The translations under genes were made by a program, and so were the position numbers. A DNA stretch of 64,000 nt. It comes from Telmatospirillum sp. Its GTDB lineage: Bacteria; Pseudomonadota; Alphaproteobacteria; CACIAM-22H2. The stretch spans positions 1-64,000 of the forward strand of contig JADCGL010000004.1 in NCBI GenBank assembly GCA_020248985.1, in the 5' to 3' direction. The notes beneath the pieces are model-generated. The model ran no database searches. It was given only the letters and a program-made list of their open reading frames with translations, and was not told the origin of the DNA. Positions within the stretch are counted from its first letter, which is position 1, and the number at the start of each line of letters is the position of its first letter. Below are positions 1-64,000 of this stretch, one piece after another.

Positions 1-326
1 CACTTGTCGCGAAGATGTTTGATGTCGCGGACACACCCGAGGAGTTTGGCGATGCCATCGGCCAGTATCCGGAACCGGATGCGCCGCATCCGGTCGGCGC
101 AGCCGCCATGGCGCGCAAAATCGATGCGGCGCGCCGACGGAGCGCGCCGACTTCCGTCTACGCGATGGCGCACGGCTACGGCCCCGTCGACGATTTTCGC
201 GCCCGACTATCGACGGCCTGGGCTTCGTCAGCTCACAAGGTATGGATCAACCGGTACGGATATCTTTCCGACGAAAAACTCGACGCGATCGGACAGGTTT
301 GCCGACAGCCAATGCTATCGATCTGA
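1..326 (+). CDS. C-terminal part of an unrecognised protein
   Basis: An open frame runs in from the window edge and stops at 324-326, leaving about 107 C-terminal residues. The internal ATG at 15 is unlikely to be the true start because the frame is open upstream. No domain is recognised with confidence. The tail contains aromatic and charged segments (for example WINRYGYLSDEKLD) that look like a soluble enzyme. It lies 5' of a sulfatase/ABC-transporter cassette and converges with a LysR gene, so it may belong to the same catabolic cluster, but that is inference. The following 246 bases up to the LysR stop hold no credible gene. Confidence 0.45.
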   Translation, partial: LVAKMFDVADTPEEFGDAIGQYPEPDAPHPVGAAAMARKIDAARRRSAPTSVYAMAHGYGPVDDFRARLSTAWASSAHKVWINRYGYLSDEKLDAIGQVCRQPMLSI

Positions 327-572
327 GCATTGATCACTTCGACGCGACGATGGTTGCCCATCGCGTGCAACTCCGCCAGAGGCATTGCGTGCGACTGCCG
401 CATATCGAACCAAGGGCCGCTCCCGGTATTGCAGATACTTAATGAAGCCTTGTTTGAGATTCGGCGTAACAAGATTTGGCGCTTCCCACTGCGTCTTTCG
501 TTCGCATGCTCCGTATTTCTCTTGGAATTACCGAAAGCTACCATCAAGTTCAGTCATCTGTCTGGACGCGGC

Positions 573-1475
573 TCAGCGTTTGGCCGCTTCCACGCGCAAC
601 AGCTCGATCAACACGTTGATCGGCGCCACGTTGGCAAGCGTGCGCGCGAACATCGCCCCTGCGCGAAAGCGGAACCCTTCGGTCGGCAGTCGGATCTCGA
701 CCAATCCCTGTCCGATCGCAGACCCAAGCAGGCCGCTGGCTAGGCAGCCTAGATACGGGCCGGCGCGCAGGAGCTGGAAGATCGAGGTGAGCGACGTCGA
801 TTCCACGGCGATGTGCGGCGGCGGGCTGCCCATGCGCTTGAACATCGCCTCGCGCTCGGCAATCGTCTCGTCGTCGTCCTGGAACACGACCCATGGATAC
901 GCCGCCAAATCTTTGCCGGTTATCTGGCGCTGGCGCGCGAGCTTGTGGCCGGTCGCTGCGATCACGCACACACGCACGTCGGCAATGCGTCGCGTTTCGA
1001 TGAAGTCTGGCAGAGGCGCGCTCGGAATGCGTCCGACCAGCAGATCAAAATCGCCGTTGAGCAGGCCCGGCAGCATGCGCGGATTGGCGCCGAGTTGCAG
1101 ATCGATGCGAAGCTGCGGAAAGCGTGCATGCAGCTTGGCGATCGCCGGTGGAACAAGGGCGACGCCGAAATAGGGGCCAGCCCCAAGTCGCAGGCGACCG
1201 GCTTGGCCGCTGCGAAAGGCGCCAAGTTCGGACTGCGCGAAGTTCCACTCGGTCTCGATGAGTTTGGCGTGGCGCAGCAGCGTTTCGCCGAAGCGCGTGA
1301 GCACCACACCGCGCGCGCGGCGCGCAAACAACGAAACGCCGAGGCTCTGCTCGAGCCGATGAATCGCCTTGCTTACGGCTGGCTGGCTGATCGCCAGCGC
1401 CTGGGCGCCCGCGCTGATGCTGCCGGCCTTGGTGACCGCTAGGAACTGGCGCAGCAACGTGATGTTTTCGAGCAT
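573..1475 (-). CDS. LysR-family transcriptional regulator
   Basis: This 300-residue protein has the LysR layout. An N-terminal winged helix-turn-helix (about residues 1-60, with the typical SISAGAQALAISQPAVSKAI segment) is followed by a periplasmic-binding-protein-like effector domain (about 90-295). The ATG at 1475 was chosen because it places the helix-turn-helix at the usual distance from the start; the longer open frame upstream would overlap the sulfatase promoter. The gene is divergent from the sulfatase/ABC operon, with 120 bases between starts, the classic arrangement for a LysR regulator controlling its neighbour in response to a substrate or pathway intermediate. The effector is unknown. 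Confidence 0.9.
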   Translation of the reverse strand: MLENITLLRQFLAVTKAGSISAGAQALAISQPAVSKAIHRLEQSLGVSLFARRARGVVLTRFGETLLRHAKLIETEWNFAQSELGAFRSGQAGRLRLGAGPYFGVALVPPAIAKLHARFPQLRIDLQLGANPRMLPGLLNGDFDLLVGRIPSAPLPDFIETRRIADVRVCVIAATGHKLARQRQITGKDLAAYPWVVFQDDDETIAEREAMFKRMGSPPPHIAVESTSLTSIFQLLRAGPYLGCLASGLLGSAIGQGLVEIRLPTEGFRFRAGAMFARTLANVAPINVLIELLRVEAAKR

Positions 1476-1595
1476 GGCATTCCTTGAAGTTATACTTAGC
1501 GGAACGAATGGAACTTTACGGACTGGTTCGGCCGGTGGGAAGCTTGTCGTCAATGGGCGCGCAAAGCGCCGGATACCGAGGGGGAAATCGTCAAT
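1476..1595. promoter_or_regulatory. Divergent LysR/sulfatase control region
   Basis: These 120 bases separate the divergent LysR and sulfatase starts. The stretch is AT-richer than the flanking genes around 1485-1525 (TTATACTTAG and nearby). By analogy with other LysR pairs it should hold both promoters and the regulator site. No unambiguous operator could be picked by eye. Confidence 0.4.
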
Positions 1596-3125
1596 ATGCG
1601 GGCTGTGTTTGTCCTGTTCGATTCGCTGACGCGCTCTGCCATGAGCGCCTATGCCGACAGCCATGTGCATACGCCTAATTTCAAGCGCTTTGCCGAACGT
1701 GCGGTGACGTTCGACAGCCATTTTGTCGGCAGTCTGCCCTGCATGCCTGCAAGGCGCGACATCCATACCGGGCGCCTCAATTTCCTGCATCGCAGTTGGG
1801 GCCCGCTCGAGCCATTCGACAATTCGTTTCCCGAAATGCTTCGCGACGCGGGCGTGCATTCGCATCTCGTGACCGACCATATGCATTATTTCGAGGATGG
1901 CGGCGCCACGTATCACGGCCGCTTTCGCACCTGGGACTTCATCCGCGGGCAAGAATACGACCCGTGGAAGGCGATGGTGCAGCCGCCGATCGAGCGCTTA
2001 CGCGAAAAATACAGCGCGAAACACTATGATTTTTCCAAGAGCTGGAAGCGCCTGCAGAACGCGGTCAATCGCGAACACATGCTTGAGGAAAAGGATTTCT
2101 GCCTGCCGCGCTGCTTCGAAAGCGCGTTCGATTTTCTCGACACCAACCGCACGGCCGACAACTGGTTCCTGCTGCTCGAATGTTTCGATCCGCACGAACC
2201 GTTCCACGCGCCCGACCGATTCAAGGACCGCTATCGCACCGGCTACAACGGCGGCATTCTCGACTGGCCGCACTACGAAAAGGTGACGGAAAGCCAAGAA
2301 GAGATCGACGAGATCCGCGCCAATTACGCAGCCCTGATGACTGCCTGCGACCATTACTTCGGCAAGCTGATCGATTATTTCGACAAGCACGACATGTGGA
2401 AGGATACGGCTATCGTGCTGTCGACCGACCACGGATTTCTGCTCGCCGAGCACGATTGGTGGGGCAAGAATCTGATGCCCTATTATACCGACATCTCGCA
2501 CATCCCGATGATCATGCATCATCCTGCGCATGTCGCGCACGCAGGCCAGCGCCGCGCGTCGGTCACGCAGACGATCGATCTGATGCCGACCTTGCTGGAT
2601 GTTTTCGGGCTCGCGATCCCCGACGAGGTTCAAGGGCGCTCGCTACTGCCGTTGATGGCTGGGGACAAGAAGATCCGCGACGTCGGGATCTTCGGCATGT
2701 TTGGCGGGCCGATCGGAGCCAGCGACGGGCGCTATACCTACTATCTCTATCCGCGCGATCTCTATGCGCCTGGGTTAAACGAATACACGCTGATGCCGAT
2801 GCATCTGCACTCGCTGTTCAGCGCTGCCGAAATGAAAACCGCACAACTGCGCGAACCGTTCGATTTCACCAAGGGCATGCCGATTCTCAAAATCGACGCG
2901 TTGATGGACGCGCGCCGCATCCCCATGCACGACGGCAAGCTGTTCGATCCGGGCGTAGGCACAACGCTCTACGATATTTCGCTCGATCCAAAGCAGCTCA
3001 AACCGTTCCGAGACGCCGACATCGAGCGACGCTTCTTGCGGGGCATTGCCGAGCAGATGCGCCTTCACGATGCGCCCGCCGAACTCTATGCCCGCTACGG
3101 AATCGTCCACAAACTGGCCGCTTGA
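1596..3125 (+). CDS. Sulfatase-family hydrolase
   Basis: This 509-residue enzyme belongs to the alkaline phosphatase/sulfatase superfamily. Residues C49-M-P-A-R53 form the C-x-P-x-R signature in which cysteine is converted to formylglycine, the catalytic nucleophile. An N-terminal FDS segment (residues 8-10) and a later STDHGFLLAEHDWWGKN block supply metal ligands. It could act on a sulfate ester or, as in the related phosphonate monoester hydrolases, on a phospho- or phosphono-ester; the substrate cannot be read from sequence. No signal peptide is visible, so it is probably cytoplasmic. It heads an apparent operon with an ABC importer, suggesting that the imported solute carries the ester. 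No formylglycine-generating enzyme lies in the window. Confidence 0.88.
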   Translation: MRAVFVLFDSLTRSAMSAYADSHVHTPNFKRFAERAVTFDSHFVGSLPCMPARRDIHTGRLNFLHRSWGPLEPFDNSFPEMLRDAGVHSHLVTDHMHYFEDGGATYHGRFRTWDFIRGQEYDPWKAMVQPPIERLREKYSAKHYDFSKSWKRLQNAVNREHMLEEKDFCLPRCFESAFDFLDTNRTADNWFLLLECFDPHEPFHAPDRFKDRYRTGYNGGILDWPHYEKVTESQEEIDEIRANYAALMTACDHYFGKLIDYFDKHDMWKDTAIVLSTDHGFLLAEHDWWGKNLMPYYTDISHIPMIMHHPAHVAHAGQRRASVTQTIDLMPTLLDVFGLAIPDEVQGRSLLPLMAGDKKIRDVGIFGMFGGPIGASDGRYTYYLYPRDLYAPGLNEYTLMPMHLHSLFSAAEMKTAQLREPFDFTKGMPILKIDALMDARRIPMHDGKLFDPGVGTTLYDISLDPKQLKPFRDADIERRFLRGIAEQMRLHDAPAELYARYGIVHKLAA

Positions 3126-3151
3126 ACGGTCGGAAAACGAGGGAGAGAACC

Positions 3152-4504
3152 ATGCAATTCCAGAATATGGCGGCACTTGCGGCCGCAGGCGCTTTGGCGC
3201 TCGCCGCGACCGGCCCGGCCGCCGCCCAAGCCCCGTTCGCCAATGTCGGCAAACAGGTCGATATCTCAATTCTCATCAACTCGTCCCCATGGTTCGGCGG
3301 GTTCGAAAAAATCGTCGATCTCTACGAAAAGCAGACCGGCAACAAGGTAAAACTCGACGTGACGCCGTATGGCGGCATGCTCGAGAAAGGGCGCAACGCC
3401 GTACGCGCCGGGACGAGCCCCTACGACATCCTCAATCTTGACGCGCTGTGGACGATCGAATTCTACGAAGGCGGCTTTCTGAAGCCGCTGGCCGAGATCG
3501 ATCCGACATTCGCACTGCCCGCCGAAGTGCTGACCTTCGAAGATTCGAACTATTGGAACGCTCAGCAACGTTGGCGCACGCGCGACGGCGGCCAGCTCAT
3601 GGGCTATTCCCCCAACGGGAATATCCATGTGCTTTATTATCGCGACGATCTGCTGAAAGCGGCAGGCCTTGAGCCGCCCAAGACCTGGGACGATGTCGCT
3701 GCGATCTGCCAGAAGCTGCATCGGCCGCCGGGCATGTACGGCTTCATCACGCGCGGCGAGAAGGGCAATCCGATCCGGTACGACTGGACGCCGTTCATGC
3801 AAGGGGCAGGAGCCTCGATCGTGCGCGCACCCAAAGACGGCGATTACACGGTCACGATCAATTCGCCCCAAGCGCTGCAAGCGCTCGACCGCTACATCTC
3901 GCTGCAGAAAAGTTGTGCCCCGCCCAATGTCGGCGTGCTCGGGCAAGGCGACGTGATCCAGCTCTTGGCGACCGGCACCGCCGCTCAAGGGCTTGCGGTC
4001 ATCGCCGCTTGGCCGACCTTCGACGATCGCCAGCGCTCGGCCGTCGTCGGCAAGATCAACACTGTTGTCGTACCGGCTTTTCCGGGCCGCAACCCGGGCG
4101 TGGCGATCGGCAACTGGGTGTTTGCCGTGCCCAAGAACATCCCAGCCGAGCGCCAGCGCGCTGCGATCGCGTTTTCGAACTGGTTTCTGACGGCGCCCGC
4201 ACAGCGCGCTTATGCCGAAGGCGGCGGCATTCCGGTTCGCTCGGATACTTTTGCCTCAGACCTCGCGTCGCGGCCCGAGTTTCGTTGGATGAAGGCCTAT
4301 ATCGACAGCCAGCCGTTTGCCCGCCAAGAACTTGGCTATGCCGAGGGCGCCCAAGTCGAAGCGGTGTTGGGCTTGCGGCTCAACCAAGCTTTGGTCGGCG
4401 AAATGTCACCCGCCCGCGCCCTCAATACGGCGGCGCGCGAAATCGAGGCGATCTTCCAGCGCGGCGGGCGGCGGACCGGCCAGCTCACACCGTTGCCCGA
4501 GTGA
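3152..4504 (+). CDS. ABC transporter solute-binding protein (sugar type)
   Basis: This 450-residue family-1 extracellular binding protein has a Sec signal peptide at residues 1-25 (AALAAAGALALAATGPAAAQA). The mature part has the usual early segment (ILINSSPWFGGFEKIVDLYEKQTG). It should bind a sugar or related organic solute in the periplasm and deliver it to the two permeases just downstream. It follows the sulfatase by 26 bases, with a GAGGGAGAG ribosome-binding sequence before the ATG. Length and organisation fit carbohydrate-uptake family-1 proteins. The ligand is unknown; a sulfated or phosphonated glycan or polyol would fit the neighbouring hydrolase. Confidence 0.9.
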   Translation: MQFQNMAALAAAGALALAATGPAAAQAPFANVGKQVDISILINSSPWFGGFEKIVDLYEKQTGNKVKLDVTPYGGMLEKGRNAVRAGTSPYDILNLDALWTIEFYEGGFLKPLAEIDPTFALPAEVLTFEDSNYWNAQQRWRTRDGGQLMGYSPNGNIHVLYYRDDLLKAAGLEPPKTWDDVAAICQKLHRPPGMYGFITRGEKGNPIRYDWTPFMQGAGASIVRAPKDGDYTVTINSPQALQALDRYISLQKSCAPPNVGVLGQGDVIQLLATGTAAQGLAVIAAWPTFDDRQRSAVVGKINTVVVPAFPGRNPGVAIGNWVFAVPKNIPAERQRAAIAFSNWFLTAPAQRAYAEGGGIPVRSDTFASDLASRPEFRWMKAYIDSQPFARQELGYAEGAQVEAVLGLRLNQALVGEMSPARALNTAAREIEAIFQRGGRRTGQLTPLPE

Positions 4505-4514
4505 GGAGGTCGCG

Positions 4515-5417
4515 TTGATTTCCGAATTTGCGAACAGGACGTTCAAGCATTGGAGCCTTTGGCCATGCTTGGGCTTCCTGCTCGCACTTTCGGTCTATCC
4601 CGTTTTGCAGCTGATACCCATGGCGCTATCGACGATCGAATTCGCCGACGGGCGCAGCGTTTGGAGCTTCACGCCGCGCCGCAATCTCGATCTGCTGCTA
4701 GGCGACGAGGTGCTGCGCGATGCCGTCGTCAACACGCTCTTCTTCGTCGGCCTGTCGGTGGCAATCGAGATGGTGCTGGGTTTTTTTGCGGCCCTATTCG
4801 TCGCCTGCATGCCGCGCGGCCGCACGATCGCCTGCACGGTCCTGATCTTGCCCATTCTGCTGCCGGGAGTCGCCATCGGCAGCATGTGGAAGCTGATGTA
4901 CAACTATAACTTCGGGCTGTTTAATCAGGTCGCCGGCGTGCTCGGCATTGAGCCGATCAACTGGCTGGGCGACACGCAATGGGCGCTGTTGTCGGTGGTG
5001 ATCGTCGACGTTTGGCACTGGACGCCGTTTGTGTTCCTGATCCTATACGCGGCGATCGAATCGCTGCCGCAAGAGGTGCTGGAGGCCGCGCGCATCGACG
5101 GCGCTTCCGCTTGGCAGACGATCCGGCTGATCATCTTGCCGCTGCTGGGCCCGGCCCTTGCCGTGGCCGCCGTGTTCAGGGCGATCACCGCGTTCAAGGC
5201 GTTCGACCAGGTGTATCTGCTGACATCGGGCGGGCCCGGCACATCGACCGAGCTGTTGAGCCTGCATCTCAACCGCGTGTTCTTCGAGCAGAATCAGATC
5301 GGCTACGGCTCGATGCTGTCGCTGGCGATCATCGCCGTGATCTCGGCCAGCATTTTGGTGGCGCGCTGGACCAGTGCGCATCTGGAGCGCGGCGATCGTG
5401 CCGGTGCGGGCCGATGA
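4515..5417 (+). CDS. ABC transporter permease (MalF-like)
   Basis: This 300-residue inner-membrane permease has about six hydrophobic segments. The cytoplasmic EAA loop (EAARIDGASAWQTIRLIILP) contacts the ATPase. The start is taken as TTG at 4515 because a strong GAGGAGGT sequence ends four bases before it; the open frame extends upstream but overlaps the binding-protein gene. The gene overlaps the next permease by four bases (ATGA), so the two are translationally coupled. It should form a heterodimer with the downstream permease for sugar-type uptake. Confidence 0.88.
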   Translation: MISEFANRTFKHWSLWPCLGFLLALSVYPVLQLIPMALSTIEFADGRSVWSFTPRRNLDLLLGDEVLRDAVVNTLFFVGLSVAIEMVLGFFAALFVACMPRGRTIACTVLILPILLPGVAIGSMWKLMYNYNFGLFNQVAGVLGIEPINWLGDTQWALLSVVIVDVWHWTPFVFLILYAAIESLPQEVLEAARIDGASAWQTIRLIILPLLGPALAVAAVFRAITAFKAFDQVYLLTSGGPGTSTELLSLHLNRVFFEQNQIGYGSMLSLAIIAVISASILVARWTSAHLERGDRAGAGR

Positions 5418-6244
5418 TCCCGCTTTACGGCCGCACGGCTTGGATCGGCTACGGCGTGGTGGCGCTGGCCATTCTGTTCATCGTCGGTCCGATGGTGTGG
5501 ATTTTTGTCAACTCGATCAAATTCCAGATCGCAATTTTCACCGGGGCCTGGGTGTTCGAGCCGACCTTGGCCAACTACAAGGAAGTTCTGTTCAGCCGCC
5601 GGTCCGACTTGGTTGGCAATCTGCTGAATAGCTTTGTCGCGGCCTTTGCCAGCACGGCTGCGGTGCTGGTCGTGGGCTCGCTTGGCGCTTACGGCATCCA
5701 TCGCTGGCACCGGCGACGGCTGTTTGCGCGCCTTCTGCTCGGCTGGGTGCTGGTGTTCCAGATGATCCCGGTGATCACGCTCGTGGGGCCATGGTATCTG
5801 CTGTTCCATTCGCTCGGGCTCTACAATACCCTGTTGGCGCTAGTCCTCACGCACATCACCATCAATCTGCCGATGACGATGTGGATCATGCTGACCTATT
5901 TCAACGAGGTGCCCGTCGAGCTGCACGAAGCCGCGACGATCGACGGCTGCGGCGACTTCACCATGTTTTGGCGCATCGTTCTGCCGCTTGTCGTCCCCGG
6001 ATTGATTTCCGCGGGCATCTTGTCGTTTGTTTTCAGCTGGAACGACTTTGCCATCGCCCTAAATCTCACTGCCCGCGACACCGCGACCGTGCCGGTCGCA
6101 ATCGCGCGGTTTGCCCAGCAATTCGAGATCCAGCATGCGCAGATGGCGGCGTCCTCAATGATTGCCATCGTCCCGGCCTTGCTGCTGATTGCCTTCGGCC
6201 AGCGCTACATCGTGCGCGGCCTGACGACAGGTGCGGTCAAGTAG
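5414..6244 (+). CDS. ABC transporter permease (MalG-like)
   Basis: This 276-residue membrane protein has an N-terminal transmembrane segment, further hydrophobic helices and the EAA loop (EAATIDGCGDFTMFWRIVLP). That pattern is characteristic of MalG/UgpE-type permeases. Its ATG overlaps the stop of the preceding permease. The operon appears to end here: no ATP-binding subunit follows, only a decayed aldolase fragment. The transporter must therefore borrow an ATPase encoded elsewhere, or the operon has lost its 3' part. Confidence 0.88.
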   Translation: MIPLYGRTAWIGYGVVALAILFIVGPMVWIFVNSIKFQIAIFTGAWVFEPTLANYKEVLFSRRSDLVGNLLNSFVAAFASTAAVLVVGSLGAYGIHRWHRRRLFARLLLGWVLVFQMIPVITLVGPWYLLFHSLGLYNTLLALVLTHITINLPMTMWIMLTYFNEVPVELHEAATIDGCGDFTMFWRIVLPLVVPGLISAGILSFVFSWNDFAIALNLTARDTATVPVAIARFAQQFEIQHAQMAASSMIAIVPALLLIAFGQRYIVRGLTTGAVK

Positions 6245-6250
6245 CCGACA

Positions 6251-6505
6251 TTGACCGGGCGATCGTATGGGTTCGCCGAATGGATTCTGGGCCTAAGTCT
6301 GGTACCCAAACTACTGGCAGAAAATCATGGCCTTGTCGTCGCCGGCAAGACGCTCGACGATGTCGTCCGTGCGATGGAAGATCTCGAAGAGACGGCCAAG
6401 CTCCATCTGGTGCTGACTGGGCGCGCAATACGATTCCTCAACCAGCCCTAGATTGGCGATCTCGAAAAGCTCTATCTGAGCTTATGGGGTCTTTGCGGAA
6501 TTTAG
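6251..6505 (+). pseudogene. Class II aldolase C-terminal relic
   Basis: In one frame this stretch reads as the C-terminal part of a class II aldolase/adducin-family protein: the segment NHGLVVAGKTLDDVVRAMED followed by LEETAKLHLVLTGRAIRFL matches that family's late helix region. A TAG at 6449-6451 interrupts the frame, which then continues with plausible family residues (IGDLEKLYLSLWG) to a second stop at 6503-6505. The N-terminal two-thirds, including the metal-binding histidines, are missing. It directly follows the permease gene, so an aldolase, and perhaps an ATPase gene before it, was probably once part of the catabolic operon. Confidence 0.6.
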
Positions 6506-6615
6506 CCTGCCCCGGGTCTCACAGATACCCCGTGAGGTTCTCACTTTCGTCGCCGCTGGCGTCCCGAGGAAGATTCGAACCGCTGACCAAAGTGCCCATG
6601 GTCCATCCGTCGCCC

Positions 6616-6655
6616 AAAAGCAAAAGCCCGCCAACCGGTCTCCCGGCGGCGGGCT
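6616..6655 (-). terminator. Rho-independent terminator after tRNA-Pro
   Basis: On the minus strand AGCCCGCC (6625-6632 as read on plus) pairs with GGCGGGCT (6648-6655) around a 15-base loop. It is followed by a T-rich TTTGCTTTT run. It lies just downstream of the minus-strand tRNA. Confidence 0.75.
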
Positions 6656-6663
6656 CGCCTATT

Positions 6664-6740
6664 TGGTCGGAGCGGCGGGATTCGAACCCACGACCCCCAG
6701 TCCCCCAGACTGATGCGCTACCGGGCTGCGCTACGCTCCG
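6664..6740 (-). tRNA. tRNA-Pro (GGG)
   Basis: Read on the minus strand, this 77-base gene folds as a complete cloverleaf. The acceptor stem CGGAGCG pairs with CGCTCCG and is followed by A and an encoded CCA (6664-6666). The D arm is GCGC-loop-GCGC, and the anticodon loop CTGGGGG gives anticodon GGG. The T arm contains TTCGAAT. It decodes CCC (and CCU by wobble) as proline. A terminator lies just downstream. tRNA genes are frequent integration sites, and the cassette on its 3' side carries a decayed gene. Confidence 0.95.
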
Positions 6741-6967
6741 TCATTGATCCGGCCGTCGCCGTTCTTGCGCAAGAGATCGTCTTGGGGTGAAGACGGGCAC
6801 GAACGGGCGCGGACTATGCCGCACCCGCCCGCCAGTTTCAACGCTCGCCTTGCGCATCCCGCCAAAGCGCCAGAAGCGGCAGGTTCAGCCCGGCAGGAAT
6901 TGCCGGGAGGCATGTTCGCAGGTTTCCGGATTTTCTCTAATCGTCTGAATTTGCTTGATTAATCAGC

Positions 6968-6983
6968 TGGCACGGCGGCTGCA
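6968..6983 (+). promoter_or_regulatory. Sigma-54-type promoter for flgF operon
   Basis: TGGCACG-GCGG-CTGCA matches the -24/-12 consensus (TGGCACG-N4-TTGCW) with one mismatch and has the exact GG-N10-GC spacing. It lies 65 bases before the flgF start. Alphaproteobacterial basal-body genes are often sigma-54 dependent through FlbD, whose activity is modulated by FliX, and fliX is encoded in this window. The remaining sequence from 6741 to 7048 shows no gene. Confidence 0.7.
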
Positions 6984-7048
6984 ATCCTCAAGGCCGTCCC
7001 CGCAATGGGACCTGTGCCAACCGACCGACTGCCCCACGGACCCGAACG

Positions 7049-7795
7049 ATGGAAAACCCTTCTTATCTCGCCCTGTCGCATCAAAGCGCCTTGCGCCGCC
7101 AGATGGAGACGGTTGCCAACAATCTGGCGAACACCAACACCACGGGCTATCGCGGCGAGCGGCTGCTGTTCGCGCAGTATCTGACGCCGAAGGCCGGCAA
7201 TCCCGGCATCGGCGGCGACGGCGCGCAGAAACTCGCTTTCGTCGAAGGCATCGGCACCTACCGCGACACGCGGCCGGGCCAGGCGATCAAGACCGACGCC
7301 CCGCTCGACATGATGATCAACGGCAACGCCTATTTCGTCGTCGAGACGCCGGTCGGCCCGCGCTACACGCGCGACGGCAATTTCCGCCTCGACAACACCG
7401 GGCGCATCGTCAACACCGAAGGCTTTGCGCTGCTCGACCGCAACAACCGGCCGATCACGGTCAATCCGAACGAGCCCAGCATCGAAATCACCAAGCAGGG
7501 CGACGTCATCAACGGCACCAACAATGTCGGCCGTGTGCGCCTCGTGTCGTTCGTCGACGACCAGGCGCTCACGCGCCTCGGCGGCGGGCTCTATGCCAGC
7601 ACGCAAGACCCCGTGCCGGCCGATGCGCGCGCCGAAATCCACCAGGGCATTCTCGAAGGCTCGAACGTCGTGTCGGTGACCGAACTCACCCAGATGCTCG
7701 ACATCACCCGCCGCTACGAAAGCGCCCAACGCATCATCGACAGCGAACACGACCGCGCCCGCCGGGCGATCGACCGCCTCGCCCGCGTCGCTTGA
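7049..7795 (+). CDS. flgF: Flagellar basal-body rod protein FlgF
   Basis: This 248-residue proximal-rod protein is built into the flagellar basal body across the periplasm. The N-terminal rod motif (QMETVANNLANTNTTGYRGE, about residues 16-35) and the C-terminal helical segment ending in heptad-like residues are typical of the FlgB/C/F/G/E family. It precedes flgG by 24 bases. Length matches the family. The start at 7049 places the conserved ANNLANxNTxG motif where expected. It should be exported by the flagellar type III apparatus, whose ATPase gene fliI is also in this window. Confidence 0.95.
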   Translation: MENPSYLALSHQSALRRQMETVANNLANTNTTGYRGERLLFAQYLTPKAGNPGIGGDGAQKLAFVEGIGTYRDTRPGQAIKTDAPLDMMINGNAYFVVETPVGPRYTRDGNFRLDNTGRIVNTEGFALLDRNNRPITVNPNEPSIEITKQGDVINGTNNVGRVRLVSFVDDQALTRLGGGLYASTQDPVPADARAEIHQGILEGSNVVSVTELTQMLDITRRYESAQRIIDSEHDRARRAIDRLARVA

Positions 7796-7819
7796 ACCTT
7801 TTGACCAGGAGATAGACCC

Positions 7820-8605
7820 ATGCGCTCCCTCAACACCGCCGCGACCGGCATGCTGGCCCAGCAGCTGAACGTCGAAGTCATCTCGAACAACATCGCCAAC
7901 CTCAACACGACCGGCTTCAAACGCCAGCGCGCCGAATTCCAGGACCTGCTCTATCAGGCCCAGCGCCGCGCGGGCACGGCCGCGTCCGACGCCGGCGGCA
8001 CGGTGCCTGCGGGCATCCAGATCGGCCTCGGCGTCAAGCCCACGGCCGTCTACCGCATCCACGAGCAAGGCTCGCTGCTGAAGACCGACAATTCGCTCGA
8101 TCTCGCGATTCAGGGTCGCGGCTTCTTCCAGGTCACGCTGCCCACCGGCGAAACGGCGTACACGCGCGCCGGCTCGTTCCAGCTCAACAACCAAGGCTCG
8201 ATCGTGACGGCCGACGGCTTCGCCGTGGTCGGACCCGGCCAGGTGCCGAACAACGCCACGAGCATTTCGGTCAACCAGTCGGGCCAGGTATTCGTCCAGA
8301 TCCCGGGTCAGACCGCGTTGCAGCAGGTCGGCCAATTCACGATGGCCGCCTTCATCAACGAAGCGGGCCTGATCCCGATCGGCAACACAAACTTTCTGAC
8401 GAGTGCGGCGTCCGGCGACGCGATCGGCGGCACGGCCGGCACGGCCGGTTTCGGCACGCTGCAGCAGGGTTTCGTCGAAGGCTCGAACGTCAACTCGGTC
8501 AACGAGATCACCTCGCTCATCACGGCGCAGCGCGCCTACGAGATGAACTCGAAGATCATCCAGGCCTCCGACCAGATGCTGAACACCGTCAACCAGATGC
8601 GCTGA
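7820..8605 (+). CDS. flgG: Flagellar distal rod protein FlgG
   Basis: This 261-residue distal-rod protein begins MRSLNTAATGMLAQQLNVEV and continues with SNNIANLNTTGFKRQRAEFQ, a near-invariant FlgG N-terminus. The C-terminal NEITSLITAQRAYEMNSKII segment is the conserved coiled-coil partner. A CAGGAG ribosome-binding sequence precedes the ATG. It is the second gene of the flgF-flgG-flgA-flgH operon. FlgG forms the drive-shaft segment passing through the P and L rings made by FlgI and FlgH. Confidence 0.97.
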   Translation: MRSLNTAATGMLAQQLNVEVISNNIANLNTTGFKRQRAEFQDLLYQAQRRAGTAASDAGGTVPAGIQIGLGVKPTAVYRIHEQGSLLKTDNSLDLAIQGRGFFQVTLPTGETAYTRAGSFQLNNQGSIVTADGFAVVGPGQVPNNATSISVNQSGQVFVQIPGQTALQQVGQFTMAAFINEAGLIPIGNTNFLTSAASGDAIGGTAGTAGFGTLQQGFVEGSNVNSVNEITSLITAQRAYEMNSKIIQASDQMLNTVNQMR

Positions 8606-8627
8606 TCCAGCCTGAAAGATAAGGACC

Positions 8628-9587
8628 ATGACCCGCTTTGCCCTCCTCCTCGCCGCCGCCGTCGCAAGCTTCGCCCCCGCCGCGTTTGCGCCGGCCGCCC
8701 ACGCGCAAACGCTGCGCAGCGACCTCGTCGTCGTCGAAGGCGATCTCGTGCGCCTGTCGGACCTGTTCGACGGCGTCAACAGCGACCGCGCCGTGCTGCG
8801 GGCCCCAGCGCCAGGCCGCCGCGTGGCCGTCGAAATCGCCCAGCTCATGGAAATCGCGCGCGCCAACAATCTCGCCTGGCGCCCGCAGACGCGCTTCGAC
8901 CGCGTGCTCGTCGAACGCATGGGCCGCACGATCGAATCGTCGGACATCGTGCCGGTGCTGCGCCAAGCCCTGGTCGCCGAAGGCATGCGCGCGAGCGACG
9001 AAATCGATTTCGGCGGCCGTGCGCCGAGCATTTCGCTGCCGCTCGAAGCCCCGGCCGATCTCGAAGTCCGCCAGCTGCAGTTCGACCGCACCAACGGCCG
9101 CTTCACGGCCACGCTGATCGCCGGCGGCAGCCATGCCGGCGCCCAGCGCCTCACGCTGCAAGGCCGCGTGATGACCACGGCCCGCTTGCCGGTCTTGCGC
9201 CGCGCCATCGGTGCCGGCGAAACGATCCGCGCCGCCGACGTCGAAATGATGCAGGTGCGCGAAGACGCAACCCGCCGCGACGTGATCGCAAGTGCCGACA
9301 AGCTCGTGGGCCAGGTCGCCCGCCAGCGCCTGCGCGAACGCGAACCGGTGCGCGAAACCGACGTGCGCCCCGTAACGCTCGTGGCGCGCAACGCCAACGT
9401 CACCGTGCTGCTGCAGATGGGCAATCTGAGCCTCAGCGTGCAGGGCCGTGCGATCGAAGAAGGTTCGCGCGGCGACACGATCCGCGTCCACAACACCGTT
9501 TCCAACCGCCAGATCGAAGGCATCGTCGTCGGCCCCGACACGGTTGCCGTGCAGACGACGCCGCGCCTGGCCGCCCTCAAGCCCTAA
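8628..9587 (+). CDS. flgA: P-ring assembly chaperone FlgA
   Basis: This 319-residue protein has an N-terminal signal peptide (residues 1-26, ending AAHAQ) and a C-terminal SAF-type domain (about residues 180-315) with the FlgA pattern GETIRAADVEMMQVRED and a terminal DTIRVHNTVSNRQIEG segment. FlgA is a periplasmic chaperone that helps FlgI polymerise into the P ring around the rod. It sits between flgG and flgH, the usual alphaproteobacterial order. The length is in the range for forms with a longer N-terminal region. Confidence 0.93.
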   Translation: MTRFALLLAAAVASFAPAAFAPAAHAQTLRSDLVVVEGDLVRLSDLFDGVNSDRAVLRAPAPGRRVAVEIAQLMEIARANNLAWRPQTRFDRVLVERMGRTIESSDIVPVLRQALVAEGMRASDEIDFGGRAPSISLPLEAPADLEVRQLQFDRTNGRFTATLIAGGSHAGAQRLTLQGRVMTTARLPVLRRAIGAGETIRAADVEMMQVREDATRRDVIASADKLVGQVARQRLREREPVRETDVRPVTLVARNANVTVLLQMGNLSLSVQGRAIEEGSRGDTIRVHNTVSNRQIEGIVVGPDTVAVQTTPRLAALKP

Positions 9588-9624
9588 CCCTTTCGCTTCT
9601 CGCTCGCCTTATCGGAGACCCGCC

Positions 9625-10407
9625 ATGAAACCCTTCGTTCGCCTTGCCTTCGTCGTGTGCGCCGCTGCGAGCCTTGCGGCCTGCGGCAACACGCTCTCGC
9701 GCCTCTCGGAGATGGGCCAGGGCCCGGCCCTGACGCCGATCAAGAACCCGGCCGAGACCAATGCCCGCGTCACCATGCCCGCCCCGCCGCGTGCCGAAGG
9801 CGAAGGCCAGAACAATGCCTCGCTGTGGCGCACGGGTGCGCGCCAGTTCTTCAAGGACAACCGCGCCAACCAAGTCGGCGACATCGTGACCGTGATCGTC
9901 AGCATCGCCGACACGGCCGACTTCAGCAACACGACGACCCGCGGCCGCACGAACTCGGAAGCCGCCGACGTGTCGTCGCAGTTCCTGGGCTACAGCACGA
10001 CCGATCTCCTGTCGCGCCTGCCCGGCCGCAACAACAGCACCTCGAGCAACAACACGACCGGCAACACGGTGTCGCTGGGCGGGTTGAGCTCAACGACCTC
10101 GAACAACGGCACCGGCCGCATCCAGCGTTCGGAAACCTTGAACCTGCGCGTTGCCGCCGTCGTCACCCAAGTGCTGCCGAACGGCAATTTCGTCGTCAAC
10201 GGCTCGCAAGAAGTGCGGGTCAACTTCGAAGCGCGCGTGCTGCAATTGGCCGGCGTCATCCGGCCGCAGGACATCACCTCGGTCAACACGATCCGCCAAG
10301 ACCAGTTGGCCGAAGCCCGCATCGCCTACGGCGGCAAGGGCCAGATCACCGACTTCCAGCAGCCGCGTTGGGGCCAGCAGCTGTTCGATATCGTCTCGCC
10401 ATTCTAA
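9625..10407 (+). CDS. flgH: Flagellar L-ring lipoprotein FlgH
   Basis: This 260-residue outer-membrane lipoprotein forms the L ring. The signal peptide ends in a lipobox (SLAAC, cysteine about residue 20). The conserved SLWRTGARQFFKDNRANQVG block and the C-terminal SVNTIRQDQLAEARIAYGGK and GQQLFDIVSPF segments are diagnostic of FlgH. A serine/threonine/asparagine-rich low-complexity loop (about residues 130-160) is family-typical. It is the last gene of the operon and a strong terminator follows it. Confidence 0.97.
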   Translation: MKPFVRLAFVVCAAASLAACGNTLSRLSEMGQGPALTPIKNPAETNARVTMPAPPRAEGEGQNNASLWRTGARQFFKDNRANQVGDIVTVIVSIADTADFSNTTTRGRTNSEAADVSSQFLGYSTTDLLSRLPGRNNSTSSNNTTGNTVSLGGLSSTTSNNGTGRIQRSETLNLRVAAVVTQVLPNGNFVVNGSQEVRVNFEARVLQLAGVIRPQDITSVNTIRQDQLAEARIAYGGKGQITDFQQPRWGQQLFDIVSPF

Positions 10408-10435
10408 CGGCTTGACCGTTTCCCCAGACGAAGAA

Positions 10436-10462
10436 CCCCCGCCCGATCGGCGGGGGTTTTTT
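10436..10462 (+). terminator. Terminator of the flgFGAH operon
   Basis: A perfect eight-base-pair stem (CCCCCGCC / GGCGGGGG) with a five-base loop is followed by six thymines at 10457-10462. It lies 28 bases after the flgH stop. Confidence 0.92.
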
Positions 10463-10518
10463 CGTTTTGTCGCCCACGCGCGATTGACTTTCGCAATTTG
10501 CTTCGCGAAATTGAAACC

Positions 10519-11004
10519 ATGGATAAGCGAGACTTGGCATTGCTCGAAGCATTGCAAGCGGACGCGCGCGCGTCGCTGGCAGAACTGGGCCGACGGATCG
10601 GCCTGTCGATTTCAGCCACCAACGAGCGGATCCGCAAGCTCGTCGCCACGCGCATGATCCGCAGCTGGACCGTGCGTGTCGACGCGGCCCGCCTGGGCTA
10701 TCCGGTTTTGGCTTTTGCCGAGACCACACTCGCAAGCAGCCTCGACGAGACAATGTTTCTGGCCGCCGTCATGGTGCGGCCCGAGGTGCAGGAATGCTAC
10801 CCGCTCGCCGCCGATCGGCTTTACATGCTGAAGCTGCGCGCGCGCGACAAGGCGGAACTCGAGGCGCTCGCCAACGATTTTCTGCGCCGCATTCCGGGCG
10901 TTTCTGCCGTGCGGCTCGAACGCGTGCGCACGATCGCCAAAGACGGCGAATACATCCCATGCCTGCCCGCCGAGGCGGCCGCCGACCTGCGCACGGTCGG
11001 CTAG
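10519..11004 (+). CDS. Lrp/AsnC-family transcriptional regulator
   Basis: This 161-residue regulator has an N-terminal helix-turn-helix (residues 2-45, MDKRDLALLEALQADARASL) and a C-terminal RAM-type ligand-binding domain that normally senses amino acids. The ATG at 10519 was preferred to a TTG seven codons earlier because Lrp proteins begin at this point. It stands alone between the flgH terminator and convergent dksA, so its targets are not indicated by context. In many alphaproteobacteria dksA follows flgH directly, so this gene may be a local insertion. Confidence 0.85.
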   Translation: MDKRDLALLEALQADARASLAELGRRIGLSISATNERIRKLVATRMIRSWTVRVDAARLGYPVLAFAETTLASSLDETMFLAAVMVRPEVQECYPLAADRLYMLKLRARDKAELEALANDFLRRIPGVSAVRLERVRTIAKDGEYIPCLPAEAAADLRTVG

Positions 11005-11019
11005 CGCTGACCTCCGCCG

Positions 11020-11439
11020 TCAGTCTTCGCGCTGCATGCGCTCCATGCGCTCGTGGCGTTCCTGCGCTTCGATCGACAAGGTGGCGATCGGGCGCGCATC
11101 GAGCCGCTTGATGCCGATGGGCTCGCCCGTGTCCTCGCAATAGCCGTAGCTGCCGTCGTCGAGGCGGCGCAGAGCGGAGTCGATCTTGCCGATCAGCTTG
11201 CGTTCGCGGTCGCGCGTGCGCAGTTCCGTGAAACGGTCGGTTTCGGTCGAAGCCCGGTCGGTCACGTCGGCCTCGGGCACCGTTTCTTCCTGCAAATGCT
11301 GCAGCGTTTCGGTCGAGTCCTTAAGAAGGTCGGCCCGCCAACTCAGCAGCTTCTGCCGGAAGTATTCCCGCATCAGCGGGTTCATGAACTCTTCGTTGTC
11401 CGAAGGGCGGTAGTCTGGTGGCAACAAAGGATAGGTCAT
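11020..11439 (-). CDS. dksA: DksA-type RNA polymerase regulator
   Basis: This 139-residue protein starts MTYPLLPPDYRPSDNEEFMN, then has the coiled coil (about residues 25-90) that enters the RNA polymerase secondary channel. The C-terminal globular part has only one cysteine (YCEDTGEPIGIKRLDARPIA) where zinc-type DksA has four, so no classical zinc finger forms; this cysteine-poor version is common in alphaproteobacteria. The ATG at 11439 has a GGGGG sequence upstream, whereas a GTG at 11496 would add 19 low-complexity residues. It would work with ppGpp made by Rel (43.6-45.9 kb). Confidence 0.88.
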   Translation of the reverse strand: MTYPLLPPDYRPSDNEEFMNPLMREYFRQKLLSWRADLLKDSTETLQHLQEETVPEADVTDRASTETDRFTELRTRDRERKLIGKIDSALRRLDDGSYGYCEDTGEPIGIKRLDARPIATLSIEAQERHERMERMQRED

Positions 11440-11673
11440 GGCGCCCCCGTTCGAACTCCCTGATGTCTTGGAAGAACTGGCTTTGTTTGTAAACACGGCT
11501 TGTATCCGAGTACCCTAGCCAAAATCAAGCGCGACAAGCATTGTCGCTTCATGTTCGCTTCAGTTCAAAGCACATAGCGTGCCACGCGCAAAAATCCATG
11601 TTAATCTTTGAAACTTATATAGGTTTCACAAATAGTTAACGCCTCTTTAGACACAATCCCACTCCCCAATCGA

Positions 11674-12498
11674 CTATTGATTAAGCAAATCCAATTCGTT
11701 TCCATTTGCCGATATGGCGTCGTCGGTCCGAATCGCTGGTAAACGGGCGAGAACAGCCTGGACCGCCGACAAAGTGAACGCCTCGAACTGCATGGTATCA
11801 TCCGTTTCAATTTGAACGATTTGCTCTGGCCTTCCAGTGAGTGTGCCATCGATATCGCTTAAGATACTATTCCACACAACATTAGCAGCGTGAATCGATT
11901 TGGCGCGGTCTTGAAACGCAGCAACCACCCTTGCAGCAATCATGTCCTGTATCTCAGGAGCAGGCACAGGGATAAGTGTCTTAAGAACGTCTCCGTCCAA
12001 GATCGCTGGATAACTGGACCCGGTGCTCCACTTTCGAAACTGTTCCAATGTACTAGGTAACCTGAGTGCAAAATGGAGATAGAAAGGATTAACTCCCGGA
12101 TGGGCACGTACGATTGAAAATGCAGTTGAAGCGATTTGGTCATGCAAACTCAACGGAACAACGGCGATTGCCCCGCGAGTCGGCCGACAAGTCGAAACAA
12201 TAACATCGAAGGCACGAACGACCTTCCGAGCACGCGAGGGGGCCTCAGTTCCCTCAAGCTCTTGTGGATTGGTAATCGTTCCAACCGTGACATCTACAGA
12301 CGCAATATCGATGTACTGAAAAACAACTTCAGGATCTCTACTGGGGTCACGCTTTCCTTTAACGATATCGGCAACGTCCTCGACGCGATGCAATAGCTGG
12401 TTCGGATATCTTGCAATTCCCTCCGGAGGCAAATGAAAATCGATGTCCCATCGCCCAGCGAGTTCCAGTTCACGTCGCGATCTTAAAAGAGTTTTCAT
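11674..12498 (-). CDS. Single-TRD specificity subunit of R-M system
   Basis: This 274-residue protein resembles half of a type I HsdS: one target-recognition domain (about residues 30-195) with the late pattern TGSSYPAILDGDVLKTLIPV and PEIQDMIAARV, then a helical spacer. It is coupled to the methylase by a four-base overlap (ATGA, 12495-12498). One recognition domain per subunit is the arrangement in BcgI-like type IIB systems, where two copies assemble to read a bipartite site. The 234 bases between its stop and dksA are AT-rich and carry no gene. Base composition is clearly AT-richer than the flagellar neighbours. Confidence 0.75.
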   Translation of the reverse strand: MKTLLRSRRELELAGRWDIDFHLPPEGIARYPNQLLHRVEDVADIVKGKRDPSRDPEVVFQYIDIASVDVTVGTITNPQELEGTEAPSRARKVVRAFDVIVSTCRPTRGAIAVVPLSLHDQIASTAFSIVRAHPGVNPFYLHFALRLPSTLEQFRKWSTGSSYPAILDGDVLKTLIPVPAPEIQDMIAARVVAAFQDRAKSIHAANVVWNSILSDIDGTLTGRPEQIVQIETDDTMQFEAFTLSAVQAVLARLPAIRTDDAISANGNELDLLNQ

Positions 12499-14348
12499 TG
12501 CCTTTTAGCCTGCTCCATAAAGGCCGCCGCAGCTGCCTCAATTTCGCTCCCAGACTTTGCGCGGCCAGTAGCGTCGTAACCCAAGTTTTCAACCTCACAA
12601 AGGAAAGTCTCATCCCCCCCGTTGGGTCGGTCGTCTGCCTTATGTTTTTGGAAAATGCATAGGCATGTCTTAATCATGGCGCCATAAGGCGTAAACGCTT
12701 CTTCAGGGAAAAAGAAAATGGCCCGAATATGCGCGATACCGTATAGCCATTTACGAACAAATAGCCCGTTCTTTCCCTTCATCAAGTGCTCTGGAAGTAC
12801 AATCGCTAGTTTTCCACCTGGTTTTAAAAAATGTAGACTCCGCTCTAAGCCCAATATCTCGAGTGGTAACGACTTTTTACGATGACCTAAATCGAAGCGA
12901 CCAAGCATCTCCATGACTTCTTGCTTCATTATGCTTCCAAACGGTGGATTAGTGACAACAATGTCGAATACAGCTGGATCCTGTACTCCGTCGTCGCGAA
13001 GCGCGATAAGGTCTGGATAATTGTCGAAGCTCAAAAGGGCATCTTGATTTCGGATGTTTGTGTGCCCGTCATCGTGCAGCATCATGTCAGTCATAGCGAT
13101 TCGTACCATCCGATCAGATTTTTCGATGCCATGCAGATGGAAGAATTTGAACTCATGCAAGTCATGCGGCGTCAAATCACGCTGGCGAGCAACAACGTAT
13201 TGAAGCGCCTTTGTTAGAAAATGTGCCGACCCACAAAATGGATCCAGAATCAGGTCAGACGCCTTTGGGTCTACAACTCTTATTGCAAGTTCAACAATCG
13301 GATCTGGCGTGAAATACTGCCCCATGCCTGCACGAATGGCAGGGCCAAGAATTTTCTGAAACGCACGTCCCTTGATATCCGCTTTACTGTCAATTAGCGA
13401 AAATTCTTGAAGGCGCTCGACTACACGATAAAGTGCAGCGTCAGATAACTTAATTTGATTTTTAAAAACCCCTCGCGACCTTTCATAGCCAGGAATTCGC
13501 TTTGAGTATATCTCAATATCCGATGTACGCGCATCTTCGTAAAGCACACGGATGTTGGATGCTACTTCCGAGGCGTTACTTGCACCGTATGTCTGGAATC
13601 GAAAAGGTGTGCCTTCTTCTTGTTTTGTAACTGTACGTTCGTCATATATTTTTGCATAAATAACCTTGCAAATCTCATCAAGGGCTTCATCTGCGTGTAG
13701 GCCGTCTGCATCACGAGCTGCACTATGGCACTCAAACAGAACCTTCTCATAATCATTGTCGAGTATCATCAACCCGGTACTACGACCTTGATGCCGGTCG
13801 TCGGGCAACTCGCGAACTAACTGGACCTTGATGCGGGCTTCTAGGCCATATGCAGGCAGATCAGGGATATACTCAAAATCATTTGGATCGATTTTTTTTC
13901 GCACTGTTCGGGTGCGATCACCGTCGGTAATCATGCCGATGGTCGCCGTATGGGTAGAGGCCAGATAGCTCTCTAATTGCCGCTCAGCCTCTCGAAATTC
14001 TTCATCTGATACCCCACGTCTCTTAGCTTCAACGTAAAGAAACACCCTATGATTGACATTTTTTATCGAAATATCAGCTTCCTTTTCCGATGACCCCATT
14101 TTTACGGGTTCTTCTATTGTGATTCGTTCGCCTAACCAGTCAGCCGGGTATCGATATGACGATACTAGTTGCGCCAAAATCCATTGACGCACGAACTCTT
14201 CAATAACGAATTCAGCACCCTCGTAGGAGCCCTTTTGTTGTCTATACTCTTCTGCACGCCGTTTAGCGTCAATTACGTCACCATGAGTTGAAAAGAGCCA
14301 TTCCGCAGGCTGAATGAGAGTGAAAGAGCCAATCGCCGCCAAAATCAT
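12495..14348 (-). CDS. Fused nuclease-like / N6-adenine methylase (BcgI-like)
   Basis: This 617-residue protein carries a HsdM-like N6-adenine methylase. GQYFTP is at residues 343-348, the AdoMet motif DPFCGSAHFL at 369-378 and the catalytic NPPF at 467-470. Its N-terminal 180 residues resemble the HsdR N-terminal nuclease fold: D92 in EADISI and E107-A-K109 in YVEAKRRG fit a PD-(D/E)xK centre. A nuclease-methylase polypeptide of about 620 residues with a separate one-TRD subunit matches BcgI A/B, so this could be a complete type IIB restriction-modification pair. Alternatively the N-terminal domain is non-cutting and this is a modification enzyme only. The cassette splits dksA from fliX and is AT-rich, suggesting horizontal gain. 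Confidence 0.8.
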   Translation of the reverse strand: MILAAIGSFTLIQPAEWLFSTHGDVIDAKRRAEEYRQQKGSYEGAEFVIEEFVRQWILAQLVSSYRYPADWLGERITIEEPVKMGSSEKEADISIKNVNHRVFLYVEAKRRGVSDEEFREAERQLESYLASTHTATIGMITDGDRTRTVRKKIDPNDFEYIPDLPAYGLEARIKVQLVRELPDDRHQGRSTGLMILDNDYEKVLFECHSAARDADGLHADEALDEICKVIYAKIYDERTVTKQEEGTPFRFQTYGASNASEVASNIRVLYEDARTSDIEIYSKRIPGYERSRGVFKNQIKLSDAALYRVVERLQEFSLIDSKADIKGRAFQKILGPAIRAGMGQYFTPDPIVELAIRVVDPKASDLILDPFCGSAHFLTKALQYVVARQRDLTPHDLHEFKFFHLHGIEKSDRMVRIAMTDMMLHDDGHTNIRNQDALLSFDNYPDLIALRDDGVQDPAVFDIVVTNPPFGSIMKQEVMEMLGRFDLGHRKKSLPLEILGLERSLHFLKPGGKLAIVLPEHLMKGKNGLFVRKWLYGIAHIRAIFFFPEEAFTPYGAMIKTCLCIFQKHKADDRPNGGDETFLCEVENLGYDATGRAKSGSEIEAAAAAFMEQAKRQ

Positions 14349-14665
14349 CTCCGTATCTAAAGTAAAGTAAACTAAACTTGCGTATGTCGTTTATCGAGCG
14401 GTAATGGCTACTGTTGCCTGCCAACACGCCACAATGCCAATCCCGCAATCGACCGACCACAAGTTTGCTTAACTTAGCTACCCTAAAGGTCGCTCAAAAC
14501 GCAATCCTTGGCGGTCGTCATCGGTGACGCCGTCATAAAAGAGAGCTTGACTGAACTTAACCCGACCAAAGTGCCTAGTTTTGGGCACGACAGCGCTTAT
14601 TCAAGCAAAAACAAAACTAGGCACCAGATAGCGAATCACAAACGTAACAAAAGCCATGTGAAATT
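14349..14665. other. AT-rich spacer upstream of R-M cassette
   Basis: These 317 bases between the methylase start and the fliX stop hold no credible gene. The sequence is AT-rich like the cassette and contains a long inverted repeat near its fliX side. It should hold the cassette promoter. Confidence 0.6.
14571..14624. repeat. 13-bp perfect inverted repeat
   Basis: GTGCCTAGTTTTG (14571-14583) and CAAAACTAGGCAC (14612-14624) are exact reverse complements separated by 28 bases. The left arm also has a small internal GTGCC/GGCAC inverted pair (14571-14588). No thymine run follows on either strand, so a terminator is unlikely. An operator or a cassette-boundary structure is possible. Confidence 0.7.
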
Positions 14666-15094
14666 TCAGCGAAGGCTTTCGAGTTTGGCCAGTTCTACGG
14701 CCGCGCGCAGTTCGATATCGCCCAAAATGGCGCGCAATTCGGGATCGGCCCCCACTTCCTGGCGCGCGCGCACCAGTTTGGCCAATTCCATGAGGTCGCC
14801 GCGCGACATCGAGCCGGTCAGCAAGCCCTGGCGCAGCGCATCAAGCTTGTCGAGCATGTCCTCGCCGCGCTGGCGCGCGCGCTTGTTGGCGGGTTTGTTG
14901 GTCGAGTCTTCGACCTCCTGGGCGCCGAAAACGGCTCCCACGCCATAGGCAGCCGTCGGCCCGCCGACGGATTCGGCCCCGCGTTCGGCCGCATCCAGCA
15001 GTTTGGAAAAGTCGCTGCCTTTACCCGCACCCGGCTTGACGGCCGATTTGGGGCCGCCAACATTGCGAGGACCGCCGGTATCGCCGACCTTCAT
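14666..15094 (-). CDS. fliX: Flagellar assembly regulator FliX
   Basis: This 142-residue protein matches FliX in length and position, divergent from flgI. An N-terminal glycine/proline/lysine-rich stretch precedes a conserved helical half (about residues 75-142, with LDKLDALRQGLLTGSMSRGD and the end RAAVELAKLESLR). In Caulobacter FliX couples basal-body assembly to the sigma-54 activator FlbD. The sigma-54-type promoters before flgF and flgI fit that circuit. The ATG at 15094 gives the family length. Confidence 0.9.
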   Translation of the reverse strand: MKVGDTGGPRNVGGPKSAVKPGAGKGSDFSKLLDAAERGAESVGGPTAAYGVGAVFGAQEVEDSTNKPANKRARQRGEDMLDKLDALRQGLLTGSMSRGDLMELAKLVRARQEVGADPELRAILGDIELRAAVELAKLESLR

Positions 15095-15242
15095 GGCGCC
15101 ATCTCCTTGGGCTTGCCCGCAGAAGATGCGGGCGAAGCGATTTTTCCGCAATCGGCAATTTCTGCCGGGTCAAAACGTTGTTTTGCCGAGCCACGCTGCC
15201 GGCCCTTCCATGCAAGCCATTGAATTGGAATGGTTTAGAGAC

Positions 15243-15258
15243 TGGCACATGTCTCGCA
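15243..15258 (+). promoter_or_regulatory. Sigma-54-type promoter for flgI operon
   Basis: TGGCACA-TGTC-TCGCA keeps the -24 TGGCAC element and has the exact GG-N10-GC spacing of a -24/-12 promoter, with a weaker -12 box. It lies 40 bases before the flgI start, leaving room for a short leader. Confidence 0.65.
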
Positions 15259-15298
15259 AAGCCTGACGCGGACCTCTCCAGTTGCGGGAAAAACGACC

Positions 15299-16444
15299 AT
15301 GGCCAACCGACCCACCAAGCTGATTTTTGCGTTCCTGGGCGCCGTTTTGTGCGCAAGCCCGGTTCTGCTGCCCGCCGACGCCGCTGCCCAAGGGCGCGTG
15401 CGCATCAAGGACATCGCCGATTTCGAAGGCGTGCGCCAGAACATGCTGGTCGGCTACGGTCTGGTGGTCGGCCTCAACGGCACGGGCGACACGATCGCCA
15501 ACGCGCCGTTCACCCAGCAGTCGATCATCGGCATGCTCGAGCGCATGGGCGTCAATACCCGCGACATTTCGAGCACCTTGCGCACCAAAAACGTCGCGGC
15601 CGTGATGGTCACAGGCACCCTGCCCGCTTTCGGCCGCACGGGTACGCGCATGGACGTGAATATCGGCGCCCTTGGCGACGCCACGAACCTGATGGGCGGC
15701 ACGCTGCTCGTCACCCCGATGCTGGGTGCGGACGGCGAAGTCTATGCGGTGGCCCAAGGCCCCGTGGCGATTTCGGGCTTTGCCGCTTCGGGTGCCGGCC
15801 AGTCGGTCACGCGCGGCACCCCTACCGGCGGCCGTGTGGCCAACGGTGCGATCATCGAGCGCGAAGTCACGTTCGAACTTTCCTCGCTCGAGGTCGTGAA
15901 CGTGACCTTGCGCAATCCCGATTTCACGACCGCGCGGCGCGTGGCACAGGCGATCAGCGCTTTTGCGGGCGTGCCCGTGGCGCGCGCGCGCGATCCGGGC
16001 ACGGTGCTCGTCATGGCGCCGCCCAATCGGCGCAACGACATGATCGGCTTCCTCACCGACATCGAACAGCTGCAGATCCAGCCCGACCAGATGGCTCGCG
16101 TCGTGATCGACGAAAAATCCGGCACCATCGTGATGGGCGAGAATGTGCGCATCTCGACCGTCGCGATCGCCCAGGGCAACTTGACGATCCGCATCACCGA
16201 GACGCCGCAAGTAAGCCAGCCCAACCCCTTCTCGACCACCGGCACCACCACGACCGTGAACCGCACCGACATCCAGGTCGACGAGGGCGGCGGCCGCAAT
16301 CTCGCCGTGCTGCCGGGCAGCGTCACCTTGCAGGAACTCGTGAACGGTCTCAACGCACTCGGCATCACGCCGCGCGACATGATCACGATCCTGCAGGCGA
16401 TCAAAGCCGCAGGTGCGCTGCAAGCCGAAATCTCGGTGCTGTGA
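15299..16444 (+). CDS. flgI: Flagellar P-ring protein FlgI
   Basis: This 381-residue periplasmic protein builds the P ring in the peptidoglycan layer. A signal peptide (residues 1-31, ending DAAAQG) is followed by the strongly conserved RVRIKDIADFEGVRQNMLVG and GYGLVVGLNGTGDT segments. The C-terminus (LVNGLNALGITPRDMITILQ) is typical. Its stop shares one base with the ATG of the next gene. It depends on the chaperone FlgA encoded at 8.6-9.6 kb. Confidence 0.97.
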   Translation: MANRPTKLIFAFLGAVLCASPVLLPADAAAQGRVRIKDIADFEGVRQNMLVGYGLVVGLNGTGDTIANAPFTQQSIIGMLERMGVNTRDISSTLRTKNVAAVMVTGTLPAFGRTGTRMDVNIGALGDATNLMGGTLLVTPMLGADGEVYAVAQGPVAISGFAASGAGQSVTRGTPTGGRVANGAIIEREVTFELSSLEVVNVTLRNPDFTTARRVAQAISAFAGVPVARARDPGTVLVMAPPNRRNDMIGFLTDIEQLQIQPDQMARVVIDEKSGTIVMGENVRISTVAIAQGNLTIRITETPQVSQPNPFSTTGTTTTVNRTDIQVDEGGGRNLAVLPGSVTLQELVNGLNALGITPRDMITILQAIKAAGALQAEISVL

Positions 16445-16815
16445 TGGCGGGCTCGATCTCCAGCCCCGGCCTTTCGCAGGGCAACGCTGCGGGTGCGCTC
16501 GATCTCGCAAAGAGTGCGGCCTTCAAGCCCCTCAAGGCGCCGGCCGCCGGCAAGACGCTCGACCCCAAAGACGTCAAGCGCACCGCCGACGATTTCGAAA
16601 CCCTGTTCCTCGAACAGATGTTCAACCACATGTTCAGCACGATCGGGGTCGACAAGACGACCGGCGGCGGCCAGGGCGAAGAGACCGTCCGCTCGCTGCT
16701 GGTCAACGCCTACGCCAAGAACGTCGTCAAAGCCGGCGGCGTGGGCCTCAGCTCGTCGATCGCGCGCGACATTCTCAAGATCCAGGAGCAAGCCAATGCA
16801 GCCGCACAACAGTGA
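16444..16815 (+). CDS. flgJ: Rod-binding protein, FlgJ N-domain only
   Basis: This 123-residue protein corresponds to the N-terminal rod-binding domain of FlgJ, with the pattern ADDFETLFLEQMFNHMFSTI (about residues 48-67) and a glycine-rich turn before a C-terminal helix. It lacks the muramidase domain found in enterobacterial FlgJ, as is usual in alphaproteobacteria, where a separate hydrolase opens the peptidoglycan. It acts in the periplasm as a rod cap or scaffold. It overlaps flgI by one base and the next gene by 20 bases. Confidence 0.88.
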   Translation: MAGSISSPGLSQGNAAGALDLAKSAAFKPLKAPAAGKTLDPKDVKRTADDFETLFLEQMFNHMFSTIGVDKTTGGGQGEETVRSLLVNAYAKNVVKAGGVGLSSSIARDILKIQEQANAAAQQ

Positions 16816-17281
16816 CCCGACGCCGACGAGTGCGGCCAATGTTCGCGTCCAGATCGACACGCTGGTCAAGATTTCGGCCAATCTCGTGCATCTTCTCGAG
16901 CGCGAAACCGCCCTGCTGCTGGACATGAAGACCCAGGATGTGGGCGAACTTCAGGCGCAGAAGAGCGAAATGTGCCGCCTCTATGCGCTGAGCGTGCGCC
17001 AGCTGCGCGAAAATCCGGCCGCGCTCAAAAGCGCGCTCCCGATCGTGCAGAGCGAAATCGAAGCCGCCCTCATGCGCGTGCACGAAGTGGCCATGCGCAA
17101 CCAGCGTGCCATCCAGTCGGCGCGCAAGGTCAACGAAGGTGTGATGAAGGCGATCGCCGAAGTGTGGAACGCCGACCGCTCGGCCGCCGCCGGCTACACG
17201 CGCAAAGGCATGAAGCCGCAGGCCAACACCAAAAAGCCCGGCTTCGCGTATGCGCCCGTCGCGTACGACGAACGCTGCTGA
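16796..17281 (+). CDS. flgN: FlgN-like flagellar export chaperone
   Basis: This 161-residue, mainly helical protein follows the rod-binding gene with a 20-base overlap. The helical segment LERETALLLDMKTQDVGELQ near residue 36 and the overall two-helix layout resemble FlgN, the cytosolic chaperone for hook-filament junction proteins. The similarity is one of pattern and context rather than a strict motif. The basic C-terminal 35 residues look disordered. AGGAG upstream supports the ATG at 16796. Confidence 0.7.
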   Translation: MQPHNSDPTPTSAANVRVQIDTLVKISANLVHLLERETALLLDMKTQDVGELQAQKSEMCRLYALSVRQLRENPAALKSALPIVQSEIEAALMRVHEVAMRNQRAIQSARKVNEGVMKAIAEVWNADRSAAAGYTRKGMKPQANTKKPGFAYAPVAYDERC

Positions 17282-17621
17282 TCTTCGCGACATTTGAATA
17301 GCGCGAGCGCCGGACACGAGAACTGCCGGCTAACCGGGCGAGAACGCCCCCCTCTCTCTTCCTGCAGCGCTGTCGAGGGTTGTACTATTGATTTGTGTTA
17401 AAAATGTATTCTGCAATACATCAAAGTAAAATAAGGGCTTTTTCGCGTCCCTGTCCCATCTTGACTTGAATTTGCCGCAAAGTTCCGCAATACAAATTTC
17501 CGGATTGACCGGCGATGCCACGCGTCGCCGACGAGCCATCCGCGCAAAGACAGCCGCGCAAAGACAGCAAAGGTCGTCAAGCGGACGACCGCAACAGGGA
17601 AACCCAGGAGAGCCCCCCCTC
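17282..17621. other. Non-coding gap before TRAP binding protein
   Basis: In this 340-base gap no convincing gene is seen. An AT-rich patch around 17380-17430 could hold the promoter of the downstream binding-protein gene. A weak ribosome-binding sequence (CCCAGGAG) precedes the ATG at 17622. Confidence 0.5.
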
Positions 17622-18713
17622 ATGATTCGCCGTAAATTTCTTGCCGCCGGTGCCGCAAGCGTGGCCACCGCCGGTCTCGCCGCACCGGCCATCAGCCAAG
17701 GCCGCATAGAATGGCGCATGGTCACGTCGTGGCCGAAGAACCTGCCCGGCGTCGGCACGGGCGTCGAGCGCCTGGCTGCACGCATCGGCGAAATGTCGGG
17801 CGGCCGCCTGACGGTTCGCGTGTTCGCGGCGGGCGAACTCGTCCCGGCCCTGCAATGCTTGCAGGCAGTGCGCGACGGCACGGCCGAAATGGGCCACGAC
17901 GCGTCGTACTACCATATCGGCGTGCACCCGGCGTTCCAGTTCTTCACCTGCGTGCCGTTCGGCTTCATGGCAACCGAGCAGTCGGCGTGGCTCAACTACG
18001 GCGGCGGCCAGCAGCTGTGGGACGAGCACGCAGCCAACTACAACGTCAAAGCCTTCCCGGCCGGCAACACGAACACCCAGGCCTTCGGCTGGTACCGCAA
18101 GGAACTGACGGGCGTGGAAAGCTTCCGCGGCCTCAAGATCCGCATGCCGGGCTGGGGCGGCCAAATCATGACGCGCCTCGGCGCCCAGCAGGTGGCCCTG
18201 CCCGGCGGCGAAATCTTCGCCGCCCTGCAGTCCGGCTCGGTCGATGCGGCCGAGTGGATCGGCCCCTACAACGACCTCGCCATGGGTCTGCACCAGGTCG
18301 CCAAGCTGTGCTACGGCCCGGGCTGGCACGAGCCGGGCTCGAACCTGCAGCTCATGGTCTCGAAGTCGCGCTTCGACGCCCTGCCCGCGGACCTGAAGGC
18401 GATCGTCCAGTTCGCCGCCCAGTCGATGGACATGGACATGACGACCGAATACATGGCGCGCTCGGGCGAAGCCATGGAAACGCTGCGCACGCGCCACGGC
18501 GTGCGCTTCTTGAACCTGCCGGCACCGATCATCGACGGCTGCGGCACGGCGGCGGGCGAGTTCCTGGCCGAAGTGCGCGACCGCGGCGATGCGATGACGA
18601 AGAAGCTCTTCGAATCGTATCTCAAGTTCCGCGGCCAGGTGATGCCCTACACCCGCTGGAACGACGGCGCGTTGCTCAATGCCCGCGTGCGCGCGTTCAA
18701 GTACCTGACCTGA
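17622..18713 (+). CDS. dctP: TRAP transporter solute-binding protein (DctP family)
   Basis: This 363-residue periplasmic binding protein has a twin-arginine-type leader (MIRRKFLAAGAASVATAGLA), so it is probably exported folded. The mature part starts with the VTSWPKNLPGVGTGVERLAA block seen in the mannitol/chloroaromatic-type subgroup of DctP proteins. The conserved FRGLKIRMPG segment carries the arginine that usually binds the ligand carboxylate. The ligand is likely an organic acid but is not identifiable. The matching membrane genes lie on the opposite strand downstream, an unusual split. Confidence 0.9.
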   Translation: MIRRKFLAAGAASVATAGLAAPAISQGRIEWRMVTSWPKNLPGVGTGVERLAARIGEMSGGRLTVRVFAAGELVPALQCLQAVRDGTAEMGHDASYYHIGVHPAFQFFTCVPFGFMATEQSAWLNYGGGQQLWDEHAANYNVKAFPAGNTNTQAFGWYRKELTGVESFRGLKIRMPGWGGQIMTRLGAQQVALPGGEIFAALQSGSVDAAEWIGPYNDLAMGLHQVAKLCYGPGWHEPGSNLQLMVSKSRFDALPADLKAIVQFAAQSMDMDMTTEYMARSGEAMETLRTRHGVRFLNLPAPIIDGCGTAAGEFLAEVRDRGDAMTKKLFESYLKFRGQVMPYTRWNDGALLNARVRAFKYLT

Positions 18714-18740
18714 TCCGACCGCCCCTTCGGGCAAACGGAA

Positions 18741-18773
18741 AACCCCGCGAGCGGCAAGCTCGCGGGGTTTTTT
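18741..18773. terminator. Bidirectional terminator between dctP and dctM
   Basis: A ten-base-pair stem (CCCCGCGAGC / GCTCGCGGGG) is flanked by AA and TT and followed by a thymine run on the plus strand. The minus strand also shows a short thymine run. It serves two convergent transcripts. Confidence 0.9.
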
Positions 18774-18796
18774 GTTGGGCGCCGTATGGCGGGCGA

Positions 18797-20494
18797 TTAG
18801 CCCGCTTCTTCCTCGGGCTCGGTAGCGGGATCGCCCGGATTGTCGGCGTCGGGATCCTCGAGGAAGTCGGTCGGCATCGAGGGCTGGTTCTCGAGCGTGG
18901 GCGCTTCCTGATTGTAGATTAGATCTGGCAGCCACGTCGCGAGTTCCGGGAACTCCCACAGCAGCGCCATGACCAGGATCTGGATCGCCACGAACGGGAT
19001 GATGCCCTTGTAGATGATCTGCGTGGTGATCGAGGGCGGGGCCACGCCGCGCAAGTAGAACAGCGCGAAGCCGAAGGGCGGCGTCAGGAACGACGTCTGC
19101 AGATTGACGCCCATCAGCACGCCGAGCCACACCGGATCGAAACCCATCTTCAACAGGATCGGGCCCGCGATCGGCACGGTGATGAAGATGATCTCGAACG
19201 TGTCGAGGAAGAAGCCGAGCGCGAACATCAACGCCATGACCACGAACAGGGCCGCATCCTTGCCGCCCGGCATGTTCGACAGCGTGTCGTGCACAAGATA
19301 TTCGCCGCCCAAGCCCCGGAACACGAGGCTGAAGATCGACGCCCCGATCAGGATCACGAACACCATCGACGAGATCGTCATGGTCGAGCGCGACACTTCC
19401 GTCAGCACGCCGACATATTCGCGGCGAGCCGCGCCGATCGCGAGCAGATAGAGACTGCCGATCACCAGCACGACCACCAAGGCCGTCAGCAGGCCCGTCG
19501 CACCGTAGGCATAGCCGATGGCGCCCAGGAACAGGATGAAGCCGACCCAGAACACGGCGAGCTGCTTTTCCAGCGCGACGCGATCTTCCGACGTCGCCAG
19601 ACGGTCGGCGATCATCTTGACGACCGTGAGGAACACTGCCCCCAGCGAGCCAACCGAGGCCGATTCCGTCGGCGTGGCAACGCCCGCAAGGATCGAGCCC
19701 AGCACCGCGACGATCAGGAAGATCGGCGGCACCAAGGCGATCACGACGCGCCGCCCAAGGCCTGCGCGCTCTTCGTCGGTCATCTTCAAAGGCGGGCACG
19801 AATCGGGATCGGACACCGAGCGGTAGAACACCCAGCACGCATAGAGGAACGACAGCATGAGGCCGGGGATGAAAGCGCCCGCGAACAGGTCGCCGACCGA
19901 CACGGAATCGGGCGAGAAATTCCCGAGCGACAGCTGCGCTTGCTGGTTCGCACCCTGCAGAATGTCGCCGAGGAAGATCAGCACGGTCGAGGGCGGAATG
20001 ATCTGCCCGAGCGTGCCGGACGCGCAGATGATGCCGGTCGCAAGTTTGGGGTCGTACCCTGCGCGCATCATGGCGGGCAGCGACAGCAAGCCCATGGTCA
20101 CGACGGTCGCACCGACGATGCCGGTCGAGGCCGCGAGCAGCGTGCCCACGATGATGACCGAATAGCCGAGGCCGCCGCGCACGCCGCCGAAGAGCTGGCC
20201 CATCGTGGTCAGCAGCACTTCGGCGATGCGGCTGCGCTCGAGCATCACGCCCATGAAAACGAACAGCGGGACGGCAACGAGAATCTCGTTGTTCATCACG
20301 CCCCAGATGCGCGTCGGGATCGCAGTCAGGAAGTTGGGGTCAAAGACGCCGACGAGCCAGCCGATGCCGCCGAAGGCGAGCGCAATGCCGCCCAGCGAAA
20401 ACGCCACCGGATAGCCCAGCATCAGCAGCGCCACGATCGTCGCGAACATCGCGACGGACAGCAACTCTCCCAGCAGATGGCTTTCAGCGCCCAT
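18797..20494 (-). CDS. dctM: TRAP transporter large membrane subunit (DctM)
   Basis: This 565-residue membrane protein with more than a dozen hydrophobic segments belongs to the DctM/ion-transporter superfamily. It has typical blocks such as GIICASGTLGQIIPPSTVLI and MGVNLQTSFLTPPFGFALFY. It drives solute uptake with the sodium or proton gradient. It is longer than the common 425-residue DctM because of an extra central region (about residues 285-330) and an acidic, glutamate-rich C-terminal tail. It follows dctQ by 41 bases and should be co-transcribed with it. Confidence 0.92.
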   Translation of the reverse strand: MGAESHLLGELLSVAMFATIVALLMLGYPVAFSLGGIALAFGGIGWLVGVFDPNFLTAIPTRIWGVMNNEILVAVPLFVFMGVMLERSRIAEVLLTTMGQLFGGVRGGLGYSVIIVGTLLAASTGIVGATVVTMGLLSLPAMMRAGYDPKLATGIICASGTLGQIIPPSTVLIFLGDILQGANQQAQLSLGNFSPDSVSVGDLFAGAFIPGLMLSFLYACWVFYRSVSDPDSCPPLKMTDEERAGLGRRVVIALVPPIFLIVAVLGSILAGVATPTESASVGSLGAVFLTVVKMIADRLATSEDRVALEKQLAVFWVGFILFLGAIGYAYGATGLLTALVVVLVIGSLYLLAIGAARREYVGVLTEVSRSTMTISSMVFVILIGASIFSLVFRGLGGEYLVHDTLSNMPGGKDAALFVVMALMFALGFFLDTFEIIFITVPIAGPILLKMGFDPVWLGVLMGVNLQTSFLTPPFGFALFYLRGVAPPSITTQIIYKGIIPFVAIQILVMALLWEFPELATWLPDLIYNQEAPTLENQPSMPTDFLEDPDADNPGDPATEPEEEAG

Positions 20495-20535
20495 TTTGTC
20501 GATCCGGTTCGGCTAGGTTTGGGGGGTAAACGGAA

Positions 20536-21072
20536 TTAGTGGCTGGTCTTGGACGGCGCGTATTCGCTGCGCCCGTTCAAGAACAGCACCGCGCGCGCGA
20601 CCGTGGCGAAGCCTTGCGCGCCGACGAGAATGCAGAACAGCACGAGCGTCGATTTGAGGAGCCAGACATTGTGGATGCCGTCGGGCTGCTGCGAGCCTTC
20701 GCGGCCCACGAACGACGTCACGAAAAACGGCCAGGACTTGTCGAACATGATCCACAGGAACGGCATCATGAACGCAAGCGTGCCGAAAATCTCGACGCGG
20801 GCCTGGTTGCGGGCCGTCATACGCGCATAGAAGATATCGACGCGCACATGGCCGCCATGCAGCAGCGTGTAGCCCGCCCCGACCAAGAACACGATCGCGT
20901 GCTGCCAAACATAGGCTTCCTGCATCCAGATGAAGCCGCTGTCGAGCGCGTAGCGGAAATAGACGGTCGCAAAGCAAGTGACGACCGTGCCGAAGGTCAT
21001 CCACGCCACGACTTTGCCGATCGCCGTATTCGTCGCATCGACGACGCGGATATAGGATTCGAGAAGGCCCAT
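20536..21072 (-). CDS. dctQ: TRAP transporter small membrane subunit (DctQ)
   Basis: This 178-residue protein has four hydrophobic segments and a conserved middle part (FIWMQEAYVWQHAIVFLVGA then GGHVRVDIFYAR) characteristic of DctQ subunits. It pairs with the DctM subunit to form the TRAP membrane complex. The ATG at 21072 gives a normal length; an upstream in-frame start would add residues across the spacer. The gene order dctQ-dctM on the minus strand converges with dctP on the plus strand. Confidence 0.88.
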   Translation of the reverse strand: MGLLESYIRVVDATNTAIGKVVAWMTFGTVVTCFATVYFRYALDSGFIWMQEAYVWQHAIVFLVGAGYTLLHGGHVRVDIFYARMTARNQARVEIFGTLAFMMPFLWIMFDKSWPFFVTSFVGREGSQQPDGIHNVWLLKSTLVLFCILVGAQGFATVARAVLFLNGRSEYAPSKTSH

Positions 21073-21147
21073 CGGCGCGCTAGCTCCACCCTGTCGGCCC
21101 GCGAGCACGGGCGTTTTTGGATCCGTTGAGGGCAGCCAAAGCGGCCA

Positions 21148-21183
21148 AGAAAAAAGGCGCTCCGGCCGAAACCGAAGCGCCTT
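21148..21183 (-). terminator. Terminator downstream of bioY
   Basis: On the minus strand AAGGCGCT pairs with AGCGCCTT, extended by a CGG/CCG inner stem, and is followed by a run of thymines. It lies about 40 bases after the bioY stop and separates it from the TRAP genes. Confidence 0.85.
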
Positions 21184-21225
21184 ATAGGGCGGCGCCGCAG
21201 CGCCGATCAAGCCCTAAAGCTATTG

Positions 21226-21813
21226 TTATTTCACAACTTTTTTGGAGACAACCCGCGAAGCAGCCACAACGATCGCAACCGCCAACGCGGCTTTGACCAC
21301 TGCACCGGCGACGAACGGCATCAAGCCGAACGCGATCGCCTTCTCGAAGCCGACGAACGTCGCAAGCCACGCAACGCCGGGCACAAACAGCAGCACCGAG
21401 CCCACGACCATCGCGGCGGCGGTACCCGCCAGCGTGCGGCCCCAGCCGCGCTCGGCAAGCCAGCCCATGACACCGGCAACGAGCACGAAGCCGAACAGGA
21501 AGCCGCCCGTGGTGCCGACCATATAGACAAGGCCGATGCCCTTTTCGGGCGTGCCGGCGAACACGGGAAGGCCGACCGCCCCCTGGAACAGATAGAGGGC
21601 CACGGTCGCCACACCCAACCGCGAGCCGTAGGCAAAGCCGATCAGCAGAACGACCATCGACTGCATCGTCATGGGTACGGGCCACATCGGCACTTGCGCC
21701 TTGGCCGAGGCCCACAGCAAAGCCGAGCCGAGGACGGCCAACGCAAGGCTGCGCGCGAAGCTGCGCGCGGGTGCGGGCCACAACGTGTCGATCAAGGTCG
21801 GATGGGTGTTCAT
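21226..21813 (-). CDS. bioY: Biotin transporter BioY
   Basis: This 195-residue membrane protein has six hydrophobic segments. The conserved VPMWPVPMTMQSMVVLLIGF block and the following GSRLGVATVALYLFQGAVGL and GTTGGFLFGF segments are diagnostic of BioY, the biotin-binding S component of ECF transporters. No bioM/bioN genes lie beside it; solo BioY can import biotin in some bacteria. The ATG at 21813 is preceded by GGAGAT at good spacing. The gene lies 24 bases downstream of an AraC regulator in the same direction. Confidence 0.93.
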   Translation of the reverse strand: MNTHPTLIDTLWPAPARSFARSLALAVLGSALLWASAKAQVPMWPVPMTMQSMVVLLIGFAYGSRLGVATVALYLFQGAVGLPVFAGTPEKGIGLVYMVGTTGGFLFGFVLVAGVMGWLAERGWGRTLAGTAAAMVVGSVLLFVPGVAWLATFVGFEKAIAFGLMPFVAGAVVKAALAVAIVVAASRVVSKKVVK

Positions 21814-21837
21814 TGCGCGGATCTCCAATGTCGGGAC

Positions 21838-22728
21838 TCAAGGCTTAGCGCGCAGCCCCGGCACTTGCAAGCAGGTGCGTCGATAGCGCGAAGGGCTGGC
21901 GCCGAACACGGCGCGGAAGCGCGCGTTGAAGGTCGACAGATCGCCGAAGCCCGCATCGAACGCGATCGTCGAGATCGGCGCGGCGGAATTTTCCAGGCGC
22001 CGTGCAGCACGCCGCAAGCGCTGGACCAGCACATATTGATGGGGCGTGGACCCCACGATCTGCCGAAACACGCGCAAAAAATGGTACTTGCTCGTCGCCG
22101 CCGCGCTTGCAAGCGCATCGAGGCGCAGCGCCGCGTCGAGATGCGCCTCGATGTGGCGCAAGGCCGCGCCGACGCGTCGCTCGTCGCGCGCCGATGGACG
22201 CACCGCGCGCGGCACCTGCCCGGATGCGGCGGCGATCGCGTCTTCGGCCAGACCGTAGGCAAAGGCATCGAGCGCCAACGGATCGGCCTTTGCCGCAAAA
22301 TTCTCGATCCGCGCCAAGAGCGGCAGGCGGCCGTTGGATGCGGGCAGCATCGCGACCGGAAAGCGGAAACGCGAGCGGCACGCAATGCTCGCCGCCACCT
22401 CTTCGAATGCGTCGGCCGATATCTGGAACGAGATGCAGCGGTCGCCCGCACTGTGGTCGTGGCCGCATTCGAAACCAGCACCGGCATTGCCAAGCAACAA
22501 GGCGCCCGGATGCAGCGTCGCGCGGCCGGCCGCACTTCGGTAGTTGAACGTGCCTTCGACCACGGCGGAGATCGACATGTCCTCGTGGCGCTCTTCGAAG
22601 GTGCTGTCGCCGGGGCCGGCCGTGCACACAAACTCGCTCAAACGCCAGCAGCAGCCGGAAGCCAAAACCCGGCTGCCGGGCAGACGCGCTGCGGATGCCG
22701 GGGCGGATTGCGGAAGTGCCGTGGCCAT
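21838..22728 (-). CDS. AraC-family transcriptional regulator
   Basis: This 296-residue regulator has an N-terminal cupin-like sensor region (about residues 20-150) and a C-terminal double helix-turn-helix (about 185-285). The first unit reads ALASAAATSKYHFLRVFRQI and the second STIAFDAGFGDLSTFNARFR. The effector is unknown. It is divergent from a VOC-family gene and upstream of bioY. Control of bioY by this regulator is possible from position but not shown. Confidence 0.9.
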   Translation of the reverse strand: MATALPQSAPASAARLPGSRVLASGCCWRLSEFVCTAGPGDSTFEERHEDMSISAVVEGTFNYRSAAGRATLHPGALLLGNAGAGFECGHDHSAGDRCISFQISADAFEEVAASIACRSRFRFPVAMLPASNGRLPLLARIENFAAKADPLALDAFAYGLAEDAIAAASGQVPRAVRPSARDERRVGAALRHIEAHLDAALRLDALASAAATSKYHFLRVFRQIVGSTPHQYVLVQRLRRAARRLENSAAPISTIAFDAGFGDLSTFNARFRAVFGASPSRYRRTCLQVPGLRAKP

Positions 22729-22813
22729 GACGCCAATTTTAGCAATTTTCCCCAAGCGCGCAAACGCGCGCGGGCGTCATATCGGCGTCTCGACACCGCA
22801 CAGGAGAAAACCC

Positions 22814-23191
22814 ATGTTCGACCATATTTCGCTCGGCGTCCGCGACATCGCGAAGGCCCAAAAATTCTACGATGCATGCCTGAAGCCGCTCGGCTTCACG
22901 CGGCTGAGCACGGGCGAAACTTCGCTCGGCTACGGCAAGGATGCGGTTGCCTTGTGGATCGGTCTTGCGGCCCGTCCGGTTCCGGCCGACCGGGAGTCGG
23001 GCCTGCATTTCTGCTTCGCGGCGGCCACGCGCAAGAGTGTGGATGCGTTCCACAAAGCCGCACTTGCCGCTGGCGGCACCGACAACGGCAAACCCGGCAT
23101 TCGCGCCGACTACGACGCCAACTACTACGCAGCCTTCATCGTCGATCCGGAGGGCTACCGGATCGAAGCCTATTGCGGCACGCCCCAGTAG
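22814..23191 (+). CDS. VOC/glyoxalase-family protein
   Basis: This 125-residue single-chain vicinal-oxygen-chelate protein starts MFDHISLGVRDIAKAQKFYD, with a conserved metal-ligand histidine at residue 4. It ends with a DPEGYRIEAYC segment carrying the usual late glutamate. Proteins of this subgroup resemble glyoxalase/bleomycin-resistance enzymes, but the substrate is not predictable. CAGGAG lies before the ATG. Divergence from the AraC regulator by 85 bases suggests that the regulator may control it. Confidence 0.88.
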   Translation: MFDHISLGVRDIAKAQKFYDACLKPLGFTRLSTGETSLGYGKDAVALWIGLAARPVPADRESGLHFCFAAATRKSVDAFHKAALAAGGTDNGKPGIRADYDANYYAAFIVDPEGYRIEAYCGTPQ

Positions 23192-23194
23192 CGC

Positions 23195-25411
23195 TTACCC
23201 GAAGCGGAATCCCTTGGGCGGCAGCAGGCCCGCTTGGGCCCGCTTGCCGAGCCAATTCTTGGGCGCATTTTCGCGCTCGTCCGAGCGCGCGAAGCCCATC
23301 GGCCAGCCCTTGGCGAGCGCGAAAGTGCGGATCTGGTAGAGCGAGCCACCCTTGGCGTATTGCTGCAGGATCACGCCGCGGCCGCGCTCCATCTCGGGCA
23401 GTTCCGCAAGCGGGAACAGCAAGAGCTTCTTGTTGCTGCCCTGCACGGCGAGCGTGTCGCCCTCGACCGTGCACATGGCCTTGGCTTCCGCACCCTCGCC
23501 CAGATTGAGCACCTGCTTGCCCTGGCGCGTCTGCGCCACGCAAGCGGCCTCAGGCACGACAAAGCCGCGCCCGTCGCTCGAGGCCACCACGAGTTTGCGC
23601 TCGGGCTTGTGGATGAAGACGTTGACGACGTCGACGTCGTTGGCGAGCTCGAGCATCACTTTGAGCGGCTCGCCGTCGCCGCGCCCGCGCGGCAGCTTGT
23701 CGCAACCGAGCGTGTAGAAGCGTCCGTTGGTCGCGAACACCATGAATTTCTCGGTCGACTGCGTGCGGATCACGTAGCCTTCCTTGTCGCCGTCCTTGTA
23801 GCGGATTTCGCGCGCGGCCGTCTCGTCGAGATGGCCCTTGAAGGCGCGCACCCAGCCCTTGTCCGAGCACACGATCGTGAGGTCTTCGCGCTCGATGAGC
23901 GCGTCGACCGGCACCACAAGATCGGCGGGCGCATCGGCCACTTCCGTGCGGCGCTTGCCGAGCGGGGTGCGCGGGCCGAACTTGGTCTTGATGCCCTGCA
24001 CTTCTTCGGCGATCGCGGCCCAGCGCTTGTCTTCGCTCTTGAGCAGGCTTTCGAGCTCTTTCTTTTCTTTCGTCAGCGCGTCATTTTCCTTGCGGATCTC
24101 GAATTCTTCGAGCTTGCGCAGCGAGCGCAGCCGCATGTTCAAGATCGCCTCGGCCTGCACCTCGGTGAGGTCCCATTTCTTGATCATGATCGGCTTGGGC
24201 TCGTCCTCGTTGCGGATGATTTTGATCACCGCATCGATGTTGAGATAGGCCACAAGCAGGCCGCCAAGGATCTCGAGGCGGCGCGCGATCTGGTCGAGCC
24301 GGTGCGTGGCCCGGCGCTGCAGCACGACCTGGCGATGGTCGAGGAAGGCCTGCAGCACTTCCTTCAGATTCATCACGCGCGGCGTGCCCGTCGCGTCGAG
24401 CACGTTCATGTTCAGCGCAAAACGCGTCTCGAGCTCGGTGTTGCGGAACAGCGATTCCATCAAGAGCTTCGCGTCCACGAGCTTGGTCTTGGGCTCGAGC
24501 ACCACGCGCACGTTTTCGTCCGACTCGTCGCGCACGTCGGCGAGCAGCGTGAGCCGCTTGGCGTGCAGCAATTCGGCGATCTTTTCGATCAGCTTCGATT
24601 TCTGCACCTGGTACGGAATTTCCGTGACCACGATCTGCCACATGCCGCGCGGCAGTTCTTCGACCGCCCATTTGGCGCGCAGGCGCAGGCTGCCGCGCCC
24701 AGTCTCGTAAGCCGCCACCAGCGTCTCGCGGCTTTCGACGAGAATGCCGCCCGTGGGAAAATCCGGGCCCGGCATCAGATCGACGAGGGTCGCCACGCGC
24801 GCATTGGGCGTCTTGATCAGATGCAAAAGCGCGTTGCAGATTTCGACGATATTGTGCGGCGGCACGTTGGTCGCCATGCCGACCGCAATGCCGGCCGCCC
24901 CGTTCGCCAGCAGATTGGGGAAGGCCGCAGGCAGCACCAGCGGCTCTTCGCCTTCGCCGTCGTAGGTGGCGCGGAAATCGACGGCGTTTTCGTCGAGCCC
25001 GCGCAGCAATTCGGCCGCCACTTCCGTGAGGCGCGCCTCGGTGTAACGCATGGCCGCCGCATTGTCGCCGTCGATATTGCCGAAATTGCCTTGCCCGTCG
25101 ACGAGCGGATAACGCTGCGCAAAATCCTGCGCCAGACGCACGAGCGCGTCGTAGACCGACTGGTCGCCGTGCGGATGGTATTTGCCGATCACGTCGCCGA
25201 CCACGCGCGCGCACTTCTTGAAGCCCGAGGCCGGATCGAGCTTGAGCTGCTGCATCGCCCACAGGAGGCGGCGATGCACGGGCTTGAGGCCGTCGCGCAC
25301 GTCGGGCAGCGAGCGCGCCATGATCGTGGACAGCGCATAGGCCAAATAGCGTTCGCCCAACGCGTCCTTGAGATCGACGGGGCGGATGTCGGCGGCGAAA
25401 CTGGCGGTCAT
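23195..25411 (-). CDS. parC: DNA topoisomerase IV subunit A
   Basis: This 738-residue enzyme decatenates daughter chromosomes with ParE. The winged-helix breakage-reunion domain carries the catalytic tyrosine Y123 in MRYTEARLT. The quinolone-pocket segment reads [12 protein letters not shown] (residues 79-90), with glutamine at the position of E. coli Ser80 and aspartate at that of Glu84. A coiled-coil gate (about 380-480) and a C-terminal beta-pinwheel (about 490-720) follow. Its length identifies ParC rather than GyrA. It overlaps recO by four bases. Confidence 0.95.
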
Positions 25412-26157
25412 GTCGGATCGGTTCTCGTGGGTTCAAACGGCAAAGACTTGCGCCAGCGCTCATAGAGCCGGACTCGGGGCGGGGGCAAGCCCTGCCCGTT
25501 CGGCGCCAGCGCATAGCGCAGCAGGAAATGGCCGGAAATCTCGAGCCCAGCCACCAGATCGGCGGTCGAGGCGGGTGCCTGTCCCAACAAAAAAGCGGGC
25601 AATCGGAAGAGCTTGGCAGAAAATTCGGCGCCCGCCTCGCCCGACACCGCCCGGCCCGTTCGCGGGCTCACATAGCGCAGATCTTCGACCGTTCCGGTCG
25701 CCGCACAGCGCGCCAAATCGAGGCCGAATCCAAGCTCGGCCAGGCACCGGCACTCCCAGCGCACATAGGCGGCCGCCCAATCGGGCGTTTCGAGTGCTTC
25801 GATGAAGCCGATCGTCGCCGCATAGAGCTCGGCATGCGCCTCGCGCTCGGGCAGCACCAGTTCGAGCAGCGACGTGGCCGCCGTCAGCGCATCGAGCTTG
25901 TCGGCATCGTCGAGCAACAAGGCGCCCACCGTGCGCGCAAGTTCGCAGCTGTAATTGCCGAGATGCTCGGGCAGGCGGGCGCGCCACGTGGCGCGCACGA
26001 CATTGCCGCGCTCGTAAAGGGCGGCACCCCGTCCATGCCCGCCGCCGCGCGCCAAGCCCAGATGGCGCCCGTTGGCCAGCGTGAACAACGTCACGACCGC
26101 CGCATGCTCGCCATGCACGCGCCGCCCCAGCACGATGCCGTCGTCGGTCCATTCCAT
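25408..26157 (-). CDS. recO: DNA repair protein RecO
   Basis: This 249-residue protein starts [20 protein letters not shown], the usual alphaproteobacterial RecO N-terminus (OB fold, about residues 1-80), followed by a helical domain. It helps load RecA onto gaps together with RecR. A second ATG four codons upstream (26169) is possible. It is translationally coupled to parC by a four-base overlap. In related genomes recO usually follows era directly; here era lies 14.6 kb away. Confidence 0.92.
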
Positions 26158-26229
26158 GCTCCTAGACATGGGCCGATTCGCCCCTCTTTGCAAAAGCGTC
26201 GGGCTTTGCAAAACGGTCCGGGTTTGGCT

Positions 26230-27405
26230 ATGCAACGCCACATGTTCAAAGATTTCTCGACGCAAGCCATGACCATGGGGCTGCTCGCAGCCTTTGTCGG
26301 CTGTGCGAGTTCCTTTGCCGTGATCGTGCAGGGGCTCACCGCCGTGGGCGCTTCGCCCGCCCAAGCCGCCTCGGGCCTGCTCGCCGTCTCGGTCGCGATG
26401 GGCCTTGCCACCGTGTGGACGAGTTTTTCGAGCCGCACGCCGGTTGCGATCGCATGGTCGACGCCAGGGGCGGCACTGCTCGCCACGTCCGGCATTCTGT
26501 CGGGCGGCTTTGCGGCCGCGACAGGGGCTTTCCTGGTGTGCGGCGTGCTGATCTTGGCCTGCGCCTATTGGCAGCGTTTGGGTAAATGGGTGTCGGCGAT
26601 CCCGACATCGCTTGCCAATGCGATGCTGGCCGGCATTCTGCTGGGCTTGTGTCTCGCACCGGTCAAAGCCGTGGCGCAATTGCCCTGGCAGGGTTTGGCG
26701 ATCGTCGTGACCTGGGCGCTCGTCGCAAAATTGAGCCGCCTTTACGCCGTGCCGGCGGCCGTCGCCGTCACCGTCGCGATCATTTGGGCGCAAACGCCCG
26801 CCGGAAATTTCGCCGCGATCAGCCTCGTGCCGCAGATCGAATTCGGCCTGCCGGTCTTCACGCTCGATGCGGCGATCGGCATTGCGATCCCGCTTTTCAT
26901 CGTCACGATGGCGTCCCAGAACATTCCGGGCTTTGCGGTGCTGAAGGTGAATGGCTACACGCCCGCACCCGCCCCTTTGTTTCGCCTCACGGGTCTTTTC
27001 ACGATGGGCGCTTCGTTCTTCGGCGGCCACGCGGTCAATCTCTCGGCGCTGACGGCCGCGATGTGCACAGGCCCCGACGCCCATCCCGATCCTGCGCGCC
27101 GCTATTGGGCGGCAGGGTTCTGCGGTATCGGCTATCTCGCCTTCGGATTGTTGGCGGGTGCTGCGACCGCCTTCATCGCAGCCGCGCCGCCGGTGCTGAT
27201 CCAAGCCGTGGCGGGCTTGGCATTGCTGGGGGCTCTTGCGAGCGCCTTGCTGGGCGCCATGCAAGCGCCGGAAGATCGCGAAGCCGCGATCGTCACGTTC
27301 CTCGTGACTGCGTCGGGCGTTTCGTTCGGCGGTGTGAGCGGCGCTTTCTGGGGCCTGATCGCGGGCGGTGCGATCTTGGCACTCGCGCGCTGGAAGCGCG
27401 GCTGA
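26230..27405 (+). CDS. benE: BenE-family benzoate/proton symporter-like transporter
   Basis: This 391-residue membrane protein has about 11-12 hydrophobic segments and the BenE patterns AWSTPGAALLATSG and SQNIPGFAVLKVNGYTP, with a GHAVNLSALTAAMC block. The family includes benzoate/H+ symporters, but specificity varies widely. A second ATG at 26242 could be used instead. It is divergent from recO and stands alone, with no benzoate catabolism genes in the window, so the substrate assignment is tentative. Confidence 0.85.
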   Translation: MQRHMFKDFSTQAMTMGLLAAFVGCASSFAVIVQGLTAVGASPAQAASGLLAVSVAMGLATVWTSFSSRTPVAIAWSTPGAALLATSGILSGGFAAATGAFLVCGVLILACAYWQRLGKWVSAIPTSLANAMLAGILLGLCLAPVKAVAQLPWQGLAIVVTWALVAKLSRLYAVPAAVAVTVAIIWAQTPAGNFAAISLVPQIEFGLPVFTLDAAIGIAIPLFIVTMASQNIPGFAVLKVNGYTPAPAPLFRLTGLFTMGASFFGGHAVNLSALTAAMCTGPDAHPDPARRYWAAGFCGIGYLAFGLLAGAATAFIAAAPPVLIQAVAGLALLGALASALLGAMQAPEDREAAIVTFLVTASGVSFGGVSGAFWGLIAGGAILALARWKRG

Positions 27406-27485
27406 CGCATCGCATTGCCAGAACGCGCCCCACGCGCTACGTATCTCAAATCTGCTTGATTTCGTCGCGAAAATGCGGGGCTTCG

Positions 27486-28805
27486 ATGGGGTGTTCCGGC
27501 CGCTTTTTGGCATTCCTGCTTTTCGCGATCGCTGCTTGGGCCGGCAGTGCGCACGCACAAAACGACACGACCTTCGAAATCGTGAACCGCGCGCGCGTGC
27601 CCATTTTCGAGGTCTATGTCTCGCCTTCCGCCCTCGACGATTGGGGGCGAGACGTATTGCGCGACGACGTGATCCTGCCCGGGGCGCGTAAGACCGTGCG
27701 GCCGGCTGCCAACGAGTGCATCTTCGACGTGCGCATCGTCTATCGCGGCGGCCAATCCGAGGAACGGCGGCGCCAGAATCTGTGCCAATTGTCCGAAATG
27801 GCCTTCGACGGCGGAGCCCCCGCCCCTTCTGCACAAGCAGACGCGCAAGGCGATCCGAGTTTTGCGCTGGTCAACCGCGCGCCGCGCACGATCGCGCAGA
27901 TCTACGTCTCGCGCGCCAGCGAAACCGATTGGGGGCGCGACCGGCTCGGCGACGATGTGCTGGCCGCGGGCCAGCGCTTCAACGTGGACCTGCCGCAAGG
28001 CCCCTGCCAATGGGACATCGCGGTGGTCTACGACGACGATCGGCGCGAAGAGCTCAGAAACCAGAATCTCTGCAGCTTGACCGAGGTCGCGTTCGACGCG
28101 TCGAATGCGCGCGCTTCGGGCACGCCAGCCGCGCCGGCCCCCAACAGACGCCCCAACAGCGAGCAAGCGCGCGGCAACGAACAATCCTTCGGCACCGGCT
28201 TTTTCGTGTCGGCACAGGGGCACATGCTGACCAACGCGCATGTCGCGGGCGACTGCCAGCGCATCGGCGTGATGCTGGAAACCGGCCGCGTCGCGGCCCA
28301 GCTCGTGCGCAAGGACGAGCGCAACGATCTTGCCTTGATCAAGGTGGATGTGCGCGGGACGGTACCGTTCGCGCGCTTCCGCGCCCAGCCCTCGATCCGG
28401 GCCGGCGACGACATCGTGGTCGCGGGCTTTCCGTTGCCGACCTTGCTGCAGAACGGGCTCAACATCACGACCGGCAATGTGAGCGCCATGTCGGGCCTCG
28501 GCGGCAACATCGCCCTGATGCAGATCACTGCGCCCGTGCAGCCCGGCAACTCGGGCGGGCCCCTGCTCGACATGTCCGGCAATCTCGTGGGCGTCGTCGT
28601 GAGCAAACTCAATGCGCAGCGCGTGGCGCAGTCGACCGGCGACATTCCGCAGAACGTGAATTTCGCCGTGCAGGGCGCCGTCGCGCGCCTGTTCCTGGAA
28701 GCGGGCGGCCAGCGCTACGCCGAAGCGCCTTCGCAGCGCGACATGAAAGCCGCCGACGTCGCCGACCTATCGCGCAGCTTCACCTTCCAGATCGAATGCC
28801 GATAG
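27486..28805 (+). CDS. Trypsin-like serine protease with duplicated N-domain
   Basis: This 439-residue exported protein has a signal peptide (residues 1-24, ending SAHA) and a C-terminal chymotrypsin-fold protease (about 235-435). The triad is H252 (TNAHV), D281 (RNDLALI) and S356 (PGNSGGP). Before it are two tandem copies of an approximately 80-residue module (about 30-108 and 126-205). Each starts with F-x-x-VNRA, contains DWGRD, and carries two cysteines (C78/C100 and C174/C196). A linker rich in proline and alanine joins them to the protease. No PDZ domain is seen, unlike DegP. The last 188 bases of this gene occur again at 31229-31416, beyond the KAP NTPase gene. Confidence 0.88.
   Translation: MGCSGRFLAFLLFAIAAWAGSAHAQNDTTFEIVNRARVPIFEVYVSPSALDDWGRDVLRDDVILPGARKTVRPAANECIFDVRIVYRGGQSEERRRQNLCQLSEMAFDGGAPAPSAQADAQGDPSFALVNRAPRTIAQIYVSRASETDWGRDRLGDDVLAAGQRFNVDLPQGPCQWDIAVVYDDDRREELRNQNLCSLTEVAFDASNARASGTPAAPAPNRRPNSEQARGNEQSFGTGFFVSAQGHMLTNAHVAGDCQRIGVMLETGRVAAQLVRKDERNDLALIKVDVRGTVPFARFRAQPSIRAGDDIVVAGFPLPTLLQNGLNITTGNVSAMSGLGGNIALMQITAPVQPGNSGGPLLDMSGNLVGVVVSKLNAQRVAQSTGDIPQNVNFAVQGAVARLFLEAGGQRYAEAPSQRDMKAADVADLSRSFTFQIECR
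28618..28805 (+). repeat. Direct repeat copy 1 (protease 3' end)
   Basis: These 188 bases, ending exactly at the protease stop, are repeated in direct orientation at 31229-31416. The two copies differ at four positions, all third codon positions with no change in protein. Beyond the stop codon the flanks are unrelated. Confidence 0.95.
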
Positions 28806-29051
28806 AGACGGCGCGCGAAACTGCGCGAGGATTATGCTTTCAACAACAATAAAAAGCGTCTTGAAATCTCACTTTTATAAGCTCGCGCGAATCCCCTAGC
28901 TTCTACAGGTCGATGTTTGGCCCCCACGCCTTTGGACCAATGCAGATCCATTGATATAAAGAGTCTGGATGGCCGATCTGGTATGTTCAACGGCGGAGTG
29001 TAATACTGACATTGCCGAACCTACTTCAGATGACTCTTCTACGAGCGTGCA
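28806..29051. other. Leader region of the inserted KAP segment
   Basis: These 246 bases follow the protease stop and precede the KAP start. They are AT-richer than the host genes (for example AACAACAATAAAAAG near 28842) and have no clear open frame. They probably hold the promoter of the NTPase gene. Confidence 0.5.
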
Positions 29052-31229
29052 GTGATCAATCACCCCTACAACGACAAGCCGATCACCGATCCAGATGAAG
29101 ATCGATTTGGAGTTAATTCATTCGCAAGCGCACTCGCGCAAAGTATCCGTTCGCTTGCGACACCAGAAGGTTCGGTCATCGCTCTAAACGGCCCATGGGG
29201 AAGCGGCAAGAGCAGCGCCGTAAACCTAATCCGACACCATCTGAAAAAAACTGCTGATCGCGACAGAATCGATGTTGTCAATTTTGAGTGCTGGTGGTTT
29301 CGCGGTGAAGACGCGCTAGCACTTGCATTCTTTCGCGAGATCTACGCAGCACTCAATCCGAGCCTTGGGGAACGTACAAAGAAAATCATCCCTAAGTTGG
29401 GTTCTCGCCTACTACGTGCAGGCTCAGTTGTAGGGCCTGCAGTCGATCTCGCTGGCGGGGCCGGTGCAGGCACAATCGCCGCAGGGGCAATGGAGTGGCT
29501 CAGCGCGATGATTGAGCAGGACGAGAGCGTTGAGAAGCTACACGCTGAACTGTCAAAGAAGCTTGCAGAACTGGACCGCCGATTCCTTATCATCATCGAT
29601 GATATCGACCGACTTTCACCCGAAGAGGCATTGCTGGTTTTTCGCTTGGTCAAGTCCATTGGACGCCTGCCCAACGTCATTTACCTGCTTGTATACGATC
29701 GAGAGCTCGCTGAGCGAATTGTCGCAGAACGCTTCCCTGCGGAAGGCGCGCACTATCTTGAGAAGATCGTGCAAGCTGTATTTGAACTGCCGGGTCCAGA
29801 TCACGCAGACCTATGTTCACAGTTGCTAAATCATGTTCAAGCCATCTTCGGCGATGCTGAATTCCAAAGAGATATATTTGACTTTATGAATATCTTTTAT
29901 GACGTCGTCGCTCCCGAACTTCAACGGCCACGCGACATACCCAGAATTGTAAATGCACTTTCAGTAACCTGGCCCCCAATAGCAGGTGAGGTCTATGCAG
30001 CAGACTTAATGGCGCTAGAGACTCTTCGCGTACTGCAACCTTCCTTCTATATGGCAATTCGTAACAATGGCGATCTAATCCATGGGGCAAAAAAGACTGA
30101 TACGCGCGGCTCGCAGCAAGAGCGGAGCAACGAATATGATCGACGCCTGCTTGGTTCTTTCGGTGAGCATGAGCGACAGCGCTATCGCCGCGCATTAATG
30201 CGTTTGTTTCCTCAGCTGCAGGGCATTTGGAGCAATAATTCTCACTCGTCGAGTTTTTATGACAATTGGTCCCGGCAGCGGCGCGCCTGCTCCAAAGAGC
30301 ATTTTGGTACTTACTTCCGCTTAGCCGTTGGCGAAAATGCAATTCCCAAAAAGGAAATCGACGAACTTATCTCTCGAGCCGATGATTCAGATTTCGTTTC
30401 GGCAATCCTTCGAGCTGGACTTGAGAAAAAACGACGGAATGGCTCAACTCGTGCGTCCGCATTGCTTGAGCAACTGAATGTCTATGCAACGGAAATTGAC
30501 CAAGCCAAGATCCCGTCATTTCTTGCGGTCCTATTTTCAATCGCCGATGACCTTGATGTTACCTCAGACGAGGGAAAGGCATTCGAATTTGTCGACAACA
30601 GTATTCGCATTCATTGGCTTATTCGGCGGCTTACCCTCGAGCGTCTTCGTCTCGATGTTCGGGCAGAGGTGTTTAAGCGTGCCTGCGAAAAAGCTGCATT
30701 GGGCTGGCTGATCGACTTTTCAGAATCCGCTTATGCAGATTATCACCCGCGTGATGGAAGAGAACCCGAACGCGAAGAGCGCTGCCTTGTAACTAAAAGT
30801 ATTGCAGATGAATTGAGACATACGGCAAGTGACCGAATTGCTTTGGCTGCAGCCGACGGTACTCTCGCCGCCCATCGGAAGCTGCCCTCACTCTTATTTA
30901 GCTGGCATCGGCTTTCTGGCGACAACACTGCAGTTCGAGCCTGGACTGACCGCCAACTCGAAGACGACGCAATGGTCGCCCGCCTCGCATCAGCCTTTAC
31001 CTCGCATTCATGGTCGTCCAGTGCAGGCTTCGCAGGTTTGTCTGATCGCGTCGCACGACGGAATATCCGCGCTGTGGTCCAAGGACTCGAAGAAATTATT
31101 GACACTGAGAGATTCCGAGACAGGGTCGAACTATTAGCAACTGCAGATCACGTTAGAATAGAAGATAAAGAGGCTTTGATAACTTTCCTGGATGCGTGGA
31201 GGAAGCAGGAGGATGGGCGAGAACGCTGA
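29052..31229 (+). CDS. KAP-family P-loop NTPase
   Basis: This 725-residue protein has Walker A GPWGSGKSS at residues 47-55 and Walker B LIIIDDIDRL ending near residue 188. A short hydrophobic, glycine/alanine-rich segment lies between them (about 124-150). That insertion of membrane-type helices is a hallmark of KAP NTPases, which attach to the inner face of the membrane and are repeatedly found in phage-defence contexts. The C-terminal 400 residues are helical and unrecognised. Translation is taken from GTG at 29052. Codon and base use are AT-richer than the neighbours. The stop (31227-31229) abuts the second copy of the protease 3' end, so the gene appears to be a cargo insertion. Confidence 0.88.
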   Translation: MINHPYNDKPITDPDEDRFGVNSFASALAQSIRSLATPEGSVIALNGPWGSGKSSAVNLIRHHLKKTADRDRIDVVNFECWWFRGEDALALAFFREIYAALNPSLGERTKKIIPKLGSRLLRAGSVVGPAVDLAGGAGAGTIAAGAMEWLSAMIEQDESVEKLHAELSKKLAELDRRFLIIIDDIDRLSPEEALLVFRLVKSIGRLPNVIYLLVYDRELAERIVAERFPAEGAHYLEKIVQAVFELPGPDHADLCSQLLNHVQAIFGDAEFQRDIFDFMNIFYDVVAPELQRPRDIPRIVNALSVTWPPIAGEVYAADLMALETLRVLQPSFYMAIRNNGDLIHGAKKTDTRGSQQERSNEYDRRLLGSFGEHERQRYRRALMRLFPQLQGIWSNNSHSSSFYDNWSRQRRACSKEHFGTYFRLAVGENAIPKKEIDELISRADDSDFVSAILRAGLEKKRRNGSTRASALLEQLNVYATEIDQAKIPSFLAVLFSIADDLDVTSDEGKAFEFVDNSIRIHWLIRRLTLERLRLDVRAEVFKRACEKAALGWLIDFSESAYADYHPRDGREPEREERCLVTKSIADELRHTASDRIALAAADGTLAAHRKLPSLLFSWHRLSGDNTAVRAWTDRQLEDDAMVARLASAFTSHSWSSSAGFAGLSDRVARRNIRAVVQGLEEIIDTERFRDRVELLATADHVRIEDKEALITFLDAWRKQEDGRER

Positions 31230-31416
31230 GCGCGTGGCGCAGTCGACCGGCGACATTCCGCAGAACGTGAATTTCGCCGTGCAGGGCGCCGTCGCGCGCC
31301 TGTTCCTGGAAGCGGGCGGCCAGCGCTACGCCGAAGCGCCGTCGCAGCGCGACATGAAAGCGGCCGACGTGGCCGACCTGTCGCGCAGCTTCACCTTCCA
31401 GATCGAATGCCGATAG
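31229..31416 (+). pseudogene. Second copy of protease 3' end (direct repeat copy 2)
   Basis: This duplicate encodes the last 61 residues of the protease (from RVAQSTGDIPQ to FQIECR and stop) and begins at the last base of the KAP stop codon. An ATG at 31213 could start a 67-codon frame through it, but it would lack the whole protease domain. The four differences from copy 1 are synonymous and each ends in G here, matching host codon preference. This copy therefore may be the original chromosomal gene end, displaced by the insertion. Confidence 0.8.
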
Positions 31417-31426
31417 CGCCCGTCTT

Positions 31427-32320
31427 TTAAGCCCGGCCCTGGAACTGGCGGCCGGCGGCGGCGAGCGAGTCGAGGAAAGCGCCGGCGGCGGGCGACAGGC
31501 CCTCGCGCGGCGTCACCGCGCACAGGCGCCGCTTGGCCGGCGGATCGAGCGGAACCACGGCCAAGCGCCGTTCGCCCGACGGCACGCTGAGTTCGGGCAC
31601 GATCGACACCCCCACCCCTTCGCGCACCATCGCCATGAGTGCCGTCTGGTCGCGCACCGAGAAGGCGACGCGCGGCACCACAGCTTCGCGCGCGAACAAT
31701 GCGCGGATATCGGCTTCCGAGCCGCCATTGGGCATCACGAAACTTTCGTCGGCGAGATCGGCCGGCGACACTTTCTCGGAATTGGCGAGACGGTGGCGCT
31801 TGGGCATGATCGCCAGCAGATCGTCTTCGGCGACCGGGATCGTGTCGAAATCGCGCGGCAATTCGGCCGTGAGACCGATATCGACCGTGCTGCCGACGAC
31901 CCAATCGCGCACTTCGTGGTCGGTGCCTTCGATCAGCACCACTTCGATGCCGGGATAGCGCGTGCTGAAATTCTTGATGATCGGCGGCAGCAGGCGCGTG
32001 GCCGCACTCGACACGCTGCCCACGCGCACGCGCCCGCTCTGCAGGCCGGTCAAAGCCTGGGCGCGCGTGCGCACGCGTTCGATCGCGTCGAGGGCCGCGC
32101 GCGCATCGGCCTGGATCGCCGCCCCCGGGGCCGTCGCGGCCACGCGGCCGCGCGTGCGCAACAGCAGCACCACGCCCAGCGATTCCTCGAGAGCCGCCAC
32201 CGCCTGGCTCACGCCCGACTGGGTCAGCCCCAGTTTATGCGCGGCAGCGGTAAACCCGCCCTCGTCCAAAACCGCAAGAAAAGCGCGCAATTGCCCGACA
32301 TTGATGGTCGAAGTACTCAT
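31427..32320 (-). CDS. LysR-family transcriptional regulator
   Basis: This 297-residue regulator has a helix-turn-helix at residues 8-65 (FLAVLDEGGFTAAAHKLGLT) and a C-terminal effector domain. The ATG at 32320 fits the family; an upstream in-frame extension adds only basic residues. It lies downstream of aceA on the same strand, beyond a terminator, and converges with the KAP/repeat segment. Its target genes are not evident from context. Confidence 0.88.
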   Translation of the reverse strand: MSTSTINVGQLRAFLAVLDEGGFTAAAHKLGLTQSGVSQAVAALEESLGVVLLLRTRGRVAATAPGAAIQADARAALDAIERVRTRAQALTGLQSGRVRVGSVSSAATRLLPPIIKNFSTRYPGIEVVLIEGTDHEVRDWVVGSTVDIGLTAELPRDFDTIPVAEDDLLAIMPKRHRLANSEKVSPADLADESFVMPNGGSEADIRALFAREAVVPRVAFSVRDQTALMAMVREGVGVSIVPELSVPSGERRLAVVPLDPPAKRRLCAVTPREGLSPAAGAFLDSLAAAGRQFQGRA

Positions 32321-32445
32321 CTGACGATGATTCTCTCTAATTCTCGATTCGCGCACCCATTTGCTAAGCTAATAGCACGGGGCGCCGGAGTCCATCGAAT
32401 TTAACAAATGCTTAAGAACTGGCGAACGAAATATTCGGCGGCACC

Positions 32446-32484
32446 AAAAAGCAGAAGGGCCGGCACCTTTCGGCACCGACCCTT
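32446..32484 (-). terminator. Terminator of aceA
   Basis: On the minus strand a 13-base-pair hairpin with a GAAA loop (AAGGGTCGGTGCC / GGTGCCGGCCCTT, three wobble pairs) is followed by CTGC and five thymines. It lies 29 bases after the aceA stop. Confidence 0.8.
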
Positions 32485-32513
32485 CGCCCGGGGGGCGTTT
32501 CCTCGTTTTTTGA

Positions 32514-33803
32514 TTATTCCGCCGCGTGCGGCACCGCCTTCGGGCGGTCATGGAATTGGTCGGTTTCGGTCGAACCGGCCATCGCCGTGGTCGAGGCTTT
32601 GCCGGCCGAAATCGCAACCGCGACCGCGTCGAAATAGCTGGTACCCACTTCGCGCTGGTGGCGCGTGGCGGTGTAGCCGTGCTTCTCGGCGTCGAACTCG
32701 GCCTGCTGCAGTTCCGAGTACGCGCCCATGCCGCGCTTGGCGTAGCCGCGCGCCAGCTCGTACATCGAGTAGTTCAGCGCGTGGAAGCCCGCGAGCGTCA
32801 CGAACTGGAACTTGTAGCCCATCTCGCCGATCTGCTGCTGGAAGGTCTCGATCGTCTGCGGATCGAGCTTCTTGCGCCAGTTGAACGAGGGCGAGCAATT
32901 GTAGGCGAGCATCTTGCCCGGGAACTGGCGGCGCAGCTCTTGGGCGAACTCGCGCGCTTCGCCCAGATCCGGCTCCGAAGTTTCCCACCACAGCAGATCC
33001 GAATAGGGCGCATACGCCAAACCGCGCGCGATCGCGTATTCCACGCCCTTGCCTTCCTTGATGCGGAAGAAGCCTTCGGGCGTGCGCTCGCCCGTGAGGA
33101 ACGGCCGGTCGCGCTCGTCGACGTCCGAGGTGATGAGCTGGGCCGAATGCGCGTCGGTGCGCGCGAGCAGCACGGTCGGCACGCCTTCGACGTCGGCGGC
33201 CAAGCGTGCCGCGTTCAGCGTGCGGCAATGCTGGCTCATGGGCACCAGCACCTTGCCGCCCAAATGGCCGCATTTCTTTTCGGACGCGAGCTGGTCTTCG
33301 AAATGCACGCCCGAAGCGCCCGCCTCGATCATCGACTTCATGAGTTCGTAGGCGTTGAGCGCACCGCCGAAGCCCGCTTCGGCATCCGCGATGATGGGGG
33401 CGAACCAATGGGTGTCGCCCTTGCCTTCCATGGTCTGGATCTGGTCGGCGCGGCGCAGCGCGTTGTTGATGCGCTTGACCACGTCCGGCACCGAGGAGAC
33501 CGGATAAAGCGACTGGTCGGGATACATCTGGCCCGCATTGTTGGCGTCGGCCGCGACCTGCCAGCCCGACAGATAGATGGCCTTCAAGCCGGCCTTGACC
33601 TGCTGCATGGCCTGGTTGCCGGTGAGGGCGCCCAGCGTGTTCACGTAGGGCTCGGTCTTCAGGAGGTTCCACAGGCGCTCCGCCCCGCGACGGGCCAGCG
33701 TGTGCTCGATGCGCAAGGAACCGGCCAGCTTCTTGACGTCGGCGGCGGTGTAGTCGCGCTTGATGCCTTCCCAACGCGGGTTCGTGGTCCAGTCGTTTTC
33801 CAT
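32514..33803 (-). CDS. aceA: Isocitrate lyase
   Basis: This 429-residue enzyme cleaves isocitrate to glyoxylate and succinate, the first step of the glyoxylate shunt used on acetate and fatty acids. The catalytic signature K176-K-C-G-H180 (C178 as general acid) and the upstream [14 protein letters not shown] and [15 protein letters not shown] segments are diagnostic. Length is normal. Malate synthase is not in the window. It is divergent from a RamB/ScfR-type regulator, which in related bacteria controls glyoxylate or short-chain-acyl metabolism genes. Confidence 0.97.
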
Positions 33804-33963
33804 GTGGCGCCTCCGAGAAGAAAGATTCGATGTAAACATCTTCACAGTGCGTGTGCGTGCCCGACAGCCCAAAAACGGCCCAAAACCGTAAACTCGTCGC
33901 TGGATTTGCAAGTTTCGGCAGTGCGGTGTAAAGTTTGTAAATCAGGCCGCAACGAGGCAGGCA
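33804..33963. promoter_or_regulatory. Divergent aceA/ramB control region
   Basis: These 160 bases contain two kinds of candidate operator. One is a GATGT-AA-ACATC inverted repeat close to aceA. The other is a group of TTTGCAA/TTTGTAAA-like half-sites closer to the regulator, within about 33900-33945. Related regulators recognise TTTGCAAA-type repeats. The match is imperfect and assigned by eye. Confidence 0.4.
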
Positions 33964-35382
33964 ATGGCGCGCAAAACGCTGCTGGGCAACAAAATCCGCC
34001 GTTTGCGCGAGCAGGCGAACCTCACGCAAGCGCGCATGGCCGAGCAGCTCGGCATCTCGGCGAGCTATCTCAACCTCATCGAACACGACCAGCGGCCGGT
34101 GACGGTGGCCCTGCTGCTGAAGCTCGGCAAGCAGTTCGACGTCGAATTGACCGACTTGTCCGACGACGACGACCGCAAACTCGCCACGGGCCTGCGCGAA
34201 GTGTTCGCCGACGGCACGCTCGCCGCCCAGGGGATTTCCCCCGAAGAGATCAAGGCGCTCGCCGAAGCGGCCCCCAACGCGGCCAAGGCGATCCTCGAAC
34301 TCTACCGCGCCTATCGCCTGGCGCGCGACGATGCGCAATCGATGACGTTGGGCCTGCCGAGCGGCAACACGCGCAAGATGGTGCTGCCCGCCGAAGAGGC
34401 GCGCGACTTCTTCCACGACCGCACGAACTATTTTTCCGATATCGAAGACGCCGCCGAGGCGGTCTTGACACAAGCCGGTGTCCCGATCGGCGAAGCCTGG
34501 CGCGGCCTCGTCGATTACGCCAAGGCGCGGTTTTCGATCGCGGTCGAAATCGTCGAGCCAGCCGCACTCGCAGGTGCCGTGCGCCGCTACGACACAAAAA
34601 CCAAAACGCTGCAATTGAGCGAAACATTGCCGCGCGCGTCGCGCCGCTTCCATCTCGCCTACCAGATCGGCCTATTCGCCGCGCGCAAGCAGGTCGATCT
34701 CATCGCCGCGACGGCCAAACTCGCGTCCAAGGAAACCGAAACGCTGGTGCGCGTCGGTCTCTACAATTATTTCGCCGGTGCCGTGCTGATGCCGTACACG
34801 CCGTACCTCGCGGCCGCGCGAAGCGTGCGCTACGACATCGAACTTCTGTCGAACCATTTCGGCGTCAGTTTCGAACAAGCCTGCCATCGCCTTTCCACGC
34901 TGCAGCGCCCCGGCGACAAGGGCGTGCCCTTGTGGCTCGTGCGCGTGGACATTGCCGGCAACGTCTCGAAACGCTTCTCGGCCGCCGGTTTCCATTTCTC
35001 GCGATTCGGCGGCTCGTGCCCGCGCTGGATCGTGCACGAGGCTTTCACGAGCCCCGGCCGCATCCTGACGCAAGCCGCCCGCTTGCCCGACGGTGCCACG
35101 TTCTTCTGCGTGGCGCGCACGGTCGCCAAAACCGGCGGCGGCTATCTCGAGCCGCAAAGCCTGCTCGCAGTCGGGATCGGCTGCGAAATCGCGAATGCGC
35201 ACGAGCTTGTCTATGCCGACGGCATGGACCTCGAAAAACTCGGCCATGTCGTGGATATCGGCGTGGGCTGCCGCGTGTGCGAACGCGAAAACTGCCGCCA
35301 GCGCGCCTACCCGCCGCTGCAGCACCGCCTCGACATCGACGTGAATGTGAAAGGTGCGAGTGCGTACGCGTTCAAGAAGTGA
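33964..35382 (+). CDS. XRE/ScfR-type regulator of glyoxylate or acyl metabolism
   Basis: This 472-residue regulator has three parts. An N-terminal XRE helix-turn-helix spans about residues 8-62 (KIRRLREQANLTQARMAEQL, SASYLNLIEHDQRPVTVALL). A central IrrE-like domain (about 155-290) lacks an obvious HExxH. A C-terminal cysteine-containing domain (about 300-450, with GVGCRVCERENCRQRAYPP) follows. This is the RamB/ScfR/PccR layout, which responds to acyl-CoA and controls genes such as isocitrate lyase. It is divergent from aceA, supporting that role here. A cysteine trio near residues 438-446 could sense redox or bind metal. Confidence 0.85.
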   Translation: MARKTLLGNKIRRLREQANLTQARMAEQLGISASYLNLIEHDQRPVTVALLLKLGKQFDVELTDLSDDDDRKLATGLREVFADGTLAAQGISPEEIKALAEAAPNAAKAILELYRAYRLARDDAQSMTLGLPSGNTRKMVLPAEEARDFFHDRTNYFSDIEDAAEAVLTQAGVPIGEAWRGLVDYAKARFSIAVEIVEPAALAGAVRRYDTKTKTLQLSETLPRASRRFHLAYQIGLFAARKQVDLIAATAKLASKETETLVRVGLYNYFAGAVLMPYTPYLAAARSVRYDIELLSNHFGVSFEQACHRLSTLQRPGDKGVPLWLVRVDIAGNVSKRFSAAGFHFSRFGGSCPRWIVHEAFTSPGRILTQAARLPDGATFFCVARTVAKTGGGYLEPQSLLAVGIGCEIANAHELVYADGMDLEKLGHVVDIGVGCRVCERENCRQRAYPPLQHRLDIDVNVKGASAYAFKK

Positions 35383-35440
35383 CGCGTGCAGCGTTCGACA
35401 ATCGTTTGAATGATTCGAACGGATCGACTAGGACTGCACG

Positions 35441-35692
35441 ATGAAACGCATCGCAGCCACCGACTTGATCCGCAATATCGGCACTTTTTTGCGCCACGCC
35501 GCCGAAGGCCCCGTGACCGTCACATCGCACGGGCGGGACAATTCGGTGCTGATTTCCGCCACCGCCTATCGCGCGTTGGTGGCCAATCAGATCCGTGCCG
35601 CCGCGCTACCCACCGGCGGCACGGCGGCGGACCCAGCGCCAGAACGCGACGCGAAAGCGAAGAACGATCGCGACCGCGCCGACCGTTTCTGA
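35441..35692 (+). CDS. Phd/YefM-like antitoxin (orphan)
   Basis: This 83-residue protein has the N-terminal layout of Phd/YefM antitoxins: MKRIAATDLIRNIGTFLRHA, then a strand pattern PVTVTSHGRDNSVLIS with AYRAL. These fold into a DNA-binding dimer. The C-terminal half is charged and probably disordered, as in toxin-binding tails. No Doc, YoeB or VapC-type toxin gene follows. The neighbouring minus-strand Fic protein belongs to the same fold family as Doc but is in a different orientation with its own inhibitory motif, so a pairing is only speculative. Confidence 0.65.
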   Translation: MKRIAATDLIRNIGTFLRHAAEGPVTVTSHGRDNSVLISATAYRALVANQIRAAALPTGGTAADPAPERDAKAKNDRDRADRF

Positions 35693-35773
35693 GGCCAACG
35701 ATGCTGCCCCCCTCACCTGCGACCGCTATTTCAAGCACGTGCCGAACGCCGCCTGTTTTCCGAACGCAATAGA

Positions 35774-36886
35774 CTAAGACGGCGCGGCGAGCGCGTAGCT
35801 CGTGCTGCGCCCGCCTGCCGTTTCGCGCACCAGGATGCCGCGCGCGACAAGGTCGGACAAATCGCGCAAGGCCGTGTCGGGCGAGCATTTTTCGATCTTG
35901 GCCCATTTGGAACTCGTGAGCTTGCCCTCGAACCCGTCCAACAGGCGATTGAGCATGTCGGTCTGGCGCGGATTGAATGCGGCGGCTTCATGCGCCTCCC
36001 AGAAACGCGCTTTGGCGAGCACGCTTGCGAGCGTTGTCTCGGCCCCCTCAAAGGCGCGGTCGAGACACGCAAGGAACCAGCGCAGCCATGCCGTCACGTC
36101 GCCGTCGACTTGGCGTTGCGTTGCCTCGAGCAGCGCGTAATAGGCGTCGCGCTCTTTGCGGATCTGGGCCGATAGGCTGTAGAACCGCTGCGCGCTGTTT
36201 TCCGCGCGTGCCAAGCACATGTCGGCGATCGCGCGCGCAATGCGCCCATTGCCGTCGTCGAACGGATGGATTGTCACGAACCACAGATGCGCAAGGCCCG
36301 CCTTCAGCACCGGGTCGATCGCAGCATCGCCATCGAGCCAATCGAGAAATCGCCGCATCTCGGCATCGAGGCGCGTTGCGGCGGGCGCTTCGAAATGCAC
36401 GTGCTCTTTGCCGACCGGGCCCGAGACGACCTGCATCGGCCCGGTGGCATCGTCGCGCCAAGTGCCAACCGCAACGCGGTTGAGGCCGCTAAAGCCCGTG
36501 GGGAACAAGGCCGCATGCCAGCCGAACAACCGCGCGGCCGAAAGCTTGCTACTAAAATTCTGCGTCGCATCGAGCATCATCTCGACGACGCCATCGACAT
36601 TGCGGTCAGCGGGGGCAAGTGCCCCGATATCGATGCCGAGACGGCGCGCCAGCGACGAGCGCACCGAAGCGGCATCCAAAATCTCGCCCTCGATCTCGCT
36701 CGACTTGATGACATCTTGGGTAAGGGTCCGCAGCACGGCCTCGCTGCGCAGCGGGAACCCAAGCGCTTCCATGCGCCCGATCAGCCGCCCCTGCCGATGG
36801 CGCACCGAAGCCAGCAGATCGGCCAACCCGCTGTAATCCCACCAAAACTGCGGCCATTCCGGCCGCTCGTGATAGAAGCTCGCCAT
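35774..36886 (-). CDS. Fic-domain AMP-transferase with C-terminal winged helix
   Basis: This 370-residue protein has an N-terminal DUF4172-like helical region, a Fic domain with the active-site motif HPFDDGNGR at residues 207-215, and a C-terminal winged-helix-like region (about 300-365). The inhibitory motif S62-x-x-x-E66-G67 lies before the Fic core, making it a class II Fic whose own N-terminal helix blocks ATP binding. Such proteins transfer AMP to target hydroxyls or reverse that reaction. The ATG at 36886 fits the family. It converges with the Phd-like gene, 81 bases away. Confidence 0.88.
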   Translation of the reverse strand: MASFYHERPEWPQFWWDYSGLADLLASVRHRQGRLIGRMEALGFPLRSEAVLRTLTQDVIKSSEIEGEILDAASVRSSLARRLGIDIGALAPADRNVDGVVEMMLDATQNFSSKLSAARLFGWHAALFPTGFSGLNRVAVGTWRDDATGPMQVVSGPVGKEHVHFEAPAATRLDAEMRRFLDWLDGDAAIDPVLKAGLAHLWFVTIHPFDDGNGRIARAIADMCLARAENSAQRFYSLSAQIRKERDAYYALLEATQRQVDGDVTAWLRWFLACLDRAFEGAETTLASVLAKARFWEAHEAAAFNPRQTDMLNRLLDGFEGKLTSSKWAKIEKCSPDTALRDLSDLVARGILVRETAGGRSTSYALAAPS

Positions 36887-37158
36887 AATCTCCGCACTTT
36901 CTGCGGCGATTATGGCCCCTATTCGCCGCACGGGCAAGGTGGGGCGTAACTTTGGCGCCGGCCCGGTGTGCGGCATTCTTGAACTAAGTGATATGCAAAC
37001 CGAATTTAGTGCCGACCTGATTTCCGCCCCTCAATTTCCGAAACTGATATCGTGCAGACAGTTTGTTTCAATTTTCAATTCCATCAATAATCATCGGGTC
37101 GCTTTTGTCTTCAGTTTAGAGATGTGTGCGTCAAAATCGCTTTAGCAGGTCGCTTCAA
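36887..37158. other. Divergent spacer before unknown two-gene operon
   Basis: These 272 bases between divergent fic and the unknown operon turn AT-rich from about 36980 onwards and probably hold the operon promoter. No gene or repeat was identified. Confidence 0.45.
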
Positions 37159-38916
37159 ATGAACGATTCGCCACCTCCCTCCGCCTCAATCGATCAGCTC
37201 GCTAGTGCCTCAGATTCCTCCCTCTTGGACTATATCTTTTCCGGCTGTGGAAAAAGTGTATCCGATGCTAACGACCCGGCAATTGAAGCCCTCGCGAAGC
37301 TCCACAACGAAGGCAACGTAGATGTTTTGGCGCTACTTACTCCCGCAGCACTTGAGAAGTTCAAAGGTCCAAAGCTTTTCGTAGGTCAGCATATTTACCG
37401 ATTACTTATCGGCAAAATCAACGCTCCAACAGCTTCGCTCGTTCGCGCGCTAGGAACACTGATGGACGCAGCTGGAAGCGACTTGGCTGCCGGGCTCCCG
37501 GCCAATGACTTGGGAAAATGGTGCGAAGGTGATCCAAGTCGCCCAGAAGCTCTACTCAATCAAGTTGAGCGTGGAGCCGATCACGCGGAAAAGTTTCTAA
37601 TCGTAGCGCTTACGCGCGGAGCCGCAGTGAATCACAGCTACTTTGTCGAACGAGCGTATAGATACATCGATAGCGGTACCGACTTAGAACGTCTCCACGC
37701 GATACAAGCGTTGGGACAGATCACACTGTTATCGGGACAGGACTGGAACGATTTCACAACACGGTTCGAGGAGGCTATCGCAAAGAACCGTGGAGACACT
37801 GATAGAAGCGCGATACTGCGTGCCACCTTAAGAAAAATTAAACAGGCCCCCACAGAATATCAGGCCCCCCTCCGCGCGATAGTCGCATCCGCAATTGCAC
37901 CCTTGGGCGACAACACGCTCAACGCTTGCGCATGGGCGATCTCAGACGACTTGGCAGGATCAAACGATCCGATGATCGAGAATTTTCTCGACGCCTTACT
38001 CTCATTGAATCCCGAACACAGATCAACAATAGATCAACTTGACATCGGATTGGTAAAACTCGTCGAAGCTGGCAAGGCACAGCAGGCACAGCAGTTCTTA
38101 AAACAACTCTTTAGCAAAGATAGCAACACGCTAAACATGGGCCACTTTGACTCTCTTCGATATAAACTAATTGTCGGAGAAAGAGTGATTCTCGAAGACT
38201 GGTTTGTCACATGGTTGAGAAGCGGAAATCACAAACTCTGCAATCAGCTAAGCGAATATCTCTTCGACGCATCTATGGACGAATTCAAATTCGAAATTGA
38301 CTTCAGCCGCTTTGCTCTGAAGGCATCAGAGTTTGCATTTTTGGCGCGGAAGGTCATAGGGTACTTTTTCCTAAAGCCAGCGGTTATGGTTTCGTTTGTC
38401 GCTTCACTGATGCGACATGCACCAACGACTGAAACATCCGAGATTCTCACTCTGTTTTACGAGCATATCTTAGTAAACTACGGTGGCGTCGGAAAAAGAC
38501 TTCTAAAAAAGATTGCAGATGATTCAAACGATCCCGCGTCACGCAGAGCACAATACCTAGTCAAAGAGCTGGAAACCTACCACGCGAGTTTCGACGCTGT
38601 TGGAGAAATCAAGGAACTTCATCCGTCTGAACGAGAGCGCCAAATTGCTTGGCAACGACATTCCGATCAGATGCAGGACGCGCATAAGTCGGCGAGTGAA
38701 AAGTCCTTCGTACATCAGCTATTCAAGAAATCTGTATTGCTTTATGGCAACAGCGCAATCACTTACCTTCCACTTCCGTCCGGACCATTGCATAGAACTG
38801 AAGCAAAACTCGGAACAATCAGCGCATCGTTTGAGATGCCCCATACCGACATATTAGACCCTCTTGGCCTTCAATTCGTCCTAATAAACTTTAAGTCCGA
38901 GCCGCCCCCTGCATGA
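37159..38916 (+). CDS. Unrecognised helical-repeat protein
   Basis: This 585-residue protein matches no family I can name. It is predicted to be almost entirely alpha-helical. Successive amphipathic segments (for example AIEALAKLHNEGNVDVLALL near residue 45 and LERLHAIQALGQITLL near 178) resemble an armadillo/HEAT-type solenoid. There is no signal peptide, membrane segment, Walker motif or nuclease motif. The ATG at 37159 is preceded by AGGTCGCTTCAA, a modest ribosome-binding sequence. It is coupled to the next gene by a four-base overlap (ATGA, 38913-38916). Its base composition is AT-richer than the core genes, suggesting transfer. Confidence 0.75.
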   Translation: MNDSPPPSASIDQLASASDSSLLDYIFSGCGKSVSDANDPAIEALAKLHNEGNVDVLALLTPAALEKFKGPKLFVGQHIYRLLIGKINAPTASLVRALGTLMDAAGSDLAAGLPANDLGKWCEGDPSRPEALLNQVERGADHAEKFLIVALTRGAAVNHSYFVERAYRYIDSGTDLERLHAIQALGQITLLSGQDWNDFTTRFEEAIAKNRGDTDRSAILRATLRKIKQAPTEYQAPLRAIVASAIAPLGDNTLNACAWAISDDLAGSNDPMIENFLDALLSLNPEHRSTIDQLDIGLVKLVEAGKAQQAQQFLKQLFSKDSNTLNMGHFDSLRYKLIVGERVILEDWFVTWLRSGNHKLCNQLSEYLFDASMDEFKFEIDFSRFALKASEFAFLARKVIGYFFLKPAVMVSFVASLMRHAPTTETSEILTLFYEHILVNYGGVGKRLLKKIADDSNDPASRRAQYLVKELETYHASFDAVGEIKELHPSERERQIAWQRHSDQMQDAHKSASEKSFVHQLFKKSVLLYGNSAITYLPLPSGPLHRTEAKLGTISASFEMPHTDILDPLGLQFVLINFKSEPPPA

Positions 38917-40652
38917 AACTCATTTTTCGCCAATATCTTGCATCACTTCGCGAACGTCGCGAGCTTGACGTAATAATTCCCGATTTGTTAAGTGAACTCG
39001 GATTTACGGTTCTGTCGCGACCATCGATCGGTACGCGCCAATACGGCGTAGACGTTGCGGCAATCGGCCGAGATGTCGATGGTGAAAACAAGCTGTTCTT
39101 GCTATCGATCAAACAAGGAGACCTTACTCGGGCCGAGTGGGATGGCACGCCGCAAGCGCTGCGCAGTTCGTTAAACGAGATTCTTGATGTCTATATTCCG
39201 AAACATATCGCTGCGGAACATCAAACACTAAAGATTGTAGTTTGCCTTTGCTTTGGGGGTGAAATTCACGAGTCTATTCAATCTAATGTTATCGGGTATA
39301 CAGAAGGGAAAGCAACCGAAGTAATTTCATTCAAAATTTGGAATGGCGATCATATTGCTGGAATGCTTGCCGAAGGCACGCTTCGAGAGCAACTTCTGGA
39401 AAAAGAACTGCGAGCCGACTTTCAAAAGGCAGTCGCGATGGTCGATGAGCCAGATATATCCTTCAAACATTTTTCGGCTCTCACCCGTAAGCTCTGCAAC
39501 GCAGAGGGAAAGGAAATAAAAAATCGACTTACCTCAATTCGGCAACTGAACATTTGCTTGTGGGTCCTGTTCGTCTGGGCGCGCGACGTTAGAAATGTCG
39601 AAGGCCCCTACAGAGCCAGCGAGTTTGCGATCCTTCAAGCATGGGCGATGATTAACCGCGATCTCGCCGGGTCCAGCAAAGCATCCCGGGAGATTGCAGA
39701 CGCGTTCTCGCAACTCCTATCCGTCCATTTCGAAGTTTGGGATGAACTGCTCAAGAACAAGATACTACCCTTTGTTGACGTAAAATTTGCGATCTCCGCA
39801 GCTGTGGGATCGTCTTCAAGTGTCGATGTAAACCTGAAGCTATTTGAAGTCCTGGGACGCCTCGCGCAACGCGGAATCTGGACGCTCTGGATGGAAGGCG
39901 GGCAAGACCCACTGCCCCAAACCGTTGCAGATGAACAACCAACTGAGGCTCGGGAGTTGGCAGGAAAGATCATTGAATTGATACGCAATAACCCAACACT
40001 TTTGTCGCCGATCAACGATGCACAGTCTGCAGACATAGGCCTCGCAATTGTGTTTTTGAGTTCCGTAAAAAGCCATCGAGTCGCAGCGCGCCATTTTGTG
40101 ACGGAATTGATAGACCGTATCTGCTTTGCCTATCAAATTCACGGAAGATATCCGACAATCCAAACTGCTTATCGTGACTTATTGGATCACCCCCGCGAAC
40201 GGACGGATGCTTATCGAGTTGCACAAACTTCAGCGAGTACATTGATCCCCCTGCTCTCGTTATGGGCTTCGTCATTGGGTGCGGACGACGCGGCAAGCGA
40301 CTTGGCGCAGTTTGCAACGAAATTTCTTGGGCATTGTGCATTTCAGTTTTGGGTTCCAGGCGAAGATACCGAAGCAAAAATTTTTAGTGGCACCGAGAAC
40401 CATGGGGCCTCGTTGAGTGGAATACCAATTACGGCTGATGGTGAGACTGCACTCGACATCCTAAATCGGGAATGCAGCAATAATGAAGCCTTTACGAATC
40501 TCTCAACAATGCGACTCGATCATTGGCCAGTACTCGCAATGGCGTGCCGGTACCATAGGTTGCCCTTACCGCCGAACATTTGGCTGCCGCTTCTGCTTGA
40601 GTGCAGGACTGATCTCACAATGAACGCGTCGCCAACAAGTTCTGAAACCTAG
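38913..40652 (+). CDS. Unknown protein with nuclease-like N-terminal domain
   Basis: This 579-residue protein is the second gene of the unknown operon. Its first 120 residues resemble an Mrr/PD-(D/E)xK nuclease fold: a helix with E28, then RQYGVDVAAIG with D47, a strand LFLLSIKQGD with K67, and another strand KIVVCLCFGG. The usual E or Q two residues before the lysine is S65, so catalysis is uncertain. The remaining 450 residues are mostly helical and unrecognised. Coupling to the upstream solenoid protein suggests the two form a complex. A defence role is plausible by neighbourhood (Fic, Phd, KAP NTPase) but unproven. Confidence 0.75.
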   Translation: MKLIFRQYLASLRERRELDVIIPDLLSELGFTVLSRPSIGTRQYGVDVAAIGRDVDGENKLFLLSIKQGDLTRAEWDGTPQALRSSLNEILDVYIPKHIAAEHQTLKIVVCLCFGGEIHESIQSNVIGYTEGKATEVISFKIWNGDHIAGMLAEGTLREQLLEKELRADFQKAVAMVDEPDISFKHFSALTRKLCNAEGKEIKNRLTSIRQLNICLWVLFVWARDVRNVEGPYRASEFAILQAWAMINRDLAGSSKASREIADAFSQLLSVHFEVWDELLKNKILPFVDVKFAISAAVGSSSSVDVNLKLFEVLGRLAQRGIWTLWMEGGQDPLPQTVADEQPTEARELAGKIIELIRNNPTLLSPINDAQSADIGLAIVFLSSVKSHRVAARHFVTELIDRICFAYQIHGRYPTIQTAYRDLLDHPRERTDAYRVAQTSASTLIPLLSLWASSLGADDAASDLAQFATKFLGHCAFQFWVPGEDTEAKIFSGTENHGASLSGIPITADGETALDILNRECSNNEAFTNLSTMRLDHWPVLAMACRYHRLPLPPNIWLPLLLECRTDLTMNASPTSSET

Positions 40653-40741
40653 CCCGCTTCACCAGTGGGCACTTCGCACAAGCGATACCATCTCCTATGA
40701 TCGAGACACCTGCGAATTGGTGTCGCGTTTCGCGCTCCCCC

Positions 40742-41650
40742 TCACACCTCGTATTCCAGCCCCCACGCTTTGTAGAAATCGCGCTTCTCGTCCCATTTTT
40801 CCTGCACTTTGACGTGCAGGAACAGGTGCACTTTGCGGTCGAGGAGCTTCGTCAATTCGATGCGCGCGGACTCGCCGATCTTTTTGATGCGCTCGCCGCC
40901 CGCGCCGATCACGATCTTGCGCTGGCCTTCGCGCGCCACGTAGATCGTCTGCTCGATGCGCGCCGAGCCGTCCGGCCGATCTTCGAATTTTTCCGTTTCG
41001 ACTGCCGACGCGTAGGGCAATTCCTGGTGGAGCTGGCGGTAGATCTGCTCGCGCGTGACTTCGGCCGCCAGCAGGCGTGCAGGCAGATCGGAAATATCGT
41101 CCTCGGGATAGAGGAACGGGCCCGGCGGCAGCTTCGAGATCAGATGCGCCTTCAGCCGCTCGCAGCCGTCGCCGGTTTCGGCCGACACCATGAACACCTC
41201 GCCCGCGAGGCCCGAATTTGCGTAGAACTGCGCCAGCGTCAGCAGCTTCGGCGGATCGATCAGATCCGTCTTGTTCAGAACGATGTCGGCTTTGAGATTG
41301 CGCGACTTCAAGCCGTCGAGAATGAGGGCGGTTTCGTCGGCGTCGCTGCGCGCGGCATCGACGACGAGCCAGCGCTGCTCGGCTTCTTCGACGCCGCGCC
41401 AGGCGGCCGCGACCATCGCGCGGTCGAGGCGGCGCTTGGGCGCGAAGACGCCCGGCAGGTCCAAGAACACGGCCTGGGCCGTGCCCTCGACGAGAATGCC
41501 GGTCACGCGGCTGCGTGTGGTCTGCACTTTGGGCGACACGATCGCGACTTTGGCCCCCACCATGCGGTTCACGAGCGTGGATTTTCCGGCATTGGGTGCG
41601 CCCAACAAGGCCACGAAGCCGCAGCGCGATTGGGTGTGGGGTTCGGTCAT
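40742..41650 (-). CDS. era: GTPase Era
   Basis: This 302-residue ribosome-assembly GTPase binds 16S rRNA near its 3' end. The G1 motif GAPNAGKS is at residues 17-24, the G3 motif DLPG at 64-67 and the G4 motif NKTD at 126-129. A C-terminal KH domain contains VIGAGGERIKKIG. The ATG overlaps the rnc stop by four bases. In related genomes recO follows; here the unknown two-gene operon lies downstream instead, and recO is 14.6 kb away. Confidence 0.96.
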   Translation of the reverse strand: MTEPHTQSRCGFVALLGAPNAGKSTLVNRMVGAKVAIVSPKVQTTRSRVTGILVEGTAQAVFLDLPGVFAPKRRLDRAMVAAAWRGVEEAEQRWLVVDAARSDADETALILDGLKSRNLKADIVLNKTDLIDPPKLLTLAQFYANSGLAGEVFMVSAETGDGCERLKAHLISKLPPGPFLYPEDDISDLPARLLAAEVTREQIYRQLHQELPYASAVETEKFEDRPDGSARIEQTIYVAREGQRKIVIGAGGERIKKIGESARIELTKLLDRKVHLFLHVKVQEKWDEKRDFYKAWGLEYEV

Positions 41651-42345
41651 GGTTTTGCAGCCTCCAGTCGCTGCAGCAATTCAAGGGCCGCAGCCCGCTC
41701 GGCGAGGCGCTTGGACGTGCCCTCGGCCGTGGCGGGCGGAAAGTCGGCAACCGAAACTTCGACGACGAAGCGCGGCGCATGGGCCAAGCCCTCCTGCGCC
41801 GTCACGCGATAGACCGGCAGCCCGAGGCCGCGCCCTTGCGCCCATTCCTGCAGCGCCGTCTTGGGCTCGCGCGGCAATTCCGACTGCGGCTGAATGAGCG
41901 GCTCGAACAGGCGGCGCACCACGGCTTGCGCCGTCGCATAGCCGCCGTCGAGATGGATGGCGGCGACGAGCGCTTCGAACGCGTCGGCCAGCACGGCCGG
42001 ATTGTCGCGCCCGCCGCCCTGCAGTTCGCTGTTCGACAAGGTCAGCGCTTCGCCAAGGCCGATCGTGCGCGCATGGGCGGCCAATTGCTCGCGCCGCACG
42101 AGGGCCGCGTGGCGCTTGGCAAGATCGCCCTCGTTTTCGGCGGGGTAGGATTGCGCCAGCATCTCGGCGACCGCCAGCGACACCACGCGGTCGCCGAGGA
42201 ACTCAAGCCGTTCGAAATCGGCGCCCGAGCTGCGCGCATTGCCGCGCCGCCCCAGCGAGGAATGCGACAAAGCCGCGATCAAGCGGTCGGCATCGGCGAA
42301 ACGGTAGCCGATCGCCGCTTCGAGCTTGGCGCGCGCCCCTTGCAT
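41647..42345 (-). CDS. rnc: Ribonuclease III
   Basis: This 232-residue double-strand-specific RNase processes rRNA precursors and structured mRNAs. The catalytic signature ERLEFLGD (residues 45-52) supplies E48 and D52; DAFEALVAAIHLDGG carries the later acidic pair. A dsRNA-binding domain spans about residues 160-230. The ATG at 42345 sits 10 bases after the lepB stop. It is coupled to era by a four-base overlap. Confidence 0.96.
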   Translation of the reverse strand: MQGARAKLEAAIGYRFADADRLIAALSHSSLGRRGNARSSGADFERLEFLGDRVVSLAVAEMLAQSYPAENEGDLAKRHAALVRREQLAAHARTIGLGEALTLSNSELQGGGRDNPAVLADAFEALVAAIHLDGGYATAQAVVRRLFEPLIQPQSELPREPKTALQEWAQGRGLGLPVYRVTAQEGLAHAPRFVVEVSVADFPPATAEGTSKRLAERAAALELLQRLEAAKP

Positions 42346-42355
42346 CGCGTCTTGC

Positions 42356-43111
42356 CTAGCGCACCCGGTCGAGCAGGCGGCCGTAGCGCGCGGCCGTGAC
42401 CCACGTCCAGGGCAGGAACAGATTGGCGGTGCCGTCGGTCGAGAAGAACAGGATCTGCGCGCGCCCGACGAGATTCTCGAACGGCACGAAGCCCACGGCA
42501 CTCGCGTCGCGGCTGTCCTGCGAATTGTCGCGATGGTCGCCCATGGCGAAATAATGGCCCGCCGGCACGGTGAATTCGGGCGTGTTGTTGTAGAACCCGT
42601 CGTTGTGGATCTTGAGCACCCGATGCTGCCGGCCGCCCGGCAGCGTCTCCACGAATTGCGGCACGCGGCGCACGAAGCCGCCGTCGCTTTCGACGAAATC
42701 CTCGACGCGCTCGAGCTTGGCCGACTCGCCGTTGATCAGCAGCACGCCGCGCGTGACCTGGATGCGGTCGCCCGGCAGGCCGACGATGCGCTTGATGTAG
42801 TCGGTCTTGCCGTCGCGCGGCAGCTTGAAGACGACGACGTCGCCGCGCTCGGGCTCGGAGCCGCCGATGCGCCCGTCGAACAGTTTCACCGAATAGGGCA
42901 TCGAAGCGAACGAATAGCCGAACGAGAATTTCGACACGAACAGATAGTCGCCCACGAGCAGCGTGGGCACCATCGAAGCCGACGGAATGTTGAACGGCTC
43001 GAAGAAGAACGTGCGGATGCCGAGCGCGATCAGCACCGCATAGACGACCGTCTTGACGAGTTCGACCAGCGTGTCGGGCTTTTGCGTTTTGGCGATCGGC
43101 GGCAGCGACAT
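42356..43111 (-). CDS. lepB: Signal peptidase I
   Basis: This 251-residue membrane protease removes signal peptides from exported proteins. One N-terminal transmembrane segment (about residues 18-36) anchors it. The catalytic serine S46 lies in PSASMVPTL and the general-base lysine K107 in DYIKRIVGLPGD. The GDHRDNSQDSR block is the late conserved motif. It stands between acpS and rnc in the conserved order. Confidence 0.96.
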   Translation of the reverse strand: MSLPPIAKTQKPDTLVELVKTVVYAVLIALGIRTFFFEPFNIPSASMVPTLLVGDYLFVSKFSFGYSFASMPYSVKLFDGRIGGSEPERGDVVVFKLPRDGKTDYIKRIVGLPGDRIQVTRGVLLINGESAKLERVEDFVESDGGFVRRVPQFVETLPGGRQHRVLKIHNDGFYNNTPEFTVPAGHYFAMGDHRDNSQDSRDASAVGFVPFENLVGRAQILFFSTDGTANLFLPWTWVTAARYGRLLDRVR

Positions 43112-43199
43112 GGAAAGGGCCTGGAATGTTCGGGAAAGCGGGCGGGAAATCGAAATGCGTGCGGATGGGCGGGATATGGCCCGTCAAGGGCCGCCCGTG

Positions 43200-43613
43200 T
43201 CAAGCCGGGGCGGCCGTGTCCGGCAGAGCCGTAATGATCACGATCGCCTGGGCGATCGGCGGATCGTCGGTGAGGCTCACGTCGATCTGCGCGCGCATGC
43301 CCTTGGGCACGAGGCTCGCAAGCCGCGCCAAGGCGCCGCCCGTGAGCCGCATCGAGGGTTTGCCGCCGGGCAGATTCACCACTTCCATGTCGCGCCAATA
43401 GACGGCCTTGCGAAAGCCCGTGCCCAGCGCTTTGGCGCAGGCTTCTTTGGCGGCGAAGCGGCGCGCGTAGCTGGCCGCACGTGCGGCCCGGCGCTCGGAT
43501 TTGTCGCGCTCGGCGGCCGTGAAGATGCGGTGCGTGAAGCGCTGCCCGAAACGTTCGAGCGTGCTTTCGATGCGGCGAATGTCGACGAGGTCGGAACCGA
43601 GGCCGAGGATCAT
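43200..43613 (-). CDS. acpS: Holo-[acyl-carrier-protein] synthase
   Basis: This 137-residue enzyme attaches 4'-phosphopantetheine from CoA to acyl carrier protein. The metal ligands lie in [13 protein letters not shown] (D8) and in [13 protein letters not shown]. It overlaps rel by four bases (43610-43613) and is followed by lepB. The pdxJ gene often found beside acpS in alphaproteobacteria is absent here. Confidence 0.95.
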
Positions 43614-45904
43614 CCGCGCGCCCGCTCGGCCGAGTTGATGACGGGGGTCGCGCGCAAGGCGGCGATCACGTTGGTGAGGTGCTTCACGTCGCGCACTTCG
43701 ACGTCGATGATCATTTCCCAGAATTCGGCCGTGCGGTTCACGATCTTGAGATTCGTGATGTTGCCGGCGTTCTTGGCGATCACGGTCGAGAGTGCGCCGA
43801 GCGACCCGGACTCGTTGCGCACGACCATGGCCACGCGCCCCACGAATGCCTCGCCCGACGCGTCCTCGACGTCCCAGCCCACATCGAGCCAGCGTGCGGG
43901 CTGGTCGGCGAACTGCTCGAGCGTGTCGCAATCGATCGTGTGCACGGTGACGCCGCGCCCCGTGGTGACGATGCCGACGATGCGGTCGCCGGGCAGCGGA
44001 TGGCAGCAGCCCGCATAATGGATCGCCATGCCGGGAATGAGGCCCTTGATGGGCACCTGCGCGTGGCTCGAACTGCTGTCCTTCGCCTTGCCCTTGCGCA
44101 GCGACACGACGTTGGGCGGCTTCGGCGGCACGCGGCTTTCGGGGAACAGAATGCCGAGCACTTCGCGCTCGCCGGTCTGCCCTGCCCCGACGCGCTCGAT
44201 CAGATCCTCGACGTCTTCGGCCTTCAAGGGCTTCACCGCCCCTTCGAGCGACTTGTCGGCATAGTCGTAGCCTTCGCTCTTGAAGGCCTTCTGCAGGATC
44301 GAACGGCCGAGATCGATGAATTGCTGGCGCTGCTGGGCGCGGATGAAACGGCGGATGCGCGCGCGCGCCTTGCCGGTCACCACGAAGCGCTCCCAGGTCG
44401 GCGACGGCACCTGGGCTTTGGACGTCACGATCTCGACCTGGTCGCCGTTGGCGAGTGCCGTGCGCAGCGGCATCATGCGGCCGTTGATCTTGGCCCCCAC
44501 GCAATGGTCGCCGACCTGGCTGTGCACCGCGTAGGCGAAGTCGACGGGCGTGGCGCCGCGCGGCAAAGCGATCAGATCGCCCTTGGGCGTGAAGCAGAAA
44601 CACTGGTCCTGGTACATTTCGAGCTTGGTGTGCTCGAGGAATTCTTCGGGATTGGACGCGTGCTCGAGAATGTCGAGCAGTTCGCGCAGCCAGCGGAACG
44701 TGCCCTTGGCGTCGGCCGCCGCGGGCCGGCCTTCTTTGTAGGACCAGTGCGCGGCAACGCCGGATTCGGCCACGTCGTGCATGTCGCGCGTGCGGATCTG
44801 GATTTCGATGCGCTGGCGCTCCGGCCCGAAGATGCCCGTATGCAGCGAGCGGTAGCCGTTGGGCTTCTGGACCGAGATGTAGTCCTTGAAGCGCCCCGGC
44901 ACCACGGGCCAGCGCGAATGGATCACGCCCAGGGCCCGGTAGCATTCGGCCGTGTCGGCGACGATCACGCGAAACGCCATGATGTCGGAAAGCTGTTCGA
45001 AGGCGACGTTTTTGGACTGCGTCTTGCGCCAGATCGAATAGGGCGTCTTCTCGCGGCCCGAGACTTGGGCCGTGACACCCTCCTCCGCCAACGTGGCCAC
45101 GATCTGGTCGGCGATGCGCGCGACGACGTCTTGGCCGCGCGCGCGCAGGGCCTGCAACCGCAGCACGATCGATTCGCGCGCGTCGGTGTTGAGCTGCGCG
45201 AAGGCGAGATCTTCGAGCTCTTCCTGGATGCGCCGCATGCCGATGCGCTCGGCGAGCGGGGCATAGATCTCCATCGTCTCGCGCGCGATGCGCTGGCGCT
45301 TCTCGGGCTTCGGGATGAATCCCAGCGTGCGCATGTTGTGGAGCCGGTCGGCGAGCTTCACGAGCAGCACGCGGATGTCTTCCGACATGGCGAGCAGCAG
45401 CTTGCGGAAATTCTCGGCCTGCTTGGCCTTGTCGGATTGCGCCTGCAGCTCGAGGCGCGAGAGTTTGGTCACGCCGTCGACCAGCCGCGCGATTTCGGGC
45501 CCGAACACGCGCTCGATGTCGTCGATGCTGGCAAGCGTGTCTTCGACCGTGTCGTGCAGCAGCGCCGTCACGATCGTCGCGGTGTCGAGCCGGTAGCCCG
45601 TGAGGATGCCCGCCACTTCGAGCGGGTGCGAAAAATACGGATCGCCCGAGGCGCGCGTCTGGGCGCCGTGCACCTTCATCGAATAGACGTAGGCGCGATT
45701 GATGAGGTCTTCGTCGGCTTCGGGATCGTAGGCTTTGACGCGCTCGACGAGTTCGAAGACCCGCATCATCGCGGGCCGCACGCGTTTCGGACCCGCTTCG
45801 GTTGCCGGCGCCCCGGCGATCGATGACGCGGCGATCGATGACGCGGCAGCCGCGACCGACGGCGTTTCCGCCGCCGGGCTCGCGTCGCCGCCGTCGGCGC
45901 TCAA
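43610..45904 (-). CDS. rel: Bifunctional (p)ppGpp synthetase/hydrolase Rel
   Basis: This enzyme makes and degrades the alarmone (p)ppGpp. It has an HD hydrolase domain with HDTVEDT, a synthetase domain ([16 protein letters not shown] to [12 protein letters not shown]), a TGS domain and a C-terminal ACT domain. Both catalytic sites look intact. Two starts are possible. TTG at 45904 has GAGG at good spacing and gives 764 residues, with a 45-residue low-complexity extension. ATG at 45769 gives 720 residues starting [11 protein letters not shown], the common alphaproteobacterial N-terminus, but has no clear ribosome-binding sequence. The extension carries a 15-base tandem repeat at 45815-45844. 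Confidence 0.94.
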
Positions 45905-45925
45905 GCGTGCCTCGTGCGCAGGCGC

Positions 45926-46324
45926 TTAGAGGTCCGCGCCGGCATCGGCATCTTCGGCACCGCCTGCCAGCTTGTCCTCGGCGTCTTCGATTTCCATTTC
46001 GTCTTCGATGCCGTCGCGCGTCGCGTCTTCCGGCACGCCCGCGATGTCGCGGTCGGCGGCGAGCAGTTCCATCGCGTCGTCTTCCGGCTCTTCGCTTTCG
46101 ACCTGGCGCTGCAGGCCCTGCACGACCGATTGGCGCAGAATGTCGAGATCGAGCGAGTTTTCGGCGATCTCGCGAAGCGCGATGACCGGGTTCTTGTCGT
46201 TGTCCTTCTCGACCGTCAGCGGCGAGCCCGCCTGGATCTCGCGCGCGCGCTGGGCCGCAAGCATCACCAGTTCGAACCGGTTGGGGATGCGGACAACGCA
46301 GTCTTCGACGGTTACGCGAGCCAT
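45926..46324 (-). CDS. rpoZ: RNA polymerase omega subunit
   Basis: This 132-residue omega subunit starts [20 protein letters not shown] and continues with [11 protein letters not shown] and [11 protein letters not shown], the conserved segments that wrap beta-prime. The C-terminal 55 residues are an acidic, low-complexity tail longer than that of E. coli omega. It lies 21 bases upstream of rel, the conserved rpoZ-rel pair, linking polymerase assembly with alarmone control. Confidence 0.94.
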
Positions 46325-46434
46325 GCGGTCAAACTCCAATAATCAAAAGCGCATATGCGCCAAACAGGGGCAAAGAATATACAAGCCGCTGCAGCGCAAC
46401 ACAACCCCTTTTCGCGCCGAAATCCTTTGCGCAA

Positions 46435-46941
46435 TCAAGCGCTTGGCGGTGCGAGCGGGCGGCAGATCGTATCGCCGGGCAAAGCCGCGATCAAATCCCG
46501 CACGCTGGTACCGCTCGCCGGATGTCGCCAATCGGGCGCGATTTCCGCCAACGGCAACAGCACGAACGCGCGCGTGGCCATGCGCGGATGCGGCAATTCG
46601 GGCGCCGCTTGCGGCGGGGCCCGCAGCATGCCGTCGTAGTCGAGAAGATCGAGATCGAGCGTGCGCGCGGCGTTGCGCTGGCCGCGCACGCGCCCGAATT
46701 CCTGTTCGAGCGCGTGCAGATGGCCAAGCAATGCCACCGAATCGCGCGCGGTCTCGAGCCGCACGACGGCGTTCGCGTACCAAGGCTGGTCCGACGGCGG
46801 CCAAGGCGGGCTCTCCCAAATGCGCGAGGCGGCCGCCACGCGCGTGGGGTCCGCATCGAGCCGCTCAATCGCTGCACGCACGGTTGCAGCCGCCGAGCCG
46901 GCCAGGCCCGGCAGATTGGCGCCGAGGGCAACGAGGATCAA
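46435..46941 (-). CDS. folK: HPPK, folate biosynthesis
   Basis: This 168-residue 2-amino-4-hydroxy-6-hydroxymethyldihydropteridine pyrophosphokinase transfers pyrophosphate from ATP in folate synthesis. The start is taken as TTG at 46941 because it gives MILVALGANLPG, the usual family N-terminus, with GGAG upstream. The conserved RTLDLDLLDYDG (metal-binding aspartates) and LPHPRMATRAFVLLPLAEIA blocks are present. It is divergent from the NYN gene. Confidence 0.93.
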   Translation of the reverse strand: MILVALGANLPGLAGSAAATVRAAIERLDADPTRVAAASRIWESPPWPPSDQPWYANAVVRLETARDSVALLGHLHALEQEFGRVRGQRNAARTLDLDLLDYDGMLRAPPQAAPELPHPRMATRAFVLLPLAEIAPDWRHPASGTSVRDLIAALPGDTICRPLAPPSA

Positions 46942-47040
46942 ACGCCAAACTCCGTATTGAACCCTATGGCCAATAACGCTAAAGAACGCGCGACGCATTT
47001 TGAAACGCGCGCATATTCGCTTTTGCAAAAGGAAATTCGC

Positions 47041-47631
47041 ATGGCCTTCTATCCCCAGGAACGTCTGGCGCTGTTCATCGACGGGCCCAATCTCTACAAC
47101 GCCGCGCGCGGCCTCAATTTCGACATCGACTACCGGCGGCTCCTGCAGCTGTTCCAGAGCAAAGGCCGCCTCATCCGCGCCTTCTACTACACGGCACTGG
47201 CCGAAGAACAGGACTACTCGCCGATCCGCCCGCTCGTCGACTGGCTCGACTACAACGGCTTCACGATGGTCACGAAGCCGATGAAGGAATTCACGGACGC
47301 CACCGGCCGGCGCCGTTTCCGCGGCAGCATGGACATCGAGCTTGCCGTCGACATGATGGATCTGGCCGACAAGCTCGACCATGTCGTGCTGTTTTCGGGC
47401 GACGGCGATTTCTGCCGCCTCGTGGAAGCCGTGCAGCGGCGCGGCGTGCGCGTGACGGTCGTCTCGACGATCCGCTCGCAGCCGCCGATGGCGTCGGACG
47501 ATCTGCGCCGCCAGGCCGACATGTTCGTCGATCTGTTCGACCTCGCCGCCCACATCTCGCGGCCCGGCGGGCGCGATGGCGCCAGCGGCCAGCCCAACAC
47601 GCTGCCGCCAAGCGACGCCCCGCCCGCATAA
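47041..47631 (+). CDS. NYN-domain (LabA-like) RNase-type protein
   Basis: This 196-residue protein has a PIN/NYN fold: ALFIDGPNLYNAA with the first catalytic aspartate, GSMDIELAVDMM and LFSGDGDFCRLV with further acidic residues. The family includes metal-dependent RNases acting on cytoplasmic RNA. AAGGA lies eight bases before the ATG. The C-terminal 30 residues are proline/glycine-rich and probably disordered. It is followed by a uracil-DNA glycosylase in the same direction. Proteins of this type commonly sit near folK and rpoZ in alphaproteobacteria. Confidence 0.88.
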   Translation: MAFYPQERLALFIDGPNLYNAARGLNFDIDYRRLLQLFQSKGRLIRAFYYTALAEEQDYSPIRPLVDWLDYNGFTMVTKPMKEFTDATGRRRFRGSMDIELAVDMMDLADKLDHVVLFSGDGDFCRLVEAVQRRGVRVTVVSTIRSQPPMASDDLRRQADMFVDLFDLAAHISRPGGRDGASGQPNTLPPSDAPPA

Positions 47632-47643
47632 AAGGGCACAAAC

Positions 47644-48294
47644 TTGCCCGCCAACGAACCGTCGCGGAACTGCCCGCTCTGCCCCAGGCTGGCGGCGTTC
47701 CGCGACGATCTGCGCAAGCAGCATCCGGCCTGGCACAATGCGCCCGTGCCGGGTTTCGGCCCTGCAACCGCACGTTTGCTGATTCTGGGCCTCGCCCCAG
47801 GGCTTAAGGGGGCCAACCGCACGGGCCGCCCCTTCACGGGCGATTTTGCGGGCGACCTGCTGTTTGCCACGCTCAAAAAATTCGGCTTCGCGACCGGCAC
47901 CTACATCGCGGGCCGCGAGGATGCGGCTTGGGTGCCGGACGATGTGGCGCTTGTCGATGCGCGCATCACGAATGCCGTACGCTGTCTGCCGCCCGCCAAC
48001 AAACCGCTGCCGGCTGAAGAAAAAACCTGCCGCCCGTTTCTGGCCGGCGAGCTTTCCGCCATGCCGAAGCTGAAAGCGATCCTGGCCCTGGGCCACCTCG
48101 CCCACAACGCGGTGCTGAAGACGCTCGCCCTCAAGCCCGCCCAAGCCAAGTTCGCACATGGCGCCGTTCACGAATTGCCGGGCGGCCTGATCCTCGCCGA
48201 CAGCTATCATTGCTCGCGCTACAACACGAATACCGGCGTGCTGACGACTACCATGTTCGAAGCCGTATTCGCCGGCATCAAGGCAAGGCTGTAG
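47644..48294 (+). CDS. Uracil-DNA glycosylase, family 5 (UDGb-like)
   Basis: This 216-residue base-excision enzyme removes uracil and related lesions from DNA. Four cysteines (C10, C13, C114, C129) fit a 4Fe-4S cluster. Motif 1 is GLAPGLKGANRTGRPF and the late loop is HCSRYNTNTGVLT, the family-5 pattern with NTNTG. Translation appears to start at TTG 47644, 12 bases after the NYN stop, so the two genes are probably co-transcribed. Confidence 0.9.
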   Translation: MPANEPSRNCPLCPRLAAFRDDLRKQHPAWHNAPVPGFGPATARLLILGLAPGLKGANRTGRPFTGDFAGDLLFATLKKFGFATGTYIAGREDAAWVPDDVALVDARITNAVRCLPPANKPLPAEEKTCRPFLAGELSAMPKLKAILALGHLAHNAVLKTLALKPAQAKFAHGAVHELPGGLILADSYHCSRYNTNTGVLTTTMFEAVFAGIKARL

Positions 48295-48351
48295 GCGCCG
48301 GCCCCGTCTGCGCACTTGCTTCGCACCGGCCGAACCTGCGTATGGTGGGGG

Positions 48352-48939
48352 ATGACATTCTCCCTGCATCATCTCCGGAACTTCGTTCTCCCGCGCGCTC
48401 GTGCGCTCTTCGGTGTGCTGCTGCTCGCATTGGCGGCAGGTGCCTGCACGGGCATTCCCAAGGGTGTGGCCCCCATCGATGGATTCGACGTTCAGCGCTA
48501 CAAGGGCGAATGGTTCGAGATCATGCGGCTCGACCATAGTTTCGAGCGCGGGCTTTCCAACGTCACCGCCACCTACACGCTGCGCGACGACGGCTCGGTC
48601 GGCGTTCTCAATCGCGGGTTCGACGCCAAGAACTGCCGCTGGAAAGAAGCCACGGGGCGCGCCGTATTCCAGGGGGCACCCGACGTTGCGAGCCTGTCTG
48701 TCACGTTCTTCTGGCCGTTCGCGGGCGGCTACCATGTGCTCGCCCTCGACAAGCAGGATTACCGTTGGGCTTTGATCTCGGGGCCGACGCGCGGCTATTT
48801 GTGGCTTCTCGCCCGGCGGCCCGATCTTGCGCCCGAAATCCGCAACCGCCTTGTCGAACAGGCGCGCGGGCTCGGCTTTCCGACCGCAGAGCTGATCCTG
48901 GTCGAACACGGGCCGTTGCCTTGCGTGCCCCAGCCTTGA
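48352..48939 (+). CDS. blc: Lipocalin family lipoprotein (Blc-like)
   Basis: This 195-residue protein has a signal peptide ending in a lipobox-like AAGAC (cysteine near residue 32). A lipocalin fold follows, with the first motif YKGEWFEIMRLDHSFERGLS and the later DYRWALISGPTRGYLWLLAR, matching bacterial Blc. It is an outer-membrane lipoprotein likely to bind hydrophobic ligands such as lysophospholipids. The start ATG at 48352 is preceded by a GGTGGGG sequence. Confidence 0.9.
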   Translation: MTFSLHHLRNFVLPRARALFGVLLLALAAGACTGIPKGVAPIDGFDVQRYKGEWFEIMRLDHSFERGLSNVTATYTLRDDGSVGVLNRGFDAKNCRWKEATGRAVFQGAPDVASLSVTFFWPFAGGYHVLALDKQDYRWALISGPTRGYLWLLARRPDLAPEIRNRLVEQARGLGFPTAELILVEHGPLPCVPQP

Positions 48940-48986
48940 TTCAAACGCCCTGATCCAAGCGCTGCGATCCTGCGTAACGTAAAACC

Positions 48987-49757
48987 ATGAACGACCGTCT
49001 TCGCCAGATCCTAAATCTCGTGCTCGCCGTGGCACAGTTTGCCGCCCCCGGCTTCTCTGCCGTCACCGGCATTGGCGGGCCGATCGGGCGGCGCGCGATC
49101 GACGGCGGATTCCTGCCGCCCGAACAGCCGGCCGGCTGGGCGTTTTCGATCTGGTTCCCGATTTTTGCGCTCGGGCTCGCCTATGCGGTGCACCAGGCCC
49201 TGCCGAGCGCGCGGGAAAACCCGGTCTATCGGCGCATCGGGGCCGCGACCGCCGCAATGTTCGCGGCCGGCACGGCCTGGATGCTGTGGACGCAGATTTT
49301 CGGCTCGTCGGTCGTGTTGCTGCCGCTGATCTTCGGCATGTATGCGGCGACGATGATCGCCAGTGCGCGGCTCTCGGGTTTTGCCCTCGAAGGGCGCCTG
49401 CCGCGCCTGCTGCCCGTGCTGCTCGGACTGCAAGGCGGGTGGCTCACGGCGGCGATCATGCTGAACACGACTTCGGTCGTGCGCGGCAGCATGGCCGAGC
49501 CGTTCGGCGTGCCCATGGCCGTGTATGCGCTGGCCACGCTGCTGCCCGCGACCGTGCTCGCCATGGCGACGATCCTGGCGCGCCGCGCCAATGGCTGGTT
49601 CGTGTTCGCGTTCGGCTGGGCGCTGGTCGCCATCGCCTTCACGAATATCGTGACCCAGCCCAATTGGCCGATCGCCGCCGCCACGCTTGCCGCACTCGGC
49701 GCCATCGTGCTCGGCCATCAAAACTTTATACGAACATTGAAGATTAAGGAAATTTAG
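48987..49757 (+). CDS. TspO/MBR-like membrane protein
   Basis: This 256-residue membrane protein has about seven hydrophobic segments. The PPEQPAGWAFSIWFPIFALG stretch (about residues 44-63) is the tryptophan-rich motif seen in TspO-related proteins of the longer, seven-helix type, whereas classical TspO has five helices. TspO proteins bind porphyrins, but the role of the long form is uncertain. The last helix is followed by the plus-strand end and then AT-rich, repeat-bearing sequence. Confidence 0.7.
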   Translation: MNDRLRQILNLVLAVAQFAAPGFSAVTGIGGPIGRRAIDGGFLPPEQPAGWAFSIWFPIFALGLAYAVHQALPSARENPVYRRIGAATAAMFAAGTAWMLWTQIFGSSVVLLPLIFGMYAATMIASARLSGFALEGRLPRLLPVLLGLQGGWLTAAIMLNTTSVVRGSMAEPFGVPMAVYALATLLPATVLAMATILARRANGWFVFAFGWALVAIAFTNIVTQPNWPIAAATLAALGAIVLGHQNFIRTLKIKEI

Positions 49758-49873
49758 TCTAGAGTGATTTTTAGCTCTATTCGGCCGCCGCCGAAGCGGG
49801 CGCGCTGTTTGACATCGTGAATCTCGAGGGCCTTTTGGCCCATTTTTGGCGACCGGCGAAAAACCCGTCACAT

Positions 49874-49978
49874 GTAACCTATTTCAGAGGTTAATCTTTT
49901 AAAATCAGATGCTTGTAGCTCAATCCTCACAACAATGTAACCTGGGGCAACCTATTCTGACGCCTTTGGTAACCTATT
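49874..49978. repeat. Short repeat cluster GYAACCTATT
   Basis: The decamer GTAACCTATT or GCAACCTATT occurs at 49874-49883, 49947-49956 and 49969-49978, with a partial copy at 49937-49943. It occurs again at 50866-50875 inside the kinase 3' end. The copies at 49969 and 50866 lie just outside the GNAT relic and the intact GNAT stop respectively, so they may mark the edge of a duplicated unit. The rest of 49758-50010 has no gene. Confidence 0.6.
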
Positions 49979-50010
49979 GTCGCCGGTCGCCGTCGCCTAA
50001 TTCGCGGGGC

Positions 50011-50341
50011 CGTCAGACGATATTGAGGCTGTGGAACATCAAGCGCCGCCAGCCCCCGCGCAGCGGATAGTGCCGCTCGACTTGGCCTTGCGGCACGAAG
50101 CCGAGCTTGGCCAGCACGCGCTCGGAAGCCCGGTTGCCGGGGAAAGTTTCGGCCACCATCTGGCGGGCCCCCAAGCTGCGCGCGCGCGTGCGATGCAGGC
50201 CTGGCCCGCCTCGGTCGCGTAGCCGAGGCCGTTCGTGCCGATGAAGCTGCCGTTGGCCAAAACACAGCGCGAAGACGTGCCCGCCAGGGCCGGTGCGCAG
50301 CTCGATCTATTCGGCGGCCGCCTTCGCCGTCAACGGATCGG
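50011..50341 (-). pseudogene. Decayed copy of GNAT gene 3' part
   Basis: Read on the minus strand, this segment is a diverged copy of the 3' two-thirds of the GNAT gene at 50888-51427 (matching its 50888-51276 part). It lacks 63 bases present in the intact gene between 51105 and 51170 and carries small insertions near 50190 and 50260 that break the frame. It has no start region. It lies on the far side of the small kinase gene, in the same orientation as the intact gene. Confidence 0.85.
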
Positions 50342-50373
50342 TTATATAACAGGCCACACCACATGGAGCACTG

Positions 50374-50901
50374 ATGCTAATCATCTTCGGCGGCCGGCCT
50401 GGAACGGGCAAGACAACATTGGCACGGGCACTGGCGCAGCAGCTCGCCGCGACGCATCTGCGCGTGGACACCATAGAACAGGCCCTGAAGGCGACGCTCG
50501 GCGACAGGATCGGCGCGGCCGGCTATGGCGTCGCACAGCAGGTTGCCACCGACAATCTGCGGCTCGGCCTGACCGTGATCGCCGACAGCGTCAACCCGGT
50601 GGCGGCCAGCCGTGCCGGCTGGCGCGCGGCGGCAGCGGCGGCCAGTGCGCAGGCCATCGAAATCGAGGTGGTCTGTTCCGATGCGGCCGAACATCGCCGC
50701 CGGGTGGAGACACGGCAGGCCGATATTCCCGGCCATGTGTTGCCGCGCTGGCAGGATGTACTGGCGATGGATTTCGAGCCCTGGACGGTCGACCATGTGA
50801 TCGATACCGCCGGGCGCAGCATCGCAACCCTTTCCGCCGATCTGGCGGTATTGTTGCCGGTCCCCGCAACCTATTTCCGGGGCGGCGTCAGGCGATCGTG
50901 A
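50374..50901 (+). CDS. Small P-loop kinase (zeta/shikimate-kinase-like)
   Basis: This 175-residue protein starts MLIIFGGRPGTGKTTLARAL, with Walker A GRPGTGKT at residues 7-14, and has the layout of small nucleoside/metabolite or zeta-toxin-like kinases. An ADSVNP segment (about 70) and an RRRVETRQADIPGH lid-like region (about 109) follow. The substrate is unknown: it could phosphorylate an antibiotic, a nucleotide or a sugar. GGAG precedes the ATG. It converges with, and overlaps by 14 bases, the intact GNAT gene, and lies between that gene and its decayed copy. Confidence 0.8.
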   Translation: MLIIFGGRPGTGKTTLARALAQQLAATHLRVDTIEQALKATLGDRIGAAGYGVAQQVATDNLRLGLTVIADSVNPVAASRAGWRAAAAAASAQAIEIEVVCSDAAEHRRRVETRQADIPGHVLPRWQDVLAMDFEPWTVDHVIDTAGRSIATLSADLAVLLPVPATYFRGGVRRS

Positions 50902-51427
50902 GGCTGTGGAACATCAAGCGTCGCCAGCCGCCGCGCAGCGGATAGTGCCGCTCGACTTGTCCTTGCGGCACGAAGCCGAGCTTGGCCAGCACGCGCTCGG
51001 AAGCCCGATTGCCGGGGAAGGTTTCGGCCACCATCTGGCGGGCCCCCAAGCTGCGCGCGCGCGCGATACAGGCCTCGCCCGCCTCGGTCGCGTAGCCGAG
51101 GCCGCGATAGGCGGCCCCGATCCAGTAGCCGAAGCCGGGCACCCCGTCGCGCGGGCCGCCGAAGCCGCTGGTGCCGATGAAGCTGCCGTCGGCCAGGAAC
51201 AGCGCGAACACATGCCCGCCCGGCCCCGTGCGCAGCTCGATCCATTCGGCCGCCGCTTTCGGCGTCAGCGGATCGGGCATGTGCGAGAGCATGGCGATGG
51301 CCGCTTGGTCCGGCCCCAGCAAAGCCGCGAAGGCCGGCGCATGCGTCGTGCGCAGCGGCGCAAGCAAGAGCCGCGGCGTGGTGAGGCGCACATCGTTGGG
51401 CACGTAGAGGTCGGTCTGCTGGCGCAT
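50888..51427 (-). CDS. GNAT acetyltransferase (RimJ/RimL type)
   Basis: This 179-residue N-acetyltransferase has the RimJ/RimL pattern: RLTTPRLLLAPLRTTHAPAF at the N-terminus, FGYWIGAAYRGLGYATEAG as acetyl-CoA-binding motif A, and NRASERVLAKLGFVPQG near the end. It may acetylate protein N-termini or small molecules. It lies 26 bases after smpB in the same direction. A decayed copy of its 3' part lies beyond the kinase gene. Confidence 0.9.
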   Translation of the reverse strand: MRQQTDLYVPNDVRLTTPRLLLAPLRTTHAPAFAALLGPDQAAIAMLSHMPDPLTPKAAAEWIELRTGPGGHVFALFLADGSFIGTSGFGGPRDGVPGFGYWIGAAYRGLGYATEAGEACIARARSLGARQMVAETFPGNRASERVLAKLGFVPQGQVERHYPLRGGWRRLMFHSLTIA

Positions 51428-51453
51428 GGCTGCCGGACCGCCCGCCCTTGGCC

Positions 51454-51927
51454 CTAACGGCGCGCGGAAAGCAGCCGGGCTTGGCTGCGCTTCCAGTCGC
51501 GCGTGGCGATCGCCTCGCGCTTGTCGGCTTTCTTGCGGCCTTTGGCGAGGCCGAGCTCGAGCTTGGCGATGCCGCGCGCGTTGAAATAGAGCTGCAACGG
51601 CACCAGCGCCATGCCCTCGCGCGTCACCGCCCCGATGAGCTTGTTCATCTCCACGCGGCTCACCAAGAGCTTGCGCGCCCGGCGCGGCTCGTGGTTCTGG
51701 CGGTTGCCGCCGGCATATTCGGGGATATGCGCGTCGATCAGCCACAATTCACCGTTGCGCTCGACCGCATGCGCTTCGCCGATCGCGATCCCGCCCGCCG
51801 CCCGCAGCGATTTGACCTCCGTGCCGGTCAGCACGAGGCCCGCCTCGAGCGTCCGTTCGATCGCAAAATCGTGCCGCGCCTTGCGGTTGGTCGCGGCGAC
51901 CTTGCGGCCTTGGTCGGGTGCCGGCAT
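51454..51927 (-). CDS. smpB: SsrA-binding protein SmpB
   Basis: This 157-residue tmRNA partner rescues stalled ribosomes by trans-translation. It has the OB-fold sequence typical of Smp[41 protein letters not shown] and [20 protein letters not shown], and a basic tail ending RLLSARR. Its ATG abuts the dapA stop, so the two are co-transcribed. The tmRNA gene itself is not in the window. Confidence 0.96.
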
Positions 51928-52803
51928 TTAGCTCAACAGGCCGGCCCCCTTGAGGGCCGCCTTCACGCGCTCTTTGGTCTGGGGCGCGATCGGCCCCAGC
52001 GGCAGGCGCACTTCGTCGCTGCAAATGCCCAGCAGCGAAGCCGCGTATTTCACCGGCCCCGGGCTCGTTTCGGCGAACAGCGCCTTGTGCAGCGGCATCA
52101 GGCGGTCCTGCAGCTTCAAGGCCGTCTTGCCGTCGCCCTTGAGAGAAGCCGCCTGCATCTTGGCCACGAGCTTGGGTGCAATGTTCCCGGTCACGGAAAT
52201 GCAGCCCACGCCGCCCGTGGCGTTGAACGCGAGTGCCGTGCCGTCGTCGCCGTCGAGCTGGCAGAAATCGGGGCCGCAGGCCAGGCGCTGCAGGCCGGGG
52301 CGCGTCAAGTCGCCGGTCGCGTCTTTGACGCCGACGATGTTCTTGATCTGCGCCAGGCGGCCCATCGTTTCGACCGACATGTCGACCGCACAGCGGCCCG
52401 GGATGTTGTAGATGAAGATCGGGATCTTCACCGACTTCGCGATGGCCTTGTAGTGCAGATAGAGGCCTTCCTGCGTCGGCTTGTTGTAGTAGGGCGTCAC
52501 AACGAGTGCGGCGTCGCAGCCCACACGCTCGGCATGGCGCGTGAGGCTGATCGCCTCTTCGGTCGAGTTCGAGCCCGTCCCCGCCATCACCGGCACGCGG
52601 CCCTTGGCGGCTGCCACGCACATCTCAATCACGGCTTCGTGCTCTTCGTGGCTCAAGGTCGGCGATTCGCCGGTGGTGCCGCAGGGGACGAGCCCGTCCG
52701 TGCCTTCGCGCACCTGCCAGGCTACGAATTTGCGGAACGCCGGCTCGTCGACTTGGCCGTTGCGGAACGGCGTGATGAGCGCGACGAACGAACCCTGGAA
52801 CAT
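51928..52803 (-). CDS. dapA: 4-hydroxy-tetrahydrodipicolinate synthase
   Basis: This 291-residue TIM-barrel aldolase condenses pyruvate with aspartate semialdehyde, the first committed step toward lysine and diaminopimelate. The Schiff-base lysine K160 lies in GVKDATGD. Y132 (IYNIPGR) and the CGTTGESPTLSHEEH block are present. It heads the dapA-smpB-GNAT transcript and is divergent from a lytic transglycosylase gene. Confidence 0.96.
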   Translation of the reverse strand: MFQGSFVALITPFRNGQVDEPAFRKFVAWQVREGTDGLVPCGTTGESPTLSHEEHEAVIEMCVAAAKGRVPVMAGTGSNSTEEAISLTRHAERVGCDAALVVTPYYNKPTQEGLYLHYKAIAKSVKIPIFIYNIPGRCAVDMSVETMGRLAQIKNIVGVKDATGDLTRPGLQRLACGPDFCQLDGDDGTALAFNATGGVGCISVTGNIAPKLVAKMQAASLKGDGKTALKLQDRLMPLHKALFAETSPGPVKYAASLLGICSDEVRLPLGPIAPQTKERVKAALKGAGLLS

Positions 52804-52935
52804 GGCGAATCTCCGGCTTGGAACGGATGGCGGCGGTTGCGGCAAAAGGAGCGCGAAATTAGACCCCTCGTCCCGCTTTCGCAACAAGTGCCTTTGGCTT
52901 GCGCTGGGGCGGCCCCGCGGTCTTAACTGCATGCC

Positions 52936-55128
52936 ATGAATAGGCGTATTCGATTCGACCAGTGGACCGGCTTGGCGATCCTCGGCTTGCCTCTGGCGCT
53001 CGCCGCGTGCGCGCGCAGCGATGCGGCCGTTGTGCCGCCCGCCGCGATCGTGGCGGAAGCGCAATCGGCCGAGCCCGTACAGGTCGCAGCCGCAGGAACG
53101 AGCGCCAACGAGAACGGGGGCGGCGATGTGCTGCTGGCGCAAGCCGTCGCGAGCCTCGCGGCCGGGCCGCCGACCGGGCCTATCGTCACGGCCGCGCGCA
53201 CGATCCAGCCGATCGGCGCCCCCGTCCTCAATGCGCGCCAGCGCGAGCTTTATACGCAAGCCTTCGCCGCGATCGAAGCCGGGCGCTGGGAAGCGGCCCG
53301 CACGCTCCTGGCGCGCGGCGACCATCCGGTCGCCAACAAGCTGTTCCGCTGGCTCGAATTGCAGCTGCCGCGGTCGGGCATTGCGTTCGAGGACATCGTC
53401 CAGTTCGTCGATCAGAATCCGGATTGGCCGTCGCTTGAAACAATCTCCAGGCGCGCCGAAGAAGCGCTGCTCGACCGGCCCAGCAACAACACGCTGGTGC
53501 TGGCCTGGTTCGGCACGCGCAACCCGCTCACGCCCGACGGCGCCATGCGCTACGCCGATGCGCTGACCGCGTCGGGCGAGCGCGAAAGGGCCTTGCGCGT
53601 AATCCGCGAGCATTGGGTCTCCGGCACGTTCAACGAGGTGCAGCACAAACGCTGGCTCGAGCGCTATCGCGGCATGCTCGAGCCGCAGCACCATGCCGCA
53701 AAACTCGACCGGCTCGTGTGGGACGGCAAGGCGGAAGAAGCGCGGCGCGTGTTCCCGCTCGTGCCGCCGGAGCGGCGCACGCTTGCCGATGCCAGGCTGC
53801 GCATCCGCGCGGGCGGCAATGTGGAAGCGCAAGCCAAGCGCGTTCCCGAAAGCCTCGCCAACGATCCGGGCCTGCTCTACGACCGCGTGCGCGCCTTCCG
53901 CCGCGCCAATCGCGAAGCGGCCGCGCGCGAGGCCATGCGCAATCTGCCGCGCGATCTGGGCCGGCCCGAAATCTGGTGGAACGAACGCGCAGTGCTCGCC
54001 CGCCGCTCGATCCTGGCCGGCGACGCGGCCGAAGCCTATCGCCTCGCCCGCGACCACCGCATGGTGCAGTCGCACGGCGCCAATTTCCTCGAGGCCGAGT
54101 TCCTTGCGGGTTGGATTGCGCTCCGGCGCCTCAACGACGCCAAGGGGGCGCAGGCGCATTTCGAGCGCGTGCACGAGGCCGCGCGCTTCCCCGTATCGCG
54201 CGCGCGCGGCGCCTACTGGATCGGCCGCGCGCTCGAAGCGCAGAACCAAATGGCCGCCGCCAACGATTGGTACAATCGCGGGGCGGCGCTCCATACCACC
54301 TACTACGGCCAGCTCGCCGCTGCGCGCAGCAAGAGCCCCACGCGCCCGACCTGGCCCGGCCCCATCCTCGCCACGGCCGAAGATCGCCAGGCCTTCGCGC
54401 GCAACGAAGCCGTGATCGCCGCGCGCATCCTCCTTGAAACGCGCGAGAAGCCCGAGCGCGTGCGGCCCTTCCTCGTGCGGCTGGCAAGCGTGGCCCGCAC
54501 GCCCGGCCAGCATGCGCTGGTCGCCGAGTTCGCGCACCAGCTCGGCCGCAACGATCTGGCGGTCATCGTCTCGAAGCGCTCGGCCCAGGCCGCCGGCGTG
54601 CAGCTGCACGATCTCGGCTGGCCCGTGCTGCCGATGACGGGCGAACGGCCCGAGCGCGCTTTGACCTACGCGATCATACGCCAGGAAAGCCAGTTCGAAC
54701 CGGAGGTCGTGAGCTCCGCGGGAGCCCGCGGCCTCATGCAGCTGATGCCCGCCACCGCGCGCGCGGTCGCCAAGACCGAAAACACGCTCGGCAACCATAC
54801 CGACGCAAGACTGTTCGAGCCCGCCTACAATATCCGCCTCGGCCGGTCGTATCTCGCCTCGCTCGTCGACGATTTCGGCGGCTCCTACGTGCTGGCGATC
54901 GCGTCCTACAATGCAGGGCCGGGGCGCGCGCGCGAATGGATGCGCAATTTCGGCGATCCGCGTCAGCCGGACGTCGATGTCGTCGATTGGATCGAGATGA
55001 TTCCGTTCGAGGAAACGCGCGGCTACGTGCAGCGCGTGATGGAGAATCTGCAGATCTATCGCCGCAACATCGCCCCCACCCAGACCGCCTTCGACATCGA
55101 ACGCGATCTGCGCCGCCGCAGCAACTGA
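52936..55128 (+). CDS. slt: Soluble-type lytic murein transglycosylase
   Basis: This 730-residue lipoprotein has a lipobox LALAAC (cysteine 25), a large helical superhelix (about residues 90-560) and a C-terminal SLT domain (about 570-715). The catalytic glutamate is near residue 584 (RQESQFEPEVVSSAGARGLM), with the late YNAGPGRAREW segment. It cleaves peptidoglycan to 1,6-anhydromuropeptides. The gene overlaps no neighbour; the downstream GNAT starts one base after its stop. Confidence 0.93.
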   Translation: MNRRIRFDQWTGLAILGLPLALAACARSDAAVVPPAAIVAEAQSAEPVQVAAAGTSANENGGGDVLLAQAVASLAAGPPTGPIVTAARTIQPIGAPVLNARQRELYTQAFAAIEAGRWEAARTLLARGDHPVANKLFRWLELQLPRSGIAFEDIVQFVDQNPDWPSLETISRRAEEALLDRPSNNTLVLAWFGTRNPLTPDGAMRYADALTASGERERALRVIREHWVSGTFNEVQHKRWLERYRGMLEPQHHAAKLDRLVWDGKAEEARRVFPLVPPERRTLADARLRIRAGGNVEAQAKRVPESLANDPGLLYDRVRAFRRANREAAAREAMRNLPRDLGRPEIWWNERAVLARRSILAGDAAEAYRLARDHRMVQSHGANFLEAEFLAGWIALRRLNDAKGAQAHFERVHEAARFPVSRARGAYWIGRALEAQNQMAAANDWYNRGAALHTTYYGQLAAARSKSPTRPTWPGPILATAEDRQAFARNEAVIAARILLETREKPERVRPFLVRLASVARTPGQHALVAEFAHQLGRNDLAVIVSKRSAQAAGVQLHDLGWPVLPMTGERPERALTYAIIRQESQFEPEVVSSAGARGLMQLMPATARAVAKTENTLGNHTDARLFEPAYNIRLGRSYLASLVDDFGGSYVLAIASYNAGPGRAREWMRNFGDPRQPDVDVVDWIEMIPFEETRGYVQRVMENLQIYRRNIAPTQTAFDIERDLRRRSN

Positions 55129-55129
55129 G

Positions 55130-55660
55130 ATGGGAGCGCTTTCGATCCGCAGCGCCGGGCCAGCCGACGCCGCCGCCGTCGCCGCCTTGCACACCGCAAG
55201 CTGGCGAACGGCCTATCGCGATATCTTGAGCGAAGCCTATCTCGCGAACGCGCATGTCGAGCGCGCGCAGTACTGGCAAGCGCGTATGGCGGCGTGGAAT
55301 CCGGCACGCAGCTTTCTTGGCCTCGCCGAGCAGGACGGCGCCGCAATCGGCTTCGCCTGCGTGATGGCCGATGCCGAGCCCGAACACGGCGCTCTGCTCG
55401 ACAATCTGCATGTGCGGCCCGACATCAAACGCGGCGGCATCGGCCGCCAGCTCTTGCAGCGCGCAGGTGCATGGGTCGCGGCCAATCTCCCGAGCACGCC
55501 GATGCATCTCACGGTCTATCTCGCCAACGAAAACGCCGTCGGCTTCTACCGGCGCATGGGCGGCCTCGCGAGTGCGCCGCACGGCTATCGCGCGATCGAC
55601 GGCACCGAGCACCAAGTCTTGCGCTTCGTTTGGGCCAGTCCCGGCGCCATCGGCGCATGA
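55130..55660 (+). CDS. GNAT-family N-acetyltransferase
   Basis: This 176-residue acetyltransferase has the motif-A region HVRPDIKRGGIGRQLLQRAG (about residues 93-112) and a later ENAVGFYRRMGG. The acceptor is unknown. It starts one base after the slt stop and overlaps the HAD gene by four bases, so slt-GNAT-HAD form one transcript. It is unrelated in sequence to the GNAT at 50.9-51.4 kb. Confidence 0.88.
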   Translation: MGALSIRSAGPADAAAVAALHTASWRTAYRDILSEAYLANAHVERAQYWQARMAAWNPARSFLGLAEQDGAAIGFACVMADAEPEHGALLDNLHVRPDIKRGGIGRQLLQRAGAWVAANLPSTPMHLTVYLANENAVGFYRRMGGLASAPHGYRAIDGTEHQVLRFVWASPGAIGA

Positions 55661-56301
55661 GGCGTCTGGTCGTTTTCGACATGGACGGCGTGCTCGTCGA
55701 TTCCGAGCGCATCGCCAATCGCATCTTCCATGCTGAGTTGGCCGAACACGGCGTGCCGCTCACGCTCGAGCAGGCCACGCGCCGCTATGTCGGGCGCAGC
55801 ATGGCCTCGGCGATCGCGGACATCGAAAAAAGCTTCGGCATCGTGCTGCCGCCGGATTTCGCCGAAACCGAACGCGCGAAAGTGCTGGCCGCGTACGAAG
55901 GCGAATTGCAGGCGGTCGAAGGCGTGCCCGAATTGCTGGAAGGCTTGGCGCTGCCCTTCTGCCTCGCCTCGTCGAGCGATCCGCCGCGCATCAGGCGCAG
56001 CCTCGAATTGTGCGGCCTCTTGCCCCATTTCGACGGGCGCTGTTTCAGCGCCGCGCAGGTCGCCAACGGCAAACCCGCCCCGGATTTGTTTTTGTTCGCG
56101 GCCACCACGATGGGTTTTGCGCCTGCCGACTGCGTCGTGATCGAAGACACGCTCGCAGGCCTCAGCGCCGCCAAGGCCGCGGGCATGAAGGCCTATGCCT
56201 ATGCCGGGGCCGGCCACACCGATCGCGGCGAACTTGCCGCGACCGGTGCCGTGGTCATCGACCGGATGGCCGAACTCGCTACGGTTTTGCGAGCAGATTG
56301 A
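55657..56301 (+). CDS. HAD-superfamily phosphatase (beta-phosphoglucomutase-like)
   Basis: This 214-residue hydrolase starts MRRLVVFDMDGVLVDSE, with nucleophile D8 and acid/base D10. Motif II (CLASSS), motif III lysine (NGKPAPDLF) and motif IV (VIEDTLAG) are all present. The cap lies between about residues 16 and 85. It may act on a sugar phosphate. Its 3' end overlaps the convergent dehydrogenase gene by 23 bases. Confidence 0.9.
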   Translation: MRRLVVFDMDGVLVDSERIANRIFHAELAEHGVPLTLEQATRRYVGRSMASAIADIEKSFGIVLPPDFAETERAKVLAAYEGELQAVEGVPELLEGLALPFCLASSSDPPRIRRSLELCGLLPHFDGRCFSAAQVANGKPAPDLFLFAATTMGFAPADCVVIEDTLAGLSAAKAAGMKAYAYAGAGHTDRGELAATGAVVIDRMAELATVLRAD

Positions 56302-57148
56302 TCAGCGAGGACGTGTCCCAGCGCCCGCCGCCGCGCGCCTGCACGGCCGCGTAGAACTGGTCGATCACGGCCGTCATCGGCAGGCGGGCTTTGTTGGTCT
56401 TGGCTTCCTCGAGGCAGATCGCGAGGTCCTTGCGCATCCAATCGACCGCAAAGCCGAAATCGAACTTGCCCTGCACCATCGTCTTGGCGCGGTTTTCCAT
56501 CTGCCAGGAACCGGCCGCCCCCTTGGTGATGACCGACAGCACCTTGTCGGTGTCGAGCCCGGCCTGGACCGCGAAATTCATCCCTTCCGACAGGCCCTGT
56601 GCGAGCCCCGCAATGCAGATCTGGTTCACCATCTTGGTGAGCTGGCCGGCACCGGCCGGGCCCATCAAGGTCAGCGCCTTGGCGTAGATTTTGAGCACGG
56701 GCTCCGCCTTGGCGAACACCGCTTCCGTACCGCCGACCATGATGCCGAGCTGGCCGTTTTCGGCCCCCGCCTGGCCGCCCGACACGGGCGCGTCGAGAAA
56801 GCCGAAGCCTTTTTCCGTCGCGGCCTTGTCGAGCTCGCGCGCCACAAGTGCGGACGCCGTGGTGTGGTCGACGAAAATCGTCCCCTTGGCCATGCCGGCA
56901 AACGCACCCTTATCGCCGTAGACGACCGAGCGCAGATCGTCGTCGTTGCCCACACAGGCGAGCACGATATCGGCACCCTTGGCGGCTTCGGCCGGCGTCG
57001 CGGCCGACTTGCCGCCGTGCTTGGCCACCCACGCGGCCGCTTTGGCGGCACTGCGGTTGTAGACTGTCACGCTGTGGCCGGCCTTCTGCAGATGGCCTGC
57101 CATCGGAAAACCCATCACACCCAAACCAAGAAAAGCCAGATTGGCCAT
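56279..57148 (-). CDS. 3-hydroxyisobutyrate dehydrogenase-family oxidoreductase
   Basis: This 289-residue NAD(P)-dependent beta-hydroxyacid dehydrogenase has the Rossmann motif FLGLGVMGFPMAGHL at residues 5-19, DAPVSGG in the substrate site and KMVNQICIAGLAQG with the catalytic lysine. It could act on 3-hydroxyisobutyrate, tartronate semialdehyde or a similar acid; no other pathway gene is adjacent. A 42-codon membrane-protein gene lies just upstream. Confidence 0.9.
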   Translation of the reverse strand: MANLAFLGLGVMGFPMAGHLQKAGHSVTVYNRSAAKAAAWVAKHGGKSAATPAEAAKGADIVLACVGNDDDLRSVVYGDKGAFAGMAKGTIFVDHTTASALVARELDKAATEKGFGFLDAPVSGGQAGAENGQLGIMVGGTEAVFAKAEPVLKIYAKALTLMGPAGAGQLTKMVNQICIAGLAQGLSEGMNFAVQAGLDTDKVLSVITKGAAGSWQMENRAKTMVQGKFDFGFAVDWMRKDLAICLEEAKTNKARLPMTAVIDQFYAAVQARGGGRWDTSSLINLLAKP

Positions 57149-57161
57149 ACGCGGAACTCCT

Positions 57162-57290
57162 TCAAAGACAGGCAATGAACGCAAGGTCGAGCAGAATCGC
57201 CGGCCCGCGCACGGCCCAAAGATACACGGCCCCCGCAAACAGCAAAACGCCGCCCGCCATCAGCCCGGATTGTGCTGGCGTGAGCCGCAT
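57162..57290 (-). CDS. Small single-span membrane protein
   Basis: This 42-residue frame begins MRLTPAQSGLMAGGVLLFAG and has one hydrophobic helix (about residues 9-27) and a second hydrophobic stretch at the end. GAGGG lies upstream of the ATG at good spacing. It fits between the MFS stop (8 bases away) and the dehydrogenase start (13 bases away), so it is likely translated from the same transcript. Its function is unknown. Confidence 0.6.
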   Translation of the reverse strand: MRLTPAQSGLMAGGVLLFAGAVYLWAVRGPAILLDLAFIACL

Positions 57291-57298
57291 GCTTGCCC

Positions 57299-58495
57299 TC
57301 AGCCCGCCGCCGCCAGACGCGGCTGCGGGGCGTCGCGCAGCGGCCAATGCAAGGCCGCGGCGATGAAGCCCGTGGCCACGCAAAGCCCCCATACGACATC
57401 GTAGGACCCGTACATGTCGTAGACCTTACCACCCAGCCAAGCGCCCATAAAGCTGCCGATTTGGTGCGAGAAAAACACGATGCCGTAGAGCGTGGACATG
57501 TAGGTGGTGCCGAAAATCTGCGCCACGAGCCCCGAGGTCAGCGGCACGGTCGACAGCCAGAACAGCCCCAGCGCGGAGGCGAAAATCATCACGCTCGCTT
57601 CGCTGATCGGCGTCAGCAGAAACACGATGAACACGAGCGAGCGGCCGATATAGATTCCAGCGAGCAGATATTTTTTGCGCCGCAATTGGCCGAGCACGCC
57701 AGCCGTGTAGGTGCCCACGATGTTGAAGAGTCCGACGAGCGCCAACGACCAGGCGCCCACCCAGCCGGGCAGGCCCTTGTCGGCCACGTAGGCCGGCAGA
57801 TGCACGCCCACGAACACGACCTGGAAACCGCACACGAAAAACCCGATCGTGAGCAGCCAGAAGCCGGAATGGCCCATCGCTTCTTTAAGTGCGGCACCCA
57901 GCGTCTGCTGCGATTGGGCGGCGGCGGGTGCGGCCAAGCCGCGCAAGCCGTAGGCGAGCGGCAAGATCGCCAAGGCGCTCAGCGCGATCGCGAACAGCGC
58001 GCCGCGCCAATCCAGCATGTCGAGCAGCACCTGCGCGTACGGCATGCAGGCGAACTGCCCGAACGAACCGCCGGCCGCAACGATGCCCAGCGCCAGCGAT
58101 CGCTTCTCGGGCGGGGCGGCACGGCCCACGGCCCCGAGGATGATCGAGAAGCCGGCGCCGGCCATCGCGAGGCCCTGCAGCGTATTGCCGACCAGGATCA
58201 GCGTGCCGTCCTGCGCGTTCGAGAGCGCCCAAAAGCCGCCGGCATAGAGCAAGCCGCCGATCAGCACCGCGCGCGAGGTGCCGAATTTGTCGGCGACCGC
58301 CCCGGCGAACGGCCCGGCGGCCCCCCACAGAAGATTGGAAACCGCGAGCCCGAACGCAAACACCTCGCGCCCAACGCCGAGATCGATCGTCATGGGTTTG
58401 AGGAACAAGCCCAACGTCTGGCGCAGGCCCATCATCACGGTAAGCACCAACGATCCGCAGATAAGGATCGTCAGGTAGCTGCTCTTGCGTTCCAT
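57299..58495 (-). CDS. MFS transporter
   Basis: This 398-residue major-facilitator protein has about 12 hydrophobic segments. The loop DKFGTSRAVLIGG between helices 2 and 3 is the MFS signature, and a long cytoplasmic loop in the middle separates the two halves. Its layout resembles oxalate/formate antiporter-type permeases. The substrate is unknown. It lies upstream of the small membrane protein and the dehydrogenase on the same strand, suggesting import of the dehydrogenase's substrate. Confidence 0.88.
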   Translation of the reverse strand: MERKSSYLTILICGSLVLTVMMGLRQTLGLFLKPMTIDLGVGREVFAFGLAVSNLLWGAAGPFAGAVADKFGTSRAVLIGGLLYAGGFWALSNAQDGTLILVGNTLQGLAMAGAGFSIILGAVGRAAPPEKRSLALGIVAAGGSFGQFACMPYAQVLLDMLDWRGALFAIALSALAILPLAYGLRGLAAPAAAQSQQTLGAALKEAMGHSGFWLLTIGFFVCGFQVVFVGVHLPAYVADKGLPGWVGAWSLALVGLFNIVGTYTAGVLGQLRRKKYLLAGIYIGRSLVFIVFLLTPISEASVMIFASALGLFWLSTVPLTSGLVAQIFGTTYMSTLYGIVFFSHQIGSFMGAWLGGKVYDMYGSYDVVWGLCVATGFIAAALHWPLRDAPQPRLAAAG

Positions 58496-58547
58496 GGCAC
58501 TGCCCCCAAGCCTCGATGCGGCAGTGTCGCAAGGGCGTGCGGGCGCT

Positions 58548-59027
58548 TCAAGCCCGCGATTGTCGCGATACGCTTGATGTTGCCGCGGGTGCCGCTTCCG
58601 CCATTTGGCGGCGGCGATGCGCGTTCAAGCTGATTTCGTCCATATTCTGCTGGTCTTTGCGTTCGGTCGCGTCTTTGTCGGCCTTGATGCGCGCGGCCAG
58701 GGCTGTTTCGTAGCGCTTCAGCGTCTGGAAGGCCTCCGCCACGGCCTGGCGTGCCTCCTCCAACTGCGGTTGCATGCCGGCAATTTGCGCGGCCAGACGC
58801 TCGCGGCGCTCGATCACGCCGCGCGCATAGCCCGCATAGGCAAAGGCCCCGACCTCAAGTTCGCGCGCATGGCGCTGCTCTTGTTCCTTCTCGGCCTCGA
58901 GGGCAACGGCGCGCGCCTGCAAGGTCGCTTCCTGCTGCTCGATTTCGACGAGCACGCGGCGCTTGTCGTCGAGATCGGCTTCGGCGAGCCGAATGAGCGA
59001 GCGCAAACCCTTGGTTTTGGCCGCCAT
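58548..59027 (-). CDS. fliJ: Flagellar export protein FliJ
   Basis: This 159-residue, almost entirely coiled-coil protein follows fliI by 10 bases. The repeated heptad-like charged segments (about residues 15-130) and length match FliJ, the stalk that contacts the FliI ATPase ring and FlhA during export. Sequence conservation in FliJ is low, so the assignment rests on shape and position. Confidence 0.88.
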   Translation of the reverse strand: MAAKTKGLRSLIRLAEADLDDKRRVLVEIEQQEATLQARAVALEAEKEQEQRHARELEVGAFAYAGYARGVIERRERLAAQIAGMQPQLEEARQAVAEAFQTLKRYETALAARIKADKDATERKDQQNMDEISLNAHRRRQMAEAAPAATSSVSRQSRA

Positions 59028-59037
59028 CTAGCGCGTC

Positions 59038-60405
59038 TCAACCGGCAAGGGCCGGCTCTTCGGCGCCTTCGGCTGCACCGCCGGGATCCGGCATGCCGAG
59101 AATCTCGGCGAGCCCCGCATAGCCTTGCGCCAACAGGGCGCGCTCGCGCTTGCCCTGCTTCAGGAAATTCTCGATCTCGGGCTGGTAGTGGATGGCTTCG
59201 TCCACCAACGCATCCGAGCCGCGCCGGTAGGCACCCAGGCGGATCATCTCGGCCATGTCTTCGTACTGCGCCATCAGCTGGCGCGCGCGCGCCACGAGCG
59301 CGTTTTCGGAAGGCGTGTTGCAACCCGGCATGGTTCGCGAAACCGAGCGCAGAATATTGATGGCGGGATAGCGGCCGCGTTCGCCGATGGCGCGCTCGAG
59401 CACGATATGGCCGTCCACGATGCCGCGCACGGCGTCCGAAATCGGCTCGTTCGTGTCGTCGCCCTCGACGAGAACGGTGAAGAGGCCCGTCACGCTGCCC
59501 TGCCCCGTGCCGGGTCCGGCGCGTTCGAGCAGGCGCGGCAATTCGGCGAAGACCGACGGCGTGTAGCCTTTGGACGCCGGCGGCTCGCCCGCCGACAGGC
59601 CGATCTCGCGCTGCGCCATCGCAAAGCGCGTGACCGAATCCATGAGGCACAAAACGTCGCGGTCGAGATCGCGGAAATACTCGGCGATCGCGAGCGTCAT
59701 GTAGGCCGCTTGGCGGCGCATCAACGGGCTCTCGTCGCCGGTGGCCACCACAACCACAGCGCGCGCAAGGCCTTCGGGCCCGAGATCGTCCTGGATGAAC
59801 TCCTGCACTTCGCGGCCGCGCTCGCCGATGAGGCCGATCACGACCACGTCGGCGGCGGTGTAGCGCGTCATCATCGACATGACCGAGGATTTGCCCACGC
59901 CCGAGCCCGCGAAAATGCCCATGCGCTGGCCGCGACAGCAGGTGAGAAACGTGTTGATCGCACGAATGCCCAAATCGATCTTGCCGCGCACGCGCTGGCG
60001 CTTGTGGGCGGCGGGCGGCGAGGCTTTGATCGCATAGGGGGCCGGGCCCATCGGCAGCGGCCCCTTGCCGTCGAGCGGCTCGCCGAGCGCATTCACGACG
60101 CGCCCGAGCCACGAGCGGTGCGGATAGATGACGGGATCGGAATCGGCGATTTCGGCCCGGCTGCCCACGCCAATGCCGTCCACCGTGCCGAACGCCATCA
60201 GCAGCGCGCGCCCCTGACGGAAGCCCACGACCTCGCATGGAACGCGGCGGCGGTCGCGCGTGCCGACAAAACAGCGCGAACCGACGGCCAGCAGATCGTC
60301 CACGCCGCCGATCTCGAGCAGCATGCCTTGCACGGCCGAAACGCGGCCGTAGTAGCGATAGGTCGGGATGCGCTCAACGGCGGCAACCAATTCATGTGCG
60401 GACAT
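59038..60405 (-). CDS. fliI: Flagellum-specific ATPase FliI
   Basis: This 455-residue export ATPase powers the flagellar type III apparatus. Walker A is GSGVGKS at residues 167-173. The [10 protein letters not shown] and [20 protein letters not shown] segments are the F1-beta-like catalytic region, and [20 protein letters not shown] is typical of FliI. The ATG at 60405 was chosen over upstream in-frame residues that enter the ctrA promoter region. It is divergent from ctrA. Confidence 0.97.
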
Positions 60406-60482
60406 ACGCGCGATCACCCGTCCCGAAAAGTTGGCGGAAAATCCGAGGGTTGCGGACCGTTTCGGACTGTAGCCAAGTTTGA

Positions 60483-60597
60483 TTAACGTTGCGTAAATTT
60501 CTGCATAAAGATTTGATAAATAGAGATGTTTGTTTGGAATTGTTAACAACGCCTGTGCCGTGATAGGTTGTTAACTAATTTCTTGGAGGCCCTGCCG
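60483..60597. promoter_or_regulatory. ctrA promoter region with CtrA-like boxes
   Basis: This AT-rich stretch before ctrA has TTAA-N7-TAAA at 60483-60497, close to the CtrA consensus TTAA-N7-TTAA. It also has the perfect palindrome TTGTTAACAA at 60540-60549 and another GTTGTTAAC element near 60567-60575. Autoregulation of ctrA and joint control of divergent fliI are likely. TTGGAGG lies before the ATG. Confidence 0.6.
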
Positions 60598-61293
60598 ATG
60601 CGCGTGCTGCTGGTTGAAGACGATCAGGCAACGTCCCGCTCGATCGAGCTGATGCTCAAGCAAGAAGGCTTTGTCTGCGACACGAGTGCCCTCGGCGAAG
60701 ACGGGCTCGAGGTCGGTAAACTCTACGACTACGACATCATCCTGCTCGATCTGATGCTGCCGGACATGGACGGCTACGAAGTGCTGCGCCGCTTCCGCGC
60801 CGGGCGCATCAAGACGCCGATCCTGATCCTATCGGGCCTCACCGAACTCGACGCCAAGATCAAAGGCCTCGGCTTCGGTGCGGACGACTACCTGACCAAG
60901 CCGTTCGACAAGCGCGAACTCATCGCGCGCATCCACGCGATCGTGCGCCGCGCCAAGGGCCATTCGCAGTCGATCATCAAGACTGGCAAGCTGATGGTCA
61001 ATCTCGAGGCGCGCACGGTCGAAGCCGGCGCGCGGCCGCTGCACCTCACGGGCAAGGAATATGCGATCCTCGAATTGCTGAGCCTGCGCAAAGGCACCAC
61101 GCTGACCAAAGAGATGTTTTTGAACCATCTCTACGGCGGCATCGACGAGCCCGAACTCAAGATCATCGACGTGTTCGTGTGCAAGCTGCGCAAGAAGCTG
61201 TCGACTGCCTGCGACGGCGAAAACTACATCGAAACGGTCTGGGGCCGCGGCTATGTGCTGCGCGATCCGCCGGCAAAGGGAAAAGCAGCCTGA
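60598..61293 (+). CDS. ctrA: Cell-cycle response regulator CtrA
   Basis: This 231-residue OmpR-type regulator has a receiver domain (phosphorylation site D51 in [12 protein letters not shown]) and a winged-helix DNA-binding domain (about 125-225, with [20 protein letters not shown] and [15 protein letters not shown]). The sequence is clearly CtrA rather than another OmpR protein. It is phosphorylated through CckA-ChpT and in non-Caulobacter alphaproteobacteria mainly controls motility and chemotaxis genes. Its stop abuts the cheR stop on the other strand. Confidence 0.97.
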
Positions 61294-62130
61294 TCAGCCC
61301 GCTTTGGCGGCTCCGCCGGGCGCCACGACCTGGTAGATGCCGCGCTGGCCCGGCATCGGCTGGAAGCGTTCGGTAACGCCCAGCACCGTCTCGGCACCGC
61401 CCAGATAAAGCACGCCGTCGGCCGGCATCAGCTTGGCCATGCGATCGAGGATCTGGCCTTTGGTTTTCTGGTCGAAATAGATCAGCACGTTGCGGCAGAA
61501 GATCACGTCGAACGCACCCAACGACGCGAACTCGCTGAGCAGATTGAAGCTGCGATACTGCACGGCCGAGCGAATCTCGGGCGCGATGCCCCATTTGTCG
61601 CCCTGCTGCTTGAAATACTTGACCAGCAGCGTGATCGGCAGGCCACGCTGCACTTCGAACTGCGTGTAGATGCCGGCCTTCGCGCGTTCGAGCGCTTCGT
61701 GGCTGATGTCGGTTCCCACGATATCGACGCGCCAGCCGGCGAGCTTGGCCGCTTCCTCTTTGAGGATCATCGCGAGCGTGTAGGGCTCCTGCCCGGTCGA
61801 TGCGGCCGCACACCAGATGCGGAAGCTCTTTTTGGCCGCACGCGACTGCAGCAACGCGGGCAGGATCAGCTGGCGAAACTGGTCGAACGGCTTGCCGTCG
61901 CGGAAGAAGAACGACTCGTTCGTCATCATCGCGTCGACGACGTCGCGCTGCAGCGCCGGATCGCGTGCCGACCGCAGCTGGCCCACCAGCAGGTCGATCG
62001 TCGCGACGTTCCATTTGCGCGCGAGCGGCGCCAAGCGGCTTTCGATCAGATACATCTTGTCCGGCCCCAGCACGAGCCCGGTCTGGTCGTAGATGTATTT
62101 CGTGAAATAGGCGAAATCGTCGGGCTTCAC
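61294..62130 (-). CDS. cheR: Chemotaxis methyltransferase CheR
   Basis: This 278-residue enzyme methylates glutamates of chemoreceptors with S-adenosylmethionine. It has the AdoMet-binding segment RIWCAAASTGQEPYTLAMIL and the VIFCRNVLIYFDQ block. The start is GTG at 62130, overlapping the cheB stop by four bases (GTGA). It is the last gene of a chpT-cheY-cheB-cheR run on the minus strand. Confidence 0.95.
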   Translation of the reverse strand: MKPDDFAYFTKYIYDQTGLVLGPDKMYLIESRLAPLARKWNVATIDLLVGQLRSARDPALQRDVVDAMMTNESFFFRDGKPFDQFRQLILPALLQSRAAKKSFRIWCAAASTGQEPYTLAMILKEEAAKLAGWRVDIVGTDISHEALERAKAGIYTQFEVQRGLPITLLVKYFKQQGDKWGIAPEIRSAVQYRSFNLLSEFASLGAFDVIFCRNVLIYFDQKTKGQILDRMAKLMPADGVLYLGGAETVLGVTERFQPMPGQRGIYQVVAPGGAAKAG

Positions 62131-63320
62131 GCGCGCACTCCCGCGATCTTGACGATCTCGCCGGCGATCTTGTCGACCGGCAGGACGGCAGCGCAGATGC
62201 CCGCCATGGCGGCAGCCCCCGGCATGCCCCACACGACGCTGGTGGCTTCGTCCTGCGCGATGACGGTGCCGCCGGCATCGACGACGACGCGCCCGCCCTT
62301 CGCCCCGTCCGAGCCCATGCCGGTCAGCACCACGCCGAGCACGGCAGCGCCGTAGGAGGCAGCCACGCTGCGGAACATCGGATCGACGGCCGGCCGGCAG
62401 AAATTCTCGGGCGGCTCCTTGGTGATGCGAATGACCTTCTGCGCGCCCTGGCTTTCGACCTTCATGTGGTTGTCGCCGGGGGCAAGATAGATGCGGCCTG
62501 CTTCGAGCGTCTGGCCGTCCACGCCCTCGGCGCACGGCCGCTTGGAGGTGCGCTGGATATGCTCGGCCAGAATGGTCGTGAAGGTGGCCGGCATGTGCTG
62601 CGTGATCACGATCGGCAGGCGCATGGCGGCCGGCAATGCGCCCAACACGGCGAACAAAGCCTGCGGCCCGCCGGTCGAACTGCCGATGGCGACGATCTGC
62701 GGCGGCGTGCGGCCGGCCGCACGCAGCTGGATCGGCGACTGGGGCGAGAGCAGCGAACTGCGCGCCGACGGCGGCGGCACGCCGGCGGCCGTGGCCGCGC
62801 GCGTGGTCTCGGTCAGCTGCGGGCGCACTTCGGGCACGCCGGCGGCGCGGTTGCGGTCGCGCTTGTCGCGCCGCGCGCGGCCGAGCGCTTTGACCTTTTC
62901 GGTGAGTTCGCGTTTGAAATCGGCCGAGCCGTGGATCTCGCCGGTCGATGACGGCTTCGGGATGTAGTCGGCCGCCCCTTTGTTCATCGCCTCGATGCTC
63001 GACTGCGCGTTGCGCTGGGTCAGCGTCGAAGCCATGATGATTTTGACGTCCGGCGCCACTTCGAGCAGCTTCGGAATAGCCGTGAGCCCGTCCATGACCG
63101 GCATTTCGATGTCGAGCACGATCACGTCCACGTCCGTGCGCCCGAGTTGGCCCACGGCGAGTTGGCCGTTGCCGACGGTCGCCACGACATGCACGGCCGG
63201 ATCGGATTCGAGGGCGCGCGTGATGAGGCCGCGTATGACGGCCGAATCGTCCACGACCATCACGCGTACCTGCGATGGCGCGCCGGGCCCCGGCTTCGGC
63301 GGATCGGAAGGCAGCGCCAT
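62127..63320 (-). CDS. cheB: Chemotaxis methylesterase CheB
   Basis: This 397-residue response regulator has an N-terminal receiver (D70 as phosphoacceptor), a proline/arginine-rich linker (about 150-205) and a C-terminal methylesterase domain with GSSTGGPQAL, ITQHMP and GMGSDGAKGG supplying Ser, His and Asp. It removes methyl groups from chemoreceptors or deamidates them. It abuts cheY and overlaps cheR. Confidence 0.96.
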   Translation of the reverse strand: MALPSDPPKPGPGAPSQVRVMVVDDSAVIRGLITRALESDPAVHVVATVGNGQLAVGQLGRTDVDVIVLDIEMPVMDGLTAIPKLLEVAPDVKIIMASTLTQRNAQSSIEAMNKGAADYIPKPSSTGEIHGSADFKRELTEKVKALGRARRDKRDRNRAAGVPEVRPQLTETTRAATAAGVPPPSARSSLLSPQSPIQLRAAGRTPPQIVAIGSSTGGPQALFAVLGALPAAMRLPIVITQHMPATFTTILAEHIQRTSKRPCAEGVDGQTLEAGRIYLAPGDNHMKVESQGAQKVIRITKEPPENFCRPAVDPMFRSVAASYGAAVLGVVLTGMGSDGAKGGRVVVDAGGTVIAQDEATSVVWGMPGAAAMAGICAAVLPVDKIAGEIVKIAGVRA

Positions 63321-63686
63321 CTAGAGCAGGCCGACTTGCGTGAGCTTCGATTCGACGATCTCGCTGTCGAACGGCTTCATGATGTATTCGTTGGCGCCGG
63401 CTTCGATCGCCTGCTGGATCTTCGTCATATCGGTCTCGGTCGTGCAGAACAGCACAATGGGCGCATTGCCGCCCGGTGTCGCGCGCAGCGCGCGCAGAAA
63501 TTCGATGCCGTTCATCACCGGCATGTTCCAATCGAGCAGGATGCCGTCCGGCATTGCGCGCTTGCAGGCTTCGAGCGCCAGCTGGCCGTCGGCGGCCTCC
63601 TCGATCTTGAAGCCGAACGCTTCAAGAATACGGCGCGCGACATTCCGAATGACCCGGGAATCGTCGACCACCAGAAACGACTTCAT
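63321..63686 (-). CDS. cheY: CheY-like single-domain response regulator
   Basis: This 121-residue receiver has D8-D9, the phosphoacceptor D52 (GILLDWNMPVMNG) and a switch lysine in EYIMKPFD. It could be the flagellar-motor CheY or, given its position beside chpT and ctrA, a CckA/ChpT-pathway regulator. Its stop abuts the cheB ATG. A spacer of 119 bases separates it from the chpT end. Confidence 0.92.
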   Translation of the reverse strand: MKSFLVVDDSRVIRNVARRILEAFGFKIEEAADGQLALEACKRAMPDGILLDWNMPVMNGIEFLRALRATPGGNAPIVLFCTTETDMTKIQQAIEAGANEYIMKPFDSEIVESKLTQVGLL

Positions 63687-63805
63687 TCACGCCCTCCGTC
63701 CCCGCCGCGCAAAAACCAGGCAGCGGCCGATCGACACCCCATCATATAGCCGAGCCGCGCGCCTGCGCCAACACCGCTTCTTGGGCCCGCCGCGCGCCGT
63801 CGCCG

Positions 63806-64000
63806 TCAGGCATCGCCCGGCGCCTGAAAGGCCATGGTCAGCGTCAAAGCGTCCTTGCCCGGCGCATATGTCAGTTTACCGCCCAATTCGGCGACAAGAC
63901 GCTGCAGAAGGGCGGCCGGTGCCGCTTTGGGCGTCAATTCGCCGAGCGAGACTTTGCCGGCAAGCGTCGCTTCGACCTCTTCGAACAGACGCGCGCCGGC
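63806..64000 (-). CDS. chpT: C-terminal part of ChpT-like phosphotransferase
   Basis: The frame enters from the right edge and gives 64 C-terminal residues before the TGA at 63806-63808. The segment LGELTPKAAPAALLQRLVAE then a glycine-rich turn and a final beta-strand (DALTLTMAFQ) matches the end of ChpT, the histidine phosphotransferase that passes phosphate from CckA to CtrA. The assignment rests on this short region and on the neighbourhood of ctrA and cheY. Confidence 0.7.
   Translation of the reverse strand, partial: AGARLFEEVEATLAGKVSLGELTPKAAPAALLQRLVAELGGKLTYAPGKDALTLTMAFQAPGDA

Follow-up and report, generated by a model that had tools for sequence, protein, structure and literature searches.

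Introduction

PifA of F-type plasmids is responsible for the exclusion of phage T7. Integrase-borne islands form a different group of accessory DNA, and restoration of the 3' end of the gene or tRNA in which they insert is their hallmark. Insertion with long target duplication was first reported with restriction-modification genes as cargo (Nobusato 2000, Kobayashi group, cited in PMC3031569). As outlined in that citing source, a foreign gene lies between long direct target repeats of variable length, a relative carries the single-copy empty site, and a recombinase is absent. Duplicated gene ends have also been obtained in an E. coli conjugation experiment, where partial duplication of the lacZ end accounted for 56 of the 60 unusual recombinants; the duplications measured 109-950 bp in the 14 that were sequenced, and they were attributed to recircularised plasmids integrating by a single crossover (PMC3240628). 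Four of the 60 recombinants arose by homology-facilitated illegitimate recombination (HFIR), and three of these four joints were without homology (PMC3240628). HFIR has likewise been proposed for displaced gene 3' ends at type VI secretion (T6SS) loci of Vibrio (PMC5361080).

In this study, we analysed a 64,000-nucleotide stretch of DNA from Telmatospirillum sp., referred to here as the window, in which a KAP-family NTPase gene is flanked on each side by a copy of a protease gene's 3' end. Like the restriction-modification insertions outlined in PMC3031569, this locus has a foreign gene between long direct repeats (188 bp), empty sites in relatives (the sister genomes G002 and G003) and no recombinase. 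Unlike the cases outlined there, its cargo is a PifA-like KAP NTPase, its repeat copies differ at synonymous sites only, which suggests a donor-borne gene end, and the same genome holds other cargo in the same layout. The locus shares with HFIR and with the crossover of truncated circles a homologous anchor in a gene end, an illegitimate joint on the other side and a duplicated or orphaned gene end (PMC3240628; PMC5361080), but it is a natural chromosomal insertion, and we infer its route from its structure. With the F-plasmid protein it has in common a KAP NTPase that matches the PifA model over nearly its full length and a single-gene architecture; it differs in sequence (24% identity), in its chromosomal location and in having no adjoining pifC, and phage exclusion would be a predicted property. 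As with integrase-borne islands, the insertion restores the gene end, but here there is no integrase, only one gene and a longer repeat.

Results

A foreign gene between two copies of a protease gene end

The host gene encodes an intact trypsin-like serine protease of 439 aa (27486-28805, + strand; Pfam Trypsin_2, 2.9e-27), whose orthologues are present in G002, G003, G004 and G010. We compared its 3' end with the DNA downstream. The results showed that the last 188 bp (28618-28805, + strand), which form the functional gene end and close with the last base of the TAG stop codon, recur as an orphan gene end at 31229-31416 (+ strand) at a spacing of 2611 bp, with 184 of 188 positions identical. 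Within the window this is the longest direct repeat except a gene-fragment repeat at 49975-51276, and because 112 bp match without a mismatch, a chance origin is excluded. The four mismatches (T28730, C28751, C28760 and A28769 in the first copy) all fall on codon position 3 and are synonymous, and a translation comparison indicated that fusing the second copy to the 5' part of the protease gene leaves the protein unchanged. The first base of the second copy is the A of the TGA stop codon of the KAP gene. The second copy is continuous with the ancestral flank, and 10 bp beyond it ends the convergent gene of a LysR regulator (31427-32356, - strand; Pfam LysR_substrate and HTH_1), the original neighbour of the protease end, in synteny with G002 and G003.

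The inserted DNA (28806-31228, + strand) comprises 2423 bp and has a GC content of 50.9% vs 66.4% for the protease gene. A search of the genome revealed no further copy of the repeat, of the KAP gene or of the insert DNA. The first-pass annotation had described a direct repeat of the protease end, a second copy whose first base is the last one of the KAP stop codon, and a low-GC KAP gene with its leader between the copies, and all of this was borne out. An ATG at 31213 lies within the KAP end, directly after an AGGAGG motif and in frame with the second copy (31213-31416); from it, a 67-aa C-terminal protease fragment could be translated.

We also observed other differences around the protease gene. 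Its N-terminal half (27546-28160) encodes two tandem repeat domains, vs three in G002, G003 and G004. Near window position 26150-26210, about 3.2 kb is absent that in G002, G003 and G004 lies between RecO and a transporter and encodes a sensor kinase, a response regulator and a small protein. In G004 (L063, 6646-6874), the interval from recO to the two-component genes contains adjoining fragments of recO and the transporter gene, likely the scar of a tandem duplication and deletion. We also considered whether the transporter-protease segment had come in as a whole from a distant donor, and rejected this: divergence at fourfold sites was equally raised in all three sister pairs, and therefore gave no specific signal of segment import.

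Empty sites in sister genomes

In G002 and G003, a single protease end is directly joined to the LysR gene. The sequence 31229-32433 aligned to G003 and G002 as one block at about 92% identity, indicating that the second copy sits on the ancestral flank and that 28806-31228, absent from both genomes, is the inserted DNA. Because two sister genomes have the empty site, the KAP insertion is real and recent. The proposal of the first-pass annotation, an insertion at the gene's 3' end that left the protease intact and an empty site with one gene end in relatives, thus agrees with these loci and with the TAG at the end of the first copy. Neither of the findings it had named as contrary was seen, namely relatives that lack the repeat and keep the NTPase at this position, or a duplicate made by assembly.

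In G004, the protease/LysR site is occupied by another insert, which encodes an MqsR toxin and an MqsA antitoxin (L063, 13015-14505; Pfam 1.9e-17 and 1.8e-9). The gap between the two genes has therefore taken small foreign modules at least twice, and it is possibly an insertion hotspot. The two gene ends lie 10 bp apart, and a spare gene end lets DNA enter with both genes unharmed. None of 10 congeners had a full-length KAP homologue, and no donor genome with KAP adjoining the protease gene was found.

The cargo is a KAP NTPase of the PifA family

The inserted gene (29052-31229, + strand, GTG start) encodes a KAP-family P-loop NTPase of 725 aa (Pfam KAP_NTPase, 9.4e-46), an identity that had been correctly assigned at first reading; PADLOC places the protein in the PifA defence family (2e-134). 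KAP residues 5-696 aligned with positions 5-712 of the 720 in the PifA model PDLC02361, scoring 448 bits; an IncF-plasmid PifA whose gene adjoins pifC (NZ_CP049082) scored 963 bits with the same model, and it is to this protein that the 24% identity refers. Walker A (G47-K53) and Walker B (D183-D186) are intact, and G47, G50, G52, K53, D183, D184 and D186 are invariant in 34 sequences. The C-terminus aligned with the C-termini of homologues, indicating that the KAP gene is complete. Single-sequence scans of genomes and viral contigs returned no close relatives, but an alignment scan did find homologues at 40-54% identity, mainly in Proteobacteria. The structure model was of good confidence (pLDDT 84), and a Foldseek search with it was uninformative, its matches being the RADAR ATPase RdrA and generic folds of the AAA+/ORC type, at low TM-scores.

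The AT-rich leader of the gene (28806-29051, + strand) had no match in Rfam, elsewhere in the genome or in other KAP loci; an RNA element had been considered for it and was rejected on the Rfam result. KAP is the sole gene in the insert, and pifC is absent beside it. By sequence, KAP is thus assigned as a foreign gene of the PifA defence family, most likely encoding a single-gene, PifA-like abortive-infection NTPase, and its predicted role in phage defence follows from that family membership.

Elsewhere in the window (35774-40652), a Fic (DUF4172-Fic) gene and the OloA/OloB genes of the Olokun defence system form a 5-kb block of 49% GC that is missing from G003; a flanking long repeat is absent there.

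The insert carries no mobile-element machinery

We searched the insert (28806-31228) for mobile-element features. The results showed no recombinase gene and no ORF of credible length besides KAP, no transposase, no terminal inverted repeats and, in the second repeat copy, no notable inverted repeat. The first reading had likewise seen no integrase, transposase or terminal inverted repeat. On the features tested, the insert qualifies neither as an integrase island nor as a transposon. We then turned to other genomes and to viral contigs, where 90 PifA-like loci were checked for flanking direct repeats. Only three had any, of 55 bp at 82% and 85% identity and, in a Nostoc locus, of 294-382 bp at 84%; a near-identical long repeat was found at none of the 90, and a recurring KAP element beside duplicated gene ends was accordingly rejected. 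A KAP homologue in G156 is part of an ordinary tRNA-Lys island, which has a tyrosine integrase and a 91-bp repeat. The first-pass annotation had read the insert as a candidate single-gene mobile defence cargo and had proposed a search for the NTPase beside duplicated gene ends in other genomes; the search showed no such recurrence, and the reading as a mobile element is weak and lacks support.

Two older loci have the same layout

About 1.3 Mb of the genome was sampled for direct repeats of at least 60 bp. Two older loci showed the order host gene, single gene, 3'-end remnant and ancestral flank. The first lies in the window (49975-51276, - strand) and involves a GNAT gene. A decayed GNAT 3' end (49975-50341) runs into a flank common to G003, and it is followed, in window coordinates, by an AAA_33 kinase-like gene (50374-50901, + strand) and by the GNAT gene, which has its stop at 50888 and whose 3' part (50849-51276) is the other repeat copy. 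G003 has one GNAT end only, and the kinase protein has no match there. The second locus is on contig C15 (C15:212178-214035; L175 12178-14015), where a single membrane-protein gene (52% GC) separates the host gene at 212178-212744 from a remnant of that gene's own 3' end (213578-214015), 84% identical to the gene end. In G002 the host gene is single and the insert is absent. The upstream copy on C15 appears to be frameshifted close to its end.

Differences at third codon positions made up 21 of 37 in the GNAT locus and 32 of 61 in the C15 locus, an excess expected from divergence after duplication, so these two loci do not decide between a donor-borne end and target duplication. Since they carry other cargo and none of the 90 PifA-like loci has such a repeat, the layout follows the recombination route and not the cargo. 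No gene-end duplication with this layout was found in 255 kb of the sister G003. Other repeats from the scans were rejected as cases because they represent paralogous genes or domains (FhaB-like proteins, ABC ATPases, dehydrogenase lipoyl domains and OmpA-like proteins, and flagellins in G003); further repeats comprised 101 bp at 83% identity on C8 (L216) and 197 bp on C5 (L213).

Differences between the repeat copies

All four differences between the 188-bp copies fall on the 35 fourfold-degenerate sites of the repeat. For differences arising in one unselected copy, this has a probability of 0.001; if the protease copy (copy 1) is assumed to be under purifying selection, an all-synonymous outcome has a probability of about 0.03. 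The four differences also cluster within 40 bp (P = 0.03). These probabilities (0.03-0.001) depend on the assumptions made and concern few differences (n = 4). Because all four lie at fourfold sites, the pattern favours a gene end that came in together with KAP and may have acquired its differences while it was coding DNA of a different strain. A replacement gene end brought by the incoming DNA had already been suggested in the first-pass annotation; the position of the differences supports this part of it, with a strength that varies with the assumptions.

Discussion

We consider it probable that donor DNA carrying a protease end and KAP recombined homologously within the gene end on one side and was joined illegitimately on the other. 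The source would be a close relative in which KAP immediately followed the protease gene; a fragment of its DNA would have entered the lineage and found its anchor in the homology of the protease 3' end. The KAP end could then have been joined straight into the resident protease gene, as in HFIR. Alternatively, the fragment may have circularised first, so that the KAP end met a truncated protease end, and one crossover would then have integrated the circle. Either route would yield an intact protease gene, KAP and an orphan 188-bp end continuous with the old flank, and neither would require a transposase or integrase. The locus points to an ordinary recombination accident and not to a dedicated mobile element. 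As to the entry of DNA, ComEC is encoded in the genome, as it is in E. coli and other control genomes. A gene transfer agent as the vehicle was rejected, with no match to GTA_TIM, and so was end joining by Ku, with no Ku match.

The same final structure would result from a true target duplication, in which KAP went into a break with a long stagger and the repair placed a copy of the resident gene's 188 bp on each side. The long, variable duplications attributed to restriction-modification genes (Nobusato 2000, in PMC3031569) offer a precedent as far as that source describes them, and divergence after duplication would account for the copy differences at the GNAT and C15 loci. We nevertheless regard this explanation as unlikely for KAP, where four of four differences at fourfold sites would be unexpected in an unselected orphan copy. 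In addition, we know of no enzyme that cuts with a 188-nt stagger. An element that used the protease 3' end as its specific site and whose integrase has since been lost is less plausible still, and we consider it very unlikely. It would account for the restored gene end, and the tRNA-Lys island of G156 provides a KAP homologue in such a setting; however, the insert holds no integrase fragment or second cargo gene, the second copy has no notable inverted repeat, the repeat exceeds usual att cores and begins at the KAP stop codon, and two other loci combine different genes with different repeats. Near-identical copies could also suggest an assembly artefact from collapsed or chimeric strains. 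This is extremely improbable in a genome that is 98.9% complete with 0.55% contamination, in which the joint between KAP and the second copy lacks an overlap long enough for an assembler to invent it, and the two older loci of the same layout, with copies 8-16% diverged, are not collapse errors.

The arrangement agrees with insertion with long target duplication; the event is of a known kind, and the KAP locus is a well-documented new case of it. A broader reading is that this lineage repeatedly acquires single genes, defence genes included, through gene-end capture without a recombinase, and that the insert is a reversible, homology-driven cassette. We hold this to be quite doubtful. If it were true, the in-frame, functional gene end beside the insert would allow recombination between the repeats to release a circle with KAP and one gene end, and this circle could re-enter any strain with the protease gene.

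Since the copies differ at synonymous sites only, the question whether a "duplicated target" is a donor allele can be put to the test. The KAP locus provides a clear recent example of a single defence-type gene that settled in a chromosome without mobile-element machinery. Together with the two older cases, it suggests that recombination at gene ends gives rise to long target duplications in general, as a by-product, and that these are not specific to restriction-modification genes.
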